A stretch of DNA of 64,000 nt from Victivallis vadensis (GTDB lineage: Bacteria; Verrucomicrobiota; Lentisphaeria; Victivallales; Victivallaceae): contig NZ_QEKH01000027.1 of assembly GCF_003096415.1 (NCBI RefSeq), positions 1-64,000 on the forward strand. The letters run 5' to 3'. Positions 1 through 64,000 of this stretch are shown one piece after another. A program made the position numbers and the translations under genes. A model generated the notes under the pieces. The model worked only from the letters and a program-made list of their open reading frames with translations. It was not told the origin of the DNA and made no database searches. Each line of letters begins with the position of its first letter. Positions within the stretch are counted from its first letter, which is position 1.

Positions 1-1
1 G

Positions 2-94
2 GAGGACTACTGGCAAAAACGTATGCAAATTATCGGCAACGTCGTTATCGGCGTTGGAAACTACAAGTGTGTTTCACAAAATTTGGGACAATAA
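2..94 (+). CDS. 3' end of an unidentified gene (partial)
   Basis: An open frame enters from the left edge and ends at TAA 92-94, giving about 30 residues (EDYWQKRMQIIG... ending NLGQ). I do not recognise the protein. It lies on the same strand as the LacI gene downstream but is separated from it by 114 bases holding a good promoter, so it is probably a different transcription unit. It could be chance reading; the evidence is only that the frame is open and its composition is protein-like. Confidence 0.3.
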   Translation, partial: EDYWQKRMQIIGNVVIGVGNYKCVSQNLGQ

Positions 95-120
95 CAAACT
101 TTTGTAAAAAAGCTGTTCCG

Positions 121-134
121 TTTTTCCGGAAAAA
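121..134. promoter_or_regulatory. 14-bp palindrome next to the LacI-gene promoter (possible operator)
   Basis: TTTTTCCGGAAAAA is a perfect palindrome with a central CG step, ending three bases before the -35 box. LacI-family operators are typically CG-centred palindromes, so this is a candidate autoregulatory site for the adjacent LacI protein. It could equally be part of a terminator for the gene that ends at 94. Confidence 0.35.
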
Positions 135-137
135 ATG

Positions 138-166
138 TTGACATCCCTGTAATTTTCGGTCATAAT
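138..166 (+). promoter_or_regulatory. sigma70-type promoter of the LacI/GH51/pseudopilin/GH130 operon
   Basis: TTGACA (138-143), 17-base spacer, CATAAT (161-166). The expected transcription start is near 173, giving a leader of about 36 bases to the GTG start at 209. Downstream genes follow with gaps of 58, 21 and 11 bases, so this promoter may serve all four. Confidence 0.7.
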
Positions 167-208
167 AAAAGTGTGAACCTGATTCCATAAGACACGGAGA
201 GAAGAATT

Positions 209-1231
209 GTGATTCTGGAACATACCACCATCAAGGAAGTGGCCGACCGGGCCCGCGTCAGCACCGCGACGGTCTCGCGCATCCTGAGCGGAAAACACTG
301 CCACCGCTCCACGACGGTCGAAACCGTCCGGCGGGCCATCGAGGAGCTGCGGTCCGCCGGGCCGGTGCTGACCGGTTTTGAAAGCGCGGCGCCGGAGAGT
401 GTCGGAATCGTGATGTTCGCCTACCGCGATTTCCTGAATTCCAGCTACAACGCGACGCTGGCCACCGCGATTATGGAGACGCTGACCGCCGAAGATTTTT
501 CCGCACAGTTTATCGCGTTGAGTTCGAAGCGGTTGAGCATCGATTACATCGAAAGCCTGGTCCGGGAGCACCGGCTGAAGGGGCTGCTGATCCCGGAATT
601 CGATATGCTCTATACGGTTTCGGAACAGCTCGCGAAACTGCCGATCCCGGTGGTCTGCATCGGCAATCTGGCCGAAACCGGATTGCGTTACAGCGTCTGC
701 GCCGACAACGTTTCGGCAGGACGCGACGCGGCCAACTATCTGTGGAGCCGGGGCCATCGCCGCTTCGGCATCGTGACCATGAGCCGCAGCGACATCTGCC
801 AGGCGCAGCGTACCGCCGGTTTCCTCGAAACACTTCGGGAACTGGGGGGAGCGCCGGAGCAGGTGATGATTCGCGAATACCGTTCGCTGAATGATTCGGT
901 TTCCGGCGTGATCTCCGCGCTTGCGAATATGCAGGAACGGCCGACCGCGCTTTTTTCCACCAACAGCCTGATGTCGCAGAAGCTGATCGCGGGGGCGGCG
1001 GCGGTCGGGATCCGGGTGCCGGAGGAGCTGTCGCTGCTGTCGTTCGAGGAGAACAACGAGTTGCTGTATATGCCGGTGCCGGTCAGCGCGATCCGGCAGC
1101 CGACCCGCGAACTCGGCGAGACGGCGGTCCGGATGCTGATCAACCTGATCCGCGGCCTTGCCGTCCCCGAGCACGAGGTGCTCAACTGCTCACTGGTCGC
1201 CCGCTCCAGCGTCGCCAAACGGAATGAATGA
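209..1231 (+). CDS. LacI-family transcriptional regulator
   Basis: A sugar-responsive DNA-binding repressor of 340 residues, the usual LacI-family length. The N-terminus has the family helix-turn-helix (TIKEVADRARVSTATVSRIL, about residues 7-26), followed by a periplasmic-binding-protein-like effector domain. The GTG start is supported by GGAGAG about 7 bases upstream and by the helix-turn-helix starting at once. It is the first gene of a run with a GH51-like arabinofuranosidase, a pseudopilin and a GH130 protein, so it probably controls that cassette and itself. The effector is not evident; an arabinose- or mannose-containing saccharide is only a guess from the neighbours. Confidence 0.9.
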   Translation: MILEHTTIKEVADRARVSTATVSRILSGKHCHRSTTVETVRRAIEELRSAGPVLTGFESAAPESVGIVMFAYRDFLNSSYNATLATAIMETLTAEDFSAQFIALSSKRLSIDYIESLVREHRLKGLLIPEFDMLYTVSEQLAKLPIPVVCIGNLAETGLRYSVCADNVSAGRDAANYLWSRGHRRFGIVTMSRSDICQAQRTAGFLETLRELGGAPEQVMIREYRSLNDSVSGVISALANMQERPTALFSTNSLMSQKLIAGAAAVGIRVPEELSLLSFEENNELLYMPVPVSAIRQPTRELGETAVRMLINLIRGLAVPEHEVLNCSLVARSSVAKRNE

Positions 1232-1289
1232 ATCCAAGATCAGCCGCCGGGCGGGTGGTTGCAACATCTTCAAAGTAAGGAAAATATTT

Positions 1290-3341
1290 ATGCTTGTGCG
1301 TATCAGTCTTATTCTCGGAGCCGTGCTGCTGTTCACGCGGCTTGCAGCGGCGACCCTGCAAATCGATCTCTCCCGTGAAACCGGCCGCTTCAATCCGCTG
1401 ATTCTCGGCCAGAATCTGGAGGCGGCGGACACCCGCGGCATCTTCGGCCCCCCGGTCGGCGCCGCCAAGTGGCCGCTTCAGGGCGTCAAGTACGGTCAGG
1501 GGCTCTGGAATCCGACTGCACAGCAGCCGGCCGACGGTTCGTTCGGACTGGCCGAATCGCTGAATTCCGGCATGTTGCGCTATCCAGGCGGATGTCTCGT
1601 GCATAATTTCAACTGGAAGGATGCGGTCGGGCCGCTTTCGGAGCGGCCGCAGTGGAAATTCGGCGTCGATCAGTTCCTCGAACTGTGCCGCCGGCTGAAT
1701 CAGGAGCCGGTGATCACGCTGACCGACTACGCGCTGCCCGCCGCGGAACTGCCCGCCCATTTCGCGGAGTTCGTCGAATACCTGAACGCTCCCGCCACCC
1801 CGGAACACCCCTGGGCGCAGAAGCGCGCGCTCTGGGGACACCCGGAGCCTTACGGCGTCAGATACTTTGAACTCGGCAACGAGTCCGGTCACGGCAACCA
1901 CAACGGTGTTCCGCGCCGGAAATTCACGCCGGAGGAGTACGCCGACTACGCGGTGAAATCCGCCGCCGCGATCCGCCGGGCCGATCCCTCCGTAAAACTC
2001 GGCATCGTGATGGCTCCCGGCAGCGGCATCAACTGGGATTGCGAGTGGAACCGGAAGGTGCTGGCCGGAGCCGGTGCGGTTGCCGACTACGTGGTGCTCC
2101 ACTTCTACGGGCCGGCCATCCTGAATTCCGGGCCGGAGGAGGCGCTGCGCGCCGTGCTGGCCTATCCCGACCAGCTTGCCGCCCGGATCGGCTGTTACCG
2201 CAGGAATATCCGGGAACTGGCCGGGCGCGACCTGCCGACCGCCGTCACTGAATACAATGTGGGTTCCAGTAAAAGCAAACCTTTCCCCCACCGGTTCAGC
2301 TTTATGGCGGGGCTGATGTGCGCCGACGAGATCCGCCTGTGGCAGCAGGAGAATATGCTTTTCGCCAACTACTGGCATCTGCTGAACGGCGCATGGGGGC
2401 TGTTCAGGACTCCCGACGAATCCGGGGAGGTGACCCGCCGTTATGCGACTTTGCCATTCTTCGAGGAGTGGGGCAAGTTCGGCGGCAGGCAACTGGTGGA
2501 GGCGGTCGTCGCGGACAACCCGCGCCTCGCCGCCGCTCCGCTGGGCGGACTCTGGGAGTCCCGGGGCGACCGGCCGCAGCCGGAGCGCCGGTTTGCATCT
2601 CGTGATACCTTCCGTTTCGACTTCGGCAAATACCTCCCGAAGTACCGGATCAAGCCGGCGGCGGCGGGAAAGAACGCGCTGACTTTCCGGCTGGATGAGG
2701 TGAACCGGGAAAGCTACCTGCCGTTCGCGGTACTGCCGCGCCCGCAGGAGTCGCCGTTCGGCACCGGTTACAAGACGAAGCTCCGGTTTGAAGCCCGGTT
2801 CACCCCCGAAGGCAAAGGGCGCGGCACGGTCGCGCTCGGTCTCGCCGACACCCGCGGCTGGAATGTGACCAATTCGGCGAGCGCCTCCGACCCGATCGCC
2901 GCGGACGGGAAATTCCATGAGTATTGGTTCGAACTGCCCGCGCTGCCGGCCTGTCCCTCCACGGAACTGCTGCTGCGGGTGGAGCGTCCCTCCGGTCTCT
3001 CCGGCAAACTTGAGATCCGCAATCTTGTCGCGGAGGAGTTCCACTCCCCGACCGAACCGGCCTATCCCGCATTGGCCGCGCTGGCCGGAAAATCCGCAGA
3101 CGGGCGCACGCTGCATCTGATCGTATTCAACAAAGACCCGGAGAGGCCGATGACCGTGCCGGTTGCCGTGACCGGCGGACGGCTGAAATCCGGCACGGGC
3201 TTCGAGCTGTATCAGGAGAAGCCGGAGAGCATTGATTATTTCACTCCGGCCCGGCGCGCCGTCCCGGTCCGCCCCGACGGTTTCGACTGGACGTTTCCAC
3301 CCCACTCAATGACCCGGTTTGAACTTGAATTGCTTCCGTAA
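1290..3341 (+). CDS. secreted GH51-like alpha-L-arabinofuranosidase
   Basis: Predicted to remove alpha-L-arabinofuranosyl side chains outside the cytoplasm. Starting at ATG 1290 gives 683 residues with a signal peptide (MLVRISLILGAVLLFTRLAAA); an in-frame extension to 1158 would overlap the LacI gene and hide this signal. The (beta/alpha)8 part carries ELGNES with the likely acid/base Glu198 and TEYN with the likely nucleophile Glu321, the clan GH-A pattern. An inserted beta-sandwich-like stretch (about 470-630) and a C-terminal beta domain ending in FPPHSMTRFELELLP follow, as in GH51. It sits between a LacI regulator and a pseudopilin on the same strand. Substrate is inferred, and another clan GH-A family with the same motifs is possible. 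Confidence 0.75.
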   Translation: MLVRISLILGAVLLFTRLAAATLQIDLSRETGRFNPLILGQNLEAADTRGIFGPPVGAAKWPLQGVKYGQGLWNPTAQQPADGSFGLAESLNSGMLRYPGGCLVHNFNWKDAVGPLSERPQWKFGVDQFLELCRRLNQEPVITLTDYALPAAELPAHFAEFVEYLNAPATPEHPWAQKRALWGHPEPYGVRYFELGNESGHGNHNGVPRRKFTPEEYADYAVKSAAAIRRADPSVKLGIVMAPGSGINWDCEWNRKVLAGAGAVADYVVLHFYGPAILNSGPEEALRAVLAYPDQLAARIGCYRRNIRELAGRDLPTAVTEYNVGSSKSKPFPHRFSFMAGLMCADEIRLWQQENMLFANYWHLLNGAWGLFRTPDESGEVTRRYATLPFFEEWGKFGGRQLVEAVVADNPRLAAAPLGGLWESRGDRPQPERRFASRDTFRFDFGKYLPKYRIKPAAAGKNALTFRLDEVNRESYLPFAVLPRPQESPFGTGYKTKLRFEARFTPEGKGRGTVALGLADTRGWNVTNSASASDPIAADGKFHEYWFELPALPACPSTELLLRVERPSGLSGKLEIRNLVAEEFHSPTEPAYPALAALAGKSADGRTLHLIVFNKDPERPMTVPVAVTGGRLKSGTGFELYQEKPESIDYFTPARRAVPVRPDGFDWTFPPHSMTRFELELLP

Positions 3342-3362
3342 TCATAGATAAAGGAGAGAACC

Positions 3363-4067
3363 ATGAAACGCTTTTTTACCTTGATTGAGCTGCTCGTCGT
3401 GATAGCGATTATAGCGATTCTCGCGGCGATGCTGCTTCCGGCGCTGAACAAAGCGCGCGATAAGGCGCGCGACATCAAATGCACCAACAATCTCAAGCAG
3501 ATCGGTACTTATATGCAATTGTACCTCGACCAGTACAACAGCATTTCTCCGCAGGCCTACGGAAATCTTGACGGCGGCAAGGACAAGGGTAAATGGCAGG
3601 ATATGCTGATGCCCTACTACCAGCCCAATGTTGCCCTTGCCGATCAGTGCCATCTGGAAAAGCTGACCAGCAACATCCGCAAGCCGATCGGCATCTTCGG
3701 CTGTCCGAGTTCGGAGTCGCCGTACGATCTCTCCGCCAAGACCTGCCACTATGCGATCAATTCGCGTTTCGCGACGATCTGGGGCTGGCCGACCAAGACC
3801 AGCAAGATCAAGTCGCCCAGCCGCCGGGCGACGGTTTTCGACACCGACCAGCGCGGCAGCTGGCCGTACCCGCGCGCCGACGCCCGGGAGGATAACGCCG
3901 ATCCCAAATACGGCAATATGGTTTCCGCCGGCGGCGCCTGGCGGCACCTCGGCAATCAGGGAGCGAACATCCTGTTCGCCGACGGCCACGTCGTTGCGAT
4001 GCGCCGGCTGGAAATTCCGCTCAACAAAAACGCCGCCGACAAAGCGGGCTACTTCTGGAAAGATTGA
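3363..4067 (+). CDS. pseudopilin-like protein with H-Xn-DG motif (cassette 1)
   Basis: A 234-residue protein starting [20 protein letters not shown], a class III (type IV pilin) signal with a very short leader, the conserved Glu of the mature N-terminus and a hydrophobic helix, then the [24 protein letters not shown] stretch (written here only to locate residues 22-45). Near the C-terminus His-X11-Asp-Gly leads into FADGHV, a variant of the processing-associated H-X9-DG motif. The ATG follows AAGGAGAG at good spacing and lies 21 bases after the arabinofuranosidase gene. Such proteins need a prepilin peptidase and a pilus or type II secretion machine; none is in the window. The role is unknown, and the pairing with a glycosidase suggests a link to polysaccharide use. 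Confidence 0.85.
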
Positions 4068-4078
4068 GGATTCCGGTC

Positions 4079-5026
4079 ATGCTGTTTCAAAAATTTTCCG
4101 GCAACCCCGTGCTGACGGCGGCTGCGTTTCCCGATGATATCATGTATGTATTCAACCCCGGCGCGGTGAAGTTCAACGGCGAATATCTGCTGATGGCCGA
4201 CGCCGCGACCGCCGCCACGCCGATCGTGTTCTGGCTGGCGCGGAGCAAAGACGGGATTCATTTCACGCCCGATCCGGCTCCCGTACAGTGGCCCGGGTTT
4301 TCCGACGGTATTCCCGAAGCGTGCATCTACGACCCGCGCATCACTGAAATCGACGGCGAATACCTGATCCTCTACGCGAGCCAGCGCCCCGGCTTCGGCG
4401 TGCGCACCGGCATGGTCAGGACGCGTGACTTCATCCGCTTCGACCGCGTCGAACAGGCCGAAACCGGCCGGAACAACCGCAATTCCGTACTGTTCCCGGA
4501 AAAGATCCGGGGCCGTTACGTCCGCTTCGACCGTCCGATGGGCGACGACGAATGCGAACCTTCGGATATGTGCATCAGCTATTCCGACGACCTCTCCACC
4601 TGGAGCGATTCGCAGATTCTGATGGTTCCCCGCCCCGGCTGCTGGGACTCCCACAAGATCGGCGGCGGAGCCGTCCCGATCCGCACCCCCGAAGGCTGGC
4701 TCGCCGTCTATCACGGCGTCGACCGCACCTGCAACGGCTATATCTACCGGCTCGGCGTCATGCTCCTCGACCTCGAAAACCCCGCCCGGATCATCGCCCG
4801 GGGCGGCCTGCCGGTGTTGTGGCCGGAGTCGCCTTATGAAATGCTCGGACGGGTTGCCAACGTGACCTTCACCTGCAACGCGATCCCAGAGCCGGACGGC
4901 ACCGTCAAAATCTATTACGGAGCCGCCGACACCTGCGTCGGGCTCGCCACCGCCCGTCTCGACGATCTGGTTGCCGCCTGCAAAACCGGCAATCCGACCG
5001 CCGAACGGTTTTTCAAATCCCGGTGA
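4079..5026 (+). CDS. GH130-family phosphorylase or glycosidase
   Basis: A 315-residue five-bladed beta-propeller protein of the GH130 type, a family that phosphorolyses or hydrolyses beta-mannosides. Family-like features are GNPVL near the start, FNPGAVKF, IYDPRITEIDGEYLILY with the Asp typical of the catalytic site, HKIGGGAVPI and YHGVD, and YYGAADTCVGLA near the end. There is no signal peptide, so it is probably cytoplasmic and acts on imported oligosaccharide. ATG 4079 is preceded by GAGG with 9-base spacing; an in-frame TTG at 4064 lies inside the preceding gene. It ends the LacI, GH51, pseudopilin operon. Whether it prefers phosphate or water cannot be read from the sequence. Confidence 0.8.
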   Translation: MLFQKFSGNPVLTAAAFPDDIMYVFNPGAVKFNGEYLLMADAATAATPIVFWLARSKDGIHFTPDPAPVQWPGFSDGIPEACIYDPRITEIDGEYLILYASQRPGFGVRTGMVRTRDFIRFDRVEQAETGRNNRNSVLFPEKIRGRYVRFDRPMGDDECEPSDMCISYSDDLSTWSDSQILMVPRPGCWDSHKIGGGAVPIRTPEGWLAVYHGVDRTCNGYIYRLGVMLLDLENPARIIARGGLPVLWPESPYEMLGRVANVTFTCNAIPEPDGTVKIYYGAADTCVGLATARLDDLVAACKTGNPTAERFFKSR

Positions 5027-5051
5027 CTTCCGGGCGGCGGAAACGGATCAT

Positions 5052-6458
5052 TCATTGTATTGAATGAACTCCGCCGACAGCGGCGGCCAGCTGGGCGCGG
5101 GCTTTGGAGAGGTTCACCAGTGACTGTACATACTCCTCCTCGGCGGCCACGAAATTATTCTGCGCTTCATTGAGCCGGGTGATCTCGGCTTCACCCGCCA
5201 GATAGGATTTGGCGACCAGGTCGCGTTGTTCGCGCATGATGTCGCGGTTTTCGCGGTTCAGTGCGGCGAGTTCGCGGTTGTGCTGTACGTTCGCGTGGGC
5301 GTTGCGTACGTCGGCGACGATGCGTAACCACGCCTCCGCGCCTTTGTACTGCATGATCGCCAGCTGTGCCCGGCTCTCGCGCAGCCGGTTGTAGCGGATC
5401 AGACCGTTGAAAATCGTCAACTCCGCCATTGCGCCGTAGTTGAAGGAGTTGCCCTCCACATAGAAATTCGCGAATCCGTTCGGATTGTTGCCGCTGTTGC
5501 GGGTCGAATTGGAACTGTAGCTGTAGTTCGCGAACGCCGAAATCCGCGGCGAAAAGGCACTGTAGCGGCTGTAGAGCTGGTATTCGCTGACGCGGAGCTG
5601 TTCGCGGAAGTTCTTCAGATCGGGACGGTTCGCGAGGGCGGCGTCCAGTGCCGCGCCGACCGGCAGCGGCGCGGCTTCGTCCGGCTTTTCCTGCGTGAAC
5701 TTCAGTCCCTCCGGCAGCGTGCCGTCCGGGTAGCCGAGCAGCACCGCCAGTACATAGCGGCCGACCTCATGCTGATAGGAGGCGGTGACCTGCCGGGCGG
5801 CGGCGCGGTTGCGCCTGCCGGCGAAATTCAGCACATCGCTGCGGTTCGCGGTTCCGGCCTTTTCCCGTAAGCGGGTGTCCTCCAGCATTTTACTCTGAAA
5901 TTCAAAGTCGGAATCGGCGATCTTCCGCTGCGCTGCGGCGAGCAGAATGTCGTCGAACGCATTGGAAACCGCCTGCGTCAACAGCCGCCGGGCGTTTTCC
6001 TGCAATGCTTCCTCGCCGGCGAGGCTGTGGCGCGCCGCCTCCACCTGGAACTCCCGCGCCAGTCCGTCGAAGATCAGGAAGCTCGCCTGCACCATCGTAT
6101 AGGAGTAGAACGCATTGCCCGACTCCAGTTCCGGCGCGCCGGAGCTGTCGTAGAGCTGGTCGCCGACCGCGGTGGCCGCCGAAATCACCGGCGAATAGCC
6201 GCCGAGCGCCTGGTAGAGCCGCATCCGGGCGGCGGTGATCGACTGTCCCGCCTCCAGATAGGTCGGATTGTTCTTCAGGGCGATCCGGACCGCCTCCTCC
6301 CGGCTCAGTTCATCGATGCTGTGGAACATTTCATCGGCCGGTTCCTTCTCCCGCAGCGTGAAGCTGGTCTGGTCCACCAGTGTGGAAACCGGCTTCGGCA
6401 GACAGCCCCCCAGCAGCACGGCTCCCGCCGCGGCATAAAGCAGACAGCAAGTTTTCAT
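5052..6458 (-). CDS. TolC-family outer-membrane efflux lipoprotein
   Basis: Outer-membrane channel of a tripartite efflux system. It has 468 residues with a lipoprotein signal (MKTCCLLYAAAGAVLLGGC, lipobox LGGC), then two OEP repeats rich in long alpha helices (SREEAVRIALKNNPTYLEAG and GAALDAALANRPDLKNFREQ open the repeats). ATG 6458 is chosen over 6464 because GAGGAG sits 8 bases upstream, exactly mirroring the adaptor gene on the other strand. It is divergent from the adaptor/RND pair, an unusual arrangement since the channel gene usually follows the pump. It probably works with that pump. Confidence 0.9.
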   Translation of the reverse strand: MKTCCLLYAAAGAVLLGGCLPKPVSTLVDQTSFTLREKEPADEMFHSIDELSREEAVRIALKNNPTYLEAGQSITAARMRLYQALGGYSPVISAATAVGDQLYDSSGAPELESGNAFYSYTMVQASFLIFDGLAREFQVEAARHSLAGEEALQENARRLLTQAVSNAFDDILLAAAQRKIADSDFEFQSKMLEDTRLREKAGTANRSDVLNFAGRRNRAAARQVTASYQHEVGRYVLAVLLGYPDGTLPEGLKFTQEKPDEAAPLPVGAALDAALANRPDLKNFREQLRVSEYQLYSRYSAFSPRISAFANYSYSSNSTRNSGNNPNGFANFYVEGNSFNYGAMAELTIFNGLIRYNRLRESRAQLAIMQYKGAEAWLRIVADVRNAHANVQHNRELAALNRENRDIMREQRDLVAKSYLAGEAEITRLNEAQNNFVAAEEEYVQSLVNLSKARAQLAAAVGGVHSIQ

Positions 6459-6497
6459 AATCATTTCTCCTCTCTTTTACGATACTCGATTTTGGAA

Positions 6498-6545
6498 TTT
6501 TATCAACTTTTGAATATTATATTTATCCAATCAAAGTTGATAAAA
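6498..6545. promoter_or_regulatory. 13-bp inverted repeat between divergent efflux genes (candidate operator)
   Basis: TTTTATCAACTTT (6498-6510) and AAAGTTGATAAAA (6533-6545) form a perfect inverted repeat with 22 bases between the arms, inside the AT-rich 129-base spacer between the TolC-type gene and the adaptor gene. The repeat is centred between the two start codons. It could bind a dimeric regulator controlling both directions, and no regulator gene is adjacent. A cruciform or attenuator role is less likely because of the long loop. Confidence 0.5.
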
Positions 6546-6587
6546 ATCATTTTAAAGCTATTTTTATAGATAAGAGGAGAAACGATT

Positions 6588-7694
6588 ATGAGAATTGAAA
6601 TTTTTACGGCTGCGGTTTTGCTGCTGGCCGCCGGCTGCGACCGTCCGGCGGAAACGCCGAAGAGCGAAACGCCGATGCCGGTCAGGGTGCTGCCGGTCAC
6701 TTCGGGGAACTACCGTCCTTCCTATGAGGCGGTGGCGCAGGTGAAGCCTTTCCGCACCGTCGACCTGGTGGCCCGGATCAGCGGTTTTCTGCAGGAACGA
6801 CCGTTCCGGGAGGGGAGCTTCGTGAAAAAGGGCGAGCTGCTTTACCTGATCGAACCCGCCCAATACCGGATTGCGCAGGAAAATGCGCAGGCGCAACTCG
6901 ATATGATGAAGGCGCGCCGCGACAACGCCGCATCGGAATTCGGCCGTATTCAGCAGCTCTACGGGGAAAAGATCGCGTCGCCGGACCGCTTCGACTCCGC
7001 GAAAGCCGCCAAACTCGAAGCCGAAGCCGCCGTACTGGCCGCCGAGGCGGAACTCAGACAGGCGAAGCTGAATTACTCCTACACCCGGATCACCGCCCCG
7101 TTCGACGGTTGGATCGGCCTGACCTCCAAAGATGTCGGCAATTACCTTCAGGCCCCCTCCGGCACGCTGGCGACACTGGCCCAGATCGACCCGGTCCGGG
7201 TGGAATTTTCAGTCAGTGACGCTTTCGCGCTGCCGAAGCTGACCGCCGAACTGCAGCAGGGCAAAGCGCCGGAGCTTATCGTGCGGGTGCTGCAAAGGGA
7301 CGGCACTCTCTATCCGGAGGCCGGCAAAATCTCCTTCTGGGAGAACCGGATGGATCCCGAAACCGCGTCGATCCGGCTGCAGGCCCGGTTCCCCAACGCC
7401 GCCCGGCTGCTGGTGCCCGGCGAATTCGTGCGGGTGCGGCTGGAGGAACCCGCAACGGAACCGGTCGCGCTGGTCGATCCGGCCGCGTTGCACTATAACC
7501 AGACGCAGACCTTCGTCTACGTGGTCGGTCCGGACAGCCGGCTCGCGGTCCGCCCGGTGGAACTCGGCGCACGGCTCGGCAACCTCTTTATCGCAAAGTC
7601 CGGCCTGAAACCGGGCGACCGGGCCGTCGCCGCCGGGAATCCGCTGCTGCGGCCCGGCGTTCCGGTCCGTGTACTCGGGGAGGCCACGCGATGA
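6588..7694 (+). CDS. RND efflux periplasmic adaptor (membrane-fusion) lipoprotein
   Basis: Periplasmic bridge between an RND pump and a TolC channel. It has 368 residues with a lipoprotein signal ending LLAAGC, then a biotinyl-lipoyl-like half motif (VDLVARISGFLQERPFREGS), a helical hairpin (about 85-155), the second lipoyl half (YSYTRITAPFDGWIG) and beta-barrel regions. Length is normal for the AcrA/MexA family. GAGGAG lies 8 bases before ATG. The last four bases overlap the pump gene (ATGA), indicating translational coupling. Substrates cannot be told from the sequence. Confidence 0.92.
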   Translation: MRIEIFTAAVLLLAAGCDRPAETPKSETPMPVRVLPVTSGNYRPSYEAVAQVKPFRTVDLVARISGFLQERPFREGSFVKKGELLYLIEPAQYRIAQENAQAQLDMMKARRDNAASEFGRIQQLYGEKIASPDRFDSAKAAKLEAEAAVLAAEAELRQAKLNYSYTRITAPFDGWIGLTSKDVGNYLQAPSGTLATLAQIDPVRVEFSVSDAFALPKLTAELQQGKAPELIVRVLQRDGTLYPEAGKISFWENRMDPETASIRLQARFPNAARLLVPGEFVRVRLEEPATEPVALVDPAALHYNQTQTFVYVVGPDSRLAVRPVELGARLGNLFIAKSGLKPGDRAVAAGNPLLRPGVPVRVLGEATR

Positions 7695-10600
7695 ATTCGG
7701 ATACTTTCATCGACCATCCTTACCTCGCGGTCGTGATCGCGATCGTGATTTCGCTGGTGGGAGCACTGGCGATCTTCGCGCTGCCGGTCGCACAGTATCC
7801 GAATGTGACGCCGCCGCAGGTCAGCATCACCACCACCTACCCCGGAGCGAGCGCGCAGGAGCTGCTCGACAGCGTGATCGAGCCGATCGAAACGCAGGTC
7901 AACGGCGTGCGCGACCTGATCTACCTCTCCTCGACCGGTTCCAACTCCGGTTCGGTCAGCATCACCGCGACCTTCCGGATCGGCTCCGACGGCCGCGCCA
8001 ACACGCAGGATACGCAGGACCGGGTGAACTGGGCGCTGCCGCAGCTGCCCGAAACCGTGCAGCGCGAGGGCGTGATCGTGCAGGAACAGTCCGGCAATAT
8101 CTTAATGGCGATGACCCTCTACTCGCCGAACCGCAGCTATGATACGCTGTTCCTGAGCAACTACGCGACGATCCAGCTGAAAAAACGGCTGAGCCGGATT
8201 CCGGGAGTCGCGAACATCCAGATTTTCGGCGGCAGCGACTACGCGATGCGCTTCTGGCTGGACACCGACAAGCTCGCCGCGATGAACCTGCCGGTCAGCG
8301 AAGTGGTGCGGGCGGTGCAGAATCAGAACCTGCTGGTCTCCTCCGGCGCCGTCGGTGCGGCTCCGAACCTGCCCGGCGAACCGTTGAAATACACGGTGCG
8401 CACCCGGGGACGCCTGACAGATCCGGCGCAGTTCCGCGACATCGTGGTGCGCAGCACACCCGGCGGTCCGCAGGTCAGGCTCGGCGACGTCGCCCGGATC
8501 GAGCTCGGCGGCGAAAGCTACTCCACCGCCGCCTCACTGAACAACCAGCCCGCCGTGATGCTGCTGGTCTACCAGCAGAGCGACGCGAACGGCATCGCGA
8601 TTTCGGATGCGTGCCGCGCCGCGATCGCCGAGCTGTCGCAATCGTTTCCACCCGACCTCGCGTGCGGCTTTCAGTATGATTCGACCGAGTTCATCCGCGC
8701 TTCGGTCCGCGATGTGGCGGTCACGCTGGCGACCGCCGTCGTGCTGGTCGCGCTGGTCACGCTGCTTTTCCTGCAGAACTGGCGCATGGCGCTGGTGCCG
8801 ACGCTGGCGATCCCGGTCAGCATCCTCGGCACTTTCGCCGGGCTGCGGCTGCTCGGATATTCGATCAACATGGTGACTCTTTTCGGCCTTGTGCTGGCGA
8901 TCGGGATTGTGGTGGACGACGCGATCATCGTGATCGAAAACGTGCACCGGCTGATGGTCGAAGAGAAACTCGCCCCCCGGGAAGCCGCCTCAAGGTCGAT
9001 GCGGCAGATCACCGGCGCGATCATCGCGACCACTCTGGTGCTGCTGGCGATGTTCGTGCCGATCTGCTTTCTCTCCGGCATCACCGGCGAGCTTTACCGG
9101 CAGTTCGGCGTGACCATCTCGACTGCGGTGCTGCTGTCGGCGGTGAACGCGCTGACGCTGAGTCCGGCGCTGGCGGCGCTGCTGCTGAAGCCGGATATGG
9201 TTGAAAGCCGGTTCTTCCTGTTCCGCTGGTTCAATGCGGGCTTCGGCGCGATCTCGAAGCGCTACGGCGGCGGCGTTGCCGCCGCGGTGCGGCGGTTTTT
9301 GCCGGTGCTGGCGGTCTACCTCGTGCTGACGGGAGCGGCGGTATGGACGTTCCACCGGGTTCCCGGCGGCTTCATCCCGGAGGAGGATCAGGGGGTGTTC
9401 TTCGCCGGAATCCGGCTGCCGCCCGGTTCCTCGCTGGAGCGGACTGAGGAGAAGGTCGCGGAGCTTTCGGCTATCTTCAAAAAGCTGCCCGGCGTGCGCG
9501 ACGTATTGGCCGCTCCCGGCTTCAATATCCTGAACCGCACCCCCGCCGCGAACAACGCGTTCCTGGTGGTGGTGCTCGAACCGTGGGACCGGAGGCTGAA
9601 GCGCGGCCTCTCCGCCGCGAAGCTGGTCAGGGAGGCGGAGCGGGCTTCGTTTCTGGTGCCGGAGGCGTTCACGATGGTGTTCGAGCCGCCGCCGATTCCC
9701 GGAATCGGCACGGCGGGCGGTTTCAATTTCGTGCTGGAAAACACCGCCGGCTCCGATCCCGACGCGCTCGGCGCGGCGCTTGATGCGATGCTGGAAGAGG
9801 TGATGGCAAATCCGAAATTCACCAATGTCTTCACCACCTTCAACCTGAACTGCCCCTACCTGAAACTGGAGATCGACCGGGAAAAGGCCCTGCGGCTCGG
9901 CGTGGATCTGCAGTCGATCTACTCGACGCTGGAAGGCACGCTCGGCGTCAACTACATCAATGACTTCAACCGCTTCGGACAGGTGTACAAGGTGGAGCTT
10001 CAGGCCGAACCGGGGGCGCGCGATACCATGGAGAAGATCCGCCGCCTCCACGTGCCCGGTTCCGGCAATACGATGGTGCCGCTGGATTCACTGATCAGGC
10101 TCTCGCTCCATACCGCGCCGGAATTCCTGAGCCGCTACAACCTCTTTCTGTCGGCGGAACTGCAGGGCAGTCCGGCGCCGGGCGTCAGTTCCGGCGAAGC
10201 GATGTCCGAACTTGAAGCGATCGCCGCGCGGACGCTGCCGCCCGGCATCGATCACGCCTGGACCGACATGTCCTACCAGCAGAAGCTCGCGGGCAATCAG
10301 GCGCTGCCGGTTTTCGCGCTGGCGCTGCTGTTCATCTATCTCTTTTTGGCGGCGCTGTATGAGAGCTGGGTGCTGCCGTTTTCGGTGATCCTCGCGGTGT
10401 TTCCGTCGCTGCTCGGCGCGGCCGCGCTGCTGATGCTGACCGGGATCGCCGACAACATCTACACGCAGATCGGCGTGGTGCTGCTGTTTGCGATGTCCTG
10501 CAAAAGTTCGATCCTGATCGTGGATTTCGCGTTGCAGCGCAGCCGGGAAGGAGCCGATGCTTCCGCGGCGGCGGTGGAAGCCGCCAAGCTGCGGTTCCGC

Positions 10601-10789
10601 GCGATCGTGATGACCGGGGCCGCTTTCGTGCTTGGGACGCTGCCGCTGCTGTATGCATCCGGACCGGGGGCGGCGAGCCAGCGTTCGATCGGCGCGGCGG
10701 TGGTGGGCGGCATGACCTGTGCGGTGCTTTTCGGCGTGTTTCTGGTGCCGGTGTTCTATCGGATCTGTCGAAGGGGAGCCGGCGGCTGA
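7691..10789 (+). CDS. RND multidrug efflux pump (AcrB/HAE1 type)
   Basis: Inner-membrane proton-driven exporter of 1032 residues, full length for the HAE1 family, with two repeats each of a large periplasmic loop and membrane helices. Helix 4 carries the paired Asp409-Asp410 (GIVVDDAIIVIENVH) that relay protons, and helix 10 has the matching Lys in SCKSSILIVDFA. The N-terminal helix is preceded by FIDHPYLA, and the periplasmic start AQYPNVTPPQVSITTTYPGA is characteristic. It overlaps the adaptor gene by four bases. With the adaptor and the divergent TolC protein it forms a complete tripartite pump. HAE1 pumps export drugs, bile salts or dyes; which ones here is unknown. Confidence 0.95.
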   Translation: MNSDTFIDHPYLAVVIAIVISLVGALAIFALPVAQYPNVTPPQVSITTTYPGASAQELLDSVIEPIETQVNGVRDLIYLSSTGSNSGSVSITATFRIGSDGRANTQDTQDRVNWALPQLPETVQREGVIVQEQSGNILMAMTLYSPNRSYDTLFLSNYATIQLKKRLSRIPGVANIQIFGGSDYAMRFWLDTDKLAAMNLPVSEVVRAVQNQNLLVSSGAVGAAPNLPGEPLKYTVRTRGRLTDPAQFRDIVVRSTPGGPQVRLGDVARIELGGESYSTAASLNNQPAVMLLVYQQSDANGIAISDACRAAIAELSQSFPPDLACGFQYDSTEFIRASVRDVAVTLATAVVLVALVTLLFLQNWRMALVPTLAIPVSILGTFAGLRLLGYSINMVTLFGLVLAIGIVVDDAIIVIENVHRLMVEEKLAPREAASRSMRQITGAIIATTLVLLAMFVPICFLSGITGELYRQFGVTISTAVLLSAVNALTLSPALAALLLKPDMVESRFFLFRWFNAGFGAISKRYGGGVAAAVRRFLPVLAVYLVLTGAAVWTFHRVPGGFIPEEDQGVFFAGIRLPPGSSLERTEEKVAELSAIFKKLPGVRDVLAAPGFNILNRTPAANNAFLVVVLEPWDRRLKRGLSAAKLVREAERASFLVPEAFTMVFEPPPIPGIGTAGGFNFVLENTAGSDPDALGAALDAMLEEVMANPKFTNVFTTFNLNCPYLKLEIDREKALRLGVDLQSIYSTLEGTLGVNYINDFNRFGQVYKVELQAEPGARDTMEKIRRLHVPGSGNTMVPLDSLIRLSLHTAPEFLSRYNLFLSAELQGSPAPGVSSGEAMSELEAIAARTLPPGIDHAWTDMSYQQKLAGNQALPVFALALLFIYLFLAALYESWVLPFSVILAVFPSLLGAAALLMLTGIADNIYTQIGVVLLFAMSCKSSILIVDFALQRSREGADASAAAVEAAKLRFRAIVMTGAAFVLGTLPLLYASGPGAASQRSIGAAVVGGMTCAVLFGVFLVPVFYRICRRGAGG

Positions 10790-10827
10790 CCGGTTCCCGC
10801 CGCCATTGAAAAAATTTTTATTTTTCT

Positions 10828-10856
10828 TTGCAAGTTCACAACTTCCCTGCTATACT
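10828..10856 (+). promoter_or_regulatory. promoter of the Sel1-repeat gene
   Basis: TTGCAA (10828-10833), 17-base spacer, TATACT (10851-10856), with an expected start near 10863. The leader to ATG 10966 is about 100 bases. The AT-rich stretch 10808-10830 upstream fits an UP-like element. Confidence 0.55.
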
Positions 10857-10965
10857 AAGCTGGAGAAAAGAGAAACAGTACCGCCGGAAATTCCGGAGAA
10901 GTTTCACCATCCCGGTTGCATCGCCTCTTTCCCCGTGCTGTTTTTTCTGAAAACAAAGGTGGATC

Positions 10966-12039
10966 ATGCGTTTCTTTTTCATACTTGCGATTTTGTGCGG
11001 CACACTGCAGCTTCCGGCGGAAGAACCGGGGCAGCAGGAGTACCGGCTCGGCCTGAATCTTTTTGAAGGACTCAACGGTTCCGTACAGGACCGGGAGGCC
11101 GCGTTTCCGTTTTTTAAGCAGGCTGCCGCACGCGGCAACGCCGACGCCCAATACCGGCTTGGCCACTGCTATGAATTCGGTTTCGGCACTCCGAAGGAAC
11201 CCGCCAAAGCGCGCGAGGCATACGAGCAGGCCGCCAAACAGGGACATACCGAAGCGCTCTTCCGCCTCGGGAACTGTCATTATGTCGGTCTGGGAACCCC
11301 GCAGGATTACGCCAGGGCGCTCGAATGCTTCCGCAAAGCCGCGGAACAAGGCAACGCCGACGCGCTGATGTCGGTCGGTTTCTGCTATGAAAACGGCACC
11401 GGCGTGGAAAAAAATCCGAAGCTGGCTTTCGAATACTACTCCAAAGCCGCCAATGCCGGGCTTTCCCTCGGCCAGTACTATCTGGGCCGCTGCTACTATC
11501 ACGGCAAGGGAACGACCAAGGATTACGCCAAGGCGGTCGAACTCTTCCGGAAAAGCATCCAAAGCGAATCCCGGCTCTGCCGCGGCCTGGGCTACTTCTC
11601 GCTCGGCCTCTGTTGCCTGACCGGCAAAGGAGTGGAAAAGAACCGCGAAGAGGCGTTCCGCTGCTTCCGAAACGCCGCCGACTCCTACCACAACGAAGCC
11701 CGGCTGCTGATCGGCGTGATGTACCTGCGCGGCATCGGCACCCAGGCCGATCCCGCCGAAGCCTTCCGGCAGTTGAGCCTCGTTCGCCGTTCACCCGCCG
11801 CCGACTATCTGGTCGGAATGTGTTACTTTCAGGGAACCGGCACTGCGAAAAATGCTAAACTGGCGTTTCAGTCCTTTCGGAAGGCCGCCGACGGTGGTTC
11901 CGCCGACGCGATGAACATGCTCGCGCTTTGCTACCGGAAAGGAATCGGCACCTCCCCGAATCCGGACAAAAGCGAATTCTGGAAAAAACACGCTGCCCGG
12001 AGCGGCCGCAAATTCTCACTGGTCCACCTGACCGAATAA
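10966..12039 (+). CDS. secreted Sel1-like repeat protein
   Basis: A 357-residue protein with a signal peptide (MRFFFILAILCGTLQLPA) and then about nine Sel1/TPR-like repeats of about 36 residues with the pattern A-x-A-Q-Y-x-L-G-x-C-Y-x-x-G-x-G-T-x-x-x-x-x-x-A. Such solenoids mediate protein-protein contacts, often in the periplasm. GGTGGA sits just before the ATG and a promoter lies at 10828-10856. It appears to be a single-gene unit between the efflux operon and a repeat-rich spacer. No partner is indicated by the neighbours. Confidence 0.85.
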   Translation: MRFFFILAILCGTLQLPAEEPGQQEYRLGLNLFEGLNGSVQDREAAFPFFKQAAARGNADAQYRLGHCYEFGFGTPKEPAKAREAYEQAAKQGHTEALFRLGNCHYVGLGTPQDYARALECFRKAAEQGNADALMSVGFCYENGTGVEKNPKLAFEYYSKAANAGLSLGQYYLGRCYYHGKGTTKDYAKAVELFRKSIQSESRLCRGLGYFSLGLCCLTGKGVEKNREEAFRCFRNAADSYHNEARLLIGVMYLRGIGTQADPAEAFRQLSLVRRSPAADYLVGMCYFQGTGTAKNAKLAFQSFRKAADGGSADAMNMLALCYRKGIGTSPNPDKSEFWKKHAARSGRKFSLVHLTE

Positions 12040-12428
12040 CCATTGTCCCCCCGCCCGGAACATTGCCTCCGGTGGCCGGTGGCGCCCCCCCGGTCGTTAT
12101 CTATAAGTTTATTTGGTCTATCGGCAGAACTCCGCACCGGCACGTTGCCGGTCGTGATCCAACGGCGAAAGCGTTGGCCGTCGGAGACACTTTGTGCGCA
12201 TAGCGCACAAGGTCTGCCGCCCGTTAGGGCGGGCAGACCCGCCTGCCGCGAATGCGGCATGGCTTCCCCGCGACTCACTTCCGGCGGTTTCATTACAACT
12301 TTGGAGTGCGGAGATTCATCTCCACACTCCAAGGACGCTTCGTGTCGGGAGGCAAGCATACACACCGGCACGTTGCCCGTGGAGACTTCTGCACGCGAAC
12401 GTGGCGTGGCTGCTTTGGGGGGGAGTGT
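12040..12428. repeat. non-coding spacer built of short hairpins (mosaic repeat region A)
   Basis: Between the Sel1 gene and the 3' end of a glycosidase gene lie 389 bases with no convincing gene. It contains successive hairpins: 12192-12210 (8-base arms TTGTGCGC/GCGCACAA), 12211-12239 (GGTCTGCC... /...GGGCAGACC, one bulge) and 12301-12332 (TTGGAGTG-c-GGAGAT against ATCTCC-a-CACTCCAA). The same phrases recur at 18651-18677 and 45833-45990. Frames open across it look like low-complexity by-products. Any hairpin could act as a terminator for the two convergent genes. Confidence 0.6.
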
Positions 12429-13715
12429 TCAGATCTTCTTTTTATCATTTTGTTCCACGAGGAAGGGGAGATTGCAGGAGGTGCCGCCGCCCTGACCGTC
12501 GCGGACAAAGAGGAAGAGACGGTAGGCTCCCGGTTTTTCCGGAGTAACAACCGTGACTTCGCCGCCGGTGTTTCCGGCCGGAAAACAACCTTCGATGGTC
12601 GGCGGAACCGGTTCGCGGTTGCCTTCAGCCCACTTCACGCCACTTTCGCGGATTACTTTCCACTCACAGGTGACCGGATCGTTTTCCGGATCGATGATAA
12701 ACGCCCGTGCCTGAAAGGTCTGGCCGGGAGCGACCTTCTTCCGGTCCAGACCGCAGACGATCCGGTCGATATTCGGACTCCGGTTCGGCAGCGGTTTCCC
12801 GGAGTAAAGCTTGGCGATCCGGTCGACAGCCGGGGTTTTCTCGCCGGTTTCGAGGAACATGCCGTACCAGGTACCGGTGACTTCCTGTTTGCTTGACCAG
12901 ACGAAGGCGATCATGCCGAGACAGCGTTTCGCATCGGCGACGGCGGCGCGGTAACCGCGCTCGTAGTTGTCGGCTTTGGCTTTGCCGCCCGGTTCGAGCG
13001 GAACTCCCCAGGCGGTTTGCGGCACTTCCCAATGGCCGCGCGGCCCGAATTCGGTCAGCATCCACGGCCCCTGCCAGCCGGCTTCGTCGAGCCGTTTTGC
13101 CGAAATCACGGCTCCGGCGTAGGTGTTGATGCCGATGATGTCGATGGCGGGAGCAAGCTCTTTGATCGCTTTCATCTTCCAGACTGCGTTGCCGGCGATT
13201 ACATTCATCACCGGATGGTCGGGATCTTCCTCTTTGAGGATTCCGGCGAGTATATTCAATTCCTTCCAGTACTCCGGATGCAGCTCCGTGGTACGGGGGC
13301 CTTCGGCTTCGTTGCCGAGCCCCCAGCAGAGCAACGCAGGATGGTGACGCAGCGCCCGAACCTGTCGGCGAATATTTTCCCGCTGTTCCTGAAGGTGGAC
13401 CGGATTCTTGTAGCTGAAATTCTTGCTTTCGCGCTGAAGCCAGATTCCGCGGATTACCTTGAAACCGCTCCGCTGCGCCGCATCCATCTCCCGGAGCGCC
13501 CGCTCCGGATCATTGCTGCTGTAGGTGCGCAACGTATTCACGCCGCACCGCCGGGCCAGCTCCGGCTGGTCGAACCGGCCGACGCCGCGGACCTGAAACG
13601 GTTTGCCGTCGGCGAACAGCCGCCAGTTTCCCGACGCATCCTGTTCCAGCCTGACCGGCGCGGCGGCGGCGGTGATGCACAACAGGGCGGCGATGCCCGA
13701 TAACAGAATTTTCAT
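12429..13715 (-). CDS. secreted clan GH-A glycoside hydrolase (GH2 TIM-barrel-like)
   Basis: A 428-residue protein with a signal peptide (MKILLSGIAALLCITAAAA) and a (beta/alpha)8 domain resembling the catalytic part of GH2/GH5 enzymes: FQVRGVGRFD, NTLRTYSSND, WGLGNEAEG with the likely acid/base Glu, and WMLTEFGPRGHWE with the likely nucleophile Glu. A C-terminal Ig-like domain (about 325-420) follows. GH2 N-terminal sandwich domains are missing, so it is a stand-alone barrel. ATG 13715 follows AAGGAG with 7-base spacing. It is the last gene of a LacI, pseudopilin, glycosidase operon. The substrate is unknown; beta-glucuronide, beta-galactoside or beta-mannoside are possible. Confidence 0.75.
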   Translation of the reverse strand: MKILLSGIAALLCITAAAAPVRLEQDASGNWRLFADGKPFQVRGVGRFDQPELARRCGVNTLRTYSSNDPERALREMDAAQRSGFKVIRGIWLQRESKNFSYKNPVHLQEQRENIRRQVRALRHHPALLCWGLGNEAEGPRTTELHPEYWKELNILAGILKEEDPDHPVMNVIAGNAVWKMKAIKELAPAIDIIGINTYAGAVISAKRLDEAGWQGPWMLTEFGPRGHWEVPQTAWGVPLEPGGKAKADNYERGYRAAVADAKRCLGMIAFVWSSKQEVTGTWYGMFLETGEKTPAVDRIAKLYSGKPLPNRSPNIDRIVCGLDRKKVAPGQTFQARAFIIDPENDPVTCEWKVIRESGVKWAEGNREPVPPTIEGCFPAGNTGGEVTVVTPEKPGAYRLFLFVRDGQGGGTSCNLPFLVEQNDKKKI

Positions 13716-13731
13716 GGTCAGACTCCTTCGG

Positions 13732-14430
13732 TCATTCATATTTGAAAATTTCTTTGTTTTTCAGTTCACGCTGGAACTGCGCATAGGAAATGGAGCGGAT
13801 GTGTCCATCGGTGAAGGAAAACATACCGATTCCGTTCCCATGCGGATAATAGGGCGTATAGGAACCGCCGAAATTGGTGGTGTAGCGGAAGTAGTGACCG
13901 TCGTTTTTGTTGCGTTCCGCCAGCAGCAGCCAGCGTGACGGCTTGGGGATGTTGCTGAGTTTATTGTACTTTTCGATGCCGGGTACTTTGGCCATGTTGC
14001 CGGCGACGGCGTCGTTGATGCAGTAGGTGGAAGAGTGATAGGTATTCTCCTCGATCACGCGGGTATCCGTCAGATAGAGGGGACTCTTCGTACACCGCAC
14101 GAAACCGCACCGGTAATAGTTGGCCGCTTCCCATTTCCCCTTGGAGTAACCGATGCCGAGGTTCAGCAGACCGCCTTTTTCGAGCTTGTTCAGATAGTTC
14201 ATACCGTACCACTGCCCGCCGCTTTTAGAGGGTTCGTTGGTCGGAGCGTGTCCGTTGGACTGATCGGCGTACTGCAACACCATCACGCTCAATTGCCGCA
14301 GATTGCCGAGACAGGCGGTCTGGGCAGCCCGGTCCCGCGCCTTGTTCAGCGCGGGCAGCAGCATGGAGGCGAGAATTGCGATCATCGCAATTGCAATTAA
14401 CAATTCAATCAGTGTGAAATATTTTTTCAT
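13732..14430 (-). CDS. pseudopilin-like protein (cassette 2)
   Basis: A 232-residue protein with a short class III signal (MKKYFTLIELLIAIAMIAIL), the [20 protein letters not shown] segment that follows in this family, and a C-terminal HGNGIGMFSFTDGH, a variant (X10) of the H-X9-DG motif. It sits 12 bases after the LacI gene and 16 bases before the glycosidase gene, on the same strand, so all three are co-transcribed. The role is inferred only from this context; the globular part does not resemble an enzyme I know. Confidence 0.85.
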   Translation of the reverse strand: MKKYFTLIELLIAIAMIAILASMLLPALNKARDRAAQTACLGNLRQLSVMVLQYADQSNGHAPTNEPSKSGGQWYGMNYLNKLEKGGLLNLGIGYSKGKWEAANYYRCGFVRCTKSPLYLTDTRVIEENTYHSSTYCINDAVAGNMAKVPGIEKYNKLSNIPKPSRWLLLAERNKNDGHYFRYTTNFGGSYTPYYPHGNGIGMFSFTDGHIRSISYAQFQRELKNKEIFKYE

Positions 14431-14442
14431 GATGGTCTTCTC

Positions 14443-15492
14443 CTAGGTGGTTTCGCGTATGATCAGTTTGGGAGAACGGTAAAGACGGACGGGTTGTTCC
14501 GGAGGGAGTTTCTTTTCGATCCGGCCGATCAGAGAGTCGACGATCAGGCGGGAGGTTTCTGCCAGTTCGTTGTCGACTGTGGTCAGGGCGGGAGTCAGGT
14601 ATTCGGAAAATTGCAGGTTGTCGTAACCGGCCACCGCCACGTCGTCCGGACAGCGCATCCCGAGCTTCCACAGAGCACGCAACACGATTGCAGCATAGTC
14701 GTCGTTGCGGGCGATCACTGCGTCGGGACGTTCGATGCGAATCATTTGTGCGGCGGCCCCGACCAGTTCCGGCACCGGAGGCATCTCGTCGTATAAATAA
14801 CGATATGCGAAATCGGGATCGAACGGCAGGCCGTGCGCTTTCATTCCCTCCGTGAATCCCTGTTCGCGTTCGCGCTGGGAACGGTGCTTGCCGCAGGGGA
14901 ACCGGAGATAGGGGGCGAAATAGACGAGCCTGCGCCGTCCGCGCCCGTACAGATGGTCCACCAGCTGCCGGACGCCATCGCCGAAATCCACGTGTATGAA
15001 ATCCAACGTGCCGTCATCACAGACCGGCTGGTCATAATAGATCACATGGCTGAGCTTGGCGGCGGCTTTCAGGATGTCGGCGTTCAGGCCGGGAAAGGCG
15101 TTGGAGTGGATGATGACTCCGTCCGCACCGCGCGACGCGAAGTCGTCCAGATAGGCGCGGATGTTGGCGAGGTCGTTATGACACTGGCCGATCACCAAGC
15201 GGTAGCCGTGTTGTTCCGCGGCGCGGGCGGCAAACGAGACGCGCTGAAGTTCGCCGGGGGCACTGTTTGCATCGATCAGCACGCCGAGCAGCTTGCTCCA
15301 GCCGCCCGCCAGTTGCCGCGCGGCGAGGTTCGGCCGGTAGTTCAGCGATTCGGCGACTTTGCGGATCTTCTCCGCCGTAGCCTCACTGACTTTGGTGTGA
15401 TTGCCCGGGCTTGGATTCAACACCTTCGAGACTGTAACCTTCGACACTCCCGCCAACTGCGCGATGTCGATCAGGCGAACCGGATTGGACAT
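14443..15492 (-). CDS. LacI-family regulator, probably autoregulated
   Basis: A 349-residue regulator with a canonical helix-turn-helix (LIDIAQLAGVSKVTVSKVLN), the hinge region NYRPNLAARQL and a periplasmic-binding-protein-like sensor domain with the typical VAGYDNLQFSEYLTPALTTV. It is the first gene of the operon with a pseudopilin and a secreted glycosidase. A consensus promoter (15549-15577) and a CG-centred operator (15533-15544) precede it, so it likely represses its own operon until the released sugar is sensed. The effector is unknown. Confidence 0.92.
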   Translation of the reverse strand: MSNPVRLIDIAQLAGVSKVTVSKVLNPSPGNHTKVSEATAEKIRKVAESLNYRPNLAARQLAGGWSKLLGVLIDANSAPGELQRVSFAARAAEQHGYRLVIGQCHNDLANIRAYLDDFASRGADGVIIHSNAFPGLNADILKAAAKLSHVIYYDQPVCDDGTLDFIHVDFGDGVRQLVDHLYGRGRRRLVYFAPYLRFPCGKHRSQREREQGFTEGMKAHGLPFDPDFAYRYLYDEMPPVPELVGAAAQMIRIERPDAVIARNDDYAAIVLRALWKLGMRCPDDVAVAGYDNLQFSEYLTPALTTVDNELAETSRLIVDSLIGRIEKKLPPEQPVRLYRSPKLIIRETT

Positions 15493-15532
15493 GATTTCCT
15501 TCTTGTTGGTTGAACTGTTTTGGAATGGTTAG

Positions 15533-15544
15533 CTAACCGCTTAG
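15533..15544. promoter_or_regulatory. LacI-type operator
   Basis: CTAACCGCTTAG matches the general LacI/PurR/CcpA half-site rule TAAnCGnTTA with a central CG. It begins five bases downstream of the -10 box, where a bound repressor would block transcription start. The overlapping 12-base perfect palindrome GGTTAGCTAACC (15527-15538) could be part of the site or a second one. Confidence 0.6.
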
Positions 15545-15548
15545 TTTA

Positions 15549-15577
15549 ATTATACCACATTCAGGAACGGATGTCAA
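15549..15577 (-). promoter_or_regulatory. consensus sigma70 promoter of the LacI/pseudopilin/glycosidase operon
   Basis: Read on the minus strand: TTGACA (15577-15572), 17-base spacer, TATAAT (15554-15549). Both boxes are perfect matches. The expected start near 15542 falls inside the operator. Confidence 0.8.
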
Positions 15578-15622
15578 TAGGAGAATTGAAAAAAATTGCG
15601 AAAATGCGGATCAAAATGCGGA

Positions 15623-16408
15623 TCAGAGACGGCGCATCTGGGTAGGTGTTTTGCCGAGACGCTTCAGAAAAACTTTGCCGAAATAGTTCTGATCGCTGAA
15701 TCCGGTGGCTTCGGCGATCTCCTTGACGGAAACGGCGCTTTCATGGAGCATTTGCATCGCGATCTGAAGCCGGAAACCGGTCAGGTACTCCTGTGGCGGC
15801 ATGCCGCAGTGGCGGGTGACCAGCCGGGTCAGGGTGGAGCGGTGGACGCCGAGGGCCGCGCTCAGACTCCGTACCGACAAGGCGGGATCGTCGTAACGTT
15901 CTTCGACCAGCTGCTTGAAGCGCAGGATAAGGCCGCTCTCTTCGCCGGAGGGCGGCAGCATCGCGCGGGTCAGGATTTCGTAGGCGGTGGCGCCGGCGCG
16001 GTATTCGCCGTCGCGGCCGAGATCGCGTATTTCGCGGGCGAGTTTCAGGAACAGCTCTTCCGGACAGGGGGCAACGGGGCGGGAAGGGCGTTCCAGCCGA
16101 AAGCTGTCGATCAGGAAGGGAACATTCGGACCATCGATGGTCAGCCACCAGTAATCGAACGACGCGGATTCGGCGGTGATCTCGTGACGGTCGCCGGGAA
16201 AGTAGAAGCAGACCTGATTTTCATTCAGCAGCCAGCCGGAAGCCCCGGAGCCGAATCTGCCGCAGCCGGAGACGCACCAGTAGAGTTCGAGGATCGGCTT
16301 GACCAGCGGCGGGTCGCTCCATCCCTTCGGCACTGTGTAGTGCCCGGTCGAACGGACGCGGACTGGGGCGTGAATGGTTCCGGTCGAATACGGTCGGTAG
16401 AGTTCCAT
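15623..16408 (-). CDS. AraC-family transcriptional regulator
   Basis: A 261-residue regulator with a cupin-like sensing domain at the N-terminus (LNENQVCFYFPGDRHEI) and two C-terminal helix-turn-helix motifs: SVRSLSAALGVHRSTLTRLV and SVKEIAEATGFSDQNYFGKV, ending with the AraC-typical GKTPTQMRR. The start at 16408 (MELYRP) is preferred because the promoter -10 box lies over the alternative ATG at 16450. It is divergent from a GH4 enzyme whose promoter abuts its own, so it is likely the activator or repressor of that enzyme and of itself. Confidence 0.88.
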   Translation of the reverse strand: MELYRPYSTGTIHAPVRVRSTGHYTVPKGWSDPPLVKPILELYWCVSGCGRFGSGASGWLLNENQVCFYFPGDRHEITAESASFDYWWLTIDGPNVPFLIDSFRLERPSRPVAPCPEELFLKLAREIRDLGRDGEYRAGATAYEILTRAMLPPSGEESGLILRFKQLVEERYDDPALSVRSLSAALGVHRSTLTRLVTRHCGMPPQEYLTGFRLQIAMQMLHESAVSVKEIAEATGFSDQNYFGKVFLKRLGKTPTQMRRL

Positions 16409-16448
16409 TTTTCTCTTTTTCCTGAATGATGCGACAGAATTACGAAAC

Positions 16449-16477
16449 ATAATACATCCTTACCCTTGGGATTTCAA
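16449..16477 (-). promoter_or_regulatory. promoter of the AraC gene
   Basis: On the minus strand TTGAAA (16477-16472), 17-base spacer, TATTAT (16454-16449). Its -35 box directly touches the -35 box of the divergent GH4 promoter. The expected start is near 16442, giving a 33-base leader to ATG 16408. Confidence 0.6.
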
Positions 16478-16494
16478 ATGGTTTGTGGTAAAAT
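16466..16494 (+). promoter_or_regulatory. promoter of the GH4 gene
   Basis: TTGGGA (16466-16471), 17-base spacer, TAAAAT (16489-16494). The leader to ATG 16547 is about 46 bases and contains AAGGAG at 16530-16535. Confidence 0.6.
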
Positions 16495-16546
16495 TATCCA
16501 TACAGGGATCAGGAAATTCCAAAAAAATCAAGGAGAGCTACGGAAT

Positions 16547-17926
16547 ATGGACAGAGGACCGAAGGTTGTGGTACTGGGAGCGGGAAGCTACTTTTTCGGG
16601 AAGCCGGTCATTTACAACATGATTACCAGCCCGATCCTGCGGAACGGCACGCTGGCGCTGGTCGACACCGATCCGGCGGTGCTGGAGACGATGATGAAAA
16701 TCGCCCGCCGGGCCAAGGAAGCTGCGGGGGCGCCGCTGACGCTGGAGGGTTCGACCGACCGGCTGGAGGTGATGAAGGGAGCGGACTTCGTGGTGCTTTC
16801 GTTCTCATATCGCAACGCCTACTACCGGGAACTCGACACGCGCATTTCAAAGAAGTACGGCGTTACGATGTGTTCGAGCGACACGATCGGTCCCGGCGGC
16901 ATCTTCCGGGCGCTGCGGGAGCTGCCGGAAATCCTGCGGATCGCGGACGATGTGCGCCGCCTTGCGCCGGAAGCGTGGCTGATCAACTTCATCAATCCGA
17001 CTTCGGTGATGGGCATTGCGCTGATGCGCCACGCCGCCGATGTGAAGAGCTTCGCGCTGTGCGACGGCAACCACATGCCCTATGTGCGGGCGATGTACCT
17101 GCGCCAGCTCGGCATCCTGCCGGAGGGGACGCAGGCGGCTCCGCCGGAGGTGGATGAGAAATTCGACCTGCAGATCGCCGGAGTCAATCACTGCACCTGG
17201 ATTCTGCGCTGCTTCTACGACGGCAAAGACTACATGCCGGTGCTGCGCAGTTTCGTGGAGCGGGAGGCGAAGCGCGAATACGAAACGCGCCCGACCTCCA
17301 AGGCGAAGCCGCGCCTCAATATGAATTACGCGCTGGAACTGATGGATCTGTACGGCGCGTTTCCGACGGCGGTGAGCCATACCAAGGAGTATGTGCCGTT
17401 CTATCAGGGCTACGGAGTCACGCCGGTCACGCCGGAGCCGATCGTCTGTTTCGACGGCTACAACCGGGCTGAGGAGATGGCCGAAGCGTGGAGCGAGACG
17501 GAGAAGATCGCGGACGGAACCACTCCGATCGGGGAATTTTTCGCGAAGGGACGCGGCGACCACGCCACGGACATCATCGAATCGATGTGGGGCAACCTCG
17601 GCAAGAAGTTTTACATCAATTCGCCGAACCAGGGAGCGGTCGGCAACCTGCCGGACGATGCGTTCCTGGAACTGCTGTGCGACCTTGACATGAAGGGGCC
17701 GCGTCCGCGCCCGGTCGGGGATATGCCGCGCGGCCTGCTGGGGCTGACCCAGCAGGTGCTGGATACGCACGAACTGACGGTGGAGGCGGCGGTGAGCTGC
17801 GACCGGCGGATTCTGCTGCGGGCGCTGGCGACGGATCCGCTGGTGAACAACCTGAGCGATGCGAAACATATTATGGCGGAACTGCTGGAGGCGGAACGCG
17901 ACCACCTTGACAGGCGTTGGTTTTAG
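16547..17926 (+). CDS. GH4-family NAD-dependent glycosidase (alpha-galacturonidase/alpha-galactosidase-like)
   Basis: A cytoplasmic enzyme of 459 residues in the GH4 family, which cleaves glycosides by NAD+-dependent oxidation at C3 and needs Mn2+. It shows the dinucleotide-binding start VVVLGAGSYFFG, the NFINPTSVMG segment, the Cys of ALCDGNH and the His of GVNHCTW expected to hold the metal. ATG 16547 has AAGGAG with good spacing; the longer frame from 16466 would start inside the -35 box. GH4 includes phospho-glucosidases, galactosidases, glucuronidases and galacturonidases. CDGNH rather than CNVP-type residues suggests a non-phosphorylated substrate such as a uronide or galactoside, but this is tentative. 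Confidence 0.85.
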   Translation: MDRGPKVVVLGAGSYFFGKPVIYNMITSPILRNGTLALVDTDPAVLETMMKIARRAKEAAGAPLTLEGSTDRLEVMKGADFVVLSFSYRNAYYRELDTRISKKYGVTMCSSDTIGPGGIFRALRELPEILRIADDVRRLAPEAWLINFINPTSVMGIALMRHAADVKSFALCDGNHMPYVRAMYLRQLGILPEGTQAAPPEVDEKFDLQIAGVNHCTWILRCFYDGKDYMPVLRSFVEREAKREYETRPTSKAKPRLNMNYALELMDLYGAFPTAVSHTKEYVPFYQGYGVTPVTPEPIVCFDGYNRAEEMAEAWSETEKIADGTTPIGEFFAKGRGDHATDIIESMWGNLGKKFYINSPNQGAVGNLPDDAFLELLCDLDMKGPRPRPVGDMPRGLLGLTQQVLDTHELTVEAAVSCDRRILLRALATDPLVNNLSDAKHIMAELLEAERDHLDRRWF

Positions 17927-17984
17927 GAACGGGGAAAGGGGCCCGGGCGCGTGACATTCCGCATACTGCACAGTATGTTAAGCA

Positions 17985-18157
17985 GGCGGCAAGGTGCCTG
18001 CCGAGTGCGCGCTCTACACCCTTCGGGGTCCGCGGCGTCTGGCGGCAAGGTGCCGCTGCCGAGTGCGCGCTCTACACCCTTCGGGGTCCGCGGCGTCTGG
18101 CGGCAAGGTGCCGCTGCCGGGTGCGCGCTCTACGCCCTTCGGGGTCGCGCGGCGGCT
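17985..18157. repeat. tandem repeat, three copies of about 58 bases
   Basis: Copies begin at 17985, 18041 and 18099, each starting GGCGGCAAGGTGCC and containing GTGCGCGCTCTAC and CCCTTCGGGGT. The first copy lacks two bases and the third has several changes. Copies are adjacent with no unique spacers, so this is not a CRISPR array. The phrase GGCAAGGTGCCG also occurs near 45981. Confidence 0.85.
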
Positions 18158-18650
18158 GGCACTGGCAGGTATTGGTTGGTCTGCAAAGCCATTTATGCAG
18201 TATAGTAGGCCAAGTGGCCATTTACTCGGTACATAAGTAAGGTTATGCCGCCTTTTACGCGGCGCACAACAAGCGCGGTCAGCGCCGCGAACGAATGTGA
18301 GGGCATTACTTGCGGCAGCAAGTAACGAGGAACGATAGTGACGACGCCGAACGTAGTGAGCGAAGCCCCTCCGGCGTAGTGAGCGCAGCGAATGTTGAGG
18401 AGTTGACGGGCGCAGCCCGGCAAGTAAGCGGCGAAGCCGCGCCCGCGAACGGGAGTGCTTCGCAAGTCAGCGGGAGTCCAGAGGCGAGCGGGGAGGTCCG
18501 GACGGGCGATCGTGCACGCCGCAGGCGGGCAGGCCTTGAAAAGGCCCTCCGGAGCCATCCGCAAATGACCGGCACCCAGTTTGTGGCCTGTAATGGCATG
18601 GAAAGGTAGCTAAACGTATGAGTGACTGCATGATCACGCGCGACTTGAGA

Positions 18651-18677
18651 GCGGAGATAAATCTTCGCACTCCAAGG
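18651..18677. repeat. partial copy of the region-A hairpin
   Basis: GCGGAGATAAATCTTCGCAC followed by TCCAAGG closely matches 12308-12334 (GCGGAGATTCATCTCCACAC then TCCAAGG). The left arm of the hairpin (TTGGAGT) is missing or changed here. Confidence 0.6.
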
Positions 18678-18779
18678 TTGATATCGGCCGACATCGGGCC
18701 GGACAAGGAAATATGACATTTGAGTTGTTGCCTGTAATGGCCTTTAAAAGAAAAACGACCGACTTACAGCGGAGGTAAA

Positions 18780-19565
18780 ATGCGTAATGAGCTAAAGGGA
18801 AAGCAAATGCAACAAGAAAAACACACCCGCCCGCTTGACATACCGGAGATTATGCGGCGGAAATTTACCCTTATTGAGCTGCTCGTTGTCATAGCGATCA
18901 TCGCGATTCTGGCTTCGATGCTGCTGCCGGCGCTGAATCAGGCGCGGGCGCGGGGATATGCGGCGACCTGCATCAACAATCTCAAACAGATTTTCACGGC
19001 GCAGACGCTGTATGCGTCGGATTACGAATATTTCTGTCCGGGCCGGACGACTTCGGCGACGATCGGCTTCAATGAACAATATATGGCTCCGACCCTGCGG
19101 CCGTATCTGGGGAAAACGGCGGTTCCGTTTGAATCGTGGGACGACATGCACGAATTCATGGCAGGCAAACCGTGGCTCTGTCCGGCCCAGAGCGACCGCG
19201 GCCCCAATACCTTCAGCTACGCGCCGAACAGCTTTTATCTGGCGACCACCAATCTGAAAATGACCAAGACCAGACAGGTTTACTCCAATGTGTACGCGGC
19301 GATGCCGGATGCGCGGGTGCCGGGCTTCGCGCCGTCGCGGGTCTATTTCCTGATGGATTGCGGCTACAAACTCGATTCTCCGGCGGAGAAGAAGGAGAGC
19401 GAAATCCATGTGGTCGACCGGGGACAGTTCGAGGACAACACGACCGTGCTGGCCGACTTCCGGCACTCCGGCTATAAGAATGTCGCGATGATGGACGGCA
19501 GCGTGAAGCCGATCCGCAAGGGGATGACGCAATATGAACTCGTGATGAGACCGGAGGTGCCGTAA
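18780..19565 (+). CDS. pseudopilin-like protein (cassette 3)
   Basis: A 261-residue protein whose class III signal ([19 protein letters not shown]) begins at residue 26, so the leader is long if ATG 18780 (GGAGGT upstream) is used. ATG 18852, preceded by CGGAGA, would give the short leader usual in this family. The segment [20 protein letters not shown] follows the helix, and [12 protein letters not shown] near the C-terminus is an exact H-X9-DG. Its stop overlaps the next start by one base (TAATG), so it is coupled to the beta-helix gene. Role unknown. Confidence 0.82.
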
Positions 19566-21247
19566 TGAGGTGGACGAGTATGGTGGTCGCGGCGGTCGCC
19601 GCACTGTCGCTGGGAGCGGCGGAGTTCGATCTGGGAAATTTTATCCGCAGCCGTTACCGCGCGGGGGAACGGGAGATCGTGCTGCCCGACGGCGAAGTGC
19701 GCTGCCGGGGAATGGTGGAGCTGGGCAGGGAGTTCCGGGACCTGACCATCCGGGGGGGGCGCGATACGAAATTGGTCTGTACCAACCTCTCCGATCTCTT
19801 TTTCCTGAACGGTTGCAGCAATGTGACGATGCGGGATTTTGCGGTGGACTACGATCCGCTGCCGTTCACGCAGGGGACGGTCACCGCGATCGACCGCGGG
19901 AAAAAGGTGGTCCGCTACCGGCTGCACGACGGCTATCCCCGGCTGGAGAAACGCTATCTGGTGCCGCATCCGCAACTGTTCGACCGCAAAAGCCGCACGA
20001 TGAAGTATGACGCAGTCTGGAGCCATTGCGAACGCAACCGCGCCGTTTCGCCGGATGAGGGGGAGTTGCTGATGGCGCAGCTTCAGCCCAATCTGGAGGT
20101 CGGCGACTTCGTGGTGCTGAACTACCGCCCCGGCTGCATCATGAAGATCCGCGGCATGTCCGACTTGCTGAAGTTCGAGAACCTGACCTTTTATTCGTCG
20201 CCGGGCGGCGGCATCTTCGCGCGGCGCACCAGAGGGCGGCACGAAATCCGCAACTGCCGGATGATCCGCGGACCGATGCCTGCCGGGGCGGCCGAAGCGC
20301 GGCTGCTGTCGCTGTCGGCGGACGGCATCAATTACGCGACTTCCCGGCAGGGGCCGCTGATCGAGAATTGCGAAATCGAATTCATCGGCGACGATTCGGT
20401 GAATCTGCACGGTTCGCCGCTGCGGGTGGTGCGCCGCGAGAAGGAGAGTTTTCTGGCGGTGATCGGCTACCGCCCCTCCGAATATACGGAACTGATCCTG
20501 CCCGGCGACGAGGTGCGGCTGCTGGCGAAGGAGAATTTCGCTGTGCTCGGCACGGCGAAGGTGCGCAAGGTGGAAATCGCGGAGGATGTTCCCGGCCTCG
20601 ACCTGAAGCAGGTTTATATGGCGGCGGAAATTCCCGACTACATCACCTACCGCATTACGGTGGACGGGCCGCTGCCGGAGCCGGGGACGCTGGTTGACTT
20701 CCCGGCGATCAATTCACCCGGCTTCGTGATCCGGAACAACTATTTTCACGACCACCGCGCCCGCGGCCTGCGGATCATGGCGTACTGCGGCCTGATTGAA
20801 AACAACCGCATCGAACGGCTGGAAAGCAGTGCGATTTCGATCGGTCCCGAATACGCCTACTGGCAGGAGGGCGGTTGGGTGAACGGCGTCACGGTCCGCA
20901 ACAACCGGATCGAATCGGTCGACCTCGGCGGCTCGGCGTATTCGCGGTTCGGCTACTCGCTCGGCGCGATCTGCACGTTCGTGCGCAACGAGGGCGGCAA
21001 GGCCCCGTTTTATCCGGGCAACCGCAACGTCGTGATCGAAAACAACCGCATCGGGAACTGTTCGCTCGCCGGAATCTACCTGCTGGCTTCCGACGGTGCG
21101 ACGGTGCGCGGCAATGTGATTTCCGGCGTGAATTGGGGAAACAACCCGGATATCGGCGGCAATTACGGCATCCGCTATGAAAAACAGCCCATCGGACAAT
21201 TCGGTTCAAAAGACTCCACGATCGAAAACAACGAGGTGAAACCGTGA
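19565..21247 (+). CDS. secreted parallel beta-helix glycosidase, GH110-like
   Basis: A 560-residue protein with a signal peptide ([19 protein letters not shown]) followed by a right-handed parallel beta-helix. The segment CSNVTMRDFAVDYDPLPFTQ and the later runs of NNRIE, RNNYFHDHRARG and ENNRIGN repeats are reminiscent of GH110 exo-alpha-1,3-galactosidases. Asp-rich turns (IEFIGDDSVNLHG) may hold catalytic acids. It overlaps the upstream pseudopilin by one base and the downstream beta-helix gene by four (GTGA). GH110 is my best guess from motif memory; a pectate-lyase-like fold is the safer call. Confidence 0.65.
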   Translation: MRWTSMVVAAVAALSLGAAEFDLGNFIRSRYRAGEREIVLPDGEVRCRGMVELGREFRDLTIRGGRDTKLVCTNLSDLFFLNGCSNVTMRDFAVDYDPLPFTQGTVTAIDRGKKVVRYRLHDGYPRLEKRYLVPHPQLFDRKSRTMKYDAVWSHCERNRAVSPDEGELLMAQLQPNLEVGDFVVLNYRPGCIMKIRGMSDLLKFENLTFYSSPGGGIFARRTRGRHEIRNCRMIRGPMPAGAAEARLLSLSADGINYATSRQGPLIENCEIEFIGDDSVNLHGSPLRVVRREKESFLAVIGYRPSEYTELILPGDEVRLLAKENFAVLGTAKVRKVEIAEDVPGLDLKQVYMAAEIPDYITYRITVDGPLPEPGTLVDFPAINSPGFVIRNNYFHDHRARGLRIMAYCGLIENNRIERLESSAISIGPEYAYWQEGGWVNGVTVRNNRIESVDLGGSAYSRFGYSLGAICTFVRNEGGKAPFYPGNRNVVIENNRIGNCSLAGIYLLASDGATVRGNVISGVNWGNNPDIGGNYGIRYEKQPIGQFGSKDSTIENNEVKP

Positions 21248-22731
21248 AACATATCGCCGGGATTCTGGCTCTTTTCGCCGCTGCCGGCCTGACGGCGGCG
21301 ACGGTCCATGTGGACAATGTCAAAGGGGACGACGCCAACGACGGTTCGGCGGAACGGCCGGTCGCGTCGATCGAAAGGGGGCTGGCGCTGCTGAAGCGTT
21401 CCGACCGGCTGGAAGTCGCCCCGAACGGCGGCAAGCCCTACCGCCGCCCCTATCCGGGAGCGGTCGGCAGAAGCCTGGATATCCGGCTCGGCGGTACGGC
21501 GGAGCAACCGATGGTGATCGACGGCAACGGGGCGGTGATTTCCGGATTGTCCGCGGTCCCCGCCGACCGCTGGAAGGAGGCCGGGAACGGCGTGTACGAA
21601 CTGCCCTTCTGGCCGATGAGCAATATGTACAAGCATTATGCGAAGCAGGATTACTGGCTGCCGGAGAGCCGGATTTTCTTCGTGGACGGCAAGGCGGCGG
21701 CCAACTGCCTGACGCGCGCCGAAATGGAGAAAACACCCGGAGGTTTCTGGTGGAGCCGCAGGCAGCGCAAGCTCTTTTTCAGGCCGCCGGAGGGAAGAAC
21801 GATCGCGGAGCTGACCGTGGAACTGCCCGCCAATGCCGGTTTTTACGTGCTGGCGGATCATGTCCGGGTGGAAAATTTCACGGTGATCCTGTCTTGGAAT
21901 GACGGTTTCGACGCGGCAGGCGACCCGCGCGGAGTGCATTACCGCAACTGTGTGGCGATCGACAACTGCGGGCAGGGCTTTTCGTGCCACGGCACCAGCG
22001 TCGTGCTGTACGAGGATTGCGTCGCGGTGCGGTGCGCGAGTTCGGGAAGCTGCGACGTGCACTGGTCCAATTCGAGCTATGCGCGCTGCGTCTTTATGAA
22101 CAATGTCTTTGAGGGCGGCGTGGCGGCGAACGACCACAGTGCCCACACCTATTCAAGCTGCCTCGTCGTGCACAACCGGCCGTTCGAACAGGTGTGGCAG
22201 AACAACGATTCGCGGATGTTCTTCGACAACTGCGTGATCATCGGAAACGGAGACGCCGTGCCGCTGATGTTCCTGCGGCACGGTTCGGCGTCGTTCCGGC
22301 AGTGCACGCTGCTGAACGCCGGAATCCTGAACCGGGGAGCGGAGGACAACCGCGGCACGCTGAGCATCGAGCATTCGCTGATCGGCGGAATGGGGACCGC
22401 ATTGATGGATATTCCCGCCGGAATGGAAAAACGCGTGATGCTCAGCGGTAATTTGTACTTCGGCGACAGGGGCTTCCGGGTGGCGGGAAAGCTGCTTTTG
22501 CCGGGCGAAGTTCCCGGCAGCTTCGATGTCAATTCGCAGTGGTATGACGGAAAGCCGGCGGGACGGCTGGAGGCGGAACTGCCCCGGGCGGTGCGGCGGA
22601 AGAACGCCGCCGGGGAAGAACGGCGCGTCGGCGCGGCGCTGCCGGAGAGTGTCTGGAGAAGTTACGCAAAATACCTGCATGTGGAGACTTCCCCTGCCGG
22701 CGTGTCGTTTCCGGCGGATGGACGGAGGTGA
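21244..22731 (+). CDS. secreted parallel beta-helix protein
   Basis: A 495-residue protein with a signal peptide (GTG start, MKHIAGILALFAAAGLTAA) and then VHVDNVKGDDANDGSAERPV, the opening typical of pectate-lyase-like right-handed beta-helix proteins. Later coils carry many Asn and Cys positions (CHGTSVVLYEDCVAVRC, HWSNSSYARCVFMNN). It overlaps the preceding GH110-like gene by four bases and ends the cassette; a promoter for the next gene follows at 22756. Probably a polysaccharide lyase or hydrolase; no family can be assigned by eye. Confidence 0.75.
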   Translation: MKHIAGILALFAAAGLTAATVHVDNVKGDDANDGSAERPVASIERGLALLKRSDRLEVAPNGGKPYRRPYPGAVGRSLDIRLGGTAEQPMVIDGNGAVISGLSAVPADRWKEAGNGVYELPFWPMSNMYKHYAKQDYWLPESRIFFVDGKAAANCLTRAEMEKTPGGFWWSRRQRKLFFRPPEGRTIAELTVELPANAGFYVLADHVRVENFTVILSWNDGFDAAGDPRGVHYRNCVAIDNCGQGFSCHGTSVVLYEDCVAVRCASSGSCDVHWSNSSYARCVFMNNVFEGGVAANDHSAHTYSSCLVVHNRPFEQVWQNNDSRMFFDNCVIIGNGDAVPLMFLRHGSASFRQCTLLNAGILNRGAEDNRGTLSIEHSLIGGMGTALMDIPAGMEKRVMLSGNLYFGDRGFRVAGKLLLPGEVPGSFDVNSQWYDGKPAGRLEAELPRAVRRKNAAGEERRVGAALPESVWRSYAKYLHVETSPAGVSFPADGRR

Positions 22732-22755
22732 CACGCCGGGATTTTTCCGTCAACC

Positions 22756-22784
22756 TTGAAAAACACCGCCGGGCGGGATATATT
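22756..22784 (+). promoter_or_regulatory. promoter of the Hpt gene
   Basis: TTGAAA (22756-22761), 17-base spacer, TATATT (22779-22784). The expected start is near 22791, leaving a leader of about 77 bases that includes AAGGGGGG before ATG 22868. Confidence 0.6.
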
Positions 22785-22867
22785 AGCGATTATCAATGAG
22801 AACATCTTCAGTCGTCCGGTCTCGGGCGGAAGCTGTTCCCGTCCTTTGAACCGGAAGGGGGGTTTCA

Positions 22868-23176
22868 ATGAAAGAGATGATTGTCGCTTATATCCGTGAC
22901 AACATGGGACTGGATGAAGAGTTCGCCGGCGAGCTGATCGACGATTACCGCTCGACCATAACCGAATATATCGGCAAAGCACATGCCGCAATCGAGGCCT
23001 CCGACGCGGCGGAAATGCGTCGTATCGGCCATACCATCAAAGGGTTTTCCGCCAATATCGGCGCCGAGCCGGTGCGTGTGCTCGGCTTGAAGCTCCAGGA
23101 GGCCGGAGAGGCCGGAGATGTCGCCGCCGGTTCCGGATTGGTTGAAGAGATCGAAGGTGCGATTTCCGCTCTCTGA
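22868..23176 (+). CDS. histidine-phosphotransfer (Hpt) domain protein
   Basis: A 102-residue all-helical protein that is a single Hpt domain. It carries RRIGHTIKGFSANIGA with the phospho-accepting His55 and the following Lys58-Gly59. Hpt proteins shuttle phosphate between hybrid sensor kinases and response regulators. No kinase or receiver gene lies in this window, so it must act in trans. It has its own promoter (22756-22784) and a strong ribosome site. It is followed by gene debris, so a lost neighbour cannot be excluded. Confidence 0.85.
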   Translation: MKEMIVAYIRDNMGLDEEFAGELIDDYRSTITEYIGKAHAAIEASDAAEMRRIGHTIKGFSANIGAEPVRVLGLKLQEAGEAGDVAAGSGLVEEIEGAISAL

Positions 23177-23203
23177 TGCCGGGGCCGATACGCTTGAATG
23201 AGG

Positions 23204-23434
23204 TTATTGCAGGCCGCAATATTCGCGGTAGCGCCGGTAGAGTGCGGCGGCGGAAGGATACATGCTGTTCGGACTCATGAAGTGTGAAAACTCGAAGGTG
23301 ATTCCTTCGGTGATTCCTGCTGCTGCGGCGGATTCGAGCTTCCACAGGAATTTTTCCCATTTGATCGGCGGGAAGCGCCAGGGCATGTCGCGGTCAAAGC
23401 TCTCGATATTGCTCCAGCATTGAATGCGGCCTGC
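23204..23434 (-). pseudogene. 3' fragment of a DUF4434-like protein gene
   Basis: On the minus strand about 76 residues remain, reading CWSNIESFDRDMPWRFPPIK and then WKLESAAAAGITEGITFEFS to a TAA stop at 23204. The pattern (aromatic-N/D-x-E-x-F, then a helix and an FE/FS-H-F-x-SP end) matches my recollection of DUF4434 glycoside-hydrolase-like C-termini. The frame breaks off at about 23430, where an unrelated plus-strand frame starts, so most of the gene is missing. The exact break point is uncertain by about ten bases. Confidence 0.55.
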
Positions 23435-24222
23435 TGCTCAAGGAGAACGGCCAGCCGCAGAACGCGTGGGCCGATGCGAAGGAGCTGGCGCCGTCGAAAA
23501 TCCGCAAGTACGCCGAACCGGTGATGAAGCGGATCAGGGCCGAAGTCGTTTCCGGCGGCTGTTTCCGACATACACAGCACCCATTTGCCGTGGTGGCGGG
23601 TGGATTTCCGCCCCGGCGTGCCGGGAGCGGGGATGATGCGCGGAACGCTGGTGCCGACCAACCGGCTGTGGCGGATGGCGCGCGAAATCTACGGCGGCCC
23701 GGTTTTCGGCGAATCCTATGCGCTGACCAGCTGGATTCACAGCGGCAACGTCGATTCGATGGTGGGACAGGCGAGCCGTAATTCGGGCCTGATACTGGAT
23801 TTCCTGCTGCTGAAGATCCGGCCGCTGGCAATTTATCATGGTGCGGGATATTTCGAGCGGTGGAGCGCGGCTACGTGGCCGGCTGGCGGAACTGCCCGCT
23901 GTCCGCGCCGGAATATGCGCTGTACTCTTTGCTGGAGGTCGCGCCGACAATGGACGACAAGATCAAGCATGAGATCATGCCCGCCGCGACCAATTACTAC
24001 CAGAAGCGGCGGCTGGTGAAACGTTTGAGCGGTCAGCCGGTGACCGGTATCGTCTATTATGCCCCGGCCGGCCGCGCGCTGACCTCCGGTGAAGCGGCGT
24101 TGCTGCCGAAAAAGGAGATCCGGCGGTTCTGCGAGGAGTTTGCGGACGGCAGCAAGGTGTGGCTGAACTTCGCGGATCAGCCGTGGGAGGCCGCCGGAAA
24201 TACGATATCTTCAGCGGCGTGA
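23422..24222 (+). pseudogene. frameshifted internal/3' remnant of a large glycosidase-like gene
   Basis: Protein-like sequence runs through three stretches in different frames: 23422-23550 (GLLLKENGQPQNAWADAKEL and onward), 23560-23860 (DIHSTHLPWWRVDFRPGVPG to IYHGAGYFERW) and 23860-24222 (RGYVAGWRNCPLSAPEYALY to NFADQPWEA). The frame changes twice and there is no start codon with a ribosome site, so no full product can be made. Composition and aromatic content resemble large extracellular glycoside-hydrolase-like proteins (DUF5696 type is a guess). The 5' part is absent. Confidence 0.6.
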
Positions 24223-24225
24223 GAA

Positions 24226-24680
24226 AGGACGCATCAGTCTATATCGGGTTGAGCGGCACGCTGTGGAAGCTCTCCTCGCTGGCCGCGCTGCAGGTGATCC
24301 CGTCGGTGCTGTACGGCCCCGGAATCAGTTGCGTATTGATGTTGTGCGATTCGATGCTGGCCGACGTGTGCGACGTGGACGAACTCGAACACGACGCCCG
24401 GCGCGAGGCGATGTTCGGCGCGATTTACGGCTGGTTCACCAAAGTCGGGCTGACCGTCGCGCCGGCGCTCTCCGGGCTGCTGCTGGTCTGCACCGGTTTC
24501 GAAGTCCGGTTCGGCGCGGATCAGCCGGACGGAACCGTTTTCCTGATGCGCATTCTCGCGGTCGTGGTCCCTGCTTCCGGCATGGTGGTCGCAACATTGC
24601 TGATGTGCGGCTACAAACTCAATGCCGCCCGGATGGCGGAAGTCAAAGCCGCCCTGGAGAAAAAACACAGTTCCCTGTGA
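24226..24680 (+). pseudogene. C-terminal fragment of a GPH-family sugar:cation symporter
   Basis: About 150 residues survive, including MLADVCDVDELEHDARREAM and FGAIYGWFTKVGLTVAPALS, a signature of the last cytoplasmic loop and helices of glycoside-pentoside-hexuronide (MelB-like) transporters, and a C-terminal cytoplasmic tail. A full transporter has about 450-500 residues and twelve helices; only about four remain. The upstream part of the open frame belongs to the glycosidase remnant read in another frame, so the join is near 24225. It is not functional as a transporter. Confidence 0.65.
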
Positions 24681-24691
24681 ATTCACGGATC

Positions 24692-24761
24692 GGGATTTCG
24701 CTGCTGATCGCAGCGACAAGGGCGCTTCGCCCCTGCTCGCTCCAAGGGAGCGAAATCTCCC
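24692..24761. repeat. nested hairpins (mosaic region C)
   Basis: GGGATTTCGCT (24692-24702) pairs with AGCGAAATCTCCC (24749-24761, two-base bulge). Inside lie AGGGCGCTTCGCCCCT and a CGCTCC/GGAGCG hairpin. The 20-base string GACAAGGGCGCTTCGCCCCT is identical to one at about 45955. It sits between the transporter fragment and the convergent esterase gene and may stop transcription. Confidence 0.65.
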
Positions 24762-24782
24762 GATGCCCGGTATCGGAAAGGT

Positions 24783-26057
24783 TTATCTGCCGTTGTTTTG
24801 AACGGATGGGGATTTATGGATGAACTTTTCACCCTTCGCGTTGCCGGTATGGCCCGCGCCCTGCGTATAGACGATCTCTTTCGGGCCTTTGGCGTTGTTG
24901 TAGAGCGCCGCCATGCCGGAAGGCGGGCAGACATAATCTCCGAGTCCGGCCAGAACCTTGAGCCGGCCGTCATACCGCCGGATGTGGAATACCGGATCGT
25001 AGTAGAAGAGCGCCGCGGTCGGCTTGATGTGCCAGTTGCCGCGCAGGTGCCCCAGCGCGGCGCCGCCCATGTCGCACATCCACGGCTGGTTCGGAATTGC
25101 CATGGTCACGTCTTTGTCCAGTCCCGCCGCGATTGCGGCCTGCATACCGCCCTGGCTGTGGCCTTCGACGGTGAGGTCTTTGCCGTTCCATTCCGGCAGG
25201 CTCTTCACGTATTCCAGCGAACGGATCAAACGGAGCATCATGCCGTTGAAGTAGGTGGTTTCCGGGTCCTGGTTTTCTTTTTCGTTGAAGGCGTATCCCT
25301 TCAGTTCGCCGTTTTTCAGGTTCTCATAATACTCTCTAGGCTGGCCGTTCAGGAAGCCGTGGGCGTTCACACTCAACACGATCTGATTGCGGGCCGCGCC
25401 GTCGTTTTTGCTGATCGGATAAACTCCGTAGCCGAAATAAACAACTTTGGCCGGCAGCGATTTCGGCTTGGCATCCTTCGGCATGCAGAGGTAACCGGAC
25501 ATCGGCTTGCCGCCGGGACACGAAACCTTGACATCATAGCAGACGACCTTGTCTTTGGTCTGCTTGTTGGCAAGCTCGACCGGAACCCGTTCCAGCTCCT
25601 TCATCGGAACCGCCGCGACGCGGGCTTTCTGCTTCGCCCAGAACGCGTCGAAGTCGGCCGGTTCCTGCGCGACTTCAAATTGATCGGTGTCGGCGGCGGC
25701 TCCGGCGGTATAGCCGACGCTGCGCGTGCCGTTGCGCAGCGGCCTGCCGTCGGCGTCCTTCGCAGAAAGCGACAGCCGCACGAAGCCGGGCTTTTCACTT
25801 TTGGTGGTGACGGTCACCGGAGCGCCGGAAACGGCTTCGCCTTTTTCCACCTTGCGGTCGTCGCCCGCCCGGACCCATTCGATCTTCTTGCCTTCCACCG
25901 GCTTGCCGTCTTCCAGCAGCTGCACGGTAAAGACCATCGGCTCGCCGGTTTTGTAATCCACGGCGGGACGGTCAGTTTTCACGTCGAAACGGTAGGTTCC
26001 CGCCCACAGCAGGGAACCTGCGGCCAGCGCCGCGGCGAAGAGAGAGTTGCGGAACAT
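24783..26057 (-). CDS. secreted CE7-like acetylxylan esterase (alpha/beta hydrolase)
   Basis: A 424-residue protein with a signal peptide (MFRNSLFAAALAAGSLLWA), an N-terminal Ig-like domain (about 20-120) and a C-terminal alpha/beta-hydrolase domain related to acetyl-xylan esterases (AXE1/CE7). The nucleophile elbow GHSQGG contains Ser301; the likely acid is in LAGLGDYVCPPSG and the His in QGAGHTGN. It would remove acetyl groups from xylan-type chains or act on small esters. AAGGAAAG precedes the ATG. It follows a DUF2339/DUF3999 pair on the same strand after 51 bases, so co-transcription is possible. Confidence 0.8.
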   Translation of the reverse strand: MFRNSLFAAALAAGSLLWAGTYRFDVKTDRPAVDYKTGEPMVFTVQLLEDGKPVEGKKIEWVRAGDDRKVEKGEAVSGAPVTVTTKSEKPGFVRLSLSAKDADGRPLRNGTRSVGYTAGAAADTDQFEVAQEPADFDAFWAKQKARVAAVPMKELERVPVELANKQTKDKVVCYDVKVSCPGGKPMSGYLCMPKDAKPKSLPAKVVYFGYGVYPISKNDGAARNQIVLSVNAHGFLNGQPREYYENLKNGELKGYAFNEKENQDPETTYFNGMMLRLIRSLEYVKSLPEWNGKDLTVEGHSQGGMQAAIAAGLDKDVTMAIPNQPWMCDMGGAALGHLRGNWHIKPTAALFYYDPVFHIRRYDGRLKVLAGLGDYVCPPSGMAALYNNAKGPKEIVYTQGAGHTGNAKGEKFIHKSPSVQNNGR

Positions 26058-26108
26058 GTCTTTCTTTCCTTATTTCTGTTATCTGGTCGAAACGGAGGCA
26101 ATCTCCGA

Positions 26109-27431
26109 TCAGGGTTGCTCGATGGTTTTGATGCCGCGCCACAGCGCCCAGCAGAGTACGGTGCCCAGAATCACCAGCGCCGCGCCGGGCAGCCAGCGGT
26201 ACAGGTTGATCCGGCCGGCGCGGAACTCCGGATTGGCCTTCCCCGGCCCGGCTTTCCACTCCTGCACAGCCGGGTTCTGCATCCGATCCAGCACTGCCGG
26301 GAGGTCGTACTTCGGAACCGGCACGTCGCCGCCGTAACGAAGCTCGGCAGGCCTGTCCCGGGTCAGGAACTCCGCGAAATAGCCGGGGCCGCGCGCCTGC
26401 ACCGTGATATCTTCAAGCGGGCGGTTGTCGTCGTTGCGGATTTCGACCCGGTAGAACGGGTAGCGGGTTTCAGCCAGCTTCACCGGCGCGGAATCTGGCT
26501 GCGCCGGGTCGAACCGCAGCCGGAAAAGCGGCGCGGCCGCGAGCCGCACGAATTTCCGCCCGTCGGTGCTGCCGAACACCACCGCTTCGCGCACGTAATC
26601 GGGAGTGGACGAACGGATTTCCAGCTCGGCCAGCGGTTCGCGCGAACTGCGGAAAGTCAGTACGGTCCAGCCGTTTTCCTCCCGGCGTTTCCCCTGCGGC
26701 TCAAGCGCATAGGCGAACAGCTTCTCTCTGCCGGCACGGACGGTCCCCTCGACCGGTTTCAGCAGCGCGACCGCATCGACCTTGAGCCGACGCTCCATCC
26801 AGATCCGTTCCGTGCGCGGTTCGCCGCTGCCGGTGATCACGCGTGAACTCGGCAACGGTTCATTTTCGACATAGGAACCGATCAGCACCCGGAAATACCG
26901 CGCCTTCACCGCCGGGAACCCGATCCGGACATTCCGCAGCGGTCCCCGGCTGGAATAGTCGTAAAACGGCTGCGGCCCGGCTACCCTGCGCCAGTTCTTT
27001 CCGTCATCTCCGGCCTCGACGGTCAGGGTCTTGTCGAAATCCCGGTCGGCGGTGTCGACCCGGAGCATGCCGATCGCGGCCCCGGACGGATTTTCCACCG
27101 TGAAGATGCCGGTATTGCCCTGCTGGTCCAGCGCGATGATCCGCGACGGGACCTCATCGAACGTGTTCCGGCGTTCCGGCTCCGTGACTGCCTTGCGCAC
27201 CCGGAACGGCACTTCCCTCCCTTGACCATCGTAAAAGCGCAGCTCCGCCTTGAGGTCGCCGACCGCGTCGTACAGCTCGGAGTCGAACCGCAGCCGGCCG
27301 ACCTCCCCCGCCCCTCCGGCGGGAGCGACGCTCTTTTGAAACCGCAGTTCATATCGATCTTGCTCCGCGGCGGAGAGGATCAGGCCGATCCCCGCCAGCG
27401 CCGTAAACAGCCATAGCTTCAGCTTGCTCAT
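26109..27431 (-). CDS. DUF3999-family membrane-anchored protein
   Basis: A 440-residue protein with a signal peptide (MSKLKLWLFTALAGIGLILS), a large beta-rich extracytoplasmic region and one C-terminal membrane helix (LPGAALVILGTVLCWALWRG), the layout of DUF3999. ATG 27431 overlaps the stop of the DUF2339 gene by four bases (ATGA) and has GGGGAG upstream; a much longer frame upstream is a shadow of that gene. DUF2339 and DUF3999 genes are commonly adjacent in other bacteria. Function is unknown, and the pair is presumed to form an envelope complex. Confidence 0.8.
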   Translation of the reverse strand: MSKLKLWLFTALAGIGLILSAAEQDRYELRFQKSVAPAGGAGEVGRLRFDSELYDAVGDLKAELRFYDGQGREVPFRVRKAVTEPERRNTFDEVPSRIIALDQQGNTGIFTVENPSGAAIGMLRVDTADRDFDKTLTVEAGDDGKNWRRVAGPQPFYDYSSRGPLRNVRIGFPAVKARYFRVLIGSYVENEPLPSSRVITGSGEPRTERIWMERRLKVDAVALLKPVEGTVRAGREKLFAYALEPQGKRREENGWTVLTFRSSREPLAELEIRSSTPDYVREAVVFGSTDGRKFVRLAAAPLFRLRFDPAQPDSAPVKLAETRYPFYRVEIRNDDNRPLEDITVQARGPGYFAEFLTRDRPAELRYGGDVPVPKYDLPAVLDRMQNPAVQEWKAGPGKANPEFRAGRINLYRWLPGAALVILGTVLCWALWRGIKTIEQP

Positions 27432-29500
27432 TTCGGATTCTCCCCGGCCGCCGCTTCGAAGCGGTCTCGGAATTTGATGTAGATGAATGCTCCTGCCAGC
27501 AGCGCGACGCCGAGCAGGATGAATGCGATGATCCGGTAGAAGGAATCCACCCGCGCCAGATCGTAGAAGAAAATCTTGATCACCGTGACCAGAAACAGGA
27601 TCAGTCCCAGCCGCCGCAGCGGACGGAGCCGCCGCACCACGCCGACCGCCACCGCCGCCAGCGCGAACAGCCCCCACAGCACCGAAACGCCGCCCGCCTC
27701 CGCCGACGGCAGTTCAAAGCGGAGCAGCCACCACGTTTCGGCGGTCAGATAGAGAAAAAGCCCCGCCACGCCGAAAGAGAGGAAGCAGTTTCCGCTCCTT
27801 TGTTCGTCCTCTCCGCCGGAATGCAGCAGCCGCCCTGCGAAGAATGCGGCGGCGGTCAGCGCGCCGAGCGTCAGCAGCCGCCCGGAAAAGGTGTCGAAAT
27901 CATATGCAGATGGATGCAGGAAATCCGGTTTCAGCTCGAAAAGCATCCAGCGCAAAGCCGCCAGGAGAAAGAACACGTCCCCCAGGAACCGCAGGAACAG
28001 CGACTTCACCCGGACCGCAATCCAGATCATCGCCACGCCCTGCGCCGCCCACGCCGCCACCAGGAAATTCCGGCCCAGCGCCAGCGGGAAAGCCGTCGCC
28101 AGTGAAGCCGCTCCCAGCGTCAGCCACGTGTAGAGCAGCGGCCGGTCGTTCAGACGGCGGAACAATCCGGCCCACAGCAGCAACGTGTAGAACGCCGCCA
28201 TGCCGAGCGGCACCAGCGCCGCCGTCGCCGAGTCATACCGGCCGCGGGTCAGCAACACCCCGGCAATCAGGAACAGCAGCCCGTTCGCGGAGACCTGCAG
28301 CAGCTCGAAAACGGAAATCCTGACCCGGTTGAGCAGATTGTAGACCACCGGCAGCATCGAAAAGAGCAAATAAAACAGCGCCAGAAAGAGCATTACGACC
28401 GGATAATCCTCCTGCTCCCGGTAAAAGCGCGCCAGCGCTCCGCCGAACAGCAGCACGGTAAACCAGAAGCTGACCGAGTTCAGCAGTTTCCAGTTGCGCT
28501 TCCGGGCGGTGAACAGCACCCCCGCCCCGAGCAGCAGCAGATAGAGGAAAAGCCCGGCGAGATTTTTCTCCCCGGTCGAAAACAGCACCGGCGCGGCATA
28601 GCCGCCGAGCACGCCGACCAGCGCCACCAGCAGCACATTCATCCGCACCGCCAGCACCATCGCCGCCGCCGTGACCAGAATCGAAAGCCCGAACGCGGTT
28701 CCGGCGCCGCACAGCTTATACAGCGTCATCAATGCATAGACCGCGAAATAAAGCGTGCCGAAGCCGCCTCCCAGCAGCCCCATGCCGATCAGGTGGTATT
28801 TCCGGCGGGCGAGCCGGATGCCCGCCGCGACCATGCCCGATCCGGCCAGCACCACAATAAAAACCCGGGCCTCCGGCGGAACCAGGTTCCGGGCATAGGC
28901 ATATCGCAGAAAGAGCGCGATTCCGGCCAGCAGCGCCAGAATCCCGCCGCGAACCAGCCAGGTGGTCGCCACCGCATATTCGGCCGCGACGTTCTTCGGG
29001 CGGAACTCCTCTCCGACCGTGATCCAGTTCCAGATGCGCGCAATCGCCTCTTCCGCCCGGGTCTCAAAGCCCGGTTCTGCAGGAGGGAGCGGCGTAAATG
29101 CGGAGCGTTCCGAAACGGGAACCGTCTTTTTCTCCGGTTCAACTCTCAGCGGTATCACCGGTTCCTCTCCGGCTGCTTCCGCCGCAAAGGCAACCGCTTC
29201 TTTCTCCGGCTCAAGCTGCACCGGCTTCTCCTCCGGCGGCACCGGAGTCGACATCGAAACGGCGTCGGCCCCGGAAGTATCATCCTGCGGTTTACGCACC
29301 TTTTCATCTTCATGCGATCGGGGCATGGGAGGGGCTGCCGCAGCTTTTCCCGCCGCCCGGAGTTCCCGGAGGTGCATCAGCACCTCCTGAAGTATCCGGT
29401 GGTTCCGTTCCTGCACATAAAGCATCCGGAAAAATGCGCATATTGCGGCAACCAGCACGATCAGCACGGCAACGCCGGCAAGTATCACGATTTCTTCCAT
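27428..29500 (-). CDS. DUF2339-family multi-pass membrane protein
   Basis: A 690-residue protein. A single N-terminal helix (MEEIVILAGVAVLIVLVAAI) is followed by a Pro/Glu/Ala-rich linker (about 55-150), then WNWITVGEEFRPKNVAAEYA and about twenty membrane helices to the C-terminus. This is the DUF2339 architecture. AGGGGGAGT precedes ATG. It is translationally coupled to the DUF3999 gene downstream. No function is established for the family that I can rely on; envelope maintenance is a guess. Spacing to rpsA upstream is about 200 bases with a terminator. Confidence 0.85.
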   Translation of the reverse strand: MEEIVILAGVAVLIVLVAAICAFFRMLYVQERNHRILQEVLMHLRELRAAGKAAAAPPMPRSHEDEKVRKPQDDTSGADAVSMSTPVPPEEKPVQLEPEKEAVAFAAEAAGEEPVIPLRVEPEKKTVPVSERSAFTPLPPAEPGFETRAEEAIARIWNWITVGEEFRPKNVAAEYAVATTWLVRGGILALLAGIALFLRYAYARNLVPPEARVFIVVLAGSGMVAAGIRLARRKYHLIGMGLLGGGFGTLYFAVYALMTLYKLCGAGTAFGLSILVTAAAMVLAVRMNVLLVALVGVLGGYAAPVLFSTGEKNLAGLFLYLLLLGAGVLFTARKRNWKLLNSVSFWFTVLLFGGALARFYREQEDYPVVMLFLALFYLLFSMLPVVYNLLNRVRISVFELLQVSANGLLFLIAGVLLTRGRYDSATAALVPLGMAAFYTLLLWAGLFRRLNDRPLLYTWLTLGAASLATAFPLALGRNFLVAAWAAQGVAMIWIAVRVKSLFLRFLGDVFFLLAALRWMLFELKPDFLHPSAYDFDTFSGRLLTLGALTAAAFFAGRLLHSGGEDEQRSGNCFLSFGVAGLFLYLTAETWWLLRFELPSAEAGGVSVLWGLFALAAVAVGVVRRLRPLRRLGLILFLVTVIKIFFYDLARVDSFYRIIAFILLGVALLAGAFIYIKFRDRFEAAAGENPK

Positions 29501-29650
29501 ACTCCCCCTTCCTCACCGGAAAAAACTCCGGCATCGGTTGTTTTACAATACCAGTCGCAAACCTGATTTTCAAGCACCGCCCCGGAAAAGTCCGGCACAA
29601 CTTCAACCGGATAAGACGAAACCATTCTTCAATTCTTATTTGCCCGGAAG

Positions 29651-29688
29651 CAAAAAAACGCCGGCGGATGCAGAATCCGCCGGCGTTT
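29651..29688 (-). terminator. rho-independent terminator of rpsA
   Basis: A 14-base perfect stem (AAACGCCGGCGGAT, 29656-29669, with its complement at 29675-29688) with a 5-base loop, followed on the minus strand by a run of seven T. It begins 14 bases after the rpsA stop codon. Confidence 0.92.
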
Positions 29689-29702
29689 GGAATTGGAATC
29701 GA

Positions 29703-31442
29703 TTAGTCCAGCTTCAGGCCGGCCATCGCTTCGCTGCTGAAGACTTCGCCCATGTCGACCATGGCTTCGCCCGGCTTCAGCGCGGCGGTGTACTCTTCTT
29801 CCGCCGCCTTCAGGTCTTCCGGCGAGAAGTTTTCGCCGACAGCCTTGATGGAGAGACCGATACGACGCTCGTCGGTATCGACCTTGATCACGCGCGCCTC
29901 GACTTCGTCGCCGACGTTCAGCACGTCCTTGACCTTTTCGACGCGATCACGGCTCAACTGGGAGATGTGGATCAGGCCGTCGATCTTGTTGGTCAGTTCG
30001 ACGAAAGCGCCGAACGCCGCGATCTTGGTGACCTTGCCCTTCACGACATCGCCGACCTTATAGAGATCGTTGATGTTCGCCCAGGGATCGGTTTCGGCCT
30101 GCTTGAGGCCGAGGGAGATGCGCTGCTGTTCCGGATTGATGTCCAGAATGATCGCTTCGACTTCCTGTCCCGGTTTCAGGACCTCGTTCGGATTGTTGAT
30201 CTTGCGGGTCCAGCTCATATCGGAGACGTGGATCATGCCGTCGATGTCGTTTTCGATTTCGACGAACGCACCGTAGCTGGTCATATTGCGAACTTTGCCG
30301 GTGATGCGGCGGCCAACCGGATACTTCTCGGCCAGCACTTCCCACGGATTGCGCTCTTTCTGGCGCAGGCCGAGAGAAATCTTGCGGCTGTCGCGGTCGA
30401 TATCGAGCACGACGGCTTCGACTTCCTCACCGATGCTGAGAACGTCGCTCGCCTTGCTGACACGCTTGGTCCAGCTCATTTCGGAGACGTGGATCAGGCC
30501 CTCGACGCCGGTTTCGATTTCCACGAAAGCGCCGTACGGCATGATATTGACCACCTTGCCGTTGATCTTGCTGCCTTTCGGATACTTGGAGACGACATCG
30601 TCCCACGGATTGCGGGTCTTCTGCTTGAGGCCGAGGGAGACGCGCTCTTTTTCCTTGTCGATGCCGATGATGACCACTTCGATCTCTTCGCCGACCTTGA
30701 GCACTTCGGACGGATGCGAAATCCGGCCCCAGCTGATGTCGGTGATATGCAGCAGACCGTCCACGCCGCCGAGGTCGATGAACGCGCCGAAATCGGTGAT
30801 GTTCTTGACCACGCCCTTGCGGAGTTCGTCGACCTTCATTTCTCCGAGCAGCTTGCTGCGCTGATCCTTGAGGGTCTCCTCAAGCAGTTCGCGGCGGGAA
30901 ACCACGATATTGCGGCGGTCGAGATTGATCTTGATGATCTTGACATCGAATTCCTTGCCGATGTAGTCATCCATATTGTGCACCGGGCCCACATCGAGCT
31001 GCGAGCCGGGCAGGAAGGCCGGGAAGCCTTCGACATCGACCATGATGCCGCCCTTGACGCGGTGACGCATGAACCCCTTGACAACATGACCTTCGCCGTA
31101 TTCGGTGGTGATGCGGTTCCAGGCCTTGATCGAATAAGCCTTTTCAAGGCTGATCTCCGGCATATTGTTGCGGTTTTCGATCTCTTCGAGGTAAACATCG
31201 ATCTTGTCGCCGATATTCGCTTCGTCGAACTTCAGAAACTCGGAGGCGGGCACGAATCCCTCGGCCTTGTAGCCGATGTCTACCAACGCACCGTCGGGGC
31301 GTTTTGCGACGATCTTGCCTTCGACGATCTTGCCCTTGGTGAAAGCGTTGGTGCTTTCGCTGGACTGCAGCAGCTCATCCATCGAGCTCGGGATGTTGGA
31401 AAAGTCCAGGAAACTTTCCTCGAATTTGGTTTCTTCTGCCAT
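29703..31442 (-). CDS. rpsA: 30S ribosomal protein S1
   Basis: A 579-residue protein with six S1 RNA-binding repeats, visible as repeated GxVxxIxxYGAFVEI...GLIHVSEMSW blocks, the full set for S1. It binds mRNA leaders and brings them to the 30S subunit. The start at 31442 (MAEETKFEESF) is chosen over an upstream ATG at 31526 because the promoter start would fall right beside the latter. There is no Shine-Dalgarno sequence before this ATG, only A/C-rich sequence, as is usual for rpsA, whose product can regulate its own translation. It has its own promoter and a strong terminator. Confidence 0.97.
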   Translation of the reverse strand: MAEETKFEESFLDFSNIPSSMDELLQSSESTNAFTKGKIVEGKIVAKRPDGALVDIGYKAEGFVPASEFLKFDEANIGDKIDVYLEEIENRNNMPEISLEKAYSIKAWNRITTEYGEGHVVKGFMRHRVKGGIMVDVEGFPAFLPGSQLDVGPVHNMDDYIGKEFDVKIIKINLDRRNIVVSRRELLEETLKDQRSKLLGEMKVDELRKGVVKNITDFGAFIDLGGVDGLLHITDISWGRISHPSEVLKVGEEIEVVIIGIDKEKERVSLGLKQKTRNPWDDVVSKYPKGSKINGKVVNIMPYGAFVEIETGVEGLIHVSEMSWTKRVSKASDVLSIGEEVEAVVLDIDRDSRKISLGLRQKERNPWEVLAEKYPVGRRITGKVRNMTSYGAFVEIENDIDGMIHVSDMSWTRKINNPNEVLKPGQEVEAIILDINPEQQRISLGLKQAETDPWANINDLYKVGDVVKGKVTKIAAFGAFVELTNKIDGLIHISQLSRDRVEKVKDVLNVGDEVEARVIKVDTDERRIGLSIKAVGENFSPEDLKAAEEEYTAALKPGEAMVDMGEVFSSEAMAGLKLD

Positions 31443-31535
31443 GTTGTTTTGTGTTCTTGTTTTGGTTGATTGTTGATTGTCCGTTACCCCCGGAACGATC
31501 GCGGATTCGATGCGTCCGGCTTCCATAAATTCTTT

Positions 31536-31564
31536 AATTTAGTCCTATCTCCAATAAATTGCAA
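31536..31564 (-). promoter_or_regulatory. rpsA promoter
   Basis: On the minus strand TTGCAA (31564-31559), 17-base spacer, TAAATT (31541-31536). The leader to ATG 31442 would be about 87 bases. Confidence 0.55.
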
Positions 31565-31648
31565 GCAGTTACGGATATTTTTTTCGATTTTTTACCGATT
31601 TTCGGCGGAAACCCCGTTTTTTCTTTTCGGAAAATAATAATTACCCTC

Positions 31649-31676
31649 TTGAATTGCCGCGTTTTCAGAATATAAT
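31649..31676 (+). promoter_or_regulatory. promoter of the small anchored-protein/pseudopilin pair
   Basis: TTGAAT (31649-31654), 16-base spacer, TATAAT (31671-31676). The expected start (about 31683) lies immediately before ATG 31685 and about 41 bases before GTG 31724. Confidence 0.6.
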
Positions 31677-31723
31677 ATATTGTTATGATCAATTCATCGT
31701 CGGTACGCGTAAGGTATTACAAA

Positions 31724-32284
31724 GTGAAATCCGGGAAGAAGAAAATCTGGATCGCCGCCGGTTCCGCCGCTCTGCTTCTTTTATTGATCGCGGGCGCGAC
31801 AATCCGGTATTTTGCGGCGGAAGCCGCCGAGGAGGCGGCATTGCCGCCGGAGCAGCGGATCAAGCGGAATTTCGACAAGGCGTTCGATCCGGACCAGTCG
31901 ATGCTGGCGCGGCTCGACAACCTGCGGCGAAGCTTCAGCAGCGCACAGCAGATCCCCGCGGACAAACGCCATGCGGCGATGGTGGACGCGATGGCGGGCG
32001 CGGTGAACCGGACTTTGCAGGAATTCGCAGCACTCCCTCCGGAGCAGAAACAGGAACGCGCCCGCCTGCTGCGGGAGGATGCGGAAAAAACTCTCGCCTA
32101 CTTCCGCCGGATGCCGCGCGAAAAGCAGGAAAAAGCCCTCGCGCTCCTGATGAGCGACGAGGGCGGCCGTGCCGCGTTTGACAACGCCGTAAACACTGCG
32201 ACCAACGTGCTCTCCCCGCAGGATCGGGAACTGCTCGGGCCGACATTCAAAACTTGGAAAAAGATGCTGGAGAAACCACGATGA
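31724..32284 (+). CDS. membrane-anchored protein of unknown function
   Basis: About 186 residues: a short basic N-terminus (MKSGKKKIW), one membrane helix ([18 protein letters not shown]), then a charged helical extracytoplasmic region with repeated LPPEQ motifs ([21 protein letters not shown]) and Arg/Glu-rich helices. GTG 31724 is favoured because AAGG lies 9 bases upstream and the promoter is placed to give a 41-base leader; ATG 31685 would make a nearly leaderless message. It overlaps the following pseudopilin gene by four bases (ATGA), so the two are coupled. I recognise no family. Confidence 0.65.
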
Positions 32285-32778
32285 AACATCCGTTTACGCT
32301 GCTTGAGCTCCTGATCACAGTCGGCATTGTCGCCATTCTGGCCGGACTGCTTTTCCCCGCAACCAATCTGGTACGCGAGGCGGCGCGGCGTTCCGCCTGC
32401 CAGAGCAACCTCAAGCAGATCGGGACCGGCCTGGAGATGTACGGTCCCGCCAACCGCTTCTGCCTGCCGACCTGCGCCGGCTCGCAGGAGCCGAATGCCG
32501 GTCCCGCAATCCGTGAGGTATTGCTCCCCTATCTGTCGGACAGCGAAGGCATCTTCCGCTGTCCCTCCGACGCCGATGCCGCGTCGCGTTCCAACGGCAG
32601 TTATGACTGGAACACTCTGGCCAATGGACAGAGAATGGATGAGAAAACCCTGAAAATCCTCGATTTTTCCATGCCTGTGATGGCCGATTATGACAACTTT
32701 CACGGCTCCGCCGGTAAAACCGATGCCAAAAACTGGCTCTATCTGCCTGCCGAAATCAAAAAGACCCTGAAGAAATAG
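32281..32778 (+). CDS. small pseudopilin-like protein lacking the H-X9-DG motif
   Basis: A 165-residue protein starting [20 protein letters not shown], a class III signal with the mature Glu, followed by [25 protein letters not shown]-like sequence (residues 24-48). Unlike the other pseudopilins here it is short and has no His-X9-Asp-Gly near its end (it ends in [12 protein letters not shown]). The ATG overlaps the stop of the anchored-protein gene, which supplies a possible partner. It is not next to a glycosidase. It may be a real minor pseudopilin or a reduced relative. Confidence 0.8.
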
Positions 32779-32867
32779 TGTTCTTCCCCCCCAATTCGCG
32801 CCATGGCGCAAAACAGTCTGTCGTGGATAAACGAGGAGTTTAATTTACGCCGTGTGCAAGTTTCTTG

Positions 32868-32910
32868 AGCCGGAATTTCGCCTTCGGCGGGCAAGGGCGA
32901 AATTCCGGCT
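32868..32910. terminator. inverted repeat between convergent genes, possible terminator
   Basis: AGCCGGAATTTCGCC (32868-32882) and GGCGAAATTCCGGCT (32896-32910) are perfect 15-base arms with a 13-base loop. The right arm covers the stop codon of the flavin-reductase gene. No T-run follows on either strand, so it would have to act as a stem alone, or it may belong to the hairpin repeats scattered in this genome. Confidence 0.45.
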
Positions 32911-33496
32911 AACGGGCGAGGGTAAGTCCAAAGCTGTGTGCCTGGGCTTTTGCCTGGGAATCGGCGGCGAATCTGGCGGGATCGTCGGGGGTGTTGCCGA
33001 AGTAGAGATATTTGAGCGGCTTGAGGTTTGCGTATTCCTGATAGTAGCGGAAAGCGTCGTAGATGGTCTGAACGCCGCTGTCTTCCCGGCCGCCGCCGGA
33101 GGTGACGATCAACGCGAGCTGGACGTTTGCCAGCGGAGTCGCAACTTGACCGCCGACATTTTTGACGAGTGAGAAGGTGCGGTCGATGAGCCCCTTGATT
33201 TGGGCGGGCATTGAAAAGAAGAAGACCGGGGTGGAGAATACGATTACGTCGAATTCGGGAAAGCGCGCCACGAGGCGGGCGAGGTCGTCATTGAGGGCGC
33301 ACCGGTATTCCCGGGAAATCTGACAGCGCATGCAGCTGATGCACCCCATGGATTGAATGTGGGTCAGTTTGGGCAGTTCCACGATTTCCACATCGGCTCC
33401 GGCCTGGCCGGCTCCTTCGGCGGCGGTTCGTGCGGCAAAGGCGCTGGCGCCTTTCAGGCGGGGACCTGCGATTACGAATAGAATTTTTTTGCTCAT
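32909..33496 (-). CDS. NADPH-dependent FMN reductase / flavodoxin-like oxidoreductase
   Basis: A 195-residue cytoplasmic flavoprotein with a Rossmann-like flavodoxin fold: KILFVIAGPRLKGASAF at the N-terminal phosphate-binding loop, the Cys pair GCISCMRCQ, STPVFFFSMPAQIKGLIDR (the typical SPVYW-like loop) and SGGGREDS. It resembles the multimeric FMN reductases that also carry a Cys-rich iron-sulfur insertion (about residues 50-62). It transfers electrons from NAD(P)H to small acceptors. It is the only gene on its stretch; its neighbour upstream on the same strand is a repeat protein. Confidence 0.85.
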   Translation of the reverse strand: MSKKILFVIAGPRLKGASAFAARTAAEGAGQAGADVEIVELPKLTHIQSMGCISCMRCQISREYRCALNDDLARLVARFPEFDVIVFSTPVFFFSMPAQIKGLIDRTFSLVKNVGGQVATPLANVQLALIVTSGGGREDSGVQTIYDAFRYYQEYANLKPLKYLYFGNTPDDPARFAADSQAKAQAHSFGLTLAR

Positions 33497-33570
33497 GGTT
33501 GTACTCCTTCCCAGTGGATAAAAAAAGGCGCGACCGTGGGAACGGACGCGCCGGAAAGAACAGTTCGCTG

Positions 33571-34659
33571 CTACTTCACCTGCGGCAATCCCGGCAGCTC
33601 AATATTCTGATTCTGGCAGAGATTCAGATATTCGACCGTGGTGATGGCGGTGGTGCCGATCAGCAGCACGAAAGAGAGCGCGGCCAGAATCAGATAAGCC
33701 ATCGAGGGACGCGGCGCGTCTTCGTAGATCATCGCGGCCGGTTTGGCGGCGGGCGCCGGAGCCGGTTCCGGAGCTTTTTCGTCCTTCACGTTCAGCTCCT
33801 TGGCCGGTTCCGGAGCTTTGGGCGGCTCCGGATCGCGCTTCAGGTTCAGCCCGGAAGGCGGAGCCGGGGGGGCGGCCGGTTTCTTCGGCTGCGGCAGCTT
33901 TACGGTCGACTTGTCGTCTTCTTCGACAGCCGGGGAAAGGTCGGTCGGCATCACCACCGTTTTGTTGGTGCTGTTGTCGACCGGGACGGCACCCGGCTGG
34001 TTCGGCAGCATTACGGTCTTTTTACTCGGATCGACCGGCGCTTTGGCCTTGACCGGACGACTGATCCGGATGGTTTCGTCGTTCTCTGCGGCTTCCTCGG
34101 AAGTCTTGGGAGCGGCGAAAGTTTTCGGTGCGGGGGCCGCCGGCGCCGCGGGGGCGGCTGGTTGGCCGCCTACCTTGACGCTGGAGGGGGGCACGGCGGA
34201 AGGACGCAGCACCAGGGTTTTCCGGGTCTGGGTATTGGTGCCGGAATTGGGATCGGCGCCGGGTAATTTCACACTGGCGGGAGTTACGGCGGAAGGGCGA
34301 AGCACCACCGTTTTCCGGGTCTGGGTATTTTCTCCATCGACTGCTGCACCGGCGGCAGGTGCAGCCGATGCGGCGGGAGGAACCTCGGAGCCCTGAAGTT
34401 TGATCGGTTGATTGACAACCCGCTGCGGCGCAATCGGTTTGAGTTTGACGGTACGGCGCGTCTGGGTGTCTTCCAGGATTTCCAGATTACCGGTATCGGT
34501 ATCGCGGCCGGTCAGCGGGTCGGCGATCGGCGCTCCCGGAGTCGGCAGCTTGATCGAGGCCGGAGTCGTTGCGGAAGGCTTCAGCCGTACGGTTTTCCGG
34601 GTTTTGGTATCGTCACCGTCGTCCATACCCGCGTTTATTTTGATATCATCCTCGGCCAT
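33571..34659 (-). CDS. Thr-motif repeat protein with a C-terminal membrane helix
   Basis: A 362-residue low-complexity protein. It carries four copies of a block around [D/N]T[K/Q]TR[K/R]TVxLxPSA...SIKLP, then further short motifs with TVxL/TVxMP (SKKTVMLP, NKTVVMP, KSTVKLP), a Pro/Ala/Lys-rich region, and a single membrane helix near the C-terminus (PSMAYLILAALSFVLLIGTT) followed by a short tail. It is therefore a tail-anchored cytoplasmic Thr-rich protein or an inside-out anchored one. ATG 34659 follows AAAGGG. I know no function; the repeats look like Thr phosphorylation or FHA-binding sites, which is inference. Confidence 0.7.
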   Translation of the reverse strand: MAEDDIKINAGMDDGDDTKTRKTVRLKPSATTPASIKLPTPGAPIADPLTGRDTDTGNLEILEDTQTRRTVKLKPIAPQRVVNQPIKLQGSEVPPAASAAPAAGAAVDGENTQTRKTVVLRPSAVTPASVKLPGADPNSGTNTQTRKTLVLRPSAVPPSSVKVGGQPAAPAAPAAPAPKTFAAPKTSEEAAENDETIRISRPVKAKAPVDPSKKTVMLPNQPGAVPVDNSTNKTVVMPTDLSPAVEEDDKSTVKLPQPKKPAAPPAPPSGLNLKRDPEPPKAPEPAKELNVKDEKAPEPAPAPAAKPAAMIYEDAPRPSMAYLILAALSFVLLIGTTAITTVEYLNLCQNQNIELPGLPQVK

Positions 34660-34712
34660 CGTAAACCCTTTCTTCACCTTATTTCAGCTGAATATGCAAC
34701 TTGTCACAAAAA

Positions 34713-34740
34713 AATTTAATCCATCATTCCGGAAAATCAA
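34713..34740 (-). promoter_or_regulatory. promoter of the Thr-motif repeat gene
   Basis: On the minus strand TTGATT (34740-34735), 16-base spacer, TAAATT (34718-34713). The leader to ATG 34659 is about 45 bases with AAAGGG near its end. Confidence 0.4.
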
Positions 34741-34777
34741 TAGTGCGATTCAAATATTATCAGCAAAAAACGCGTTT

Positions 34778-36163
34778 TCACTTGGTTTCGGCTTCCAGCC
34801 TCTCGATTCTCGCGGCGATATCTTCAAATTTCGGTTTTTTCTGGGCGATTTCCCGGTATTTGGCCAGCGCGTCTCCGCCGCGCCCGACCGCTTCGTAGGC
34901 GAGGCCGAGCGCATAGAGCGCGTCGTTCCGGAAGCGGTCGAGGCGGCTCATGGTTTCAAACTCTTTTTCAAGCATTGCAATCGCTTCTTCGGCGCGGTTC
35001 AGTCGAATCAGCGCTTTGGCGGAATAGGTCGCTCCGATCACCCGCTTCTGGTGGGTGCGCATCGCGTGTTCAAATTCCGTCAGGGAGGGTTCGTAATCGC
35101 CGTTTTCAAAATAACAGACGCCGAGGTCGAAATGGAGGTTGGGATCATTCGGATAGGCCTTGGAGCGGGCTTCGGATTTGCGGAGCCGGTAGGAAAGCTT
35201 CTCTTTTTCGAGGTCCTCAATCTGAGCTTCCGCATTTTCATAGGAGTCGGGATCGGCCTTGAGGGTCGCAATCGCCTGGTCGAGCTGCATCATATAGGCT
35301 TTCTCGATCTGCTTGTCCAGCGCGGGGTCGAGGGCGCCGAGCTTTTTGGCGACGATTTTCATCTCATTGATCGCGGCTTCATAGTTTTCGGCAACCATAT
35401 AAGCGTCGGCCAGCTTGCGCCGGATGTCCATCGAATCGTTTTCTTCGAGGTCTTTGGTGAATTTTTCGATCAGCACTTTCGCCTGGTCGGCGTCGTGAAT
35501 GGTGCCGTCGATCAACTGCTGGGTGACGGCGGCCTGACTGTCGGCGGATTTGCTCTGGGTGGTGCCTTCCTCCTCCCAGTTGCCGCGTTCGATGCTGGCC
35601 AGCGCGAGCGCGCTGCGCAATTCACCCTGCATGCCGAGGTCCTTCGGATTCTTTTTGGCGAGGTCCTGAAAGATTTTCAACGCTTCGCGGGCCTGGCCGT
35701 TGCGCTGCAGCGCTTCGACGAGGCGGCGGTTGTTGCCGTCGTTGTTCGGGTGGAAACGGTGGATGATCGACAGCGCTTCCGCCGAAGCGAAAGCGGCGTC
35801 GGCATCTTCCGCAGCATCGGCCAACGCGGTCAGGATCAGCGGATTGTCGACACATTTGGCAAGCGGCCCTTCGCACATCGCCATCGCTGCGAAGGGGTCT
35901 TTGACCGCCTTGAGCTTGATGAATGGAAAAGTGAAGACCGACAGGAAAACCCAGAACGCCTTGGCCAGCGGATTCTGCCGCATCGCCTTGTTGCATTCGA
36001 GCTCGCGCAGCTTGTCGCGCGCGACGCCGAAGTCGGGAATCGATTTGACCAGGTCCCGCAGGGTTTCCATCGCGTATCCGGGGTCTGCGACGGCACTGCT
36101 CAGGGCTTTGTTGTAGGCTTCCCGGGCGTAGATCGGCACCTTGCTCAACGGCTTGCGTTTCAT
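34778..36163 (-). CDS. tetratricopeptide-repeat protein
   Basis: A 461-residue protein starting MKRKPLSKVPIYAREAYNKA, made of TPR-like helical pairs (DPNLHFDLGVCYFENGDYEPSLTEFEHAM and RFRNDALYALGLAYEAVGRGGDALAKYREI-type units, cut here to show the pattern). A hydrophobic stretch about residues 66-86 (NPLAKAFWVFLSVFTFPFIK) may be one membrane helix or a buried core. It starts after AAGGAAG and follows a promoter at 36272-36300. TPR proteins scaffold other proteins; no partner is indicated. The gene lies 118 bases upstream of the Thr-motif repeat gene on the same strand and may be co-transcribed. Confidence 0.8.
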   Translation of the reverse strand: MKRKPLSKVPIYAREAYNKALSSAVADPGYAMETLRDLVKSIPDFGVARDKLRELECNKAMRQNPLAKAFWVFLSVFTFPFIKLKAVKDPFAAMAMCEGPLAKCVDNPLILTALADAAEDADAAFASAEALSIIHRFHPNNDGNNRRLVEALQRNGQAREALKIFQDLAKKNPKDLGMQGELRSALALASIERGNWEEEGTTQSKSADSQAAVTQQLIDGTIHDADQAKVLIEKFTKDLEENDSMDIRRKLADAYMVAENYEAAINEMKIVAKKLGALDPALDKQIEKAYMMQLDQAIATLKADPDSYENAEAQIEDLEKEKLSYRLRKSEARSKAYPNDPNLHFDLGVCYFENGDYEPSLTEFEHAMRTHQKRVIGATYSAKALIRLNRAEEAIAMLEKEFETMSRLDRFRNDALYALGLAYEAVGRGGDALAKYREIAQKKPKFEDIAARIERLEAETK

Positions 36164-36271
36164 AACATCAGCTTCCTTATCGAAAAATCTCCCGGCTCCG
36201 GCCGGTTCCTGGTTGAAAAGTGAAAGGGTCCGGCCCGGTCTTGAAAAGGGCCGAATTTTCCGTAACCCTAC

Positions 36272-36300
36272 TATATACACTTTACTGCGGAGTTTTTCAA
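36272..36300 (-). promoter_or_regulatory. promoter of the TPR gene
   Basis: On the minus strand TTGAAA (36300-36295), 17-base spacer, TATATA (36277-36272). The leader to ATG 36163 is about 100 bases. Confidence 0.6.
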
Positions 36301-36352
36301 GTTCCGCAGGCAAGTTTTTCATGAATCCGGCCGGAAAACAGTCGTTTCCGGG

Positions 36353-39300
36353 TCAGTCAAGCAGATATTTCAGCTCGTCAATGGAGAGATTGACTCCCAT
36401 CGCATCCGGATTGTCGATCACGGAGTCGAAGATTTCACGCTTGCGTTCCTGCAGTTCGAGAATCTTTTCCTCGATCGAGTCCTTGACCACCAGCTTGACC
36501 GAACTGACCGCGCGGGTCTGGCCGATCCGGTGGGTCCGGTCGGCGGCCTGAAGCTCGACCGCCGGATTCCACCACGGATCGTAGATGATCACCGTGTCGG
36601 CGCTGGTCAGGTTGAGACCGGTGCCGCCCGCTTTCAGGCTGAGCAGAAAAAGAGGAATCTCCGGTGAATTGTTGAAGTGATCGACCCGCTCCTGCCGGTT
36701 CCGGGTGGAGCCGTCGAGGTATTCGAAGGGAATGCCTTCGGCGTTCAGCTCTTTTACCGTCAACGCGAGCAGGCTGGTGAACTGGCTGAACAGCAGCATC
36801 TTGTGATTGCTGTCGATGTTTTCGTGCAGCAGCTCGAAGAGCAGGTCGGTTTTGGCCGACGGAATCCCGTCCCCCTTGCCGTCCGGCAGCAGCGCCGGAT
36901 GGCAGCAGATCTGCCGCAGCCGCAGCAGCGTGGTGAATACGGTCGCGTTGCCGCGGGCGTCGCCCTCTTTGTATTTCGCAAGCTGGGCAAGCCCCTCCTT
37001 GCGGACCTTTTCGTAGAGGTCGCGCTGGGCGGGTTCCATTTCGCAGTAGAGCGCAAGTTCGGATTTCGGCGGCAGATCGGTCGCCACCTGCGCCTTGGTG
37101 CGGCGTTTGATGAAGGGGCCGATCCGGGCGGCGAGGTCCTGCTGCAGGGCGGGGTCTTCGCGCAGGTTCGAATAGGCGCGCCGGAAAGCGGGCAGCGTGC
37201 CGAGCATCCCCGGCTGCAGGAAATCCATGATGCTCCACAGGTCCTCGGGTGAGTTTTCCAGCGGCGTGCCGGAAAGCACGATCCGGTGGGCGGCCGCGAT
37301 GCTTTTGCAGTTTTTCGCGTTGGAGGAGCCGGGATTTTTGATATGCTGCGCTTCGTCCAGCACCAGAAAGCTGAAATTGCAGTGCTTGAGTTTGTCGGCG
37401 CTGAGCCGTGCCGCAGCATAGGAGAGGATCACCAGATCATACTCGTTGACCTCCTTGAACATATCGGCACGGTCGTGTCCGGCCGGAGCCGCCACCCGGA
37501 AGCCAGGCACGAATTTATGCGCCTCGCGCTCCCAGTTCGCAACCAGCGACGCCGGACAGACGATCAGGGCGGGCGGTGAACTTCTGAGCTTGCGCGACGC
37601 GAGCAGCGCGAGCAGCTGCACGGTTTTGCCCAGCCCCATTTCGTCGGCGAGGATCACGTTGAAATTCCGGTCGGTCATCCACTGCATGTACTTGACGCCT
37701 TCGGACTGGTAGCCGCGCAGTTCGCCTTCGAATCTGTAGTCGGGAGCCGCGTCGAAGCTGCGGGCGGCCGCCTCCGGCCCTGCCGCGATTTCCGGCACCA
37801 GCGCGCCCGGAATCTCGCGGACCAGATGCGTGAAATAGTTCGCCGCGTAGAACGGCACCTCAAAGGTGCGCCCCTCGGGATCGAGGCTGCGGATCACGTT
37901 GGCCGCCGCCGGGAAGAAAGCCGCCAGCGGCCGCGGTATCTTGATCATGCCGGCGCGCGGCAGCACCACGAAGTCGCCGCCCTGCTTCACGGTTTCGGCA
38001 CACAGCTTCCAATCGGCCGGAACTCCGGCGCCGGTCAGCGTGTAGCTGACCACATAGGCGTCCGGTTTGGTCAGAGAGAGGCGGCACTGGAACTCCAGCT
38101 CCGGCAGGCCGGAGGAGCCGCGGATCATTGCCGCGAGCCTGCCGCCGAGCGCCAGGCGGGGGTGCGCGACCATGATTTCGGGCAGGGCGCGGTCGAGGAA
38201 GGTGCCGATGCGCTCCGCGCCGTGCAATGCGGGCGTGTCGCCGTCGAAGTCGAAGCCGAACAGTGCAAGCTCGGTGTCGAAGCGGCGTTCGGCGTTTTCG
38301 TCGCGTTTCCAGAAATTCTTGCCTTCGCGGACCAGGTAGCCGGAGCCGGGTTTCTGCAGCGCGTGGCCGTAATCGGTTTCATAGAGGTAGTTCACCTCCA
38401 GCGTGAACTCGTTGGCGCCGGAGAGCTTCCCGTCAAGCAGGATGCCGGCGTCGCGGGTCGCGAGTTCGAGCGTGTCCACCGGCACCACCGGCAGCGGGAA
38501 GTTTTTCAGGAATTCCTCGACGCTGGTCCCCTCCGGCGGATTCTGGGCGCCGGAACGGAAGAAGTTGCGCAGCCAGCTGATTTCGCAGGTCGCCGGAATA
38601 AAGAAATACTCCCCCTCGCGACCGATCCAGCACCCTGCCTTGCCGGTGATCACCTTGGCTCCGGCGGTCGGCAGCCCCGCGCCGTTGACCCGGATGCCGG
38701 GCGACAGCACCGGTTTGCCCCGCCCGGATTGTTTGCACAGCAGCACCGCTTCGGCAAATTCGCCGCGCACGAGCAGTCGCCTGCCGTCCCGGGTGAAGCG
38801 CGGGAAGTTCACGAGGCAGTGGAAAAATTCGGCGGTCAGCTCCGCATTCAGCAGAATCTGCGAATTTTCCGCTTCGCCGTTGATTGCCAGGAAACGGATG
38901 ATCTGCTGCTCGTGCAGCGAGAAGTGTTCCAGCTTCAGCGTGACGGTCAATGATTTGTCGAAATAGAGCTGACGCAGGTTGTTCAGGTTGCCGAGGTATT
39001 CGCGGTCGGCGGTGCGCAGCTTGACCGCGAGCGTCGCATTCTCCCATTTGCTCGGCACGTGCGGAAACGCGGAAACCGCTTCGATGTTCAGCCGCGCCAC
39101 CGGAATCCGGGCGCGTTCGATCAGGTTCGGCAGGCTCTCCTGCTTGAGGCCGCCGTAATAGGTGGCGGCTTCGTTGCGGAGCGTATCCGGCTGCGGGGTG
39201 TGGAACCGGCCGGCGTACATGGTCAGCGCCACCGCATGCTCGCAGAGTTTGCCGTCTTTGAGCTTCTTTGAACGGCAGGTGCATTCGCAGGCGGAATTTT

Positions 39301-39478
39301 CGCCGGTCCGGAGCCGGGTGTCGACGGTGACGCCCGGAAGGCGGAACCGGCCGCACAGCCACTGCTCCCGGTCATGCCATGCTCCGGCCAGGCGGTCCTG
39401 CTTCAGCAGCTGTTTGGCCGCTTTCAGTTCTGCGGGGCCGGAGAGTTCTATCAGTCTGTCTTCAAAGCTCTTCTTCAT
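36353..39478 (-). CDS. SNF2-family ATPase with N-terminal SWIM zinc finger
   Basis: A 1041-residue protein. A SWIM-type zinc finger near the N-terminus (CECTCRSKKLKDGKLCEHAV, about 65-84) is followed by about 450 residues without a clear domain and then the SNF2 helicase core: ADEMGLGKTVQLLALLAS (Walker A), LVLDEAQHIKNP (Walker B), SGTPLENSPEDLWS, FKRRTKAQV, then the helicase-C motifs (LLFSQFTS, DGSTRN, SLKAGGTGLNLTSADTVIIYDPWWNPAVE, QAADRTHRIGQ; the longer string is shown in pieces). Such proteins translocate on double-stranded DNA and remodel protein-DNA complexes. ATG 39478 has GAGG at good spacing. Bacterial SWIM-SNF2 proteins are often of unknown role. Confidence 0.88.
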   Translation of the reverse strand: MKKSFEDRLIELSGPAELKAAKQLLKQDRLAGAWHDREQWLCGRFRLPGVTVDTRLRTGENSACECTCRSKKLKDGKLCEHAVALTMYAGRFHTPQPDTLRNEAATYYGGLKQESLPNLIERARIPVARLNIEAVSAFPHVPSKWENATLAVKLRTADREYLGNLNNLRQLYFDKSLTVTLKLEHFSLHEQQIIRFLAINGEAENSQILLNAELTAEFFHCLVNFPRFTRDGRRLLVRGEFAEAVLLCKQSGRGKPVLSPGIRVNGAGLPTAGAKVITGKAGCWIGREGEYFFIPATCEISWLRNFFRSGAQNPPEGTSVEEFLKNFPLPVVPVDTLELATRDAGILLDGKLSGANEFTLEVNYLYETDYGHALQKPGSGYLVREGKNFWKRDENAERRFDTELALFGFDFDGDTPALHGAERIGTFLDRALPEIMVAHPRLALGGRLAAMIRGSSGLPELEFQCRLSLTKPDAYVVSYTLTGAGVPADWKLCAETVKQGGDFVVLPRAGMIKIPRPLAAFFPAAANVIRSLDPEGRTFEVPFYAANYFTHLVREIPGALVPEIAAGPEAAARSFDAAPDYRFEGELRGYQSEGVKYMQWMTDRNFNVILADEMGLGKTVQLLALLASRKLRSSPPALIVCPASLVANWEREAHKFVPGFRVAAPAGHDRADMFKEVNEYDLVILSYAAARLSADKLKHCNFSFLVLDEAQHIKNPGSSNAKNCKSIAAAHRIVLSGTPLENSPEDLWSIMDFLQPGMLGTLPAFRRAYSNLREDPALQQDLAARIGPFIKRRTKAQVATDLPPKSELALYCEMEPAQRDLYEKVRKEGLAQLAKYKEGDARGNATVFTTLLRLRQICCHPALLPDGKGDGIPSAKTDLLFELLHENIDSNHKMLLFSQFTSLLALTVKELNAEGIPFEYLDGSTRNRQERVDHFNNSPEIPLFLLSLKAGGTGLNLTSADTVIIYDPWWNPAVELQAADRTHRIGQTRAVSSVKLVVKDSIEEKILELQERKREIFDSVIDNPDAMGVNLSIDELKYLLD

Positions 39479-39557
39479 GAAAATCCTCATTTTACTACAA
39501 TAAAACTTATTAAGATACTCCCGTTTCCCGGTATTTTCCAGTTTTTAGCGGCCGATA

Positions 39558-39587
39558 TTGGAAAAAAGTCCGAAGCGGGTGTATAGT
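39558..39587 (+). promoter_or_regulatory. promoter of the activase-fusion gene
   Basis: TTGGAA (39558-39563), 18-base spacer, TATAGT (39582-39587). The leader to ATG 39682 is about 88 bases. No good Shine-Dalgarno sequence lies close to the ATG; GGAGGCGG sits about 27 bases away, which is too far. Confidence 0.45.
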
Positions 39588-39681
39588 AATCATTACGAAA
39601 AATGAATAATTCAACAACAGGAACCGTCTTTTCCCGGCAGGCAGCAGGGAGGCGGTTCATTACCGAACTGGTTTTCTGTTT

Positions 39682-41766
39682 ATGGAAAAATTGTATCTGG
39701 GTATCGATATCGGCTCCACCACATTCAAAGCCGTGTTGATGAACGAGCGCGGCAAGGTCCGCCAGACGTTGTACCAGCGGACGAAGCCGGTTGATACCGG
39801 CCGGGTGCGCTGCGCCGGGGTCTGCGCCAAATGCGGTGCGTGCAACTTCGGCCAGTTGCGTCAGACGGTCGACAGGTTCCTGCTCGACGCGGGATTGACC
39901 GGGATGGAGCAGATTGACTGCACGGTGGTGACCGGCAGCCAGATCGTCGAGGATACCGCGGATTTCGTCCCTTATGATTTCCGGGTTAGCGAAGTAACCG
40001 CGCATGTGGCGGGCGCCCGCCACTATTATCCCGACTGCAAGGCGATCCTCGACGTGGGCGGGCAGGACAGCAAGGCGATGGTCTTCAACGACCGCATGAA
40101 AATGTGGAACTACAAGATGAGCGGCATCTGCGCCGCCGGCACCGGCGCTTTTCTGGACAGCGTCGCGGTGAAGCTGAATGTGCCGGTCGAAGAGATGGCC
40201 GACCGCGCCAACTACGACAGCAATCTTGAGTTTTCCTCGGTCTGTGCGGTGCTTTCGGCGACCAGCATCAACAAATTCAAAAACCGGTTCCCGATGGGGG
40301 ACATCATCGGCGGGGCCTGCCGGGCGCAGGCGCGCACGATCATGTCCGGCGTCGGCGAACTTTTCCTCGGCTACAAAGGGGATATCGTATTCCAGGGCGG
40401 CGTCGCGTACAACCGCGCGGTCGCCTACTACCTTAAGGAAATCACCGGCAACAACATCATCATCCCGGAGTTTCACGGAGTGATGGGGGCGCTCGGCGCC
40501 GCCTGTCTCGCGCTGCAGTTCTCGGAACTCAAAGGCAAGCTCGATCCCGAAGCCGGCCTGCCGCCCGCGACCCGGCACCTCGCTTCGGTGGACCTGCGCG
40601 CCAAGGCGACCCGCCGTGATTTCCTCGGCCACGGCAAGGAGCCGCTGGTCTGGCGGAATCTGTTCTTCCCGACCGAAGTGCTGAATGCGCTCGGGGTGCG
40701 TTCCCTGACGCTTGAAACCTATGCGGCGCTCTTCGCCCGCAGCCAGCACAAGGTCAAAAAGGCGTTCGACAAGGCGGCCTGCAAGGGCTTCTCCGGCGAA
40801 ACCTGCTCCTTTTTGCGGGTGCTCGAAGGAGTGCAGCTTCCGGCTCCGGCGTTCGGCGTTTCGACTTCGCAGCCGTGCCAGCAGGGGGAGCGGATTTTCC
40901 GCGACCTGGCGCGCACCTACGGCGCGAGCGACAAGTTCTTTTCGCTGCAGACTCCGGCGGTCGGCGAGGCCGAAGGGGATATTACCCTTGAACATCTCGC
41001 CGAGGAGCTGGAGCGTTCGGTGCGGCTGATGGAGAAATCCCTGGGCCTTAAGATGGATCCGGCGAAGCTGGCCGAAGCGTGCGAGCACTCCAACGAGGCG
41101 CGGCACTACTCTCTGCTCTGCAATGAGTTGCGCCACAGCAGCCCGCCGCTGATCCGGGGCGGGCAGGCGATCTATTTCGCGACGATTTTCAGCCAGCTCT
41201 GGGGAAGGCCCGAACTGACCGCGATCCAGAAAACGCTGTTCGAGGAGTTGCGGGCGATCCGCGACGAGATCGGCGACTCGGTGAAGCTTGAGGACACCCA
41301 CCGGCTGCTGTGGCTGCATCTGCCGCCGTTCTACGACAGTTCGCTGCTGGATTACATCGAAGTCAAGTGCAAGGCGCCGATCGTGTTCGAGGAGGTCAAC
41401 TTCGTCGGCTGGGAGCCGCTTGACCCGAAGGACCCGTACCGGTCGCTGGCGCGCAAGATCCTGACCGTCGGCTTCATGGATCCCGCGCTGCGGGTCGAAA
41501 CGATTGTGGAGAATGCGCCGAAGGTTCACTACAACGGCTGCATCCTGTACAACCACGGCTTCGGCCGCTGCTCGATGGCGGACAGCTCCTTCATCAAGCA
41601 TCTGCGCGAGGAGCTGAACAAGGCGGCGGTTCCGCTGCTGGTGCTCGACGGCGACTGCGTGGACACCACGATCGACCCGTGCAGCACGGAAACCAAGATC
41701 AGCGCCTATGTCGAGGCGCTGAACGAACAGAAATACGGCAACATTTTCGGGCGGCTCAAAGCGTAA
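39682..41766 (+). CDS. 2-hydroxyacyl-CoA dehydratase activator fused to an HgdB-like domain
   Basis: A 694-residue fusion. The first 280 residues form an ASKHA ATPase of the BcrAD/BadFG/HgdC type: GIDIGSTTFKAVL, DVGGQDSKAM, and Cys150 (SGICAAGTGAF) and Cys188 (SSVCAVLSA) spaced as in the activators that hold a [4Fe-4S] cluster at the dimer interface. The rest resembles the HgdB/HgdC-partner dehydratase fold, ending with NGCILYNHGFGRCSMADSS and PLLVLDGDCVD. Activators use ATP to drive electrons to a low potential, and the partner would receive them. Related proteins reduce small molecules with a double-cubane cluster. Substrate unknown. Standard activators are about 260 residues and free, so the fusion is notable. 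Confidence 0.78.
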   Translation: MEKLYLGIDIGSTTFKAVLMNERGKVRQTLYQRTKPVDTGRVRCAGVCAKCGACNFGQLRQTVDRFLLDAGLTGMEQIDCTVVTGSQIVEDTADFVPYDFRVSEVTAHVAGARHYYPDCKAILDVGGQDSKAMVFNDRMKMWNYKMSGICAAGTGAFLDSVAVKLNVPVEEMADRANYDSNLEFSSVCAVLSATSINKFKNRFPMGDIIGGACRAQARTIMSGVGELFLGYKGDIVFQGGVAYNRAVAYYLKEITGNNIIIPEFHGVMGALGAACLALQFSELKGKLDPEAGLPPATRHLASVDLRAKATRRDFLGHGKEPLVWRNLFFPTEVLNALGVRSLTLETYAALFARSQHKVKKAFDKAACKGFSGETCSFLRVLEGVQLPAPAFGVSTSQPCQQGERIFRDLARTYGASDKFFSLQTPAVGEAEGDITLEHLAEELERSVRLMEKSLGLKMDPAKLAEACEHSNEARHYSLLCNELRHSSPPLIRGGQAIYFATIFSQLWGRPELTAIQKTLFEELRAIRDEIGDSVKLEDTHRLLWLHLPPFYDSSLLDYIEVKCKAPIVFEEVNFVGWEPLDPKDPYRSLARKILTVGFMDPALRVETIVENAPKVHYNGCILYNHGFGRCSMADSSFIKHLREELNKAAVPLLVLDGDCVDTTIDPCSTETKISAYVEALNEQKYGNIFGRLKA

Positions 41767-41866
41767 CGCCCGGTTGAAACAGTCATACAAGGGGGAAAGG
41801 CGCAGCGTTCGGGAAATTGGTCCGAAGCTGGGCCTTTCCGCGTGAAACGGAGAGGAAGAAGCAATC

Positions 41867-42217
41867 ATGATCAGACGCAGTGGAGAATACCGTACCGAAC
41901 AGCGCGAAGAGATGCGCGGCGGCAAAGGCACCGTTACAATCGAACATTTCTGGGAACCCAAAACCGAAATGCGCTCCCATACGCGGATGTGCGCCAAGCT
42001 GACCATTCCGCCGGGCGGTTCGATCGGCTTTCATCCGCACGACGCCGAGGAGGAGATTTTCGTGGTGATCCGCGGCACGGCCGAAGCCGACGACAACGGC
42101 GAGGTGGTGCAGCTCGGCGTCGGCGACACGCTGCTGACCGGCAACGGCGACGGCCATGCGATCCGCTGCACCAGCGAGGAGCCGCTGGAACTGCTCGCTG
42201 TGATTGCAACCTATTGA
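41867..42217 (+). CDS. small cupin-domain protein
   Basis: A 116-residue single cupin domain: SIGFHPHDAEEEIFVVIRGT supplies the His-x-His...Glu metal residues of cupin motif 1, and VGDTLLTGNGDGHAIRC supplies motif 2 with its Gly and His. It likely binds a divalent metal. GAGAGGAAG precedes the ATG. It lies between the activator fusion and lysA on the same strand with about 100 bases to the former and 18 to the latter. Enzyme or sensor role cannot be told. Confidence 0.8.
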   Translation: MIRRSGEYRTEQREEMRGGKGTVTIEHFWEPKTEMRSHTRMCAKLTIPPGGSIGFHPHDAEEEIFVVIRGTAEADDNGEVVQLGVGDTLLTGNGDGHAIRCTSEEPLELLAVIATY

Positions 42218-42235
42218 GCGAAGGAGTTATTGCGT

Positions 42236-43456
42236 ATGATAAGCGACGAATCCCTGCTGGAATTTGCGAAGGAATACGGCACGCCGCTGTATGTGTACGA
42301 CGGCGACCTGGTGGTGGAGCGCTACCGGGATCTGTTCAAATTCATCCCGTATGACCGGCTGAAGATCCATTACGCGCTGAAAGCCAACTACAATCCCGGA
42401 TTGCTGACGCTGCTGCGCGACGCCGGGGCCGGACTCGACACCGTCAGCCCCGGCGAGGTGGTCTACGCGCTGAAACTCGGTTTCCCGCGCGAGCGGATCA
42501 TCTATACCGCCAACAATATGACCGATGCCGAATTTGAACAGGTGCTGGCGATGGACGTGGTGATGAACATCGGTTCGCTCTCCCGCCTGCGCAAGATCGC
42601 CAAGCAGCATCCCGGCATGAAGCTCTGTCTGCGCTTCAATCCGGACGTCTGCGACGGCGACAATGAAAAGACCATGACCGGCGGCGACCTGACCAAGTTC
42701 GGCATCCTGCTCGAATCGGTCGAAGAGGTCAAGGCGCTGGTCAAAGAGGGCAATCTCAGGGTGATCGGCCTGCACGAGCACACCGGCAGCGGCCTGCAGC
42801 ACGCGGAATCGGTGTATCAGAGCATGGACAACTTAATGGCGATTGCGACGCCGGAGAACTTCCCCAACCTTGAATTTCTCGACTTCGGCGGCGGCTTCAA
42901 GGTGCCGTACAAGCCGGAGGAGCGCCGGGTGGACTACGTCGCGATGGGGGCCGAAATCGCCCGCCGTTTCACCGCGTTCACCGAACGTTACGGGCGCAGA
43001 CTCGATATGCTGTTCGAACCGGGCAAGTACATGGTCGCCGAAGCGGGACATCTGCTGACCGAGGTGAATACGATCAAGTGCAACCGCACCCGGGTGATCG
43101 CTGGTTGTGATTCCGGCTTTCCGCAGCTGATCCGTCCGGTATTGTACGGCGCATATCACCAGATCCGGAACCTCAGCAATCCCGCCGGCAAGCCGGTTGT
43201 GTACGACGTGTGCGGCAATATCTGTGAAACCGGCGACCGTTTCGCCGAACAGCGCGAACTCCCGGAAATCCGGGAATACGATATTCTGGCGGTCGGCAAT
43301 GCCGGGGCTTACTGCTACTCGATGGGCGGCGTCTACAACCTTCGTCCGATGCCGGGCGAAATCGTCGTGTCGGGCGGGAAAGTGGTTTCCGAACGCCGTA
43401 AACTTACAACGGAGGAGCTGGCCGTTCAGATCCTCGGGGAGTGCAGTGCAAAATGA
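42236..43456 (+). CDS. lysA: diaminopimelate decarboxylase
   Basis: PLP enzyme of the group IV decarboxylases, converting meso-diaminopimelate to L-lysine, the last step of lysine synthesis. It has 406 residues with HYALKAN holding the PLP-binding Lys, HEHTGSGL, the Gly-rich EFLDFGGGFKVPY loop, EPGKYMVAEAG and the C-terminal CETGDRF with the catalytic Cys. ATG 42236 is chosen because AAGGAG lies 9 bases upstream; an upstream TTG at 42230 would be only 3 bases from it. It overlaps tsaB by four bases. The CE/TGD and HxH signature favours lysA over a carboxynorspermidine decarboxylase, though the two are related. Confidence 0.88.
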   Translation: MISDESLLEFAKEYGTPLYVYDGDLVVERYRDLFKFIPYDRLKIHYALKANYNPGLLTLLRDAGAGLDTVSPGEVVYALKLGFPRERIIYTANNMTDAEFEQVLAMDVVMNIGSLSRLRKIAKQHPGMKLCLRFNPDVCDGDNEKTMTGGDLTKFGILLESVEEVKALVKEGNLRVIGLHEHTGSGLQHAESVYQSMDNLMAIATPENFPNLEFLDFGGGFKVPYKPEERRVDYVAMGAEIARRFTAFTERYGRRLDMLFEPGKYMVAEAGHLLTEVNTIKCNRTRVIAGCDSGFPQLIRPVLYGAYHQIRNLSNPAGKPVVYDVCGNICETGDRFAEQRELPEIREYDILAVGNAGAYCYSMGGVYNLRPMPGEIVVSGGKVVSERRKLTTEELAVQILGECSAK

Positions 43457-44130
43457 ATGCCCGTTATGCCGCGGCAATCGATCTCTCCGGCCGCAGCGCC
43501 GGATTCGCCCTGATGAAGGATCAGGAACTCCTTTGCGCCGCGTCGCGCCCGATGCGGGGCCGCGATTCGGCGGAGCTGGCCGACTTCGTCGCGCAGCAGC
43601 TCGCCGCCAATGGTGTGGAGCTGGCGGAGGTTTCGGATTGGACGGTCGGCTCCGGTCCCGGCAGCTTCACCGGGTTGCGCCTTGCCGCCGCGCTGGCGGC
43701 GGGCTGGACCTTCGGCAAAGAGGGGGTGCGCACCCGCTGCGTGCCGACCGCTGTGGCGCTGGCCGCCCGGCTCGAAACTGCCCATGGCGCCCGGATCGGC
43801 TGCCTTTTTGACGGCCGTAACCGTGAGCTGATCTATTTTGAGGTCGAGAACTTCGGCGGCGAGCTGGTGCCGACCGGCGAATCGCGGGTGTTGAACAAAG
43901 AGCAGGCGGCGGAGTTTTTCCGCACCTGCCCGGACCGGCATCTGGTGGCGCTCTCCGTGGAGCTTCCGGCGATCCAACTGCTGCTGGACGATGGAACCGC
44001 CGCGAAAGTCAAACCGGTCGAAGAACTGGACATCGCCGCGCTGGCCGCCTGCGGCTACCGGAAATTCGACAACGGCCTGACCGACCTGGTCTACATTCGC
44101 CCGGCGGTGTTCACTGCCCCGGTGCAATAG
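43453..44130 (+). CDS. tsaB: tRNA threonylcarbamoyladenosine biosynthesis protein TsaB
   Basis: A 225-residue ASKHA-fold protein that partners TsaD in making threonylcarbamoyl-adenosine at tRNA position 37. It has AIDLSGRSAGFAL at the start, the family-typical VGSGPGSFTGLRLAAALA (about residue 70) and CLFDGRNRELIYF. ATG 43453 overlaps the stop of lysA (ATGA); the longer frame start at 43441 lies inside the ribosome site. TsaB is shorter than TsaD and lacks metal-binding His residues, consistent with this protein. Its coupling to lysA is unusual but may simply reflect a compact operon. Confidence 0.88.
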   Translation: MNARYAAAIDLSGRSAGFALMKDQELLCAASRPMRGRDSAELADFVAQQLAANGVELAEVSDWTVGSGPGSFTGLRLAAALAAGWTFGKEGVRTRCVPTAVALAARLETAHGARIGCLFDGRNRELIYFEVENFGGELVPTGESRVLNKEQAAEFFRTCPDRHLVALSVELPAIQLLLDDGTAAKVKPVEELDIAALAACGYRKFDNGLTDLVYIRPAVFTAPVQ

Positions 44131-44168
44131 GGGATGCCTCCGGCGGCCGGGGGCAATGAGGGAATGAT

Positions 44169-44888
44169 ATGGCGGTAAGAAAAACGGCCGGAACCGCCCG
44201 CAAAGCGGCTCCGGTGAAAAAGAAAAGCGTGAAAAGGAAGGCCGGAATCGGCTGGAAAGGCTGGCTGCTGATTGCGTTTGCGGCGTTGATCGGTCTGCTG
44301 CTGATTCTGGCGGCGTTGATTTTCAGTCCGATGCGCGACATTCCGCCGACGCCGCCGGCCGTGGAGGATGCGGCGCTGCAGAGCCGCCTGCTGGCCCGGA
44401 TTTCCGGGGAGGTGATCAAGGGCAAGCCGAAGGAGTCCGAACTGATCCTGACGCCTGCCGATGTTGCGTCGCTGATCCGGTTGAGCGACAACGGCTTCGT
44501 GCTGACCAGCGGCTTTACGGCCAGCACCGCGCTGCCGCCGCGCTACTATGAGGTGAAATTCGCGAACCGGCGGTTCGATTTCGTGGTGCCGGTGGATACC
44601 GGCTGGAGGATTCTGTTCGGCGGTGTGATCCGGCTGTCGATGGAAGTGGAGATCGAGAAGGAGGGGGACGAAATCGACTTCAACTTTTCGAAGTTCCGGG
44701 CCGGGCGCATTCCGCTGCCGACCTGGCTGGTCCGCGACATCGCGTTGAAGGAGCTGGGAAAACGCCGGCAGGATCGTAATTTTCTGCGTTTCAACCGTTC
44801 GGTGAAGTCGCTGTTCTGCGACGACGACGGCAATCTGCACATCGTTTACCGTCCCGGCGAACTGCGCACGGTGTTCCTCGGCTTCTGA
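44169..44888 (+). CDS. single-helix membrane-anchored protein (YpmS/DUF2140-like?)
   Basis: A 239-residue protein with a Lys/Arg-rich cytoplasmic N-terminus (KKKSVKRKAGIGWKG), one membrane helix (WLLIAFAALIGLLLILAALI) and an extracytoplasmic beta-rich domain. The pattern of a short loop, LPPRYYEVKF and RAGRIPLPTWLVRDIALKEL loosely resembles the YpmS (DUF2140) family, an unproven assignment. GAGGGA precedes the ATG. It follows tsaB by 38 bases on the same strand and converges on a GNAT gene, which begins at the next base after the stop. Confidence 0.6.
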   Translation: MAVRKTAGTARKAAPVKKKSVKRKAGIGWKGWLLIAFAALIGLLLILAALIFSPMRDIPPTPPAVEDAALQSRLLARISGEVIKGKPKESELILTPADVASLIRLSDNGFVLTSGFTASTALPPRYYEVKFANRRFDFVVPVDTGWRILFGGVIRLSMEVEIEKEGDEIDFNFSKFRAGRIPLPTWLVRDIALKELGKRRQDRNFLRFNRSVKSLFCDDDGNLHIVYRPGELRTVFLGF

Positions 44889-45731
44889 TCAGGGGAGCCA
44901 CTGCAGTTCTTCGACGATGCACCGGTCGACGTAGCCGATCCTGCGGTAGATGCCGCAGGAGACCGGGTTGGCCGTATCGGCGAAAAGGCAGCAGAAGCGG
45001 TTGCCCCGCTCCAGCAGGACTCGGGAGAGTTCGGCAACCAGCGATGACGCATAGCCGCGCCCCCGGTAGGGAGGCGGCGTGTAGACCGCGCTGATCGCGG
45101 CGCCGTGCATCGTGGAGCGGGCATGGCAGGCCTGCGACACCGGAATGCGGTCCTCCCACAAATAGAACGTATCGGCTCCGATTCGTTTCCGCGTCTGTTC
45201 AATGCTGGCGTCGAGGCCGGGCTGCCCGACATGTGCTTCCTCGGCGAATGCCCGGCACCAGTAGGGGACGAAGAACAGGTCCTCCTCCCGCAGCGGCCGG
45301 GCTGCCCCGGGGCTTGGAGTGTGGTTGGCGACATGGTCCAGCCGCATCACGGTCATGGAGTGGTTGATGCGGTAGCGCCCGGTTCCGGCGAATTCCTCCG
45401 CAAAGCGCCGGGCCAGTGTCTGTTCGGCCAGCACGCCGGGAAACATCCGCCGCATCGTTTTAAGCTCCGAGGCCAGCAGCTTTACTGCGGCGGGGCAGGG
45501 GCGGTTGTCCGTTTCCGCGAGCACAAGATTGAAAGGCGGAGTGCAGGCGGCGGTCAGCAGGACGCTTCCGGCATTGTCTTTGACGGTTGCGAGCAGCCAG
45601 CCGGAGGTTTCCGCCTTGCGGTCATTGCGGGCGAAACTGATCAGCAGGTTATTCTGTTCCTCGTGCCGGAGCAGCGGGTCAAGGACATCGTTGCCGAATG
45701 CTTCAGTGCCGGAGTAATATTCCAATCGCAT
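44889..45731 (-). CDS. GNAT-family N-acetyltransferase
   Basis: A 280-residue acyl-CoA-dependent acyltransferase. The C-terminal half carries the acetyl-CoA-binding motif A, VYTPPPYRGRGYASSLVAEL, with RGRG at the pyrophosphate loop, and ends IGYVDRCIVEEL. The first 150 residues form an N-terminal domain of the tandem or FeeM/FR47-like type (RHEEQNNLLISFAR at the start). AAGGAGG lies 7 bases before the ATG. Its stop meets the stop of the anchored-protein gene back to back. Substrate unknown. Confidence 0.82.
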   Translation of the reverse strand: MRLEYYSGTEAFGNDVLDPLLRHEEQNNLLISFARNDRKAETSGWLLATVKDNAGSVLLTAACTPPFNLVLAETDNRPCPAAVKLLASELKTMRRMFPGVLAEQTLARRFAEEFAGTGRYRINHSMTVMRLDHVANHTPSPGAARPLREEDLFFVPYWCRAFAEEAHVGQPGLDASIEQTRKRIGADTFYLWEDRIPVSQACHARSTMHGAAISAVYTPPPYRGRGYASSLVAELSRVLLERGNRFCCLFADTANPVSCGIYRRIGYVDRCIVEELQWLP

Positions 45732-45769
45732 TGTCCTGCCTCCTTGAAAAAGTTTTTTTAAAGGCCGTG

Positions 45770-46059
45770 AGAGAAGCTATGCTGCCGGGCAGGGCGTTTC
45801 GCCCCTCGGCCTCCGGAGGCAGGTCGAGGGGGAAGCCTGCCGTTTTGAAGGCAGGCGGGTCTGCACCCCTGCGGTTTGCAGACCTTGTGCGCTACGCGGC
45901 CTGATTTTCAATCAGGCACCGGTAGCTGGGCGCATAGCGCACAGGTGTCTTCGACGACAAGGGCGCTTCGCCCCTTGACCCCGACCGGCAAGGTGCCGGT
46001 GCCGAGTACCGGGGGGCGAAGCGCCCCCGGCCGCCGGAGGCAAAGTCCCGGCGGGAAAG
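45770..46059. repeat. non-coding hairpin-rich spacer (mosaic region D)
   Basis: A 328-base gap separates the GNAT gene and pta. From about 45770 it contains hairpins 45833-45854 (GCCTGCC/GGCAGGC) and 45856-45882 (GGTCTGCA/TGCAGACC), CCTGATT/AATCAGG near 45898, GCGCATAGCGCACA, GACAAGGGCGCTTCGCCCCT and CCGGGGGGCG/GCGCCCCCGG near 46009. These phrases match regions A and C. No gene is supported. The last hairpin may terminate pta transcription. Confidence 0.65.
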
Positions 46060-47070
46060 TTACTTCATCGTCTGGCAGACCGTGATCACGATCTGGCCGA
46101 AAATGTCGTCGCTGTTGCAGCCGCGCGACAGGTCGTTCAGCGGCTTCGCGAGTCCCTGCAGCACCGGGCCGTAGGCGTCGGCGTGCGCGAGGCGCTGCAC
46201 GAGCTTATAACCGATGTTGCCCGCGTTGAGGTCCGGGAAGATCAGCACGTTGGCCGCGCCCGCGACCGGGCTGCCCGGCGCTTTGGCGGCGGCGACGGAG
46301 GGAACCAGCGCCGCGTCGGCCTGCAGTTCGCCGTCGCAGAGGATGTCGAGCTTTTCGTCGGCGATCTTCTGCTGCATCATCGCGGCCGCTTCCTTGACCT
46401 TGTTCAGGATTTCATGGTCGGCGCTGCCCTTGGTCGAGAAGGACAGGAACGCGACTTTCGGAGTCTTGCCGAGCAATGCGCGATAGGTATTGGAGGTCGC
46501 GAGCGCGATGTCGACCAGCTGGTTCGCATCCGGATTCGGATTCACGCCACAGTCGGCGAAAAGCAGCACATCGTCTCCGGCCGGGGCCGGGGTCTTCAGG
46601 TCCATCACGAAAGTGCTGCTGGCGATCTTCATGCCCGGCGCGGTGCCGATGCAGTGGAACGCGGCGCGGAGCATGTCCGCGGTGGAGGCGATGCTGCCCG
46701 CCACCAGGCCGTCCGCGAGGCCGCGGCGGCACATCATCGCGCCGAAATAGATCCGGCTCTGCATGGTCTTGGCGGCCTTTTCCGGGGTCATGCCCTTGGC
46801 CTTGCGCATTTCGGTGAACTCCGCGACGAAATCGTTGTAGAGCGGGCTGTTCAGGTAGTCGACGCATTCGAACTTGCGTTCGGTGACGCCGGCCTTGGCG
46901 CAGGCTTCGGCGATTTCGGCTTCGCTGCCGAGCACGATCGCCTTGGTGACGACCTTCTCGTCGACCGCCTTGTTGGCGGCGGCGACCACGCGGGCGTCCT
47001 GGCCTTCCGGCAGGACGATGACCTTGGCGCCTTTGCGGGCGCGTTCGACGAGCGTATTCAGGATGGACAT
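46060..47070 (-). CDS. pta: phosphate acetyltransferase
   Basis: Interconverts acetyl-CoA and acetyl-phosphate. It has 336 residues, the short single-domain form, with KVIVLPEGQDARVV near the start and the family segments CRRGLADGLVAGSI, FADCGVNPNPDANQLVDIA and ANVLIFPDLNAGNIGYKLVQRL. AAGGA lies 11 bases before ATG. It follows ackA by 26 bases on the same strand, the standard pair that makes ATP and acetate from acetyl-CoA. The regulatory N-terminal domain of long Pta enzymes is absent. Confidence 0.95.
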   Translation of the reverse strand: MSILNTLVERARKGAKVIVLPEGQDARVVAAANKAVDEKVVTKAIVLGSEAEIAEACAKAGVTERKFECVDYLNSPLYNDFVAEFTEMRKAKGMTPEKAAKTMQSRIYFGAMMCRRGLADGLVAGSIASTADMLRAAFHCIGTAPGMKIASSTFVMDLKTPAPAGDDVLLFADCGVNPNPDANQLVDIALATSNTYRALLGKTPKVAFLSFSTKGSADHEILNKVKEAAAMMQQKIADEKLDILCDGELQADAALVPSVAAAKAPGSPVAGAANVLIFPDLNAGNIGYKLVQRLAHADAYGPVLQGLAKPLNDLSRGCNSDDIFGQIVITVCQTMK

Positions 47071-47096
47071 TTCTTCGTTATCCTTATGTTAAAAGA

Positions 47097-48299
47097 TTAC
47101 TTGAGGTGCAGCGTGTCGACGACGCTGCGCGCGATCATCAGTTCTTCGTCGGTCGGCATCACGATCGCCTTCCAGCTGCTGTCGTCGGTGGAGATCACGC
47201 CGGCTTTGCCGAAACATTCGGCGTTGCGGCCGTCGTCCAGCTTGAGGCCGAGCGAACCGAGCTGGTCCATGATGCGCTTGCGCATCGGAACCGAGAATTC
47301 CCCGACGCCGCCGGTGAAGGAGATCGCCTGCGGCCCGTCGAGCAGCACATAGTAGGCGCCGATGTATTTCACGATGCGGCGGGCGAACATCTTGAGCGCG
47401 AGCTCGGCGCGTTCGCTGCCTTTTTCTGCGGCGGCAAGCATGTCGCGCATATCGCCGGAGTTGATGTCGCCGACGCCGTACAGGCCGGACTGCTTGTTCA
47501 GGATCTTATCCACTTCGGCGGTGGTGTGGCCGAGGTCCACCAGGCGGATCACCGCGGCCGGGTCGAGGTCGCCGCAGCGGGTTCCCATCATCAGCCCTTC
47601 CAGCGGAGTCAGGCCCATCGTGGTGTCGATCACCTTGCCGTTCTTCACCGCGGCCATGCTGCAGCCGTTGCCGAGATGGCAGGTGATGATGGTGGTGTCT
47701 TCGACCTTCTGGTTCAGGAATTTGGCGGTCGCCAGCGTCACATAGTGGTGGCTGGTGCCGTGGAAGCCGTATTTGCGGATGCCGTATTTCTTGTAGAAGT
47801 CGTAGGGAATCGCATACAGGTACGCTTCCGGCGGCATGGTCATGTGGAACTGGGTGTCGAAAACGCCGACGTTCGGCACGCCGGGCATCTCTTCCTCACA
47901 CGCTTCGATGCCGGCGAGGTTGGCCGGGTTGTGCAGCGGGCCGAGCGGGAAGCATTCGCGGATGATCTCCTTGGCCTTGTCGTCGATCTTCACCGGAGCG
48001 GTGATCTTTTCGCCTCCGTGCAGCACACGGTGGCCGATCGCGGTGATTTCGCTGAGGCTCTTGAGCACGCCGTCTTCGGGATCGACGAGCTTTTCACAGA
48101 TCTTCTTCAACGCCTCGACGTGGTTTTTGACCGGAATTTCGGCCTCGAACTTATAGCCGTCGGGACGTTTGTAGACCATGTTCGGCTTATCGTAGCCGAG
48201 ACGCTCGAAAAGTCCCTTGGCCAGAATCTGTTCGTTTTCCATCGAATACAGCGTGAACTTCATCGAGCTGCTGCCGGCGTTGATTACCAGAATCTTCAT
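47097..48299 (-). CDS. ackA: acetate kinase
   Basis: Transfers phosphate between acetyl-phosphate and ADP, making ATP in acetate fermentation. It has 400 residues, full length, with MKILVINAGSSSMKFTLYSM, the catalytic region GHRVLHGGEKI, FDTQFHMTMP, CHLGNGCS and TGGVGE. ATG 48299 is chosen, with GGGAG upstream at a long 13 bases; the TTG at 48311 is too close to it. It is located between infA and pta in one minus-strand series, so the energy genes may be read through from the translation genes. Confidence 0.95.
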   Translation of the reverse strand: MKILVINAGSSSMKFTLYSMENEQILAKGLFERLGYDKPNMVYKRPDGYKFEAEIPVKNHVEALKKICEKLVDPEDGVLKSLSEITAIGHRVLHGGEKITAPVKIDDKAKEIIRECFPLGPLHNPANLAGIEACEEEMPGVPNVGVFDTQFHMTMPPEAYLYAIPYDFYKKYGIRKYGFHGTSHHYVTLATAKFLNQKVEDTTIITCHLGNGCSMAAVKNGKVIDTTMGLTPLEGLMMGTRCGDLDPAAVIRLVDLGHTTAEVDKILNKQSGLYGVGDINSGDMRDMLAAAEKGSERAELALKMFARRIVKYIGAYYVLLDGPQAISFTGGVGEFSVPMRKRIMDQLGSLGLKLDDGRNAECFGKAGVISTDDSSWKAIVMPTDEELMIARSVVDTLHLK

Positions 48300-48338
48300 T
48301 TGAAAATACAATCTCCCTGTCAGAGTATGAAACAGTCA

Positions 48339-48557
48339 TTATTTTTTGCGGAATACAATACGTCCCTTGGTCAAATCGTAGGGGGACATCTCCAGCGTCA
48401 CCGAGTCGCCGGGCAGGATGCGGATGAAATTCATGCGCATTTTCCCGGAAATGTGGGCGGTCACCATATGCCCGGTCTGAATTTCCACTTTGAACATCGT
48501 ATTGGGAAGGAGTTCCTTGACAGTTCCTTCCACGCGAATCACATCGTCTTTGGCCAC
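48339..48557 (-). CDS. infA: translation initiation factor IF-1
   Basis: A 72-residue S1/OB-fold protein that occupies the ribosomal A site during initiation. The whole sequence matches the family: [20 protein letters not shown], then [20 protein letters not shown] and the end KGRIVFRKK. Its first 19 bases overlap the end of map, so the two are translationally coupled. Confidence 0.97.
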
Positions 48558-49309
48558 GTTAAAATCTCCGGTTCGTTATCAGTTATCAGCACCATATGTT
48601 CGAAATGGGCGGAACAGGCGCCGTCGCGCGTCCTGACCGTCCAGTGATCCTGCGGGTCGGTCGTGACCCGGGCGGTTCCGAGATTCAGCATCGGCTCGAT
48701 GCACAGAACCATGCCGGGCGCCAGCCGGGCGCCGCGGCCGTAGCCGACGAAATTGGGGACTTCGGGAGGCTCGTGCATCCGGGTGCCGCAGCCGTGCCCC
48801 ACATATTCCTGAACCACACCGAGACGGTATTTCTTCGCGGTCGTCTCCACCGCCTGGCTGATGTGGCGCACGTAGTGCCCGGCGCGGGCCTGGGCGATGC
48901 CGTTCATCAGCGATTCCTGGGTGCCCTTGAACAGCCGGGCGAGGTCGTCGGGCAGTTCCCGGAACGAAATGGTCCGGGCAGTGTCGCCGATCGCTCCGTC
49001 GAGTTCAACGCCGACGTCGATGCTGACGATGTCGGTGTCGAGCAGGATCCGGTCGGGACGGCCGATGCCGTGCACAACCTCGTCGTTGACCGAAATGCAG
49101 ATGTTGCCGGGGAAACCGTGGTAACCGAGGAACGCGCTTTTGCCGCCGGTCTCGCGGATCAGTTCCGCCGCGAGCTGGTCGAGGTCAAAAGTAGTCATTC
49201 CGGGGCGGGCCAGTCGGGCCAGCGAGTCGCGGACGCCGGCCGTCACTTCGGCGGCGCGGCGGATCCGGCGGATCTCATCTTCCGTATGAATGACCTGATC
49301 GCGCGACAT
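48539..49309 (-). CDS. map: type I methionine aminopeptidase
   Basis: Removes the initiator methionine from new proteins. It has 256 residues with the metal ligands in [16 protein letters not shown] (Asp pair), the His in [16 protein letters not shown] and the Glu residues in [13 protein letters not shown] and FEHMVLIT. Full length. It lies 3 bases after adk and overlaps infA. The order adk, map, infA matches the spc-type ribosomal cluster of many bacteria, but here there are no ribosomal protein genes beside it. Confidence 0.95.
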
Positions 49310-49312
49310 GGT

Positions 49313-49963
49313 TTACGCGAGCTCCTGTTCGAGCGCGGCAACGATTTTGTCCTTGTCGGTCTCGGTGACGGTCAGCAGCAGCCCCTGCTTTTCGTAGTAA
49401 TCGATCAGCGGCTGGGTCTGTTTGTAGAAGACTTCCAGACGGGATTTCGCGGTTTCGAGCGAATCGTCCGGGCGCTGGAAGAGTTCGCCGCCGCACTTGT
49501 CGCAGACGCCTTCGACCTTGGAGGGCATGAAGAGCTTGTTGTAGATTTCACCGCACTTCCTGCAGTTCTGGCGGGCGGTCAGCCGCTGCAGCAGCAGCTC
49601 GTCATCGACCTTGAAGTAGATCACCCGGTCGAGCGGGTTGTTCAGCTCCCTGAGGGCTTCGCCCAGCAGGTCGGCCTGGTGGATGGTGCGCGGAAAACCG
49701 TCGAGGATGAAGCCCTTCTGACAATCGGGCTGCGCGAGGCGGGCGCGGACCATTCCGGCGACCACTTCGTCCGGCACGAGCTTGCCGGCCTTCATCAGCA
49801 CGGAGGCTTCGCGGCCCAGCTGGGTGTCGCGTTTGATTTCGTCGCGCAGGATGTCGCCGGTGGAGATGTGCGCGAAGGGGTACTTGGCCAGCAGGATGCC
49901 GGAGATGGTGCCTTTGCCGGCGCCGGGAGCGCCGATAAAGATCAGGTTCTTTTGTTTCAGCAT
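49313..49963 (-). CDS. adk: adenylate kinase
   Basis: Balances ATP, ADP and AMP. It has 216 residues with the P-loop GAPGAGKGT, the AMP region FAHISTGDILRDEI, DGFPRTIHQADLL and a long-form LID holding a Cys4 zinc site (CRKCGEIYN ... VCDKCGGEL). The zinc-bound LID is common in Gram-positives and other lineages but less so in Proteobacteria. It follows hisS by 29 bases and precedes map by 3. Confidence 0.96.
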   Translation of the reverse strand: MLKQKNLIFIGAPGAGKGTISGILLAKYPFAHISTGDILRDEIKRDTQLGREASVLMKAGKLVPDEVVAGMVRARLAQPDCQKGFILDGFPRTIHQADLLGEALRELNNPLDRVIYFKVDDELLLQRLTARQNCRKCGEIYNKLFMPSKVEGVCDKCGGELFQRPDDSLETAKSRLEVFYKQTQPLIDYYEKQGLLLTVTETDKDKIVAALEQELA

Positions 49964-49992
49964 GGTTATCGTTCCATTTCTGGTTGAAAAAG

Positions 49993-51273
49993 TTAGATAT
50001 TCGATCCGGCCGACTGCCGGGTAAGTTTCAGCAGGGTGTCGAAAAGCCCGGCTTCCGGCACCTCGGACTGGCTGCCGTCGGCCATGGTCTTGACCATCGC
50101 GATCTTCTTCTCAAGTTCCGCTTCGCCGCGTACGACCGTGAAGGAGGCTCCGGCCTTGTTCGCGCTGCGCAGCTGCGCCTTGAAGGAGCGTTCCTCCAGC
50201 TCCAGCGCGACCTTCATGCCCGCGCGGCGGAGCTCGCCGGCGAGTTTGAGGTTCGCCATGCGGGCCGCGGCGCCGAGTCCGACCAGATAAACCGGAGTCG
50301 GTTCTTCTTTTGCCGGATTCACTTTGAGCGCGTCCTGCACCATCAACAGCCGCTCCATGCCTGCCGCGAAGCCGACGCCCTGCACCGGACGGTTCTGGCC
50401 GGGCAGGAAAAGTTCGTAGCGGCCGCCGCCGGCGATCGCGGTCTGCGCGCCGAGGCCGGTATGGGTGACCTCGAACACGGTGTGCACATAATAGTCCAGC
50501 CCGCGCACCAGCAGCGGATCGACCGTATATTCCACGCCGAGCGCGGTCAGCGCCGCCTTGACTTCGTCGAAATAGGCGCGGGATTCGGCGCTGAAGCTGG
50601 CGACATAGTCGGGTGCGTCGGCGACGAATTTGCGGCAGGCTTCCTGCTTGCAGTCGAGAATGCGCCATACGTTGCGCTCCAGCCGCGCCTTGCAGTCGTC
50701 GCACATCTCGTGGATGCGGCTGCCGAAGTAGTCGCGCAGCAGCTGTCCGGCAGGGCCGCGGTCGGGCATCACGCCGCGGGTGTTGATCGAGAGCTTCGCA
50801 TCCGGAATGCCGATTTCACGCAGGAACTCCATCAGCATCGCGATGCATTCGGCGTCGATGAGAGGGGCGATCCGGCCGACGTTTTCGACGCCGATCTGGT
50901 GGAACTGCCGCCGCCGTCCGGCCGCCGGGCGCTCGCCGCGGAACATCGGGCCGTGGTAGTAGACCCGCTGTTCGACGCCGTTCAGCACGTCGGTGTTGGA
51001 CAAGGCGCGCATCACGCCGGCGGTTCCTTCGGGGCGCAGCGTCAGGCTGCGTCCGCCGCGGTCGAGGAAGGTGTACATCTCTTTCTGCACGACTTCGGTT
51101 TCGTCGCCGAGGCCGCGCTGGAACACTTCGGTGTACTCGAAAATCGGAGTGCGCAGCTCGCCGTAACCGTATCTTGAAAAGACCGTCCCGGCGGCGGCTT
51201 CGAGGTTCCGCCAGCGTCTGGCCTCCTCCGGAAAAATGTCCGCCGTACCCGGCGGTGGGGCAAATGTCGCCAT
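49993..51273 (-). CDS. hisS: histidyl-tRNA synthetase
   Basis: Class II aminoacyl-tRNA synthetase that charges tRNA-His. It has 426 residues beginning MATFAPPPGTADIFPEEARR. Motif 2 is FRGERPAAGRRRQFHQIGVE, the His-specific segment is LVRGLDYYVHTVFEV, GGGRYE follows, and motif 3 is AAGMERLLMV; the C-terminal anticodon-binding domain is present. The start at 51273 is the first ATG before the conserved region; a further upstream start (51312) would begin in the terminator of the HU gene. Only a weak Shine-Dalgarno sequence is visible. Confidence 0.95.
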   Translation of the reverse strand: MATFAPPPGTADIFPEEARRWRNLEAAAGTVFSRYGYGELRTPIFEYTEVFQRGLGDETEVVQKEMYTFLDRGGRSLTLRPEGTAGVMRALSNTDVLNGVEQRVYYHGPMFRGERPAAGRRRQFHQIGVENVGRIAPLIDAECIAMLMEFLREIGIPDAKLSINTRGVMPDRGPAGQLLRDYFGSRIHEMCDDCKARLERNVWRILDCKQEACRKFVADAPDYVASFSAESRAYFDEVKAALTALGVEYTVDPLLVRGLDYYVHTVFEVTHTGLGAQTAIAGGGRYELFLPGQNRPVQGVGFAAGMERLLMVQDALKVNPAKEEPTPVYLVGLGAAARMANLKLAGELRRAGMKVALELEERSFKAQLRSANKAGASFTVVRGEAELEKKIAMVKTMADGSQSEVPEAGLFDTLLKLTRQSAGSNI

Positions 51274-51297
51274 TTCTGAAAACCCGTAAATCCTGTT

Positions 51298-51342
51298 AAA
51301 AAAACAAACCACGCCCGACGAAAATCGTTTCCGTCAGGCGTG
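51298..51342 (-). terminator. rho-independent terminator after the HU-like gene
   Basis: On the minus strand CACGCCTGACG pairs imperfectly with CGTCGGGCGTG (one mismatch), followed by GTTTGTTTTTTT. It falls between the HU-like gene and hisS, so the downstream genes may depend on readthrough or an internal promoter. Confidence 0.75.
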
Positions 51343-51366
51343 ACAGCCGCTCATCGGCACACCGGC

Positions 51367-51666
51367 TTACTTGAACTGAGTCGGATCAAGCTGCTCGACC
51401 GCTTCCTTGAGCTCCTTGCCGGCGCGGAACTTGACCACGGCGCGTTCCGGGATGATCACCTCGTTCTTGGGCTGGTTCGGGTTGCGTCCCTTGCGGCTCT
51501 TGCGGACTTTGATTTCGAAAACGCCGAAGTTCCGCAGCTCGATGGTGTGCCCTTCGATCAGGTCCTGGGCGATATAGTCAAGGGTCTTCTGGACCACTTC
51601 GGCCACGTCGTTCTGAATAAATCCGGTTTCTCTGGCAATCTTAACCACCAAATCACGCTTGGTCAT
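51367..51666 (-). CDS. HU/IHF-family DNA-binding protein
   Basis: A 99-residue nucleoid protein: MTKRDLVVKIARETGFIQND at the dimerisation helices, then IELRNFGVFEIKVRKSRKGR and NPNQPKNEVIIPERAVVKFR, where the Pro of the arm intercalates DNA. It bends DNA as a homo- or heterodimer. HU and IHF subunits cannot be separated by eye. GGGAG lies 9 bases before ATG and a terminator follows. A promoter is suggested at 51699-51728. Confidence 0.95.
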   Translation of the reverse strand: MTKRDLVVKIARETGFIQNDVAEVVQKTLDYIAQDLIEGHTIELRNFGVFEIKVRKSRKGRNPNQPKNEVIIPERAVVKFRAGKELKEAVEQLDPTQFK

Positions 51667-51698
51667 TTCTGAATCTCCCTGACTCTGTAAATATGATT

Positions 51699-51728
51699 AT
51701 AATGTTGAAAAAGTTTTTCCGCTGTCAA
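51699..51728 (-). promoter_or_regulatory. likely promoter of the HU-like gene
   Basis: On the minus strand TTGACA (51728-51723), 18-base spacer, CATTAT (51704-51699), with a perfect TATAAT three bases further on at a less favourable spacing (21). Confidence 0.45.
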
Positions 51729-51876
51729 TTTAAATAATATTACGCCAAAACCGCCCATAGTCAACATCTTTTGATGAAAAAACTCGTAATTTTGGCGGAT
51801 GGAGAGTTCCGGCCGGAAAATCGGGAATGCGGCGGACGAACCGTCGTGTTCGCGATGATCCGGGCCGCCGGATTCG

Positions 51877-53577
51877 TTATTCCGTCTGGGCTGCATTCCA
51901 TTTCTGAAGCTTCTGTTTGAGGACTTTGCCGGTTTCCTCCGGGAGTCCCCGATTCTGGACCAGATAGTCGATCACCTGTTCCGGCGAATGATAGCGGGGC
52001 AGGTCGATCTGCTCCACATGCCCGTCCGCAAAGCCGACACTGACGCCTTTGCGGTGGTTGCCCGGTTTATCGAAAACAACCGGAAGCTTGGAGGGAGCCT
52101 GTTCTTTGGCAAGATCGGTTCCGCCGAGATAGATGTAGCTGCAGGTATCTTCCGTGAGGTTCCCGGAACCCTTGTCGTCCGTCGCCGAGGGGCAGATGTA
52201 GCAGGTGAAATCGGTCAGATAGTCGTCTTTGACCAGCGTGTTCAGGCCCGCCGCTCCGTTGTCGGCGGGAAATCGGCTGTCATGATCGTTGGCGTACATG
52301 GTCAGGCCGAGCATGACCTGCTTGACGTTGTTGACGCAACTGATCCGCCGGGCTTTTTCACGCGCCTGATTCAACGCGGGCAGCAGCATGCCGGAATAGA
52401 CCAGCATCGGCGCGGCGACCTGAAGCTGCGCGGCGGAGAGGTTGGAGCGCATCACTCCCGCGTAGCCCTCCGCTTCCTTGCGGCTGACGCTGAATACGGT
52501 CAGGCCGGGGATTTTCGCAAGCGCCGGTTGGAGGGCGGCCAGCTCTTCGGATTCGGATGCGATCGCGCCGAGCTGAATCGCACTCTGAACCAGTGACGCC
52601 GGGACATTCAAATAGAGGAAACCGAGTCCGTCGCCGGGCATGTTCCTGAAATACGGAGCAAGTTCCGGGGCCGTTGCCGCGCCGCCGTCGGCGGCACGGA
52701 CAAGGTCGTAGATGTCGGCGGAGCTGGCGAGCACGATGCGCCCCTTTTCCAGGATCAGCCGCGGCTTGACAAAGGGCGGCAGGCCGGGGGCCTGAATGGT
52801 ATATAGAGTGTCCGACTCTTTTTGAAGCTCCAGGTCATCGGCGTGTTTCAGGAGCAACTGGGCGAGAAGCCCCTTGCCGTCGGGCAGGATCAGCAGCAGT
52901 TTGGGCTGGATATCCGGGAGTGTCCCGTCGCTGGTGAGCAGGAAGAACGCCTCTCCGGTGAGTCCCGCGAGGAAGTCGTCGAATTTGCAGCCGAGCGTCT
53001 GTTCGGCCTGCCGGGCCGCTTCTGCCGGAAGATTCTTCACTTCCTCGTTCTGCGAACCGGCAAGCGCCGCGGACAAGGTTTTCCACGCCGGGCCGGGATC
53101 GAGGTGGAGGCCGAACGCCAGCCGGGTGTTGGCCGGAATCATCTTCAATCCCGCCAGTTTGCGGTTTTCACGCCCGGCCAGATCGAACAACACCCCTTTC
53201 GGCTGCGCTTCCGACAGGCGGATGAAGGATTTGTTCACGTAGACGCCCGGGGCGTCCGCCGCGATGATGCTGCTGGAACCGAACGCCTGCACCGCCTCGA
53301 AATTCAGCAGGCCGCTGACCAGTTTGACGACGTCGGCGACTTCGGCGGAATCCGCCTCGCCGGACGCGGTGAGCATGGAGACAAGCAATTCCTCGAATTG
53401 TCCGGGCATCCCGTCGATGCTGAGATAATTGTAGTAGTCGCCCCCGAAGTCGAGATGACGGGCCGTCGAGTCGAAAAGCGCTTTTTCCGCCGCGGCCGGT
53501 GAAAGTTCGGTGGCTCCGGCGGCCAGCGTCAGCCCGGCGGCGCCGGCAAGCAGGGTGTTCAGGAAACGTTTTTTCAT
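51877..53577 (-). CDS. secreted protein with a pseudopilin-like C-terminal domain
   Basis: A 566-residue protein with a Sec signal (MKKRFLNTLLAGAAGLTLAA) and a large N-terminal region (about 25-390) that matches no domain I know. From about residue 400 it reads [20 protein letters not shown] and continues with VNNVKQVMLGLTMYANDHDS, the usual segment behind the pilin helix, ending HRKGVSVGFADGHVEQ, a clear H-X9-DG. The type III pilin N-terminus is thus missing and replaced by a Sec-exported domain. GAGGAG lies 10 bases before ATG. It is flanked by the HU-like and UDP-sugar genes, not by glycosidases. Confidence 0.8.
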   Translation of the reverse strand: MKKRFLNTLLAGAAGLTLAAGATELSPAAAEKALFDSTARHLDFGGDYYNYLSIDGMPGQFEELLVSMLTASGEADSAEVADVVKLVSGLLNFEAVQAFGSSSIIAADAPGVYVNKSFIRLSEAQPKGVLFDLAGRENRKLAGLKMIPANTRLAFGLHLDPGPAWKTLSAALAGSQNEEVKNLPAEAARQAEQTLGCKFDDFLAGLTGEAFFLLTSDGTLPDIQPKLLLILPDGKGLLAQLLLKHADDLELQKESDTLYTIQAPGLPPFVKPRLILEKGRIVLASSADIYDLVRAADGGAATAPELAPYFRNMPGDGLGFLYLNVPASLVQSAIQLGAIASESEELAALQPALAKIPGLTVFSVSRKEAEGYAGVMRSNLSAAQLQVAAPMLVYSGMLLPALNQAREKARRISCVNNVKQVMLGLTMYANDHDSRFPADNGAAGLNTLVKDDYLTDFTCYICPSATDDKGSGNLTEDTCSYIYLGGTDLAKEQAPSKLPVVFDKPGNHRKGVSVGFADGHVEQIDLPRYHSPEQVIDYLVQNRGLPEETGKVLKQKLQKWNAAQTE

Positions 53578-53835
53578 GATATGGATTCTCCTCTTGATTG
53601 ATCCTCTCGCGATCCGTGCGGACGGACCGCGTTTACCGTTACAATATACCGTTTTGCGGAAAATGCCAATCGCCTCCCGGAGAAAAGTTTCCGGGACCGG
53701 GAGGGGGCGGCGGAAATCGGCCGATTTTTTCCGGAAAGATGTGGCGGCGGCGGCGAAAATGCGCTATATTGTAAAATAACCCTTTCGCTGTTTCAGACAG
53801 CCAATGGCAATTCAATCAACAGGAGCATGGATATA

Positions 53836-55263
53836 ATGGACCGATATCAGGAACTTCACGCGAAACTCGCCGCCGCCGGACAACAGCAGCTGCTGCGCTT
53901 CTGGTCGCAGCTCGACGCCGATCAGCAGGCCAGGCTGGCCGGTCAGCTCGACGACATCGATTTCGCCGAACTGGAAAAGCTGATCAAAGAGTATGTGCTG
54001 CTGCGGCCGAAAACGCAGATCCCGGAGGATCTCGGCCCGGCCCCCTATTTCCCGCTGGTTCCGCGCGACGAGGAGCAAAAGGCGCTTTACGCGAAGGCGC
54101 AGGCCCGCGGCGAAGAACTGCTGCGGGCGGGACGGGTCTGCTGCCTGACCGTCGCGGGCGGACAGGGGACGCGGCTCGGCTTCGACGGCCCGAAGGGGAC
54201 CTATCCGATCGCGCCGGTGACCGGCAAGACGCTGTTCCAGTATTTCGCCGAATCCATTCTGCGCACCGGTGAAAAGTTCGGCTGCCGGCTCACGTGGTAT
54301 ATTATGACCAGTCTGCTGAACCGCGAGGCGACCGAGGCGTTTTTCAAGGAGCATGCGTTTTTCGGGCTGGCTCCGGAGCAGGTGTTCTTTTTCACGCAGG
54401 GCACCATGCCCGCGATCGGCTACGACGGCAAGCTGCTGCTGGCGGAAAAGGATTCGCTGTCGCTCTCTCCGAACGGTCACGGCGGCACGCTGCTCGCGCT
54501 GCGCAAATCCGGCGCGCTGGCCCGGATGGAGGCGGAAAAGACCGACTGCATCTCCTACTTCCAGGTGGACAACCCGCTGATTCCGGTGGTGAATCCTTTC
54601 TTCCTCGGCATGCACGATCTGGAAAAATCCGAAATGAGCGCGATCATGCTGGCCAAGACCGGCCCGTTTGAAAAGCTCGGCAACTTCTGCGTGACCAACG
54701 GCCATCTGGAGATCATCGAATACAGCGACCTCCCGGCGGAACTCGCCGAAAGCCGCAATCCGGACGGCACGCTCCGGTTCATCGCGGGCAGCCCGGCGAT
54801 TCACATGATCTCGCGCGCTTTCGTCGAAAAACTGACCGCCGGCGGCAGCCTGAAACTGCCGTGGCACCGCGCCGACAAGAAGGTGCCGTTCGTCGATGAA
54901 GCCGGCAATCCGGTCAAACCCGCCGAACCCAACGCGGTGAAGCTGGAATCCTTCATCTTCGACGCGATGCCGCTCGCCTCCAGAACCATGGTGCTCGAAG
55001 GCAAACGCGAGGACCTCTTCGCGCCGACCAAGAACCCGACCGGCGTGGATTCGGTCGAGAGCTGCCGCGCGATGCTGATCGACCGCGACGCGCGCCGCCT
55101 CGAAGCGGCCGGAGTCAAGGTCGCCCGCGACGCCGAAGGCAAGGTCGCCGCCGAAATCGAGGTTTCGCCGCGCGCGGTCTGCGACGACGCGGATGCGGCC
55201 GAATACGTGAAGGCGCACAACCTGCGCGAAGTCGCCGCCGGAGCCAGGCTCTATTTCGAATAA
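53836..55263 (+). CDS. UDP-sugar pyrophosphorylase (UAP/UGP-type, UDPGP family)
   Basis: Makes a UDP-sugar from UTP and a sugar-1-phosphate; the eukaryote-like UDPGP family covers UDP-glucose and UDP-N-acetylglucosamine enzymes. It has 475 residues with CLTVAGGQGTRLGFDGPKGT at the nucleotide loop, a UTP-binding segment SLSPNGHGGTLLALRKSG, YFQVDNPLIPV and the conserved FVEKLTAGGSLKLPWHRADK. The start is ATG 53836 because AGGAG would be only 1 base from ATG 53827. It precedes ftsW and murG, so UDP-N-acetylglucosamine for the cell wall is likely. Confidence 0.82.
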   Translation: MDRYQELHAKLAAAGQQQLLRFWSQLDADQQARLAGQLDDIDFAELEKLIKEYVLLRPKTQIPEDLGPAPYFPLVPRDEEQKALYAKAQARGEELLRAGRVCCLTVAGGQGTRLGFDGPKGTYPIAPVTGKTLFQYFAESILRTGEKFGCRLTWYIMTSLLNREATEAFFKEHAFFGLAPEQVFFFTQGTMPAIGYDGKLLLAEKDSLSLSPNGHGGTLLALRKSGALARMEAEKTDCISYFQVDNPLIPVVNPFFLGMHDLEKSEMSAIMLAKTGPFEKLGNFCVTNGHLEIIEYSDLPAELAESRNPDGTLRFIAGSPAIHMISRAFVEKLTAGGSLKLPWHRADKKVPFVDEAGNPVKPAEPNAVKLESFIFDAMPLASRTMVLEGKREDLFAPTKNPTGVDSVESCRAMLIDRDARRLEAAGVKVARDAEGKVAAEIEVSPRAVCDDADAAEYVKAHNLREVAAGARLYFE

Positions 55264-55275
55264 GGGGACGAAGCC

Positions 55276-56505
55276 GTGGTCAAGCCGTTTCTGAATGACG
55301 AACTCTCGCTGGTGACCGATCCCGACCAGGATACGACCGGAGCCATGAACATGGCCTACTGGCTGCTGATCGTGGCGGCTGCGCTGGTGGTGGGAGGATT
55401 GACCATGCTCTATTCGGCCAGCTTCAACACCGCCGGGTTGAAATTCTTCCGCAACCAGCTGATCTGGGTGGGAGCGGGGGTGTTCGGCGGCGGCGCGGCG
55501 TTCCTGATCGGTTACCGCAAGCTCGCGAATGCGTCGGTGGTCTGGATGGCGCTGTCGTTCATATTGCTGATGGCGGCGCTCTGCTTTCCCGCCGTGAACG
55601 GCGCGAACCGCTGGATCCGCTTCCGGCTGCCGGGGCTGGAGATGAGCCTGCAGCCTTCCGAGTTCGCGAAGATCGCGGTGGCGCTGTTCGTCGCGAAATA
55701 CTGCGCGGACAATATGCGCACCTTCAACGAGTGGAACAACCGGCGCGGCATCCTGCCGCTGGCGGGCGTCACCGGATTGGTGATTCTCGGCATTCTGGCC
55801 GGACGCGACCTCGGCACCACCGTGCTGGTCGGCTCGATGGCGACGCTGACGCTGCTGGCCGCCGGGCTCTGGAAGCGGTATATCCTCGTGCCGATCGCCT
55901 TTGCGGTGCTGATCGGCACTTACATCTTCTTTCACGACCCGACCCGGGTGGCGCGGGTGACTTCGTTCCTGCGGCCGGAGGAGGTGCAGAGCACCTCCGG
56001 CTACCAGCTGTGGAATTCGCTGCTGGCCTTCGGCTCCGGCGGCTGGAACGGCATCGGCTTCATGGAGAGCCGCCTGAAGGCGAAATACCTGCCGGAAGCC
56101 CATACCGACTTCATTCTCGCGATCGTCGGCGAGGAACTGGGGCTGATCGCGATGCTGGCCGTGATCGTCGCCTATGCGGTGTTCGCGGTCTGCGCGCTGA
56201 AAATCAGCCTGCGGTCGCATTCGCGGCTCGGGATGCTGCTCGGTTTCGCGCTGACGCTCGGCATCGTGCTGCAGGCGGCGATCAATATGACCGTGGTAAT
56301 CGGCGTGGCTCCGACCAAGGGGATGCCAGCGCCGTTCATCAGTTACGGCGGCAGCAATATGATGGCGACGCTGATCGCGGTCGGCATTCTGGTTTCGATC
56401 GCCGCCGACACCGCCGAACCCGGCTATAACGAACGATACCGGAACTCCCTGCGGCGGAAGCTCTCCTTCCTGCCGTGGTTCCGGCAATACCGCGACGGGG
56501 AGTGA
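55276..56505 (+). CDS. ftsW: FtsW-family peptidoglycan polymerase (SEDS)
   Basis: A multi-pass membrane protein of 409 residues that polymerises lipid II, as FtsW with PBP3 or RodA with PBP2. It has about ten helices and the SEDS signatures NGANRWIRFRLPG, QPSEFAKIAVAL, AEVGEELG-type HTDFILAIVGEELG and PTKGMPAPFISYGGS. A GTG start follows the UDP-sugar gene by 12 bases. Placement beside murG, as in the division and cell-wall cluster, favours FtsW over RodA. Confidence 0.9.
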   Translation: MVKPFLNDELSLVTDPDQDTTGAMNMAYWLLIVAAALVVGGLTMLYSASFNTAGLKFFRNQLIWVGAGVFGGGAAFLIGYRKLANASVVWMALSFILLMAALCFPAVNGANRWIRFRLPGLEMSLQPSEFAKIAVALFVAKYCADNMRTFNEWNNRRGILPLAGVTGLVILGILAGRDLGTTVLVGSMATLTLLAAGLWKRYILVPIAFAVLIGTYIFFHDPTRVARVTSFLRPEEVQSTSGYQLWNSLLAFGSGGWNGIGFMESRLKAKYLPEAHTDFILAIVGEELGLIAMLAVIVAYAVFAVCALKISLRSHSRLGMLLGFALTLGIVLQAAINMTVVIGVAPTKGMPAPFISYGGSNMMATLIAVGILVSIAADTAEPGYNERYRNSLRRKLSFLPWFRQYRDGE

Positions 56506-56507
56506 AG

Positions 56508-57629
56508 ATGAAACTGACCTGTCTGGCCATCACCTGCGGCGGAACCGGAGGGCATTTCTATCCCGGTCTGAGCATTGCGCGCGTCTTTCAGAGGCAGGAC
56601 GGCGAGGTGCTGCTGCTGCTCTCCGGCGTCAATTCCGAGAAGCAGCGCGAAATCGCCGAATCCTATGGAGTGCCCGCGGTGGTGCTGCCCCGGATGCCGT
56701 CGCCGAAGCACGCCCGCCAGTTTGCGGCGGGGCTGGCCGGAGGCGTGACCGGAGCGTACCGCGAGCTGGGGAAGTTCCGGCCTCAGGCGCTGTTGGGGAT
56801 GGGCTCTTTCGCATCATTCCCGGCGATTTTTGCCGCCCGGCTGCGGGGGATTCCCTGTTTCCTGCATGACGGCAATGCCCGGATCGGCAAGGCGAACCGG
56901 CTGTTGAGCAGACAGGCGAAGGTATTGGCGACCGCATTTCCGCCGGTGAACGGCGGAACTTCCAAGGCGAAGCGCACCGTTGTGACCGGAATGCCGGTCC
57001 GCCCCGAGCTGGAGGCGGAAGCCGGAATCTCCAAAGAGGAGGCGGTCGCCGGATTGAACAGGGCGTTCGATGCGGGCCTGAAGCCGGATTTGCCGACGGT
57101 GCTGATTTTCGGCGGCAGCCAGGGGGCGAGCGTCTTCAACCGGATTGCGCCGGAGGCGCTGCGGAGTTTGGATGCCGGCCGCTTTCAGGTGCTTCATCTG
57201 GCGGGGCCGGATAAGCTGGAGGAGACGCGCGAGGCCTACCGGGATGCGAAGTTTCCGCTGCTGCTGCTGCCCGCCAGCGAAAAAATGGGGCTGTTTCTCG
57301 GCGCCGCCGATCTGGTGCTTTCGCGCTCGGGCGGCAGCACGGTCGCGGAGCTGGCGCTGTTCGGCAAGGCGGCGGTGCTGATCCCGTATCCCTATGCGGC
57401 GGAAGGCCATCAGGCCGATAACGCCCGGTATCTGGCCGATGCGGATGCGGCGGTGCTGGTCGATAACACTGACTTCACGGCAAGGCGCGCGACGGAGTTG
57501 TTCCGGGATTTCCTCGACGCTCCGGAAGGCTGGAGGCATCGGGCGGAGCGCGCGCGGGCATTGGCGAAACCGCATGCGGCGGAGACGATGCTGGCGGCGA
57601 TTTCTGATTATTTTGATTCAACCCGTTGA
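56508..57629 (+). CDS. murG: UDP-N-acetylglucosamine--muramyl-pentapeptide transferase MurG
   Basis: Adds N-acetylglucosamine to lipid I to make lipid II at the inner face of the membrane. It has 373 residues with CGGTGGHFYPGLSIA at the N-terminus, FGGSQGASVFN, SRSGGSTVAELALFG and PYPYAAEGHQADNARYL, the four GT28 landmarks. ATG 56508 follows GGGAG; a longer frame from 56475 overlaps ftsW. It completes a UDP-sugar, ftsW, murG series, with a promoter for the next gene directly behind. Confidence 0.93.
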   Translation: MKLTCLAITCGGTGGHFYPGLSIARVFQRQDGEVLLLLSGVNSEKQREIAESYGVPAVVLPRMPSPKHARQFAAGLAGGVTGAYRELGKFRPQALLGMGSFASFPAIFAARLRGIPCFLHDGNARIGKANRLLSRQAKVLATAFPPVNGGTSKAKRTVVTGMPVRPELEAEAGISKEEAVAGLNRAFDAGLKPDLPTVLIFGGSQGASVFNRIAPEALRSLDAGRFQVLHLAGPDKLEETREAYRDAKFPLLLLPASEKMGLFLGAADLVLSRSGGSTVAELALFGKAAVLIPYPYAAEGHQADNARYLADADAAVLVDNTDFTARRATELFRDFLDAPEGWRHRAERARALAKPHAAETMLAAISDYFDSTR

Positions 57630-57640
57630 AACCGGGTTGA
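57618..57640. promoter_or_regulatory. inverted repeat over the -35 box
   Basis: TCAACCCG (57618-57625) and CGGGTTGA (57633-57640) flank a 7-base loop. The left arm includes part of the murG end and the right arm overlaps the -35 box of the next promoter. It could be a terminator stem, but no T-run follows, or an operator for the next gene. Confidence 0.35.
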
Positions 57641-57665
57641 CACGGCGGGTCCGAAAGGCTATATT
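57637..57665 (+). promoter_or_regulatory. promoter of the small secreted-protein gene
   Basis: TTGACA (57637-57642), 17-base spacer, TATATT (57660-57665). The expected start is about 57672, very near ATG 57676, so the message would be almost leaderless. Confidence 0.55.
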
Positions 57666-57675
57666 CGAGATTATT

Positions 57676-58050
57676 ATGAACAGATATATCAAAATTTCAT
57701 TGCTGGTCCTGATACTGACGCTGCTGTTTCCGGCTCCGAAGGCGCAGGCGATCGATCCGGTTACGCTGGCCATTCTGGCCCCCATTGCGCTGAAGGTGGC
57801 CGACGCCGCCAGGCCCTATCTGGTGCGGAGCGCGCTGAATACGGTCAGGTGCATGGGGAAAATGGGCAAGGATATGTTTGAGATTTTCTATCTGCCCTAC
57901 GGATTTCTGAAGATGACGGTCGGGGCGCCGTTCGGCGGGTTCACCTCGGGGCTGGTTTATACGATCAAGGGGGCGATCGCGCCCGGGAAACTCGTACTCC
58001 ACACCCTGCTGCTGCCGGTCATGATGATCGGCGTGGACATCAACATCTGA
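57676..58050 (+). CDS. small secreted or membrane protein, unknown
   Basis: A 124-residue protein with a signal peptide (MNRYIKISLLVLILTLLFPAPKAQA) followed by a hydrophobic, Gly/Ala-rich mature part (LAILAPIALKVADAARPYLV, GAPFGGFTSGLVYTIKGAIA). It may be a lipid-facing or pore-forming-like small protein. The promoter at 57637 would produce an almost leaderless message. No family is recognised. The next gene (DciA-like) follows after 21 bases on the same strand. Confidence 0.55.
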   Translation: MNRYIKISLLVLILTLLFPAPKAQAIDPVTLAILAPIALKVADAARPYLVRSALNTVRCMGKMGKDMFEIFYLPYGFLKMTVGAPFGGFTSGLVYTIKGAIAPGKLVLHTLLLPVMMIGVDINI

Positions 58051-58071
58051 GTTCCGGGAGGAGGGTGCCGC

Positions 58072-58488
58072 ATGACCCGTTCCCAGGAGCGCCGCAAGCT
58101 CAACGAACGCTATCTGCTGCTCAAGGAGTGGTACGGCAAGGAGTACGCTAAAACGGAGATGGCCGCCCACACCTGCCAGCCGACCGATATCAATCTGATC
58201 ATTCAGCATGAATGCGAATGTCTGGCCGCGCCGGAGGTCGGTGTGTTCATCACGCTGGAAAGCCGCTGGCGGGAGATCGTCGGCGAACAGCTCGCCGTCT
58301 ACGCGAAACCCGCCCGGCTGCGCGACGGCGTCCTCAGCCTTGAGGTGCGGCACAGCTCGCTGATCCGTGAACTGGCTCCTTCGCTCGACCTGATCCAGAA
58401 GCGGATCGACGAGCTGCTGGGGCCGGGGGTGTGCAGTTCGATCAAACTGATTCCGAGCGGAAGCCTGAGCCGGGGAAAGCGCGGATGA
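58072..58488 (+). CDS. DciA-like (DUF721) protein
   Basis: A 138-residue protein. Its C-terminal half (ESRWREIVGEQLAVYAKPAR, then LRDGVLSLEVRHSSLIREL) matches DUF721, the domain of DciA, which loads the replicative helicase in many bacteria that lack DnaC/DnaI. The extra N-terminal 60 residues are charged and helical. The ATG start follows a GGAGG site. It overlaps the DUF1848 gene by four bases (ATGA). A role in replication is inferred from the family only. Confidence 0.72.
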   Translation: MTRSQERRKLNERYLLLKEWYGKEYAKTEMAAHTCQPTDINLIIQHECECLAAPEVGVFITLESRWREIVGEQLAVYAKPARLRDGVLSLEVRHSSLIRELAPSLDLIQKRIDELLGPGVCSSIKLIPSGSLSRGKRG

Positions 58489-59354
58489 TCCTGAGTGCAA
58501 GCCGCCGCACCGATATCCCCGCGTTTTTCGGGGAATGGCTGCTGAATCGGCTCCGGGCCGGTTCCGTACCGGTGCGCAATCCGCGCAACCCGGCACAGGA
58601 GAGCCGGATCGCGCTGTCGCCGGAAACGGTGGACTGCATCGTATTCTGGACCAAGGACCCTGCGCCGCTGCTTCCGAAACTCGACGAACTGGATGCGCTC
58701 GGCTACCATTATGTTTTTCTGTTCACCCTGAACAATTACGGCGCGATGATCGAACCGGGTGTGCCGCCGCCGGCCGACCGGATTGCGACTTTCCGCCGGC
58801 TGGCGGACCGGATCGGCCGCGACCGGCTGGTCTGGCGTTACGATCCGGTGATCTTCACTCCCGAAATGACGCCGGAACGTCACGCGGAGTGTTTCGACCG
58901 GCTGGCCGGAGCGCTCGGCCGTTGCTGTTGCAAAAGTGTGGTCAGCTTTGTGGATTTCTATCCGCGCTGCCGGAAAGCACTGGCGCTGTTGGGCGCATAT
59001 GATCCGGATGATGCGGTGAAGCGGGAACTGGCGGGCCGGTTCGCGGAGTCCGCCGCCCGCCGCGGAATTCCGGTCGAAGCGTGTGCCGAACCGCTCGACC
59101 TCGCCGGAACCGGCGTCCGGCCCGGCAGCTGTATCGATCGCGACTGGCTGTCGCAAGTCTGCGGCCGGGAATTGAAGCTGCGGCGCGCCTCCGGCCAGCG
59201 TTCCTGCTGCGGCTGCGCGCAAAGCGTCGATATCGGCGTTTACGGCACCTGCCGCCACGGCTGCGTCTACTGCTACGCCGCGCGCGGACAACAGGCGACC
59301 GGAAAAGGGGCAAATCAGAACGGAGCGATCGCCCCGGAGGCGTCGATGCGGTAA
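58485..59354 (+). CDS. DUF1848-family protein with a radical-SAM-like Cys cluster
   Basis: A 289-residue protein starting MILSASRRTDIPAFFGEWLL, the usual opening of DUF1848, with VDCIVFWTKDPAPLLPKL and the C-terminal CGCAQSVDIGVYGTCRHGCV, where the Cys spacing (C-x3-C-x2-C-type) suggests an iron-sulfur site. Such proteins may be radical-SAM-like enzymes of unknown substrate. The start overlaps the DciA-like stop (ATGA). Its last 40 bases overlap the 3' end of the convergent beta-helix gene. Confidence 0.78.
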   Translation: MILSASRRTDIPAFFGEWLLNRLRAGSVPVRNPRNPAQESRIALSPETVDCIVFWTKDPAPLLPKLDELDALGYHYVFLFTLNNYGAMIEPGVPPPADRIATFRRLADRIGRDRLVWRYDPVIFTPEMTPERHAECFDRLAGALGRCCCKSVVSFVDFYPRCRKALALLGAYDPDDAVKRELAGRFAESAARRGIPVEACAEPLDLAGTGVRPGSCIDRDWLSQVCGRELKLRRASGQRSCCGCAQSVDIGVYGTCRHGCVYCYAARGQQATGKGANQNGAIAPEASMR

Positions 59355-60928
59355 TCTTTGCGGCTGTCGTAAGCGTTGATCGGGGCGTCGGCAGCGCCGT
59401 GTTTGCCGCCGTGATAGATCATGCCGCGATCGATGTTGTTGTTTCGGATCAGGATGTTTCTGCCGCTGCCGACCCAGATCGGGCGGCGCGGGCCGGGACC
59501 GTTGACGATGGTGTTGCCCGCGATGGTGATGTTCTCATGGCCGGTGTCGTTCTTGAAGGTTCCGGTATTGGGGTAGGTGAGCCAGATGCCGGCCCGGACC
59601 CAGTAGCCGCCCGGTTCCTTGTCGTAGACGCGGTTGTTGACGACGGTGTTGCCGGTGATCGTCACATTGCGGCAGGAGAAGAAAAGCGAAATGCCGCCGT
59701 GTTCCGTATCGCGGGTCACGTTGCCGGAAATCACCGCGTCTTCGCACCACTCCAGGTCGAGGCCGACATCTCTGGCGCATTCGACGATATTGCCGGACAT
59801 TACGACGCCGATCACGCCGACGCCCCAGATGCCGCCGTCGCCGGTCGGGGAATTCTTCACGTAGTTGTCGCAGAACCAGAGGTTGCGGGTGCGCGCTTCG
59901 GGGCGCCAGTGATCCTGGCTCCAGAACTGGATGCCGTGCTTGATGCTGCCGGTGACGGTGTTGCGCATGGTGCGGACGTTGGAGCAGTACGTCTGCATGA
60001 TTCCGGTGTGGGTGTCGCGGATCACGCAGTTTTCGATCTGGGCGTTGTCGACATGGTCGAAATTGATGCCGAACGCGGTGCTGTTGCGGATGAATACCCG
60101 GCTGACCGTGACGTTCCGGGCGCGCAGGAAGAAAAGCGCCTGCACCTTTTTGCCGCCGAGGTCGACGCTGAAATCCGAAAACATGGCGTTGCTGCCGCCG
60201 CGGATCACGAATTTCGGCTTTTCGCCGAACGGGATCAGCCGTGACTCTTCTCCGACTCCCCGGAGGCTGACCGAGTCGGGCAGCGCCAGTTCGCCGACCG
60301 CGAAGGTTCCTGCCGGGATCAGGATGGTTTTCGCGCCTGCCTCGACCGCTTTGCGGAAAGCGGGGGCGGCGTCTTCGGAGCCGTCCGGCCTGGCGCCGAA
60401 CGCCAGCAGTGAGGCGGTCATTTCCGCAGTCGGCGCGGAAGGCGCTTTTTCCAGCCGGACATCGTCGATCAGGATGGAGTCGGCCTGGCTGTCCACCAGG
60501 AAGCGCAGGTGTGCCGAATTTTTTTCTCCGCTGGAAAATTCAAAGGAGTACTCTTTCCAGTCCGGCTGGTTTCCTTTTACCGTGACCATCGGCTTGTATT
60601 CGACGCCCGCCCAGAAGGAGCCGGAGTCCGGCGTTTTCGCGCGGAAGGAGAACCGGTAGCGCGTCAGCGGCTGAAGTTTGACGGAACGCCATACCGTAAG
60701 GTAGACATTGCTCCGGCGTTTGCCGGTGAACTGCAGCTTCAGCGCCTGTTTGCCCTCCGCCGCCTCGTCGACGACGACGGCTTCGGCGACCGGCTTGCCG
60801 GGTTTGTCGACCCGCCAGTCTTTCAGCCCGTCTTCAAACGAGCCGTTGGTGAGCAGATTGGAATCGGCGCGGAGCGCGCCGGACAGACCGCAGAGGGCGA
60901 TCAGAAGCAGTGGAATCGTTTTTTTCAT
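59315..60928 (-). CDS. secreted carbohydrate-binding / parallel beta-helix protein
   Basis: A 537-residue protein with a signal peptide (MKKTIPLLLIALCGLSGALR), an N-terminal carbohydrate-binding-like beta-sandwich (about 25-165: NLLTNGSFEDGLKDWRVDK, LRFLVDSQADSILIDDVRLE) and a right-handed beta-helix (AFRKAVEAGAKTILIPAGTF onward, with many NNxI and GNxI turns). This is a pectate-lyase-superfamily architecture. Start 60928 is chosen over 60940. The upstream gene on the same strand is a pseudopilin, 25 bases away. The 3' ends of this gene and DUF1848 overlap by 40 bases. Confidence 0.8.
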   Translation of the reverse strand: MKKTIPLLLIALCGLSGALRADSNLLTNGSFEDGLKDWRVDKPGKPVAEAVVVDEAAEGKQALKLQFTGKRRSNVYLTVWRSVKLQPLTRYRFSFRAKTPDSGSFWAGVEYKPMVTVKGNQPDWKEYSFEFSSGEKNSAHLRFLVDSQADSILIDDVRLEKAPSAPTAEMTASLLAFGARPDGSEDAAPAFRKAVEAGAKTILIPAGTFAVGELALPDSVSLRGVGEESRLIPFGEKPKFVIRGGSNAMFSDFSVDLGGKKVQALFFLRARNVTVSRVFIRNSTAFGINFDHVDNAQIENCVIRDTHTGIMQTYCSNVRTMRNTVTGSIKHGIQFWSQDHWRPEARTRNLWFCDNYVKNSPTGDGGIWGVGVIGVVMSGNIVECARDVGLDLEWCEDAVISGNVTRDTEHGGISLFFSCRNVTITGNTVVNNRVYDKEPGGYWVRAGIWLTYPNTGTFKNDTGHENITIAGNTIVNGPGPRRPIWVGSGRNILIRNNNIDRGMIYHGGKHGAADAPINAYDSRKDYRIDASGAIAPF

Positions 60929-60953
60929 TTTGAATGACATCCTTGTTGAATTT

Positions 60954-61691
60954 TCACTTCGGCCAGATCGGATCGCCGTCGACGCCGGGATACTGGTAAT
61001 TGTACATCGCGCACGCTTCGGCGTTGGAGGGTTCGACCTTGCCGTTCAGGGTGAATACGCCGGCCCACGTCTGCTGCGGGCTTGTCCGGGCATGGCCGTC
61101 CGCCAGCAGAAGGTTCCAGTGGCCCGAATGGCGGTTGTCCGGGCGGCTCATATTGGAGCCGAACGCCATGGTGTAGCGCGTTTTGTTCTGCCCGTCGATC
61201 AGGATGGCGGCCCGGCCGGGCTGGAGGCATTTGTTCAGGCGCCGGACCGGCCTGGCGCTGTCGTACCCCAGCCGCCAGCAGACCGTATAATTGGTTCGCC
61301 AGTTATTGCCGAGCGACTCGAATTCATCCCGGTCGGAGGGGCATTGGATCACTTTCAACTGCCTGAAATAAGGTGAGAGCCGTTCTACGAAAGTCGGTTT
61401 CTTGGAGGTGACCTGTCCGTTCGGCTCCGTCAGCATGATTTTATCCGGGGACCACGCGGTGGGGACGAAATCGCGGTAGTCCCCGGCATACAACTGCAGC
61501 GAGGTTCCCAACTGTTTCAGGTTGTTGATGCAGGAGATGCTCCGGGCGCGTTCCCGCGCTTTGTTCAGCGAGGGCAGCAGCATCGCCGCGAGGATCGCGA
61601 TAATGGCGATCACGACGAGCAGCTCGATAAGGGTAAAACGGCGTATTCCGCCGTATCGGAAAACGGCCTGATAAAAGATGCGGTTTCTCAT
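60954..61691 (-). CDS. pseudopilin-like protein (cassette 5)
   Basis: A 245-residue protein with a 17-residue leader and then [18 protein letters not shown], the class III pilin signal, followed by [20 protein letters not shown] and ending [12 protein letters not shown], an exact H-X9-DG. It is the first gene of a pseudopilin/beta-helix pair driven by the promoter at 61739-61767. A LacI gene with a different transcript start lies upstream. Role inferred from context only. Confidence 0.83.
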
Positions 61692-61738
61692 GACGAAGTC
61701 CTTTCGTTTTACGGGATAATCTCGTGATGTTCATTATA

Positions 61739-61767
61739 ATTATACCGTTACAGAAGGAGGGAAACAA
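61739..61767 (-). promoter_or_regulatory. promoter of the pseudopilin/beta-helix pair
   Basis: On the minus strand TTGTTT (61767-61762), 17-base spacer, TATAAT (61744-61739). The leader to the pseudopilin ATG is about 40 bases. Confidence 0.55.
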
Positions 61768-61804
61768 GAGAGAAACGGGAAAAAAGCGGAGAAACTGATT
61801 TTGT

Positions 61805-62818
61805 TTAATCAATTTTTAATTCAGGAGCCGGACCGGTGGAGGCCGCTTCCCGGAGCCGCATGTTGAAGCGGCAGGGCGGCGGGACCGGCCTGTCGTCGAT
61901 CTGCGCCAGAAGCAGAGAAACGGTGTGGTAAGCCAGCTCCGCCAGCGGCAGTTGTACGGCGGTAAGCGGAACACACTGCCGGGAAGCGATTTCAGAGTCC
62001 TCGAACACCAGCAGTGAAAGGTCCTCCGGGATGCGCAGCCGCTTCCGGTAAGACCATTGCAGGACCGCGACCGCGTAGTCCATCGTGGAAGCGATAAAGG
62101 CGGTCGCCCCTTCCGCATACAGGCGGTCAAGTCCGTCGCAGAGTTCACGGGGATTCCGGTGGTCGCAGGGGAAAGCGATCCGGCTGATTCCGGGCGTCCT
62201 GTCCTCCTCAAAACCGGAGATCCAGTCCAGCATGCAGGAATCTTTGGAGGCCGTATAGTAGAGAAAAGCCGCTTTCCGGTGTGCCAGCCGGGCCAGATGG
62301 CGCAGGGCCAGCTGCATTCCCTGTTTGAAATTGACGGTCACGGCGGAAAGCATGCTGCCGTTGCGGATGTAGATCACCGAAGGAATCCCCTTGCACCATT
62401 TCAGGAGGTCCACGCTGGAAAGCTGCGGCAGCAGATTGAGGATTCCCGCCGCGCCGGAGTTTTTGCCGATCGCAGACAGAATATCCCGGGTCTCTCCGTA
62501 ATCGCCGTAAATGTAACAGGTCTCCGGCAGGAAACCGCGCCGGGTGATCTCTCTGCTGAAGATATCCACGACATGGGAGGCCATCTCGTCGGCCAGCAAA
62601 ACGATCTTCCGGCGCTCCGGCGCTTTCCGTCTGCCGTAGGGGGTATAATGCAGCCGCTCGATGGCGTCGAGCACACGGCGGCGGACCGGGGCGCTGATGG
62701 GGCGGGAACGGTTGATCACAAATGAAACCGTGCCGGGCGAACAGCCTGCCGCTTCGGCCACGTCCCTGATTGTGATTTTCCCGGATCTCATTGCCGGATG
62801 ATGAGCCTGCCCGGTCAT
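61805..62818 (-). CDS. LacI-family regulator coupled to a TonB/TolA gene
   Basis: A 337-residue regulator. The helix-turn-helix is ITIRDVAEAAGCSPGTVSFV (about residues 15-34) and the hinge is RLHYTPYGRRK. The sensor domain is shorter in conserved motifs than usual, but the general LacI layout is clear. ATG 62818 overlaps the stop of the TonB/TolA-like gene by four bases (ATGA); ATG 62791 is an alternative with no better ribosome site. The next gene downstream on the same strand is the pseudopilin/beta-helix pair, which has its own promoter. It is therefore linked both to an energy-coupling operon and to a polysaccharide cassette. Confidence 0.85.
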   Translation of the reverse strand: MTGQAHHPAMRSGKITIRDVAEAAGCSPGTVSFVINRSRPISAPVRRRVLDAIERLHYTPYGRRKAPERRKIVLLADEMASHVVDIFSREITRRGFLPETCYIYGDYGETRDILSAIGKNSGAAGILNLLPQLSSVDLLKWCKGIPSVIYIRNGSMLSAVTVNFKQGMQLALRHLARLAHRKAAFLYYTASKDSCMLDWISGFEEDRTPGISRIAFPCDHRNPRELCDGLDRLYAEGATAFIASTMDYAVAVLQWSYRKRLRIPEDLSLLVFEDSEIASRQCVPLTAVQLPLAELAYHTVSLLLAQIDDRPVPPPCRFNMRLREAASTGPAPELKID

Positions 62819-63855
62819 TCCACTTTCAGCACCAGCTGGAACGTGACCTGCGACGGGGGCCGGGGGACGAGGTCGAGGTTGTCCAGCAGCCGTTTTACCG
62901 ATTCGTCCATCGCGTTGATGCCGCTTCTGGAGATGATTCGCGAGGCGAGAACCTTACCAGTGTCCGAAACGGTCAGTTCCACGACCACTTTGGGATCGTT
63001 GTTGCCGAGCAGAGAGCGCGGCGGCTGCTGCCAGCGGGCGTCGAAATAGCGTTTCAGGCCGTTGAAGTAGCTGTCCGGAATCTCGGAAGAAGCGCCTCCT
63101 CCGGGCGTCCGGTAGTCGGGCTTGCCGTAAGCCTGCCCCCGGTCCTGTGAACCGATCGGAACGTTCTGGTTGGTGTTGCGCCCCGAACCGTCGCCGATCG
63201 GCCCGGTCCGGTTGGGATTGTATACGCCTTCAAGTTCCCGCCTGCGCCGTGCCTCCGCTTCTGCTTTTTTACGCGCGGCCTCGGCAGCGGCTTTCCGTTT
63301 CGCGGCTTCAGCGGCAGCTTTCTTTCTGGCAGCTTCGGCGGCCCGTTTCCTGGCAGCTTCGGCGGCTTTCTTTTTCGCGGCTTCAGCGGCTTTTTTTCTG
63401 GCAGCTTCGGCGGCGGCTTTCTTTTTCGCAGCCTCGGCGGCGGCCTTCTTTTTTGCCGCTTCGGCGGCGGCCCGCTTCCGGGCTTCACGCTGTTGCTGAA
63501 GCCGCACGACGTCGATGCCGGGTTCGTCGGGACGCGCCGGTTCCTGCGGGGGCGGCTCCGGCGTGTCGGGTTCTGTCGGGGGCGGATCGGGCAGTCGGCC
63601 CGGGTTGGCGCCGGGACGGAGCCGTTCCGGCTTGCCGACGTTCCAGTCATGGGACAGTTCAGCTCCGCCGATCTTGACCCGGAAAGCGTTCTCCTCCTGA
63701 TGGGCGCCGCGCCAGCCGAGATAGGCCAGCGGTCCGAAGATCAGCAGCACATGAAGCAGCGACACCGGCACAAAAATCTTCCACTGCCGCCCGGTGGGAA
63801 CCGGCGGCAGATGTTTTCCGGATGAACCGGGGCGCGGTGGGGAGAGTCGGCTCAT
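62815..63855 (-). CDS. TonB/TolA-like energy-transducing protein
   Basis: A 346-residue protein that spans the periplasm. It has an N-terminal membrane helix (PVSLLHVLLIFGPLAYLGWR), a Pro/Glu-rich stretch (PPPTEPDTPEPPPQEPARPD), a long Ala/Lys/Arg helical region with KAAAEAAKK-type repeats (about 125-205) as in TolA, and a C-terminal TonB-like domain (YFDARWQQPPRSLLGNNDPK, VVVELTVSDTGKVLASRII). It overlaps the ExbD gene on one side and the LacI gene on the other (ATGA each). The DNA for the Ala-rich part is itself repetitive. Confidence 0.85.
   Translation of the reverse strand: MSRLSPPRPGSSGKHLPPVPTGRQWKIFVPVSLLHVLLIFGPLAYLGWRGAHQEENAFRVKIGGAELSHDWNVGKPERLRPGANPGRLPDPPPTEPDTPEPPPQEPARPDEPGIDVVRLQQQREARKRAAAEAAKKKAAAEAAKKKAAAEAARKKAAEAAKKKAAEAARKRAAEAARKKAAAEAAKRKAAAEAARKKAEAEARRRRELEGVYNPNRTGPIGDGSGRNTNQNVPIGSQDRGQAYGKPDYRTPGGGASSEIPDSYFNGLKRYFDARWQQPPRSLLGNNDPKVVVELTVSDTGKVLASRIISRSGINAMDESVKRLLDNLDLVPRPPSQVTFQLVLKVE
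63262..63483 (-). repeat. DNA repeat encoding the Ala/Lys-rich stalk
   Basis: The TolA-like stalk is encoded by near-identical units of about 24-27 bases containing GGCAGCTTCGGCGG or GCGGCTTCAGCGG on the plus strand. Such arrays can change copy number, so stalk length could vary between strains. Unit borders are approximate. Confidence 0.55.
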
Positions 63856-64000
63856 CTGCCTTCCTGTGCGGTTACCAGTGTCACATCTTCAAAACCGCTG
63901 CGGCGGATCGCCGCCATCAGTTCGATCACATCCTTGTAGGTGCGCGAACCGTCGGCGCGCAGCAGCAGCGAAGTCTTGGGCTCGGCAACTTTGAGCTGGC
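63852..64000 (-). CDS. ExbD/TolR-family protein, 3' end (partial)
   Basis: Only the C-terminal 48 residues are inside the window: QLKVAEPKTSLLLRADGSRT, then YKDVIELMAAIRRSGFEDVT and the end VTAQEGR. The sequence matches the periplasmic domain of ExbD/TolR proteins (LLLRADG...Y..V). The stop overlaps the TonB/TolA-like start (ATGA). With the ExbB partner probably further right, it supplies proton-motive energy to TonB or Tol functions. The gene is cut by the window edge. Confidence 0.78.
   Translation of the reverse strand, partial: QLKVAEPKTSLLLRADGSRTYKDVIELMAAIRRSGFEDVTLVTAQEGR

Follow-up and report, generated by a model that had tools for sequence, protein, structure and literature searches.

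The Threonine-Motif Gene and Its Product

The window, meaning the whole 64,000-nucleotide stretch of Victivallis vadensis DNA analysed here, encodes on its reverse strand a protein in which the motif T[VI]x[LIM], often with proline at +5, is repeated up to one conserved helix and a short tail. The features concerned are the following.

33571..34659 (-), gene for the Thr-motif tail-anchored protein, 362 aa, ATG start at 34659; homologues exist
34576..34608 (-), long motif 1, TKTRKTVRLKP, residues 18-28
34432..34530 (-), conserved block DPLTGRDTDTG...DTQTRRTVKLKP, containing long motif 2 (34435-34467); E 2.4e-19, alignment A2
34294..34326 (-), long motif 3, TQTRKTVVLRP, residues 112-122
34201..34233 (-), long motif 4, TQTRKTLVLRP, residues 143-153
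34054..34074 (-), related short motif TIRISRP, residues 196-202; T196 and R201 nearly invariant in alignment A1
34003..34026 (-), short motif SKKTVMLP, residues 212-219
33946..33966 (-), short motif NKTVVMP, residues 232-238
33892..33912 (-), short motif KSTVKLP, residues 250-256
33616..33702 (-), single C-terminal membrane helix, residues 320-348, from AlphaFold2 and hydropathy
33574..33615 (-), C-terminal tail, residues 349-362, from alignment A6 and the tail search
34778..36163 (-), gene for a TPR-repeat protein (Pfam TPR), the conserved partner, upstream of the motif gene across a 118 nt gap

The coordinates given for the motif gene in an earlier sequence-only reading are correct for the ATG start, and the listing of open reading frames also holds an alternative GTG start at 34677. 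The layout described in that reading, with four recurring blocks, three shorter TVx[LM]P motifs and a single C-terminal helix, was confirmed on the 362-residue product. The four long motifs follow the pattern TxTR[KR]T[VL]xL[KR]P and start at residues 18, 65, 112 and 143, and the three short ones start at residues 212, 232 and 250. The blocks do recur, but not as the near-identical 20-mers that had been described, their common part being a core of about 11 residues: an ASVK-like extension is seen after blocks 1, 3 and 4 but not after block 2, and the core of block 4 has leucine where the other three have valine. The pattern T.TR[KR]T[VL] is present in four copies, and one copy or more arose in only 12 of 100,000 shuffles of the protein. 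No match to the product was found in Pfam (E 0.1), NCBIfam or PHROGs. A role of the motif as a tag used throughout the genome was considered and rejected, as within its own genome it is carried by this open reading frame alone, bar one 14-column match with an E-value of 3.3. A promoter and terminator scan performed no better than on shuffled sequence, and a plasmid search gave no match.

Predicted Disorder and Membrane Topology

An AlphaFold2 model of the 362-residue protein, built on a 20-row alignment, has a mean pLDDT of 51.6 and a single helix at residues 320-348, with pLDDT values of 84-91 across residues 321-350; before residue 320 there is neither a helix nor secondary structure of any other kind. 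Hydropathy analysis gives one hydrophobic segment, from residue 316. The approximately 310 residues ahead of the helix, which bear the motifs, are predicted to be disordered. The conserved QYLN...IxLP tail comprises the end of the helix and C-terminal residues 349-362 (alignment A6). Weak Pfam matches of single members among the 20 proteins of alignment A1 (BLOC1S3 and others) are scattered and, like a PDB match with an E-value of 0.011, look like matches of composition or of the membrane helix.

Relatives were compared in a set of 66 non-redundant tail-bearing proteins, drawn from 101. By hydropathy, 65 of the 66 have exactly one hydrophobic segment and none has one within the first 60 residues, so that a single C-terminal helix without an N-terminal signal, as in tail anchors, is found across the set. 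The helix is followed by 14 residues in the window protein, and the hydropathy peak by a median of 25 in the 66 relatives. Since the disordered region ahead of the helix has no signal peptide, a cytoplasmic placement of the motifs is the default that we infer; the net charge differs little between the two sides of the helix (mean +0.4 before and -0.2 after, 66 relatives), so the topology is not firmly set.

Family and Distribution

Homologues carrying the motif, on whose existence the sequence-only reading had made its proposal depend, were recovered by profile and alignment searches, and the protein belongs to a real, unnamed family; a literature search, conducted mostly without subscription papers, found no description of it. 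With the window protein as query (E <= 0.01), matches were obtained in 31 of 61 genomes, comprising 30 of the 37 from the window's own taxonomic family (f1, that is Victivallis and its kin, with the window's own genome included) and one of the 24 others. This is an undercount, as two unmatched genomes (G012 and G025) have diverged copies adjoining the TPR gene. In genus g17, a dense TRRTVKL/TRKTVKL array lies beside the TPR gene at two loci (L261 and L262), in genomes that were negative in the same search (G024 and G036). A contig scan with the single window protein found no relative, probably owing to poor conservation of its peptides. An alignment-based scan of species genomes returned 73 pattern matches, 50 of which encode a relative. 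Where the records of these 50 are named, they are assigned to Victivallis, Victivallaceae, Victivallales, Lentisphaeria or Lentisphaerae/Lentisphaerota. One TV-rich peptide ascribed to Verrucomicrobiae, searched as an exact DNA pattern, was found in 0 of 240 genomes, which leaves the presence of such strings there unsupported.

A 33-residue motif block occurs in 40 of 240 genomes of the phylum (35 in f1, three in f4 and two in f10, a family of the same class), whereas the profile of the C-terminal helix and tail matches 96 of 137 genomes of the order (66 in f1, 26 in f4, three in f2 and one in f7, a split counted by hand from the rows). The tail is therefore the wider family mark within the order, the motif-rich form is nearly restricted to f1, and the TxTRKTV elaboration is mainly a trait of that family. 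More distant members have TIKLKP, TIQLKKP or TIKPV strings in place of TxTRKTV, and the length of relatives varies from about 250 to 850 aa.

Chemistry of the Repeated Motif

Across the 66 relatives, T[VI]x[LIM] was observed 397 times against 25.0 in shuffled sequences (15.9-fold), with a mean of 6.0 copies per protein and a range of 0 to 14, and the form with proline at +5 was counted 198 times against 3.7. When serine replaces threonine, the count falls to 32 against 18.0 (1.8-fold), or 2 against 2.4 with proline at +5, while valine (14 against 18.3) and isoleucine (0 against 8.5) show no enrichment, which means that a plain beta-strand former will not do at this site. The excess of aliphatic [LIM] residues is largest at +3 (659 against 252.1, 2.6-fold), with depletion at +2 and +4. 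Taken together, these counts indicate that the site calls for threonine itself and for an aliphatic residue at +3. The same holds for the threonine in 17 relatives from outside f1 (99 against 6.6 for the motif, 2 against 5.5 for its serine version), and 17 other genes of the window, used as a control, have no such bias (11 against 8.4).

The persistence of the motif bears on what the disordered stretch is for. It might serve mainly as a spacer or crowding brush, the working part being the C-terminal helix with its QYLN...IxLP tail and the Thr motifs being secondary; the wider spread of the tail compared with the TxTRKTV block would fit this, as would the variable length of the relatives. A spacer, however, would have no reason to keep a 16-fold enriched, threonine-specific motif that is also present in 17 distant relatives, and we regard this explanation as quite unlikely. 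Sequence around the motif bears in a similar manner on a direct binding of nucleic acid or acidic lipids by basic TRKTVKLKP segments. In 123 cores collected with a regular expression from f1 members, the core positions of DTxTRKTVKLKP are strongly kept (the arginine having been imposed by the search expression itself), and the flanking lysine and arginine residues of f1 would suit such binding. Nonetheless, the residue just ahead of the long motif is aspartate in 90 of the 123 cores, and distant relatives (TIQLKKP, QTIKLAPK) have other residues in place of the basic ones at -2 and -1 but retain T, [VI] and [LIM], which makes this explanation very improbable.

A preference for threonine with an aliphatic +3 residue is what recognition by phosphothreonine-reading FHA domains would select. 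FHA domains are described as binding phosphothreonine and mostly not phosphoserine (PMC6509490), with selectivity exerted through the pT+3 residue and with pTxx(M) and pTxx(V) among the reported motifs (PMC5549992). Explanations of the strict threonine requirement other than phosphothreonine and FHA recognition are possible.

The TPR Gene and the Slot After It

The TPR gene upstream of the motif gene is a conserved, phylum-level gene, its profile being found in 199 of 240 genomes of the phylum, nearly always once. The AlphaFold2 model of its product is an all-helical solenoid with a mean pLDDT of 86; a fold search with this model returned generic TPR solenoids, and the protein takes no family name beyond generic TPR models. 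The gene lies directly upstream of the motif gene in 42 of 50 loci, with a gap of up to 187 nt; in the remaining loci it is 4.4 kb away in one and not found in seven, one of them with almost no upstream DNA. The linkage is not obligatory, since the flanks of seven of the 50 motif loci lack a TPR gene. In a further 20 motif loci, drawn largely from the same genomes as the 50, the TPR gene is adjacent in 13, at 4.4 kb in one and not found in six. The conserved neighbour is a TPR protein, which the sequence-only reading did not mention.

Short extended peptides are bound by the grooves of TPR domains. The main rival to a phosphorylation-based function is that the unphosphorylated motifs are bound as short linear peptides by the TPR protein or by some other partner, and that the strip in this way brings several TPR solenoids to the membrane. 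Both the position of the TPR gene as conserved neighbour, directly upstream in most motif loci, and the predicted solenoid fold of its product speak for this. Yet the TPR gene is far more widespread in the phylum than the motif block (199 against 40 of 240 genomes), indicating that its main role needs no motif, and tail-bearing relatives from f4 keep the Thr motif with no TPR gene in the flank fetched (among the 20 loci fetched, it was present only in L253, L254, L261 and L262). Moreover, a ligand for a TPR groove might tolerate serine, valine or isoleucine, residues that are not or hardly enriched at the site. On balance, this rival appears rather unlikely.

A set of 50 other TPR loci of the phylum, outside the first motif-locus set (40 in L154-L193 and 10 in L282-L291), was also considered. 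In seven of them (L154, L159, L160, L165, L167, L290 and L291) a Hanks-type kinase gene lies directly downstream of the TPR gene on the same strand, and in the other 43 no kinase was found in the flank. The pairs come from all five genomes of f3 and both examined genomes of f11, so that the linkage may represent only one or two evolutionary events. Pfam confirmed the kinase domain in the three TPR-linked kinases scanned. A C-terminal extension shared by several of the TPR-linked kinases (A5) was found in seven of 61 genomes (five of f3, one of f5 and one of f7) and in none of the 37 of f1, and the flanks fetched around the f5 and f7 kinases that bear it contain no TPR gene. A C-terminal TerB-like domain on the TPR-linked kinases was considered; Pfam TerB matched one of the three scanned at 23.7 bits, slightly below the cut-off of 24.4, and only the shared extension is therefore named. 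The slot after the TPR gene thus varies between lineages: in f1, and in the f2 genomes fetched (L155, L253 and L254), it is occupied by a Thr-motif or Thr-rich tail protein. This slot provides the sole genomic connection between the motif protein and a kinase, and the connection is indirect.

Kinases and FHA Domains

A Ser/Thr kinase gene conserved nearby, for which the sequence-only reading had proposed to look, was not found: in the flanks examined, none lies beside the Thr-motif gene in any of 70 motif loci (two sets that overlap in genomes), and the 13 kinase and 4 FHA matches of the window's own genome all lie on other contigs than the window. All 61 genomes examined have kinases and FHA domains, whether or not a relative of the Thr-motif protein was detected in them, and Hanks-type kinase matches number 3 to 35 per genome; as both are universal in this set, their co-occurrence with the motif protein carries no weight. 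Literature searches, again mostly without subscription papers, showed no mapped kinase substrate for this bacterial group. One kinase of the window's own genome (L277, 1168-3486 (+)) has an N-terminal stretch with three imperfect repeats around DEIxAxxV, which are possibly its own Thr sites.

Proposed Function and Related Systems

The view that the repeated threonines are targets of a kinase or an FHA domain is thus strengthened by the strict requirement for threonine with an aliphatic +3 residue and weakened by the lack of a linked kinase at the 70 motif loci; the TPR-kinase linkage in sister families adds to it, and it is still a matter of inference. A membrane-tethered, disordered array of Thr-phosphorylation and FHA-docking sites is our best explanation of the motif protein, with a probability of roughly one half. 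The protein would be an intrinsically disordered docking strip tethered to the inner membrane, with its disordered part facing the cytoplasm, where the cell's Hanks-type Ser/Thr kinases would phosphorylate the motif threonines. FHA-domain proteins would then bind the pThr-x-x-Leu sites, and the count of phosphorylated copies would set the number of partners gathered at the membrane. The co-encoded TPR protein may be part of the same assembly, as adaptor or client.

A broader proposal, which is tentative and rather doubtful, is that of an order-wide Lentisphaeria family of tethered phosphothreonine arrays in which the number of T[VI]x[LIM] motifs (0-14) would serve as an adjustable count of FHA sites. 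In f1 the array would form a two-gene unit with the phylum-wide TPR protein. The position downstream of the TPR gene is taken by a kinase in some families and by this candidate kinase substrate in others, and the two would accordingly stand at alternative places of one pathway. If the docking reading is true, a single gene supplies a ready kinase substrate that has seven or eight predicted sites and brings its own prediction, threonine only and an aliphatic residue at +3, for cultured Victivallis. The relatives would constitute a natural series, from 0 to 14 motif copies, on how multi-site phosphorylation sets membrane recruitment in bacteria, and a role would be indicated for the TPR gene, which most of the phylum retains.

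SQ/TQ cluster domains are disordered, contain multiple threonines and are read by Rad53-type FHA domains. The motif protein resembles them in its many Thr sites along a disordered chain and in the FHA reading proposed here, and differs in its motif, T[VI]x[LIM], in being bacterial and in its membrane anchor. Among bacterial proteins, MapZ of Streptococcus pneumoniae is phosphorylated on cytoplasmic threonines (T67 and T78) by the Ser/Thr kinase StkP (PMC7055233). Both proteins combine a disordered N-terminal domain (predicted in the window protein, cytoplasmic in MapZ) with one membrane helix, and a similar mode of working may be proposed, with a kinase-targeted disordered cytoplasmic part on a single helix. 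In contrast, MapZ has a folded extracellular domain where the window protein has just 14 residues after its helix, and MapZ has two mapped phosphosites and no repeated Thr motif (PMC7055233), whereas the window protein repeats its motif.

TssL of the Agrobacterium type VI system is described as an inner-membrane protein with a cytoplasmic N-terminal domain, in which one N-terminal threonine is phosphorylated in dependence on the Ser/Thr kinase PpkA and then bound by Fha (PMC3953482). This TssL-PpkA-Fha mechanism is the one that would, by analogy, operate on the window protein. TssL, however, carries a single site and combines an IcmH/DotU-type domain with a periplasmic peptidoglycan-binding domain, for neither of which the window protein gave a Pfam match. 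The window protein is a member of neither the MapZ nor the TssL/DotU family.

Other Genes in the Window

Pfam (E 0.001) gave no match for the products, of 839 and 891 aa, of two large open reading frames of the window at 39487-42006 (-) and 53812-56487 (-). Upstream of the TPR gene, 36353-39490 (-) encodes an SNF2-family helicase with a sub-threshold match to a SWIM zinc finger, and an SNF2-family helicase gene is found near the motif and TPR genes in several related loci as well.
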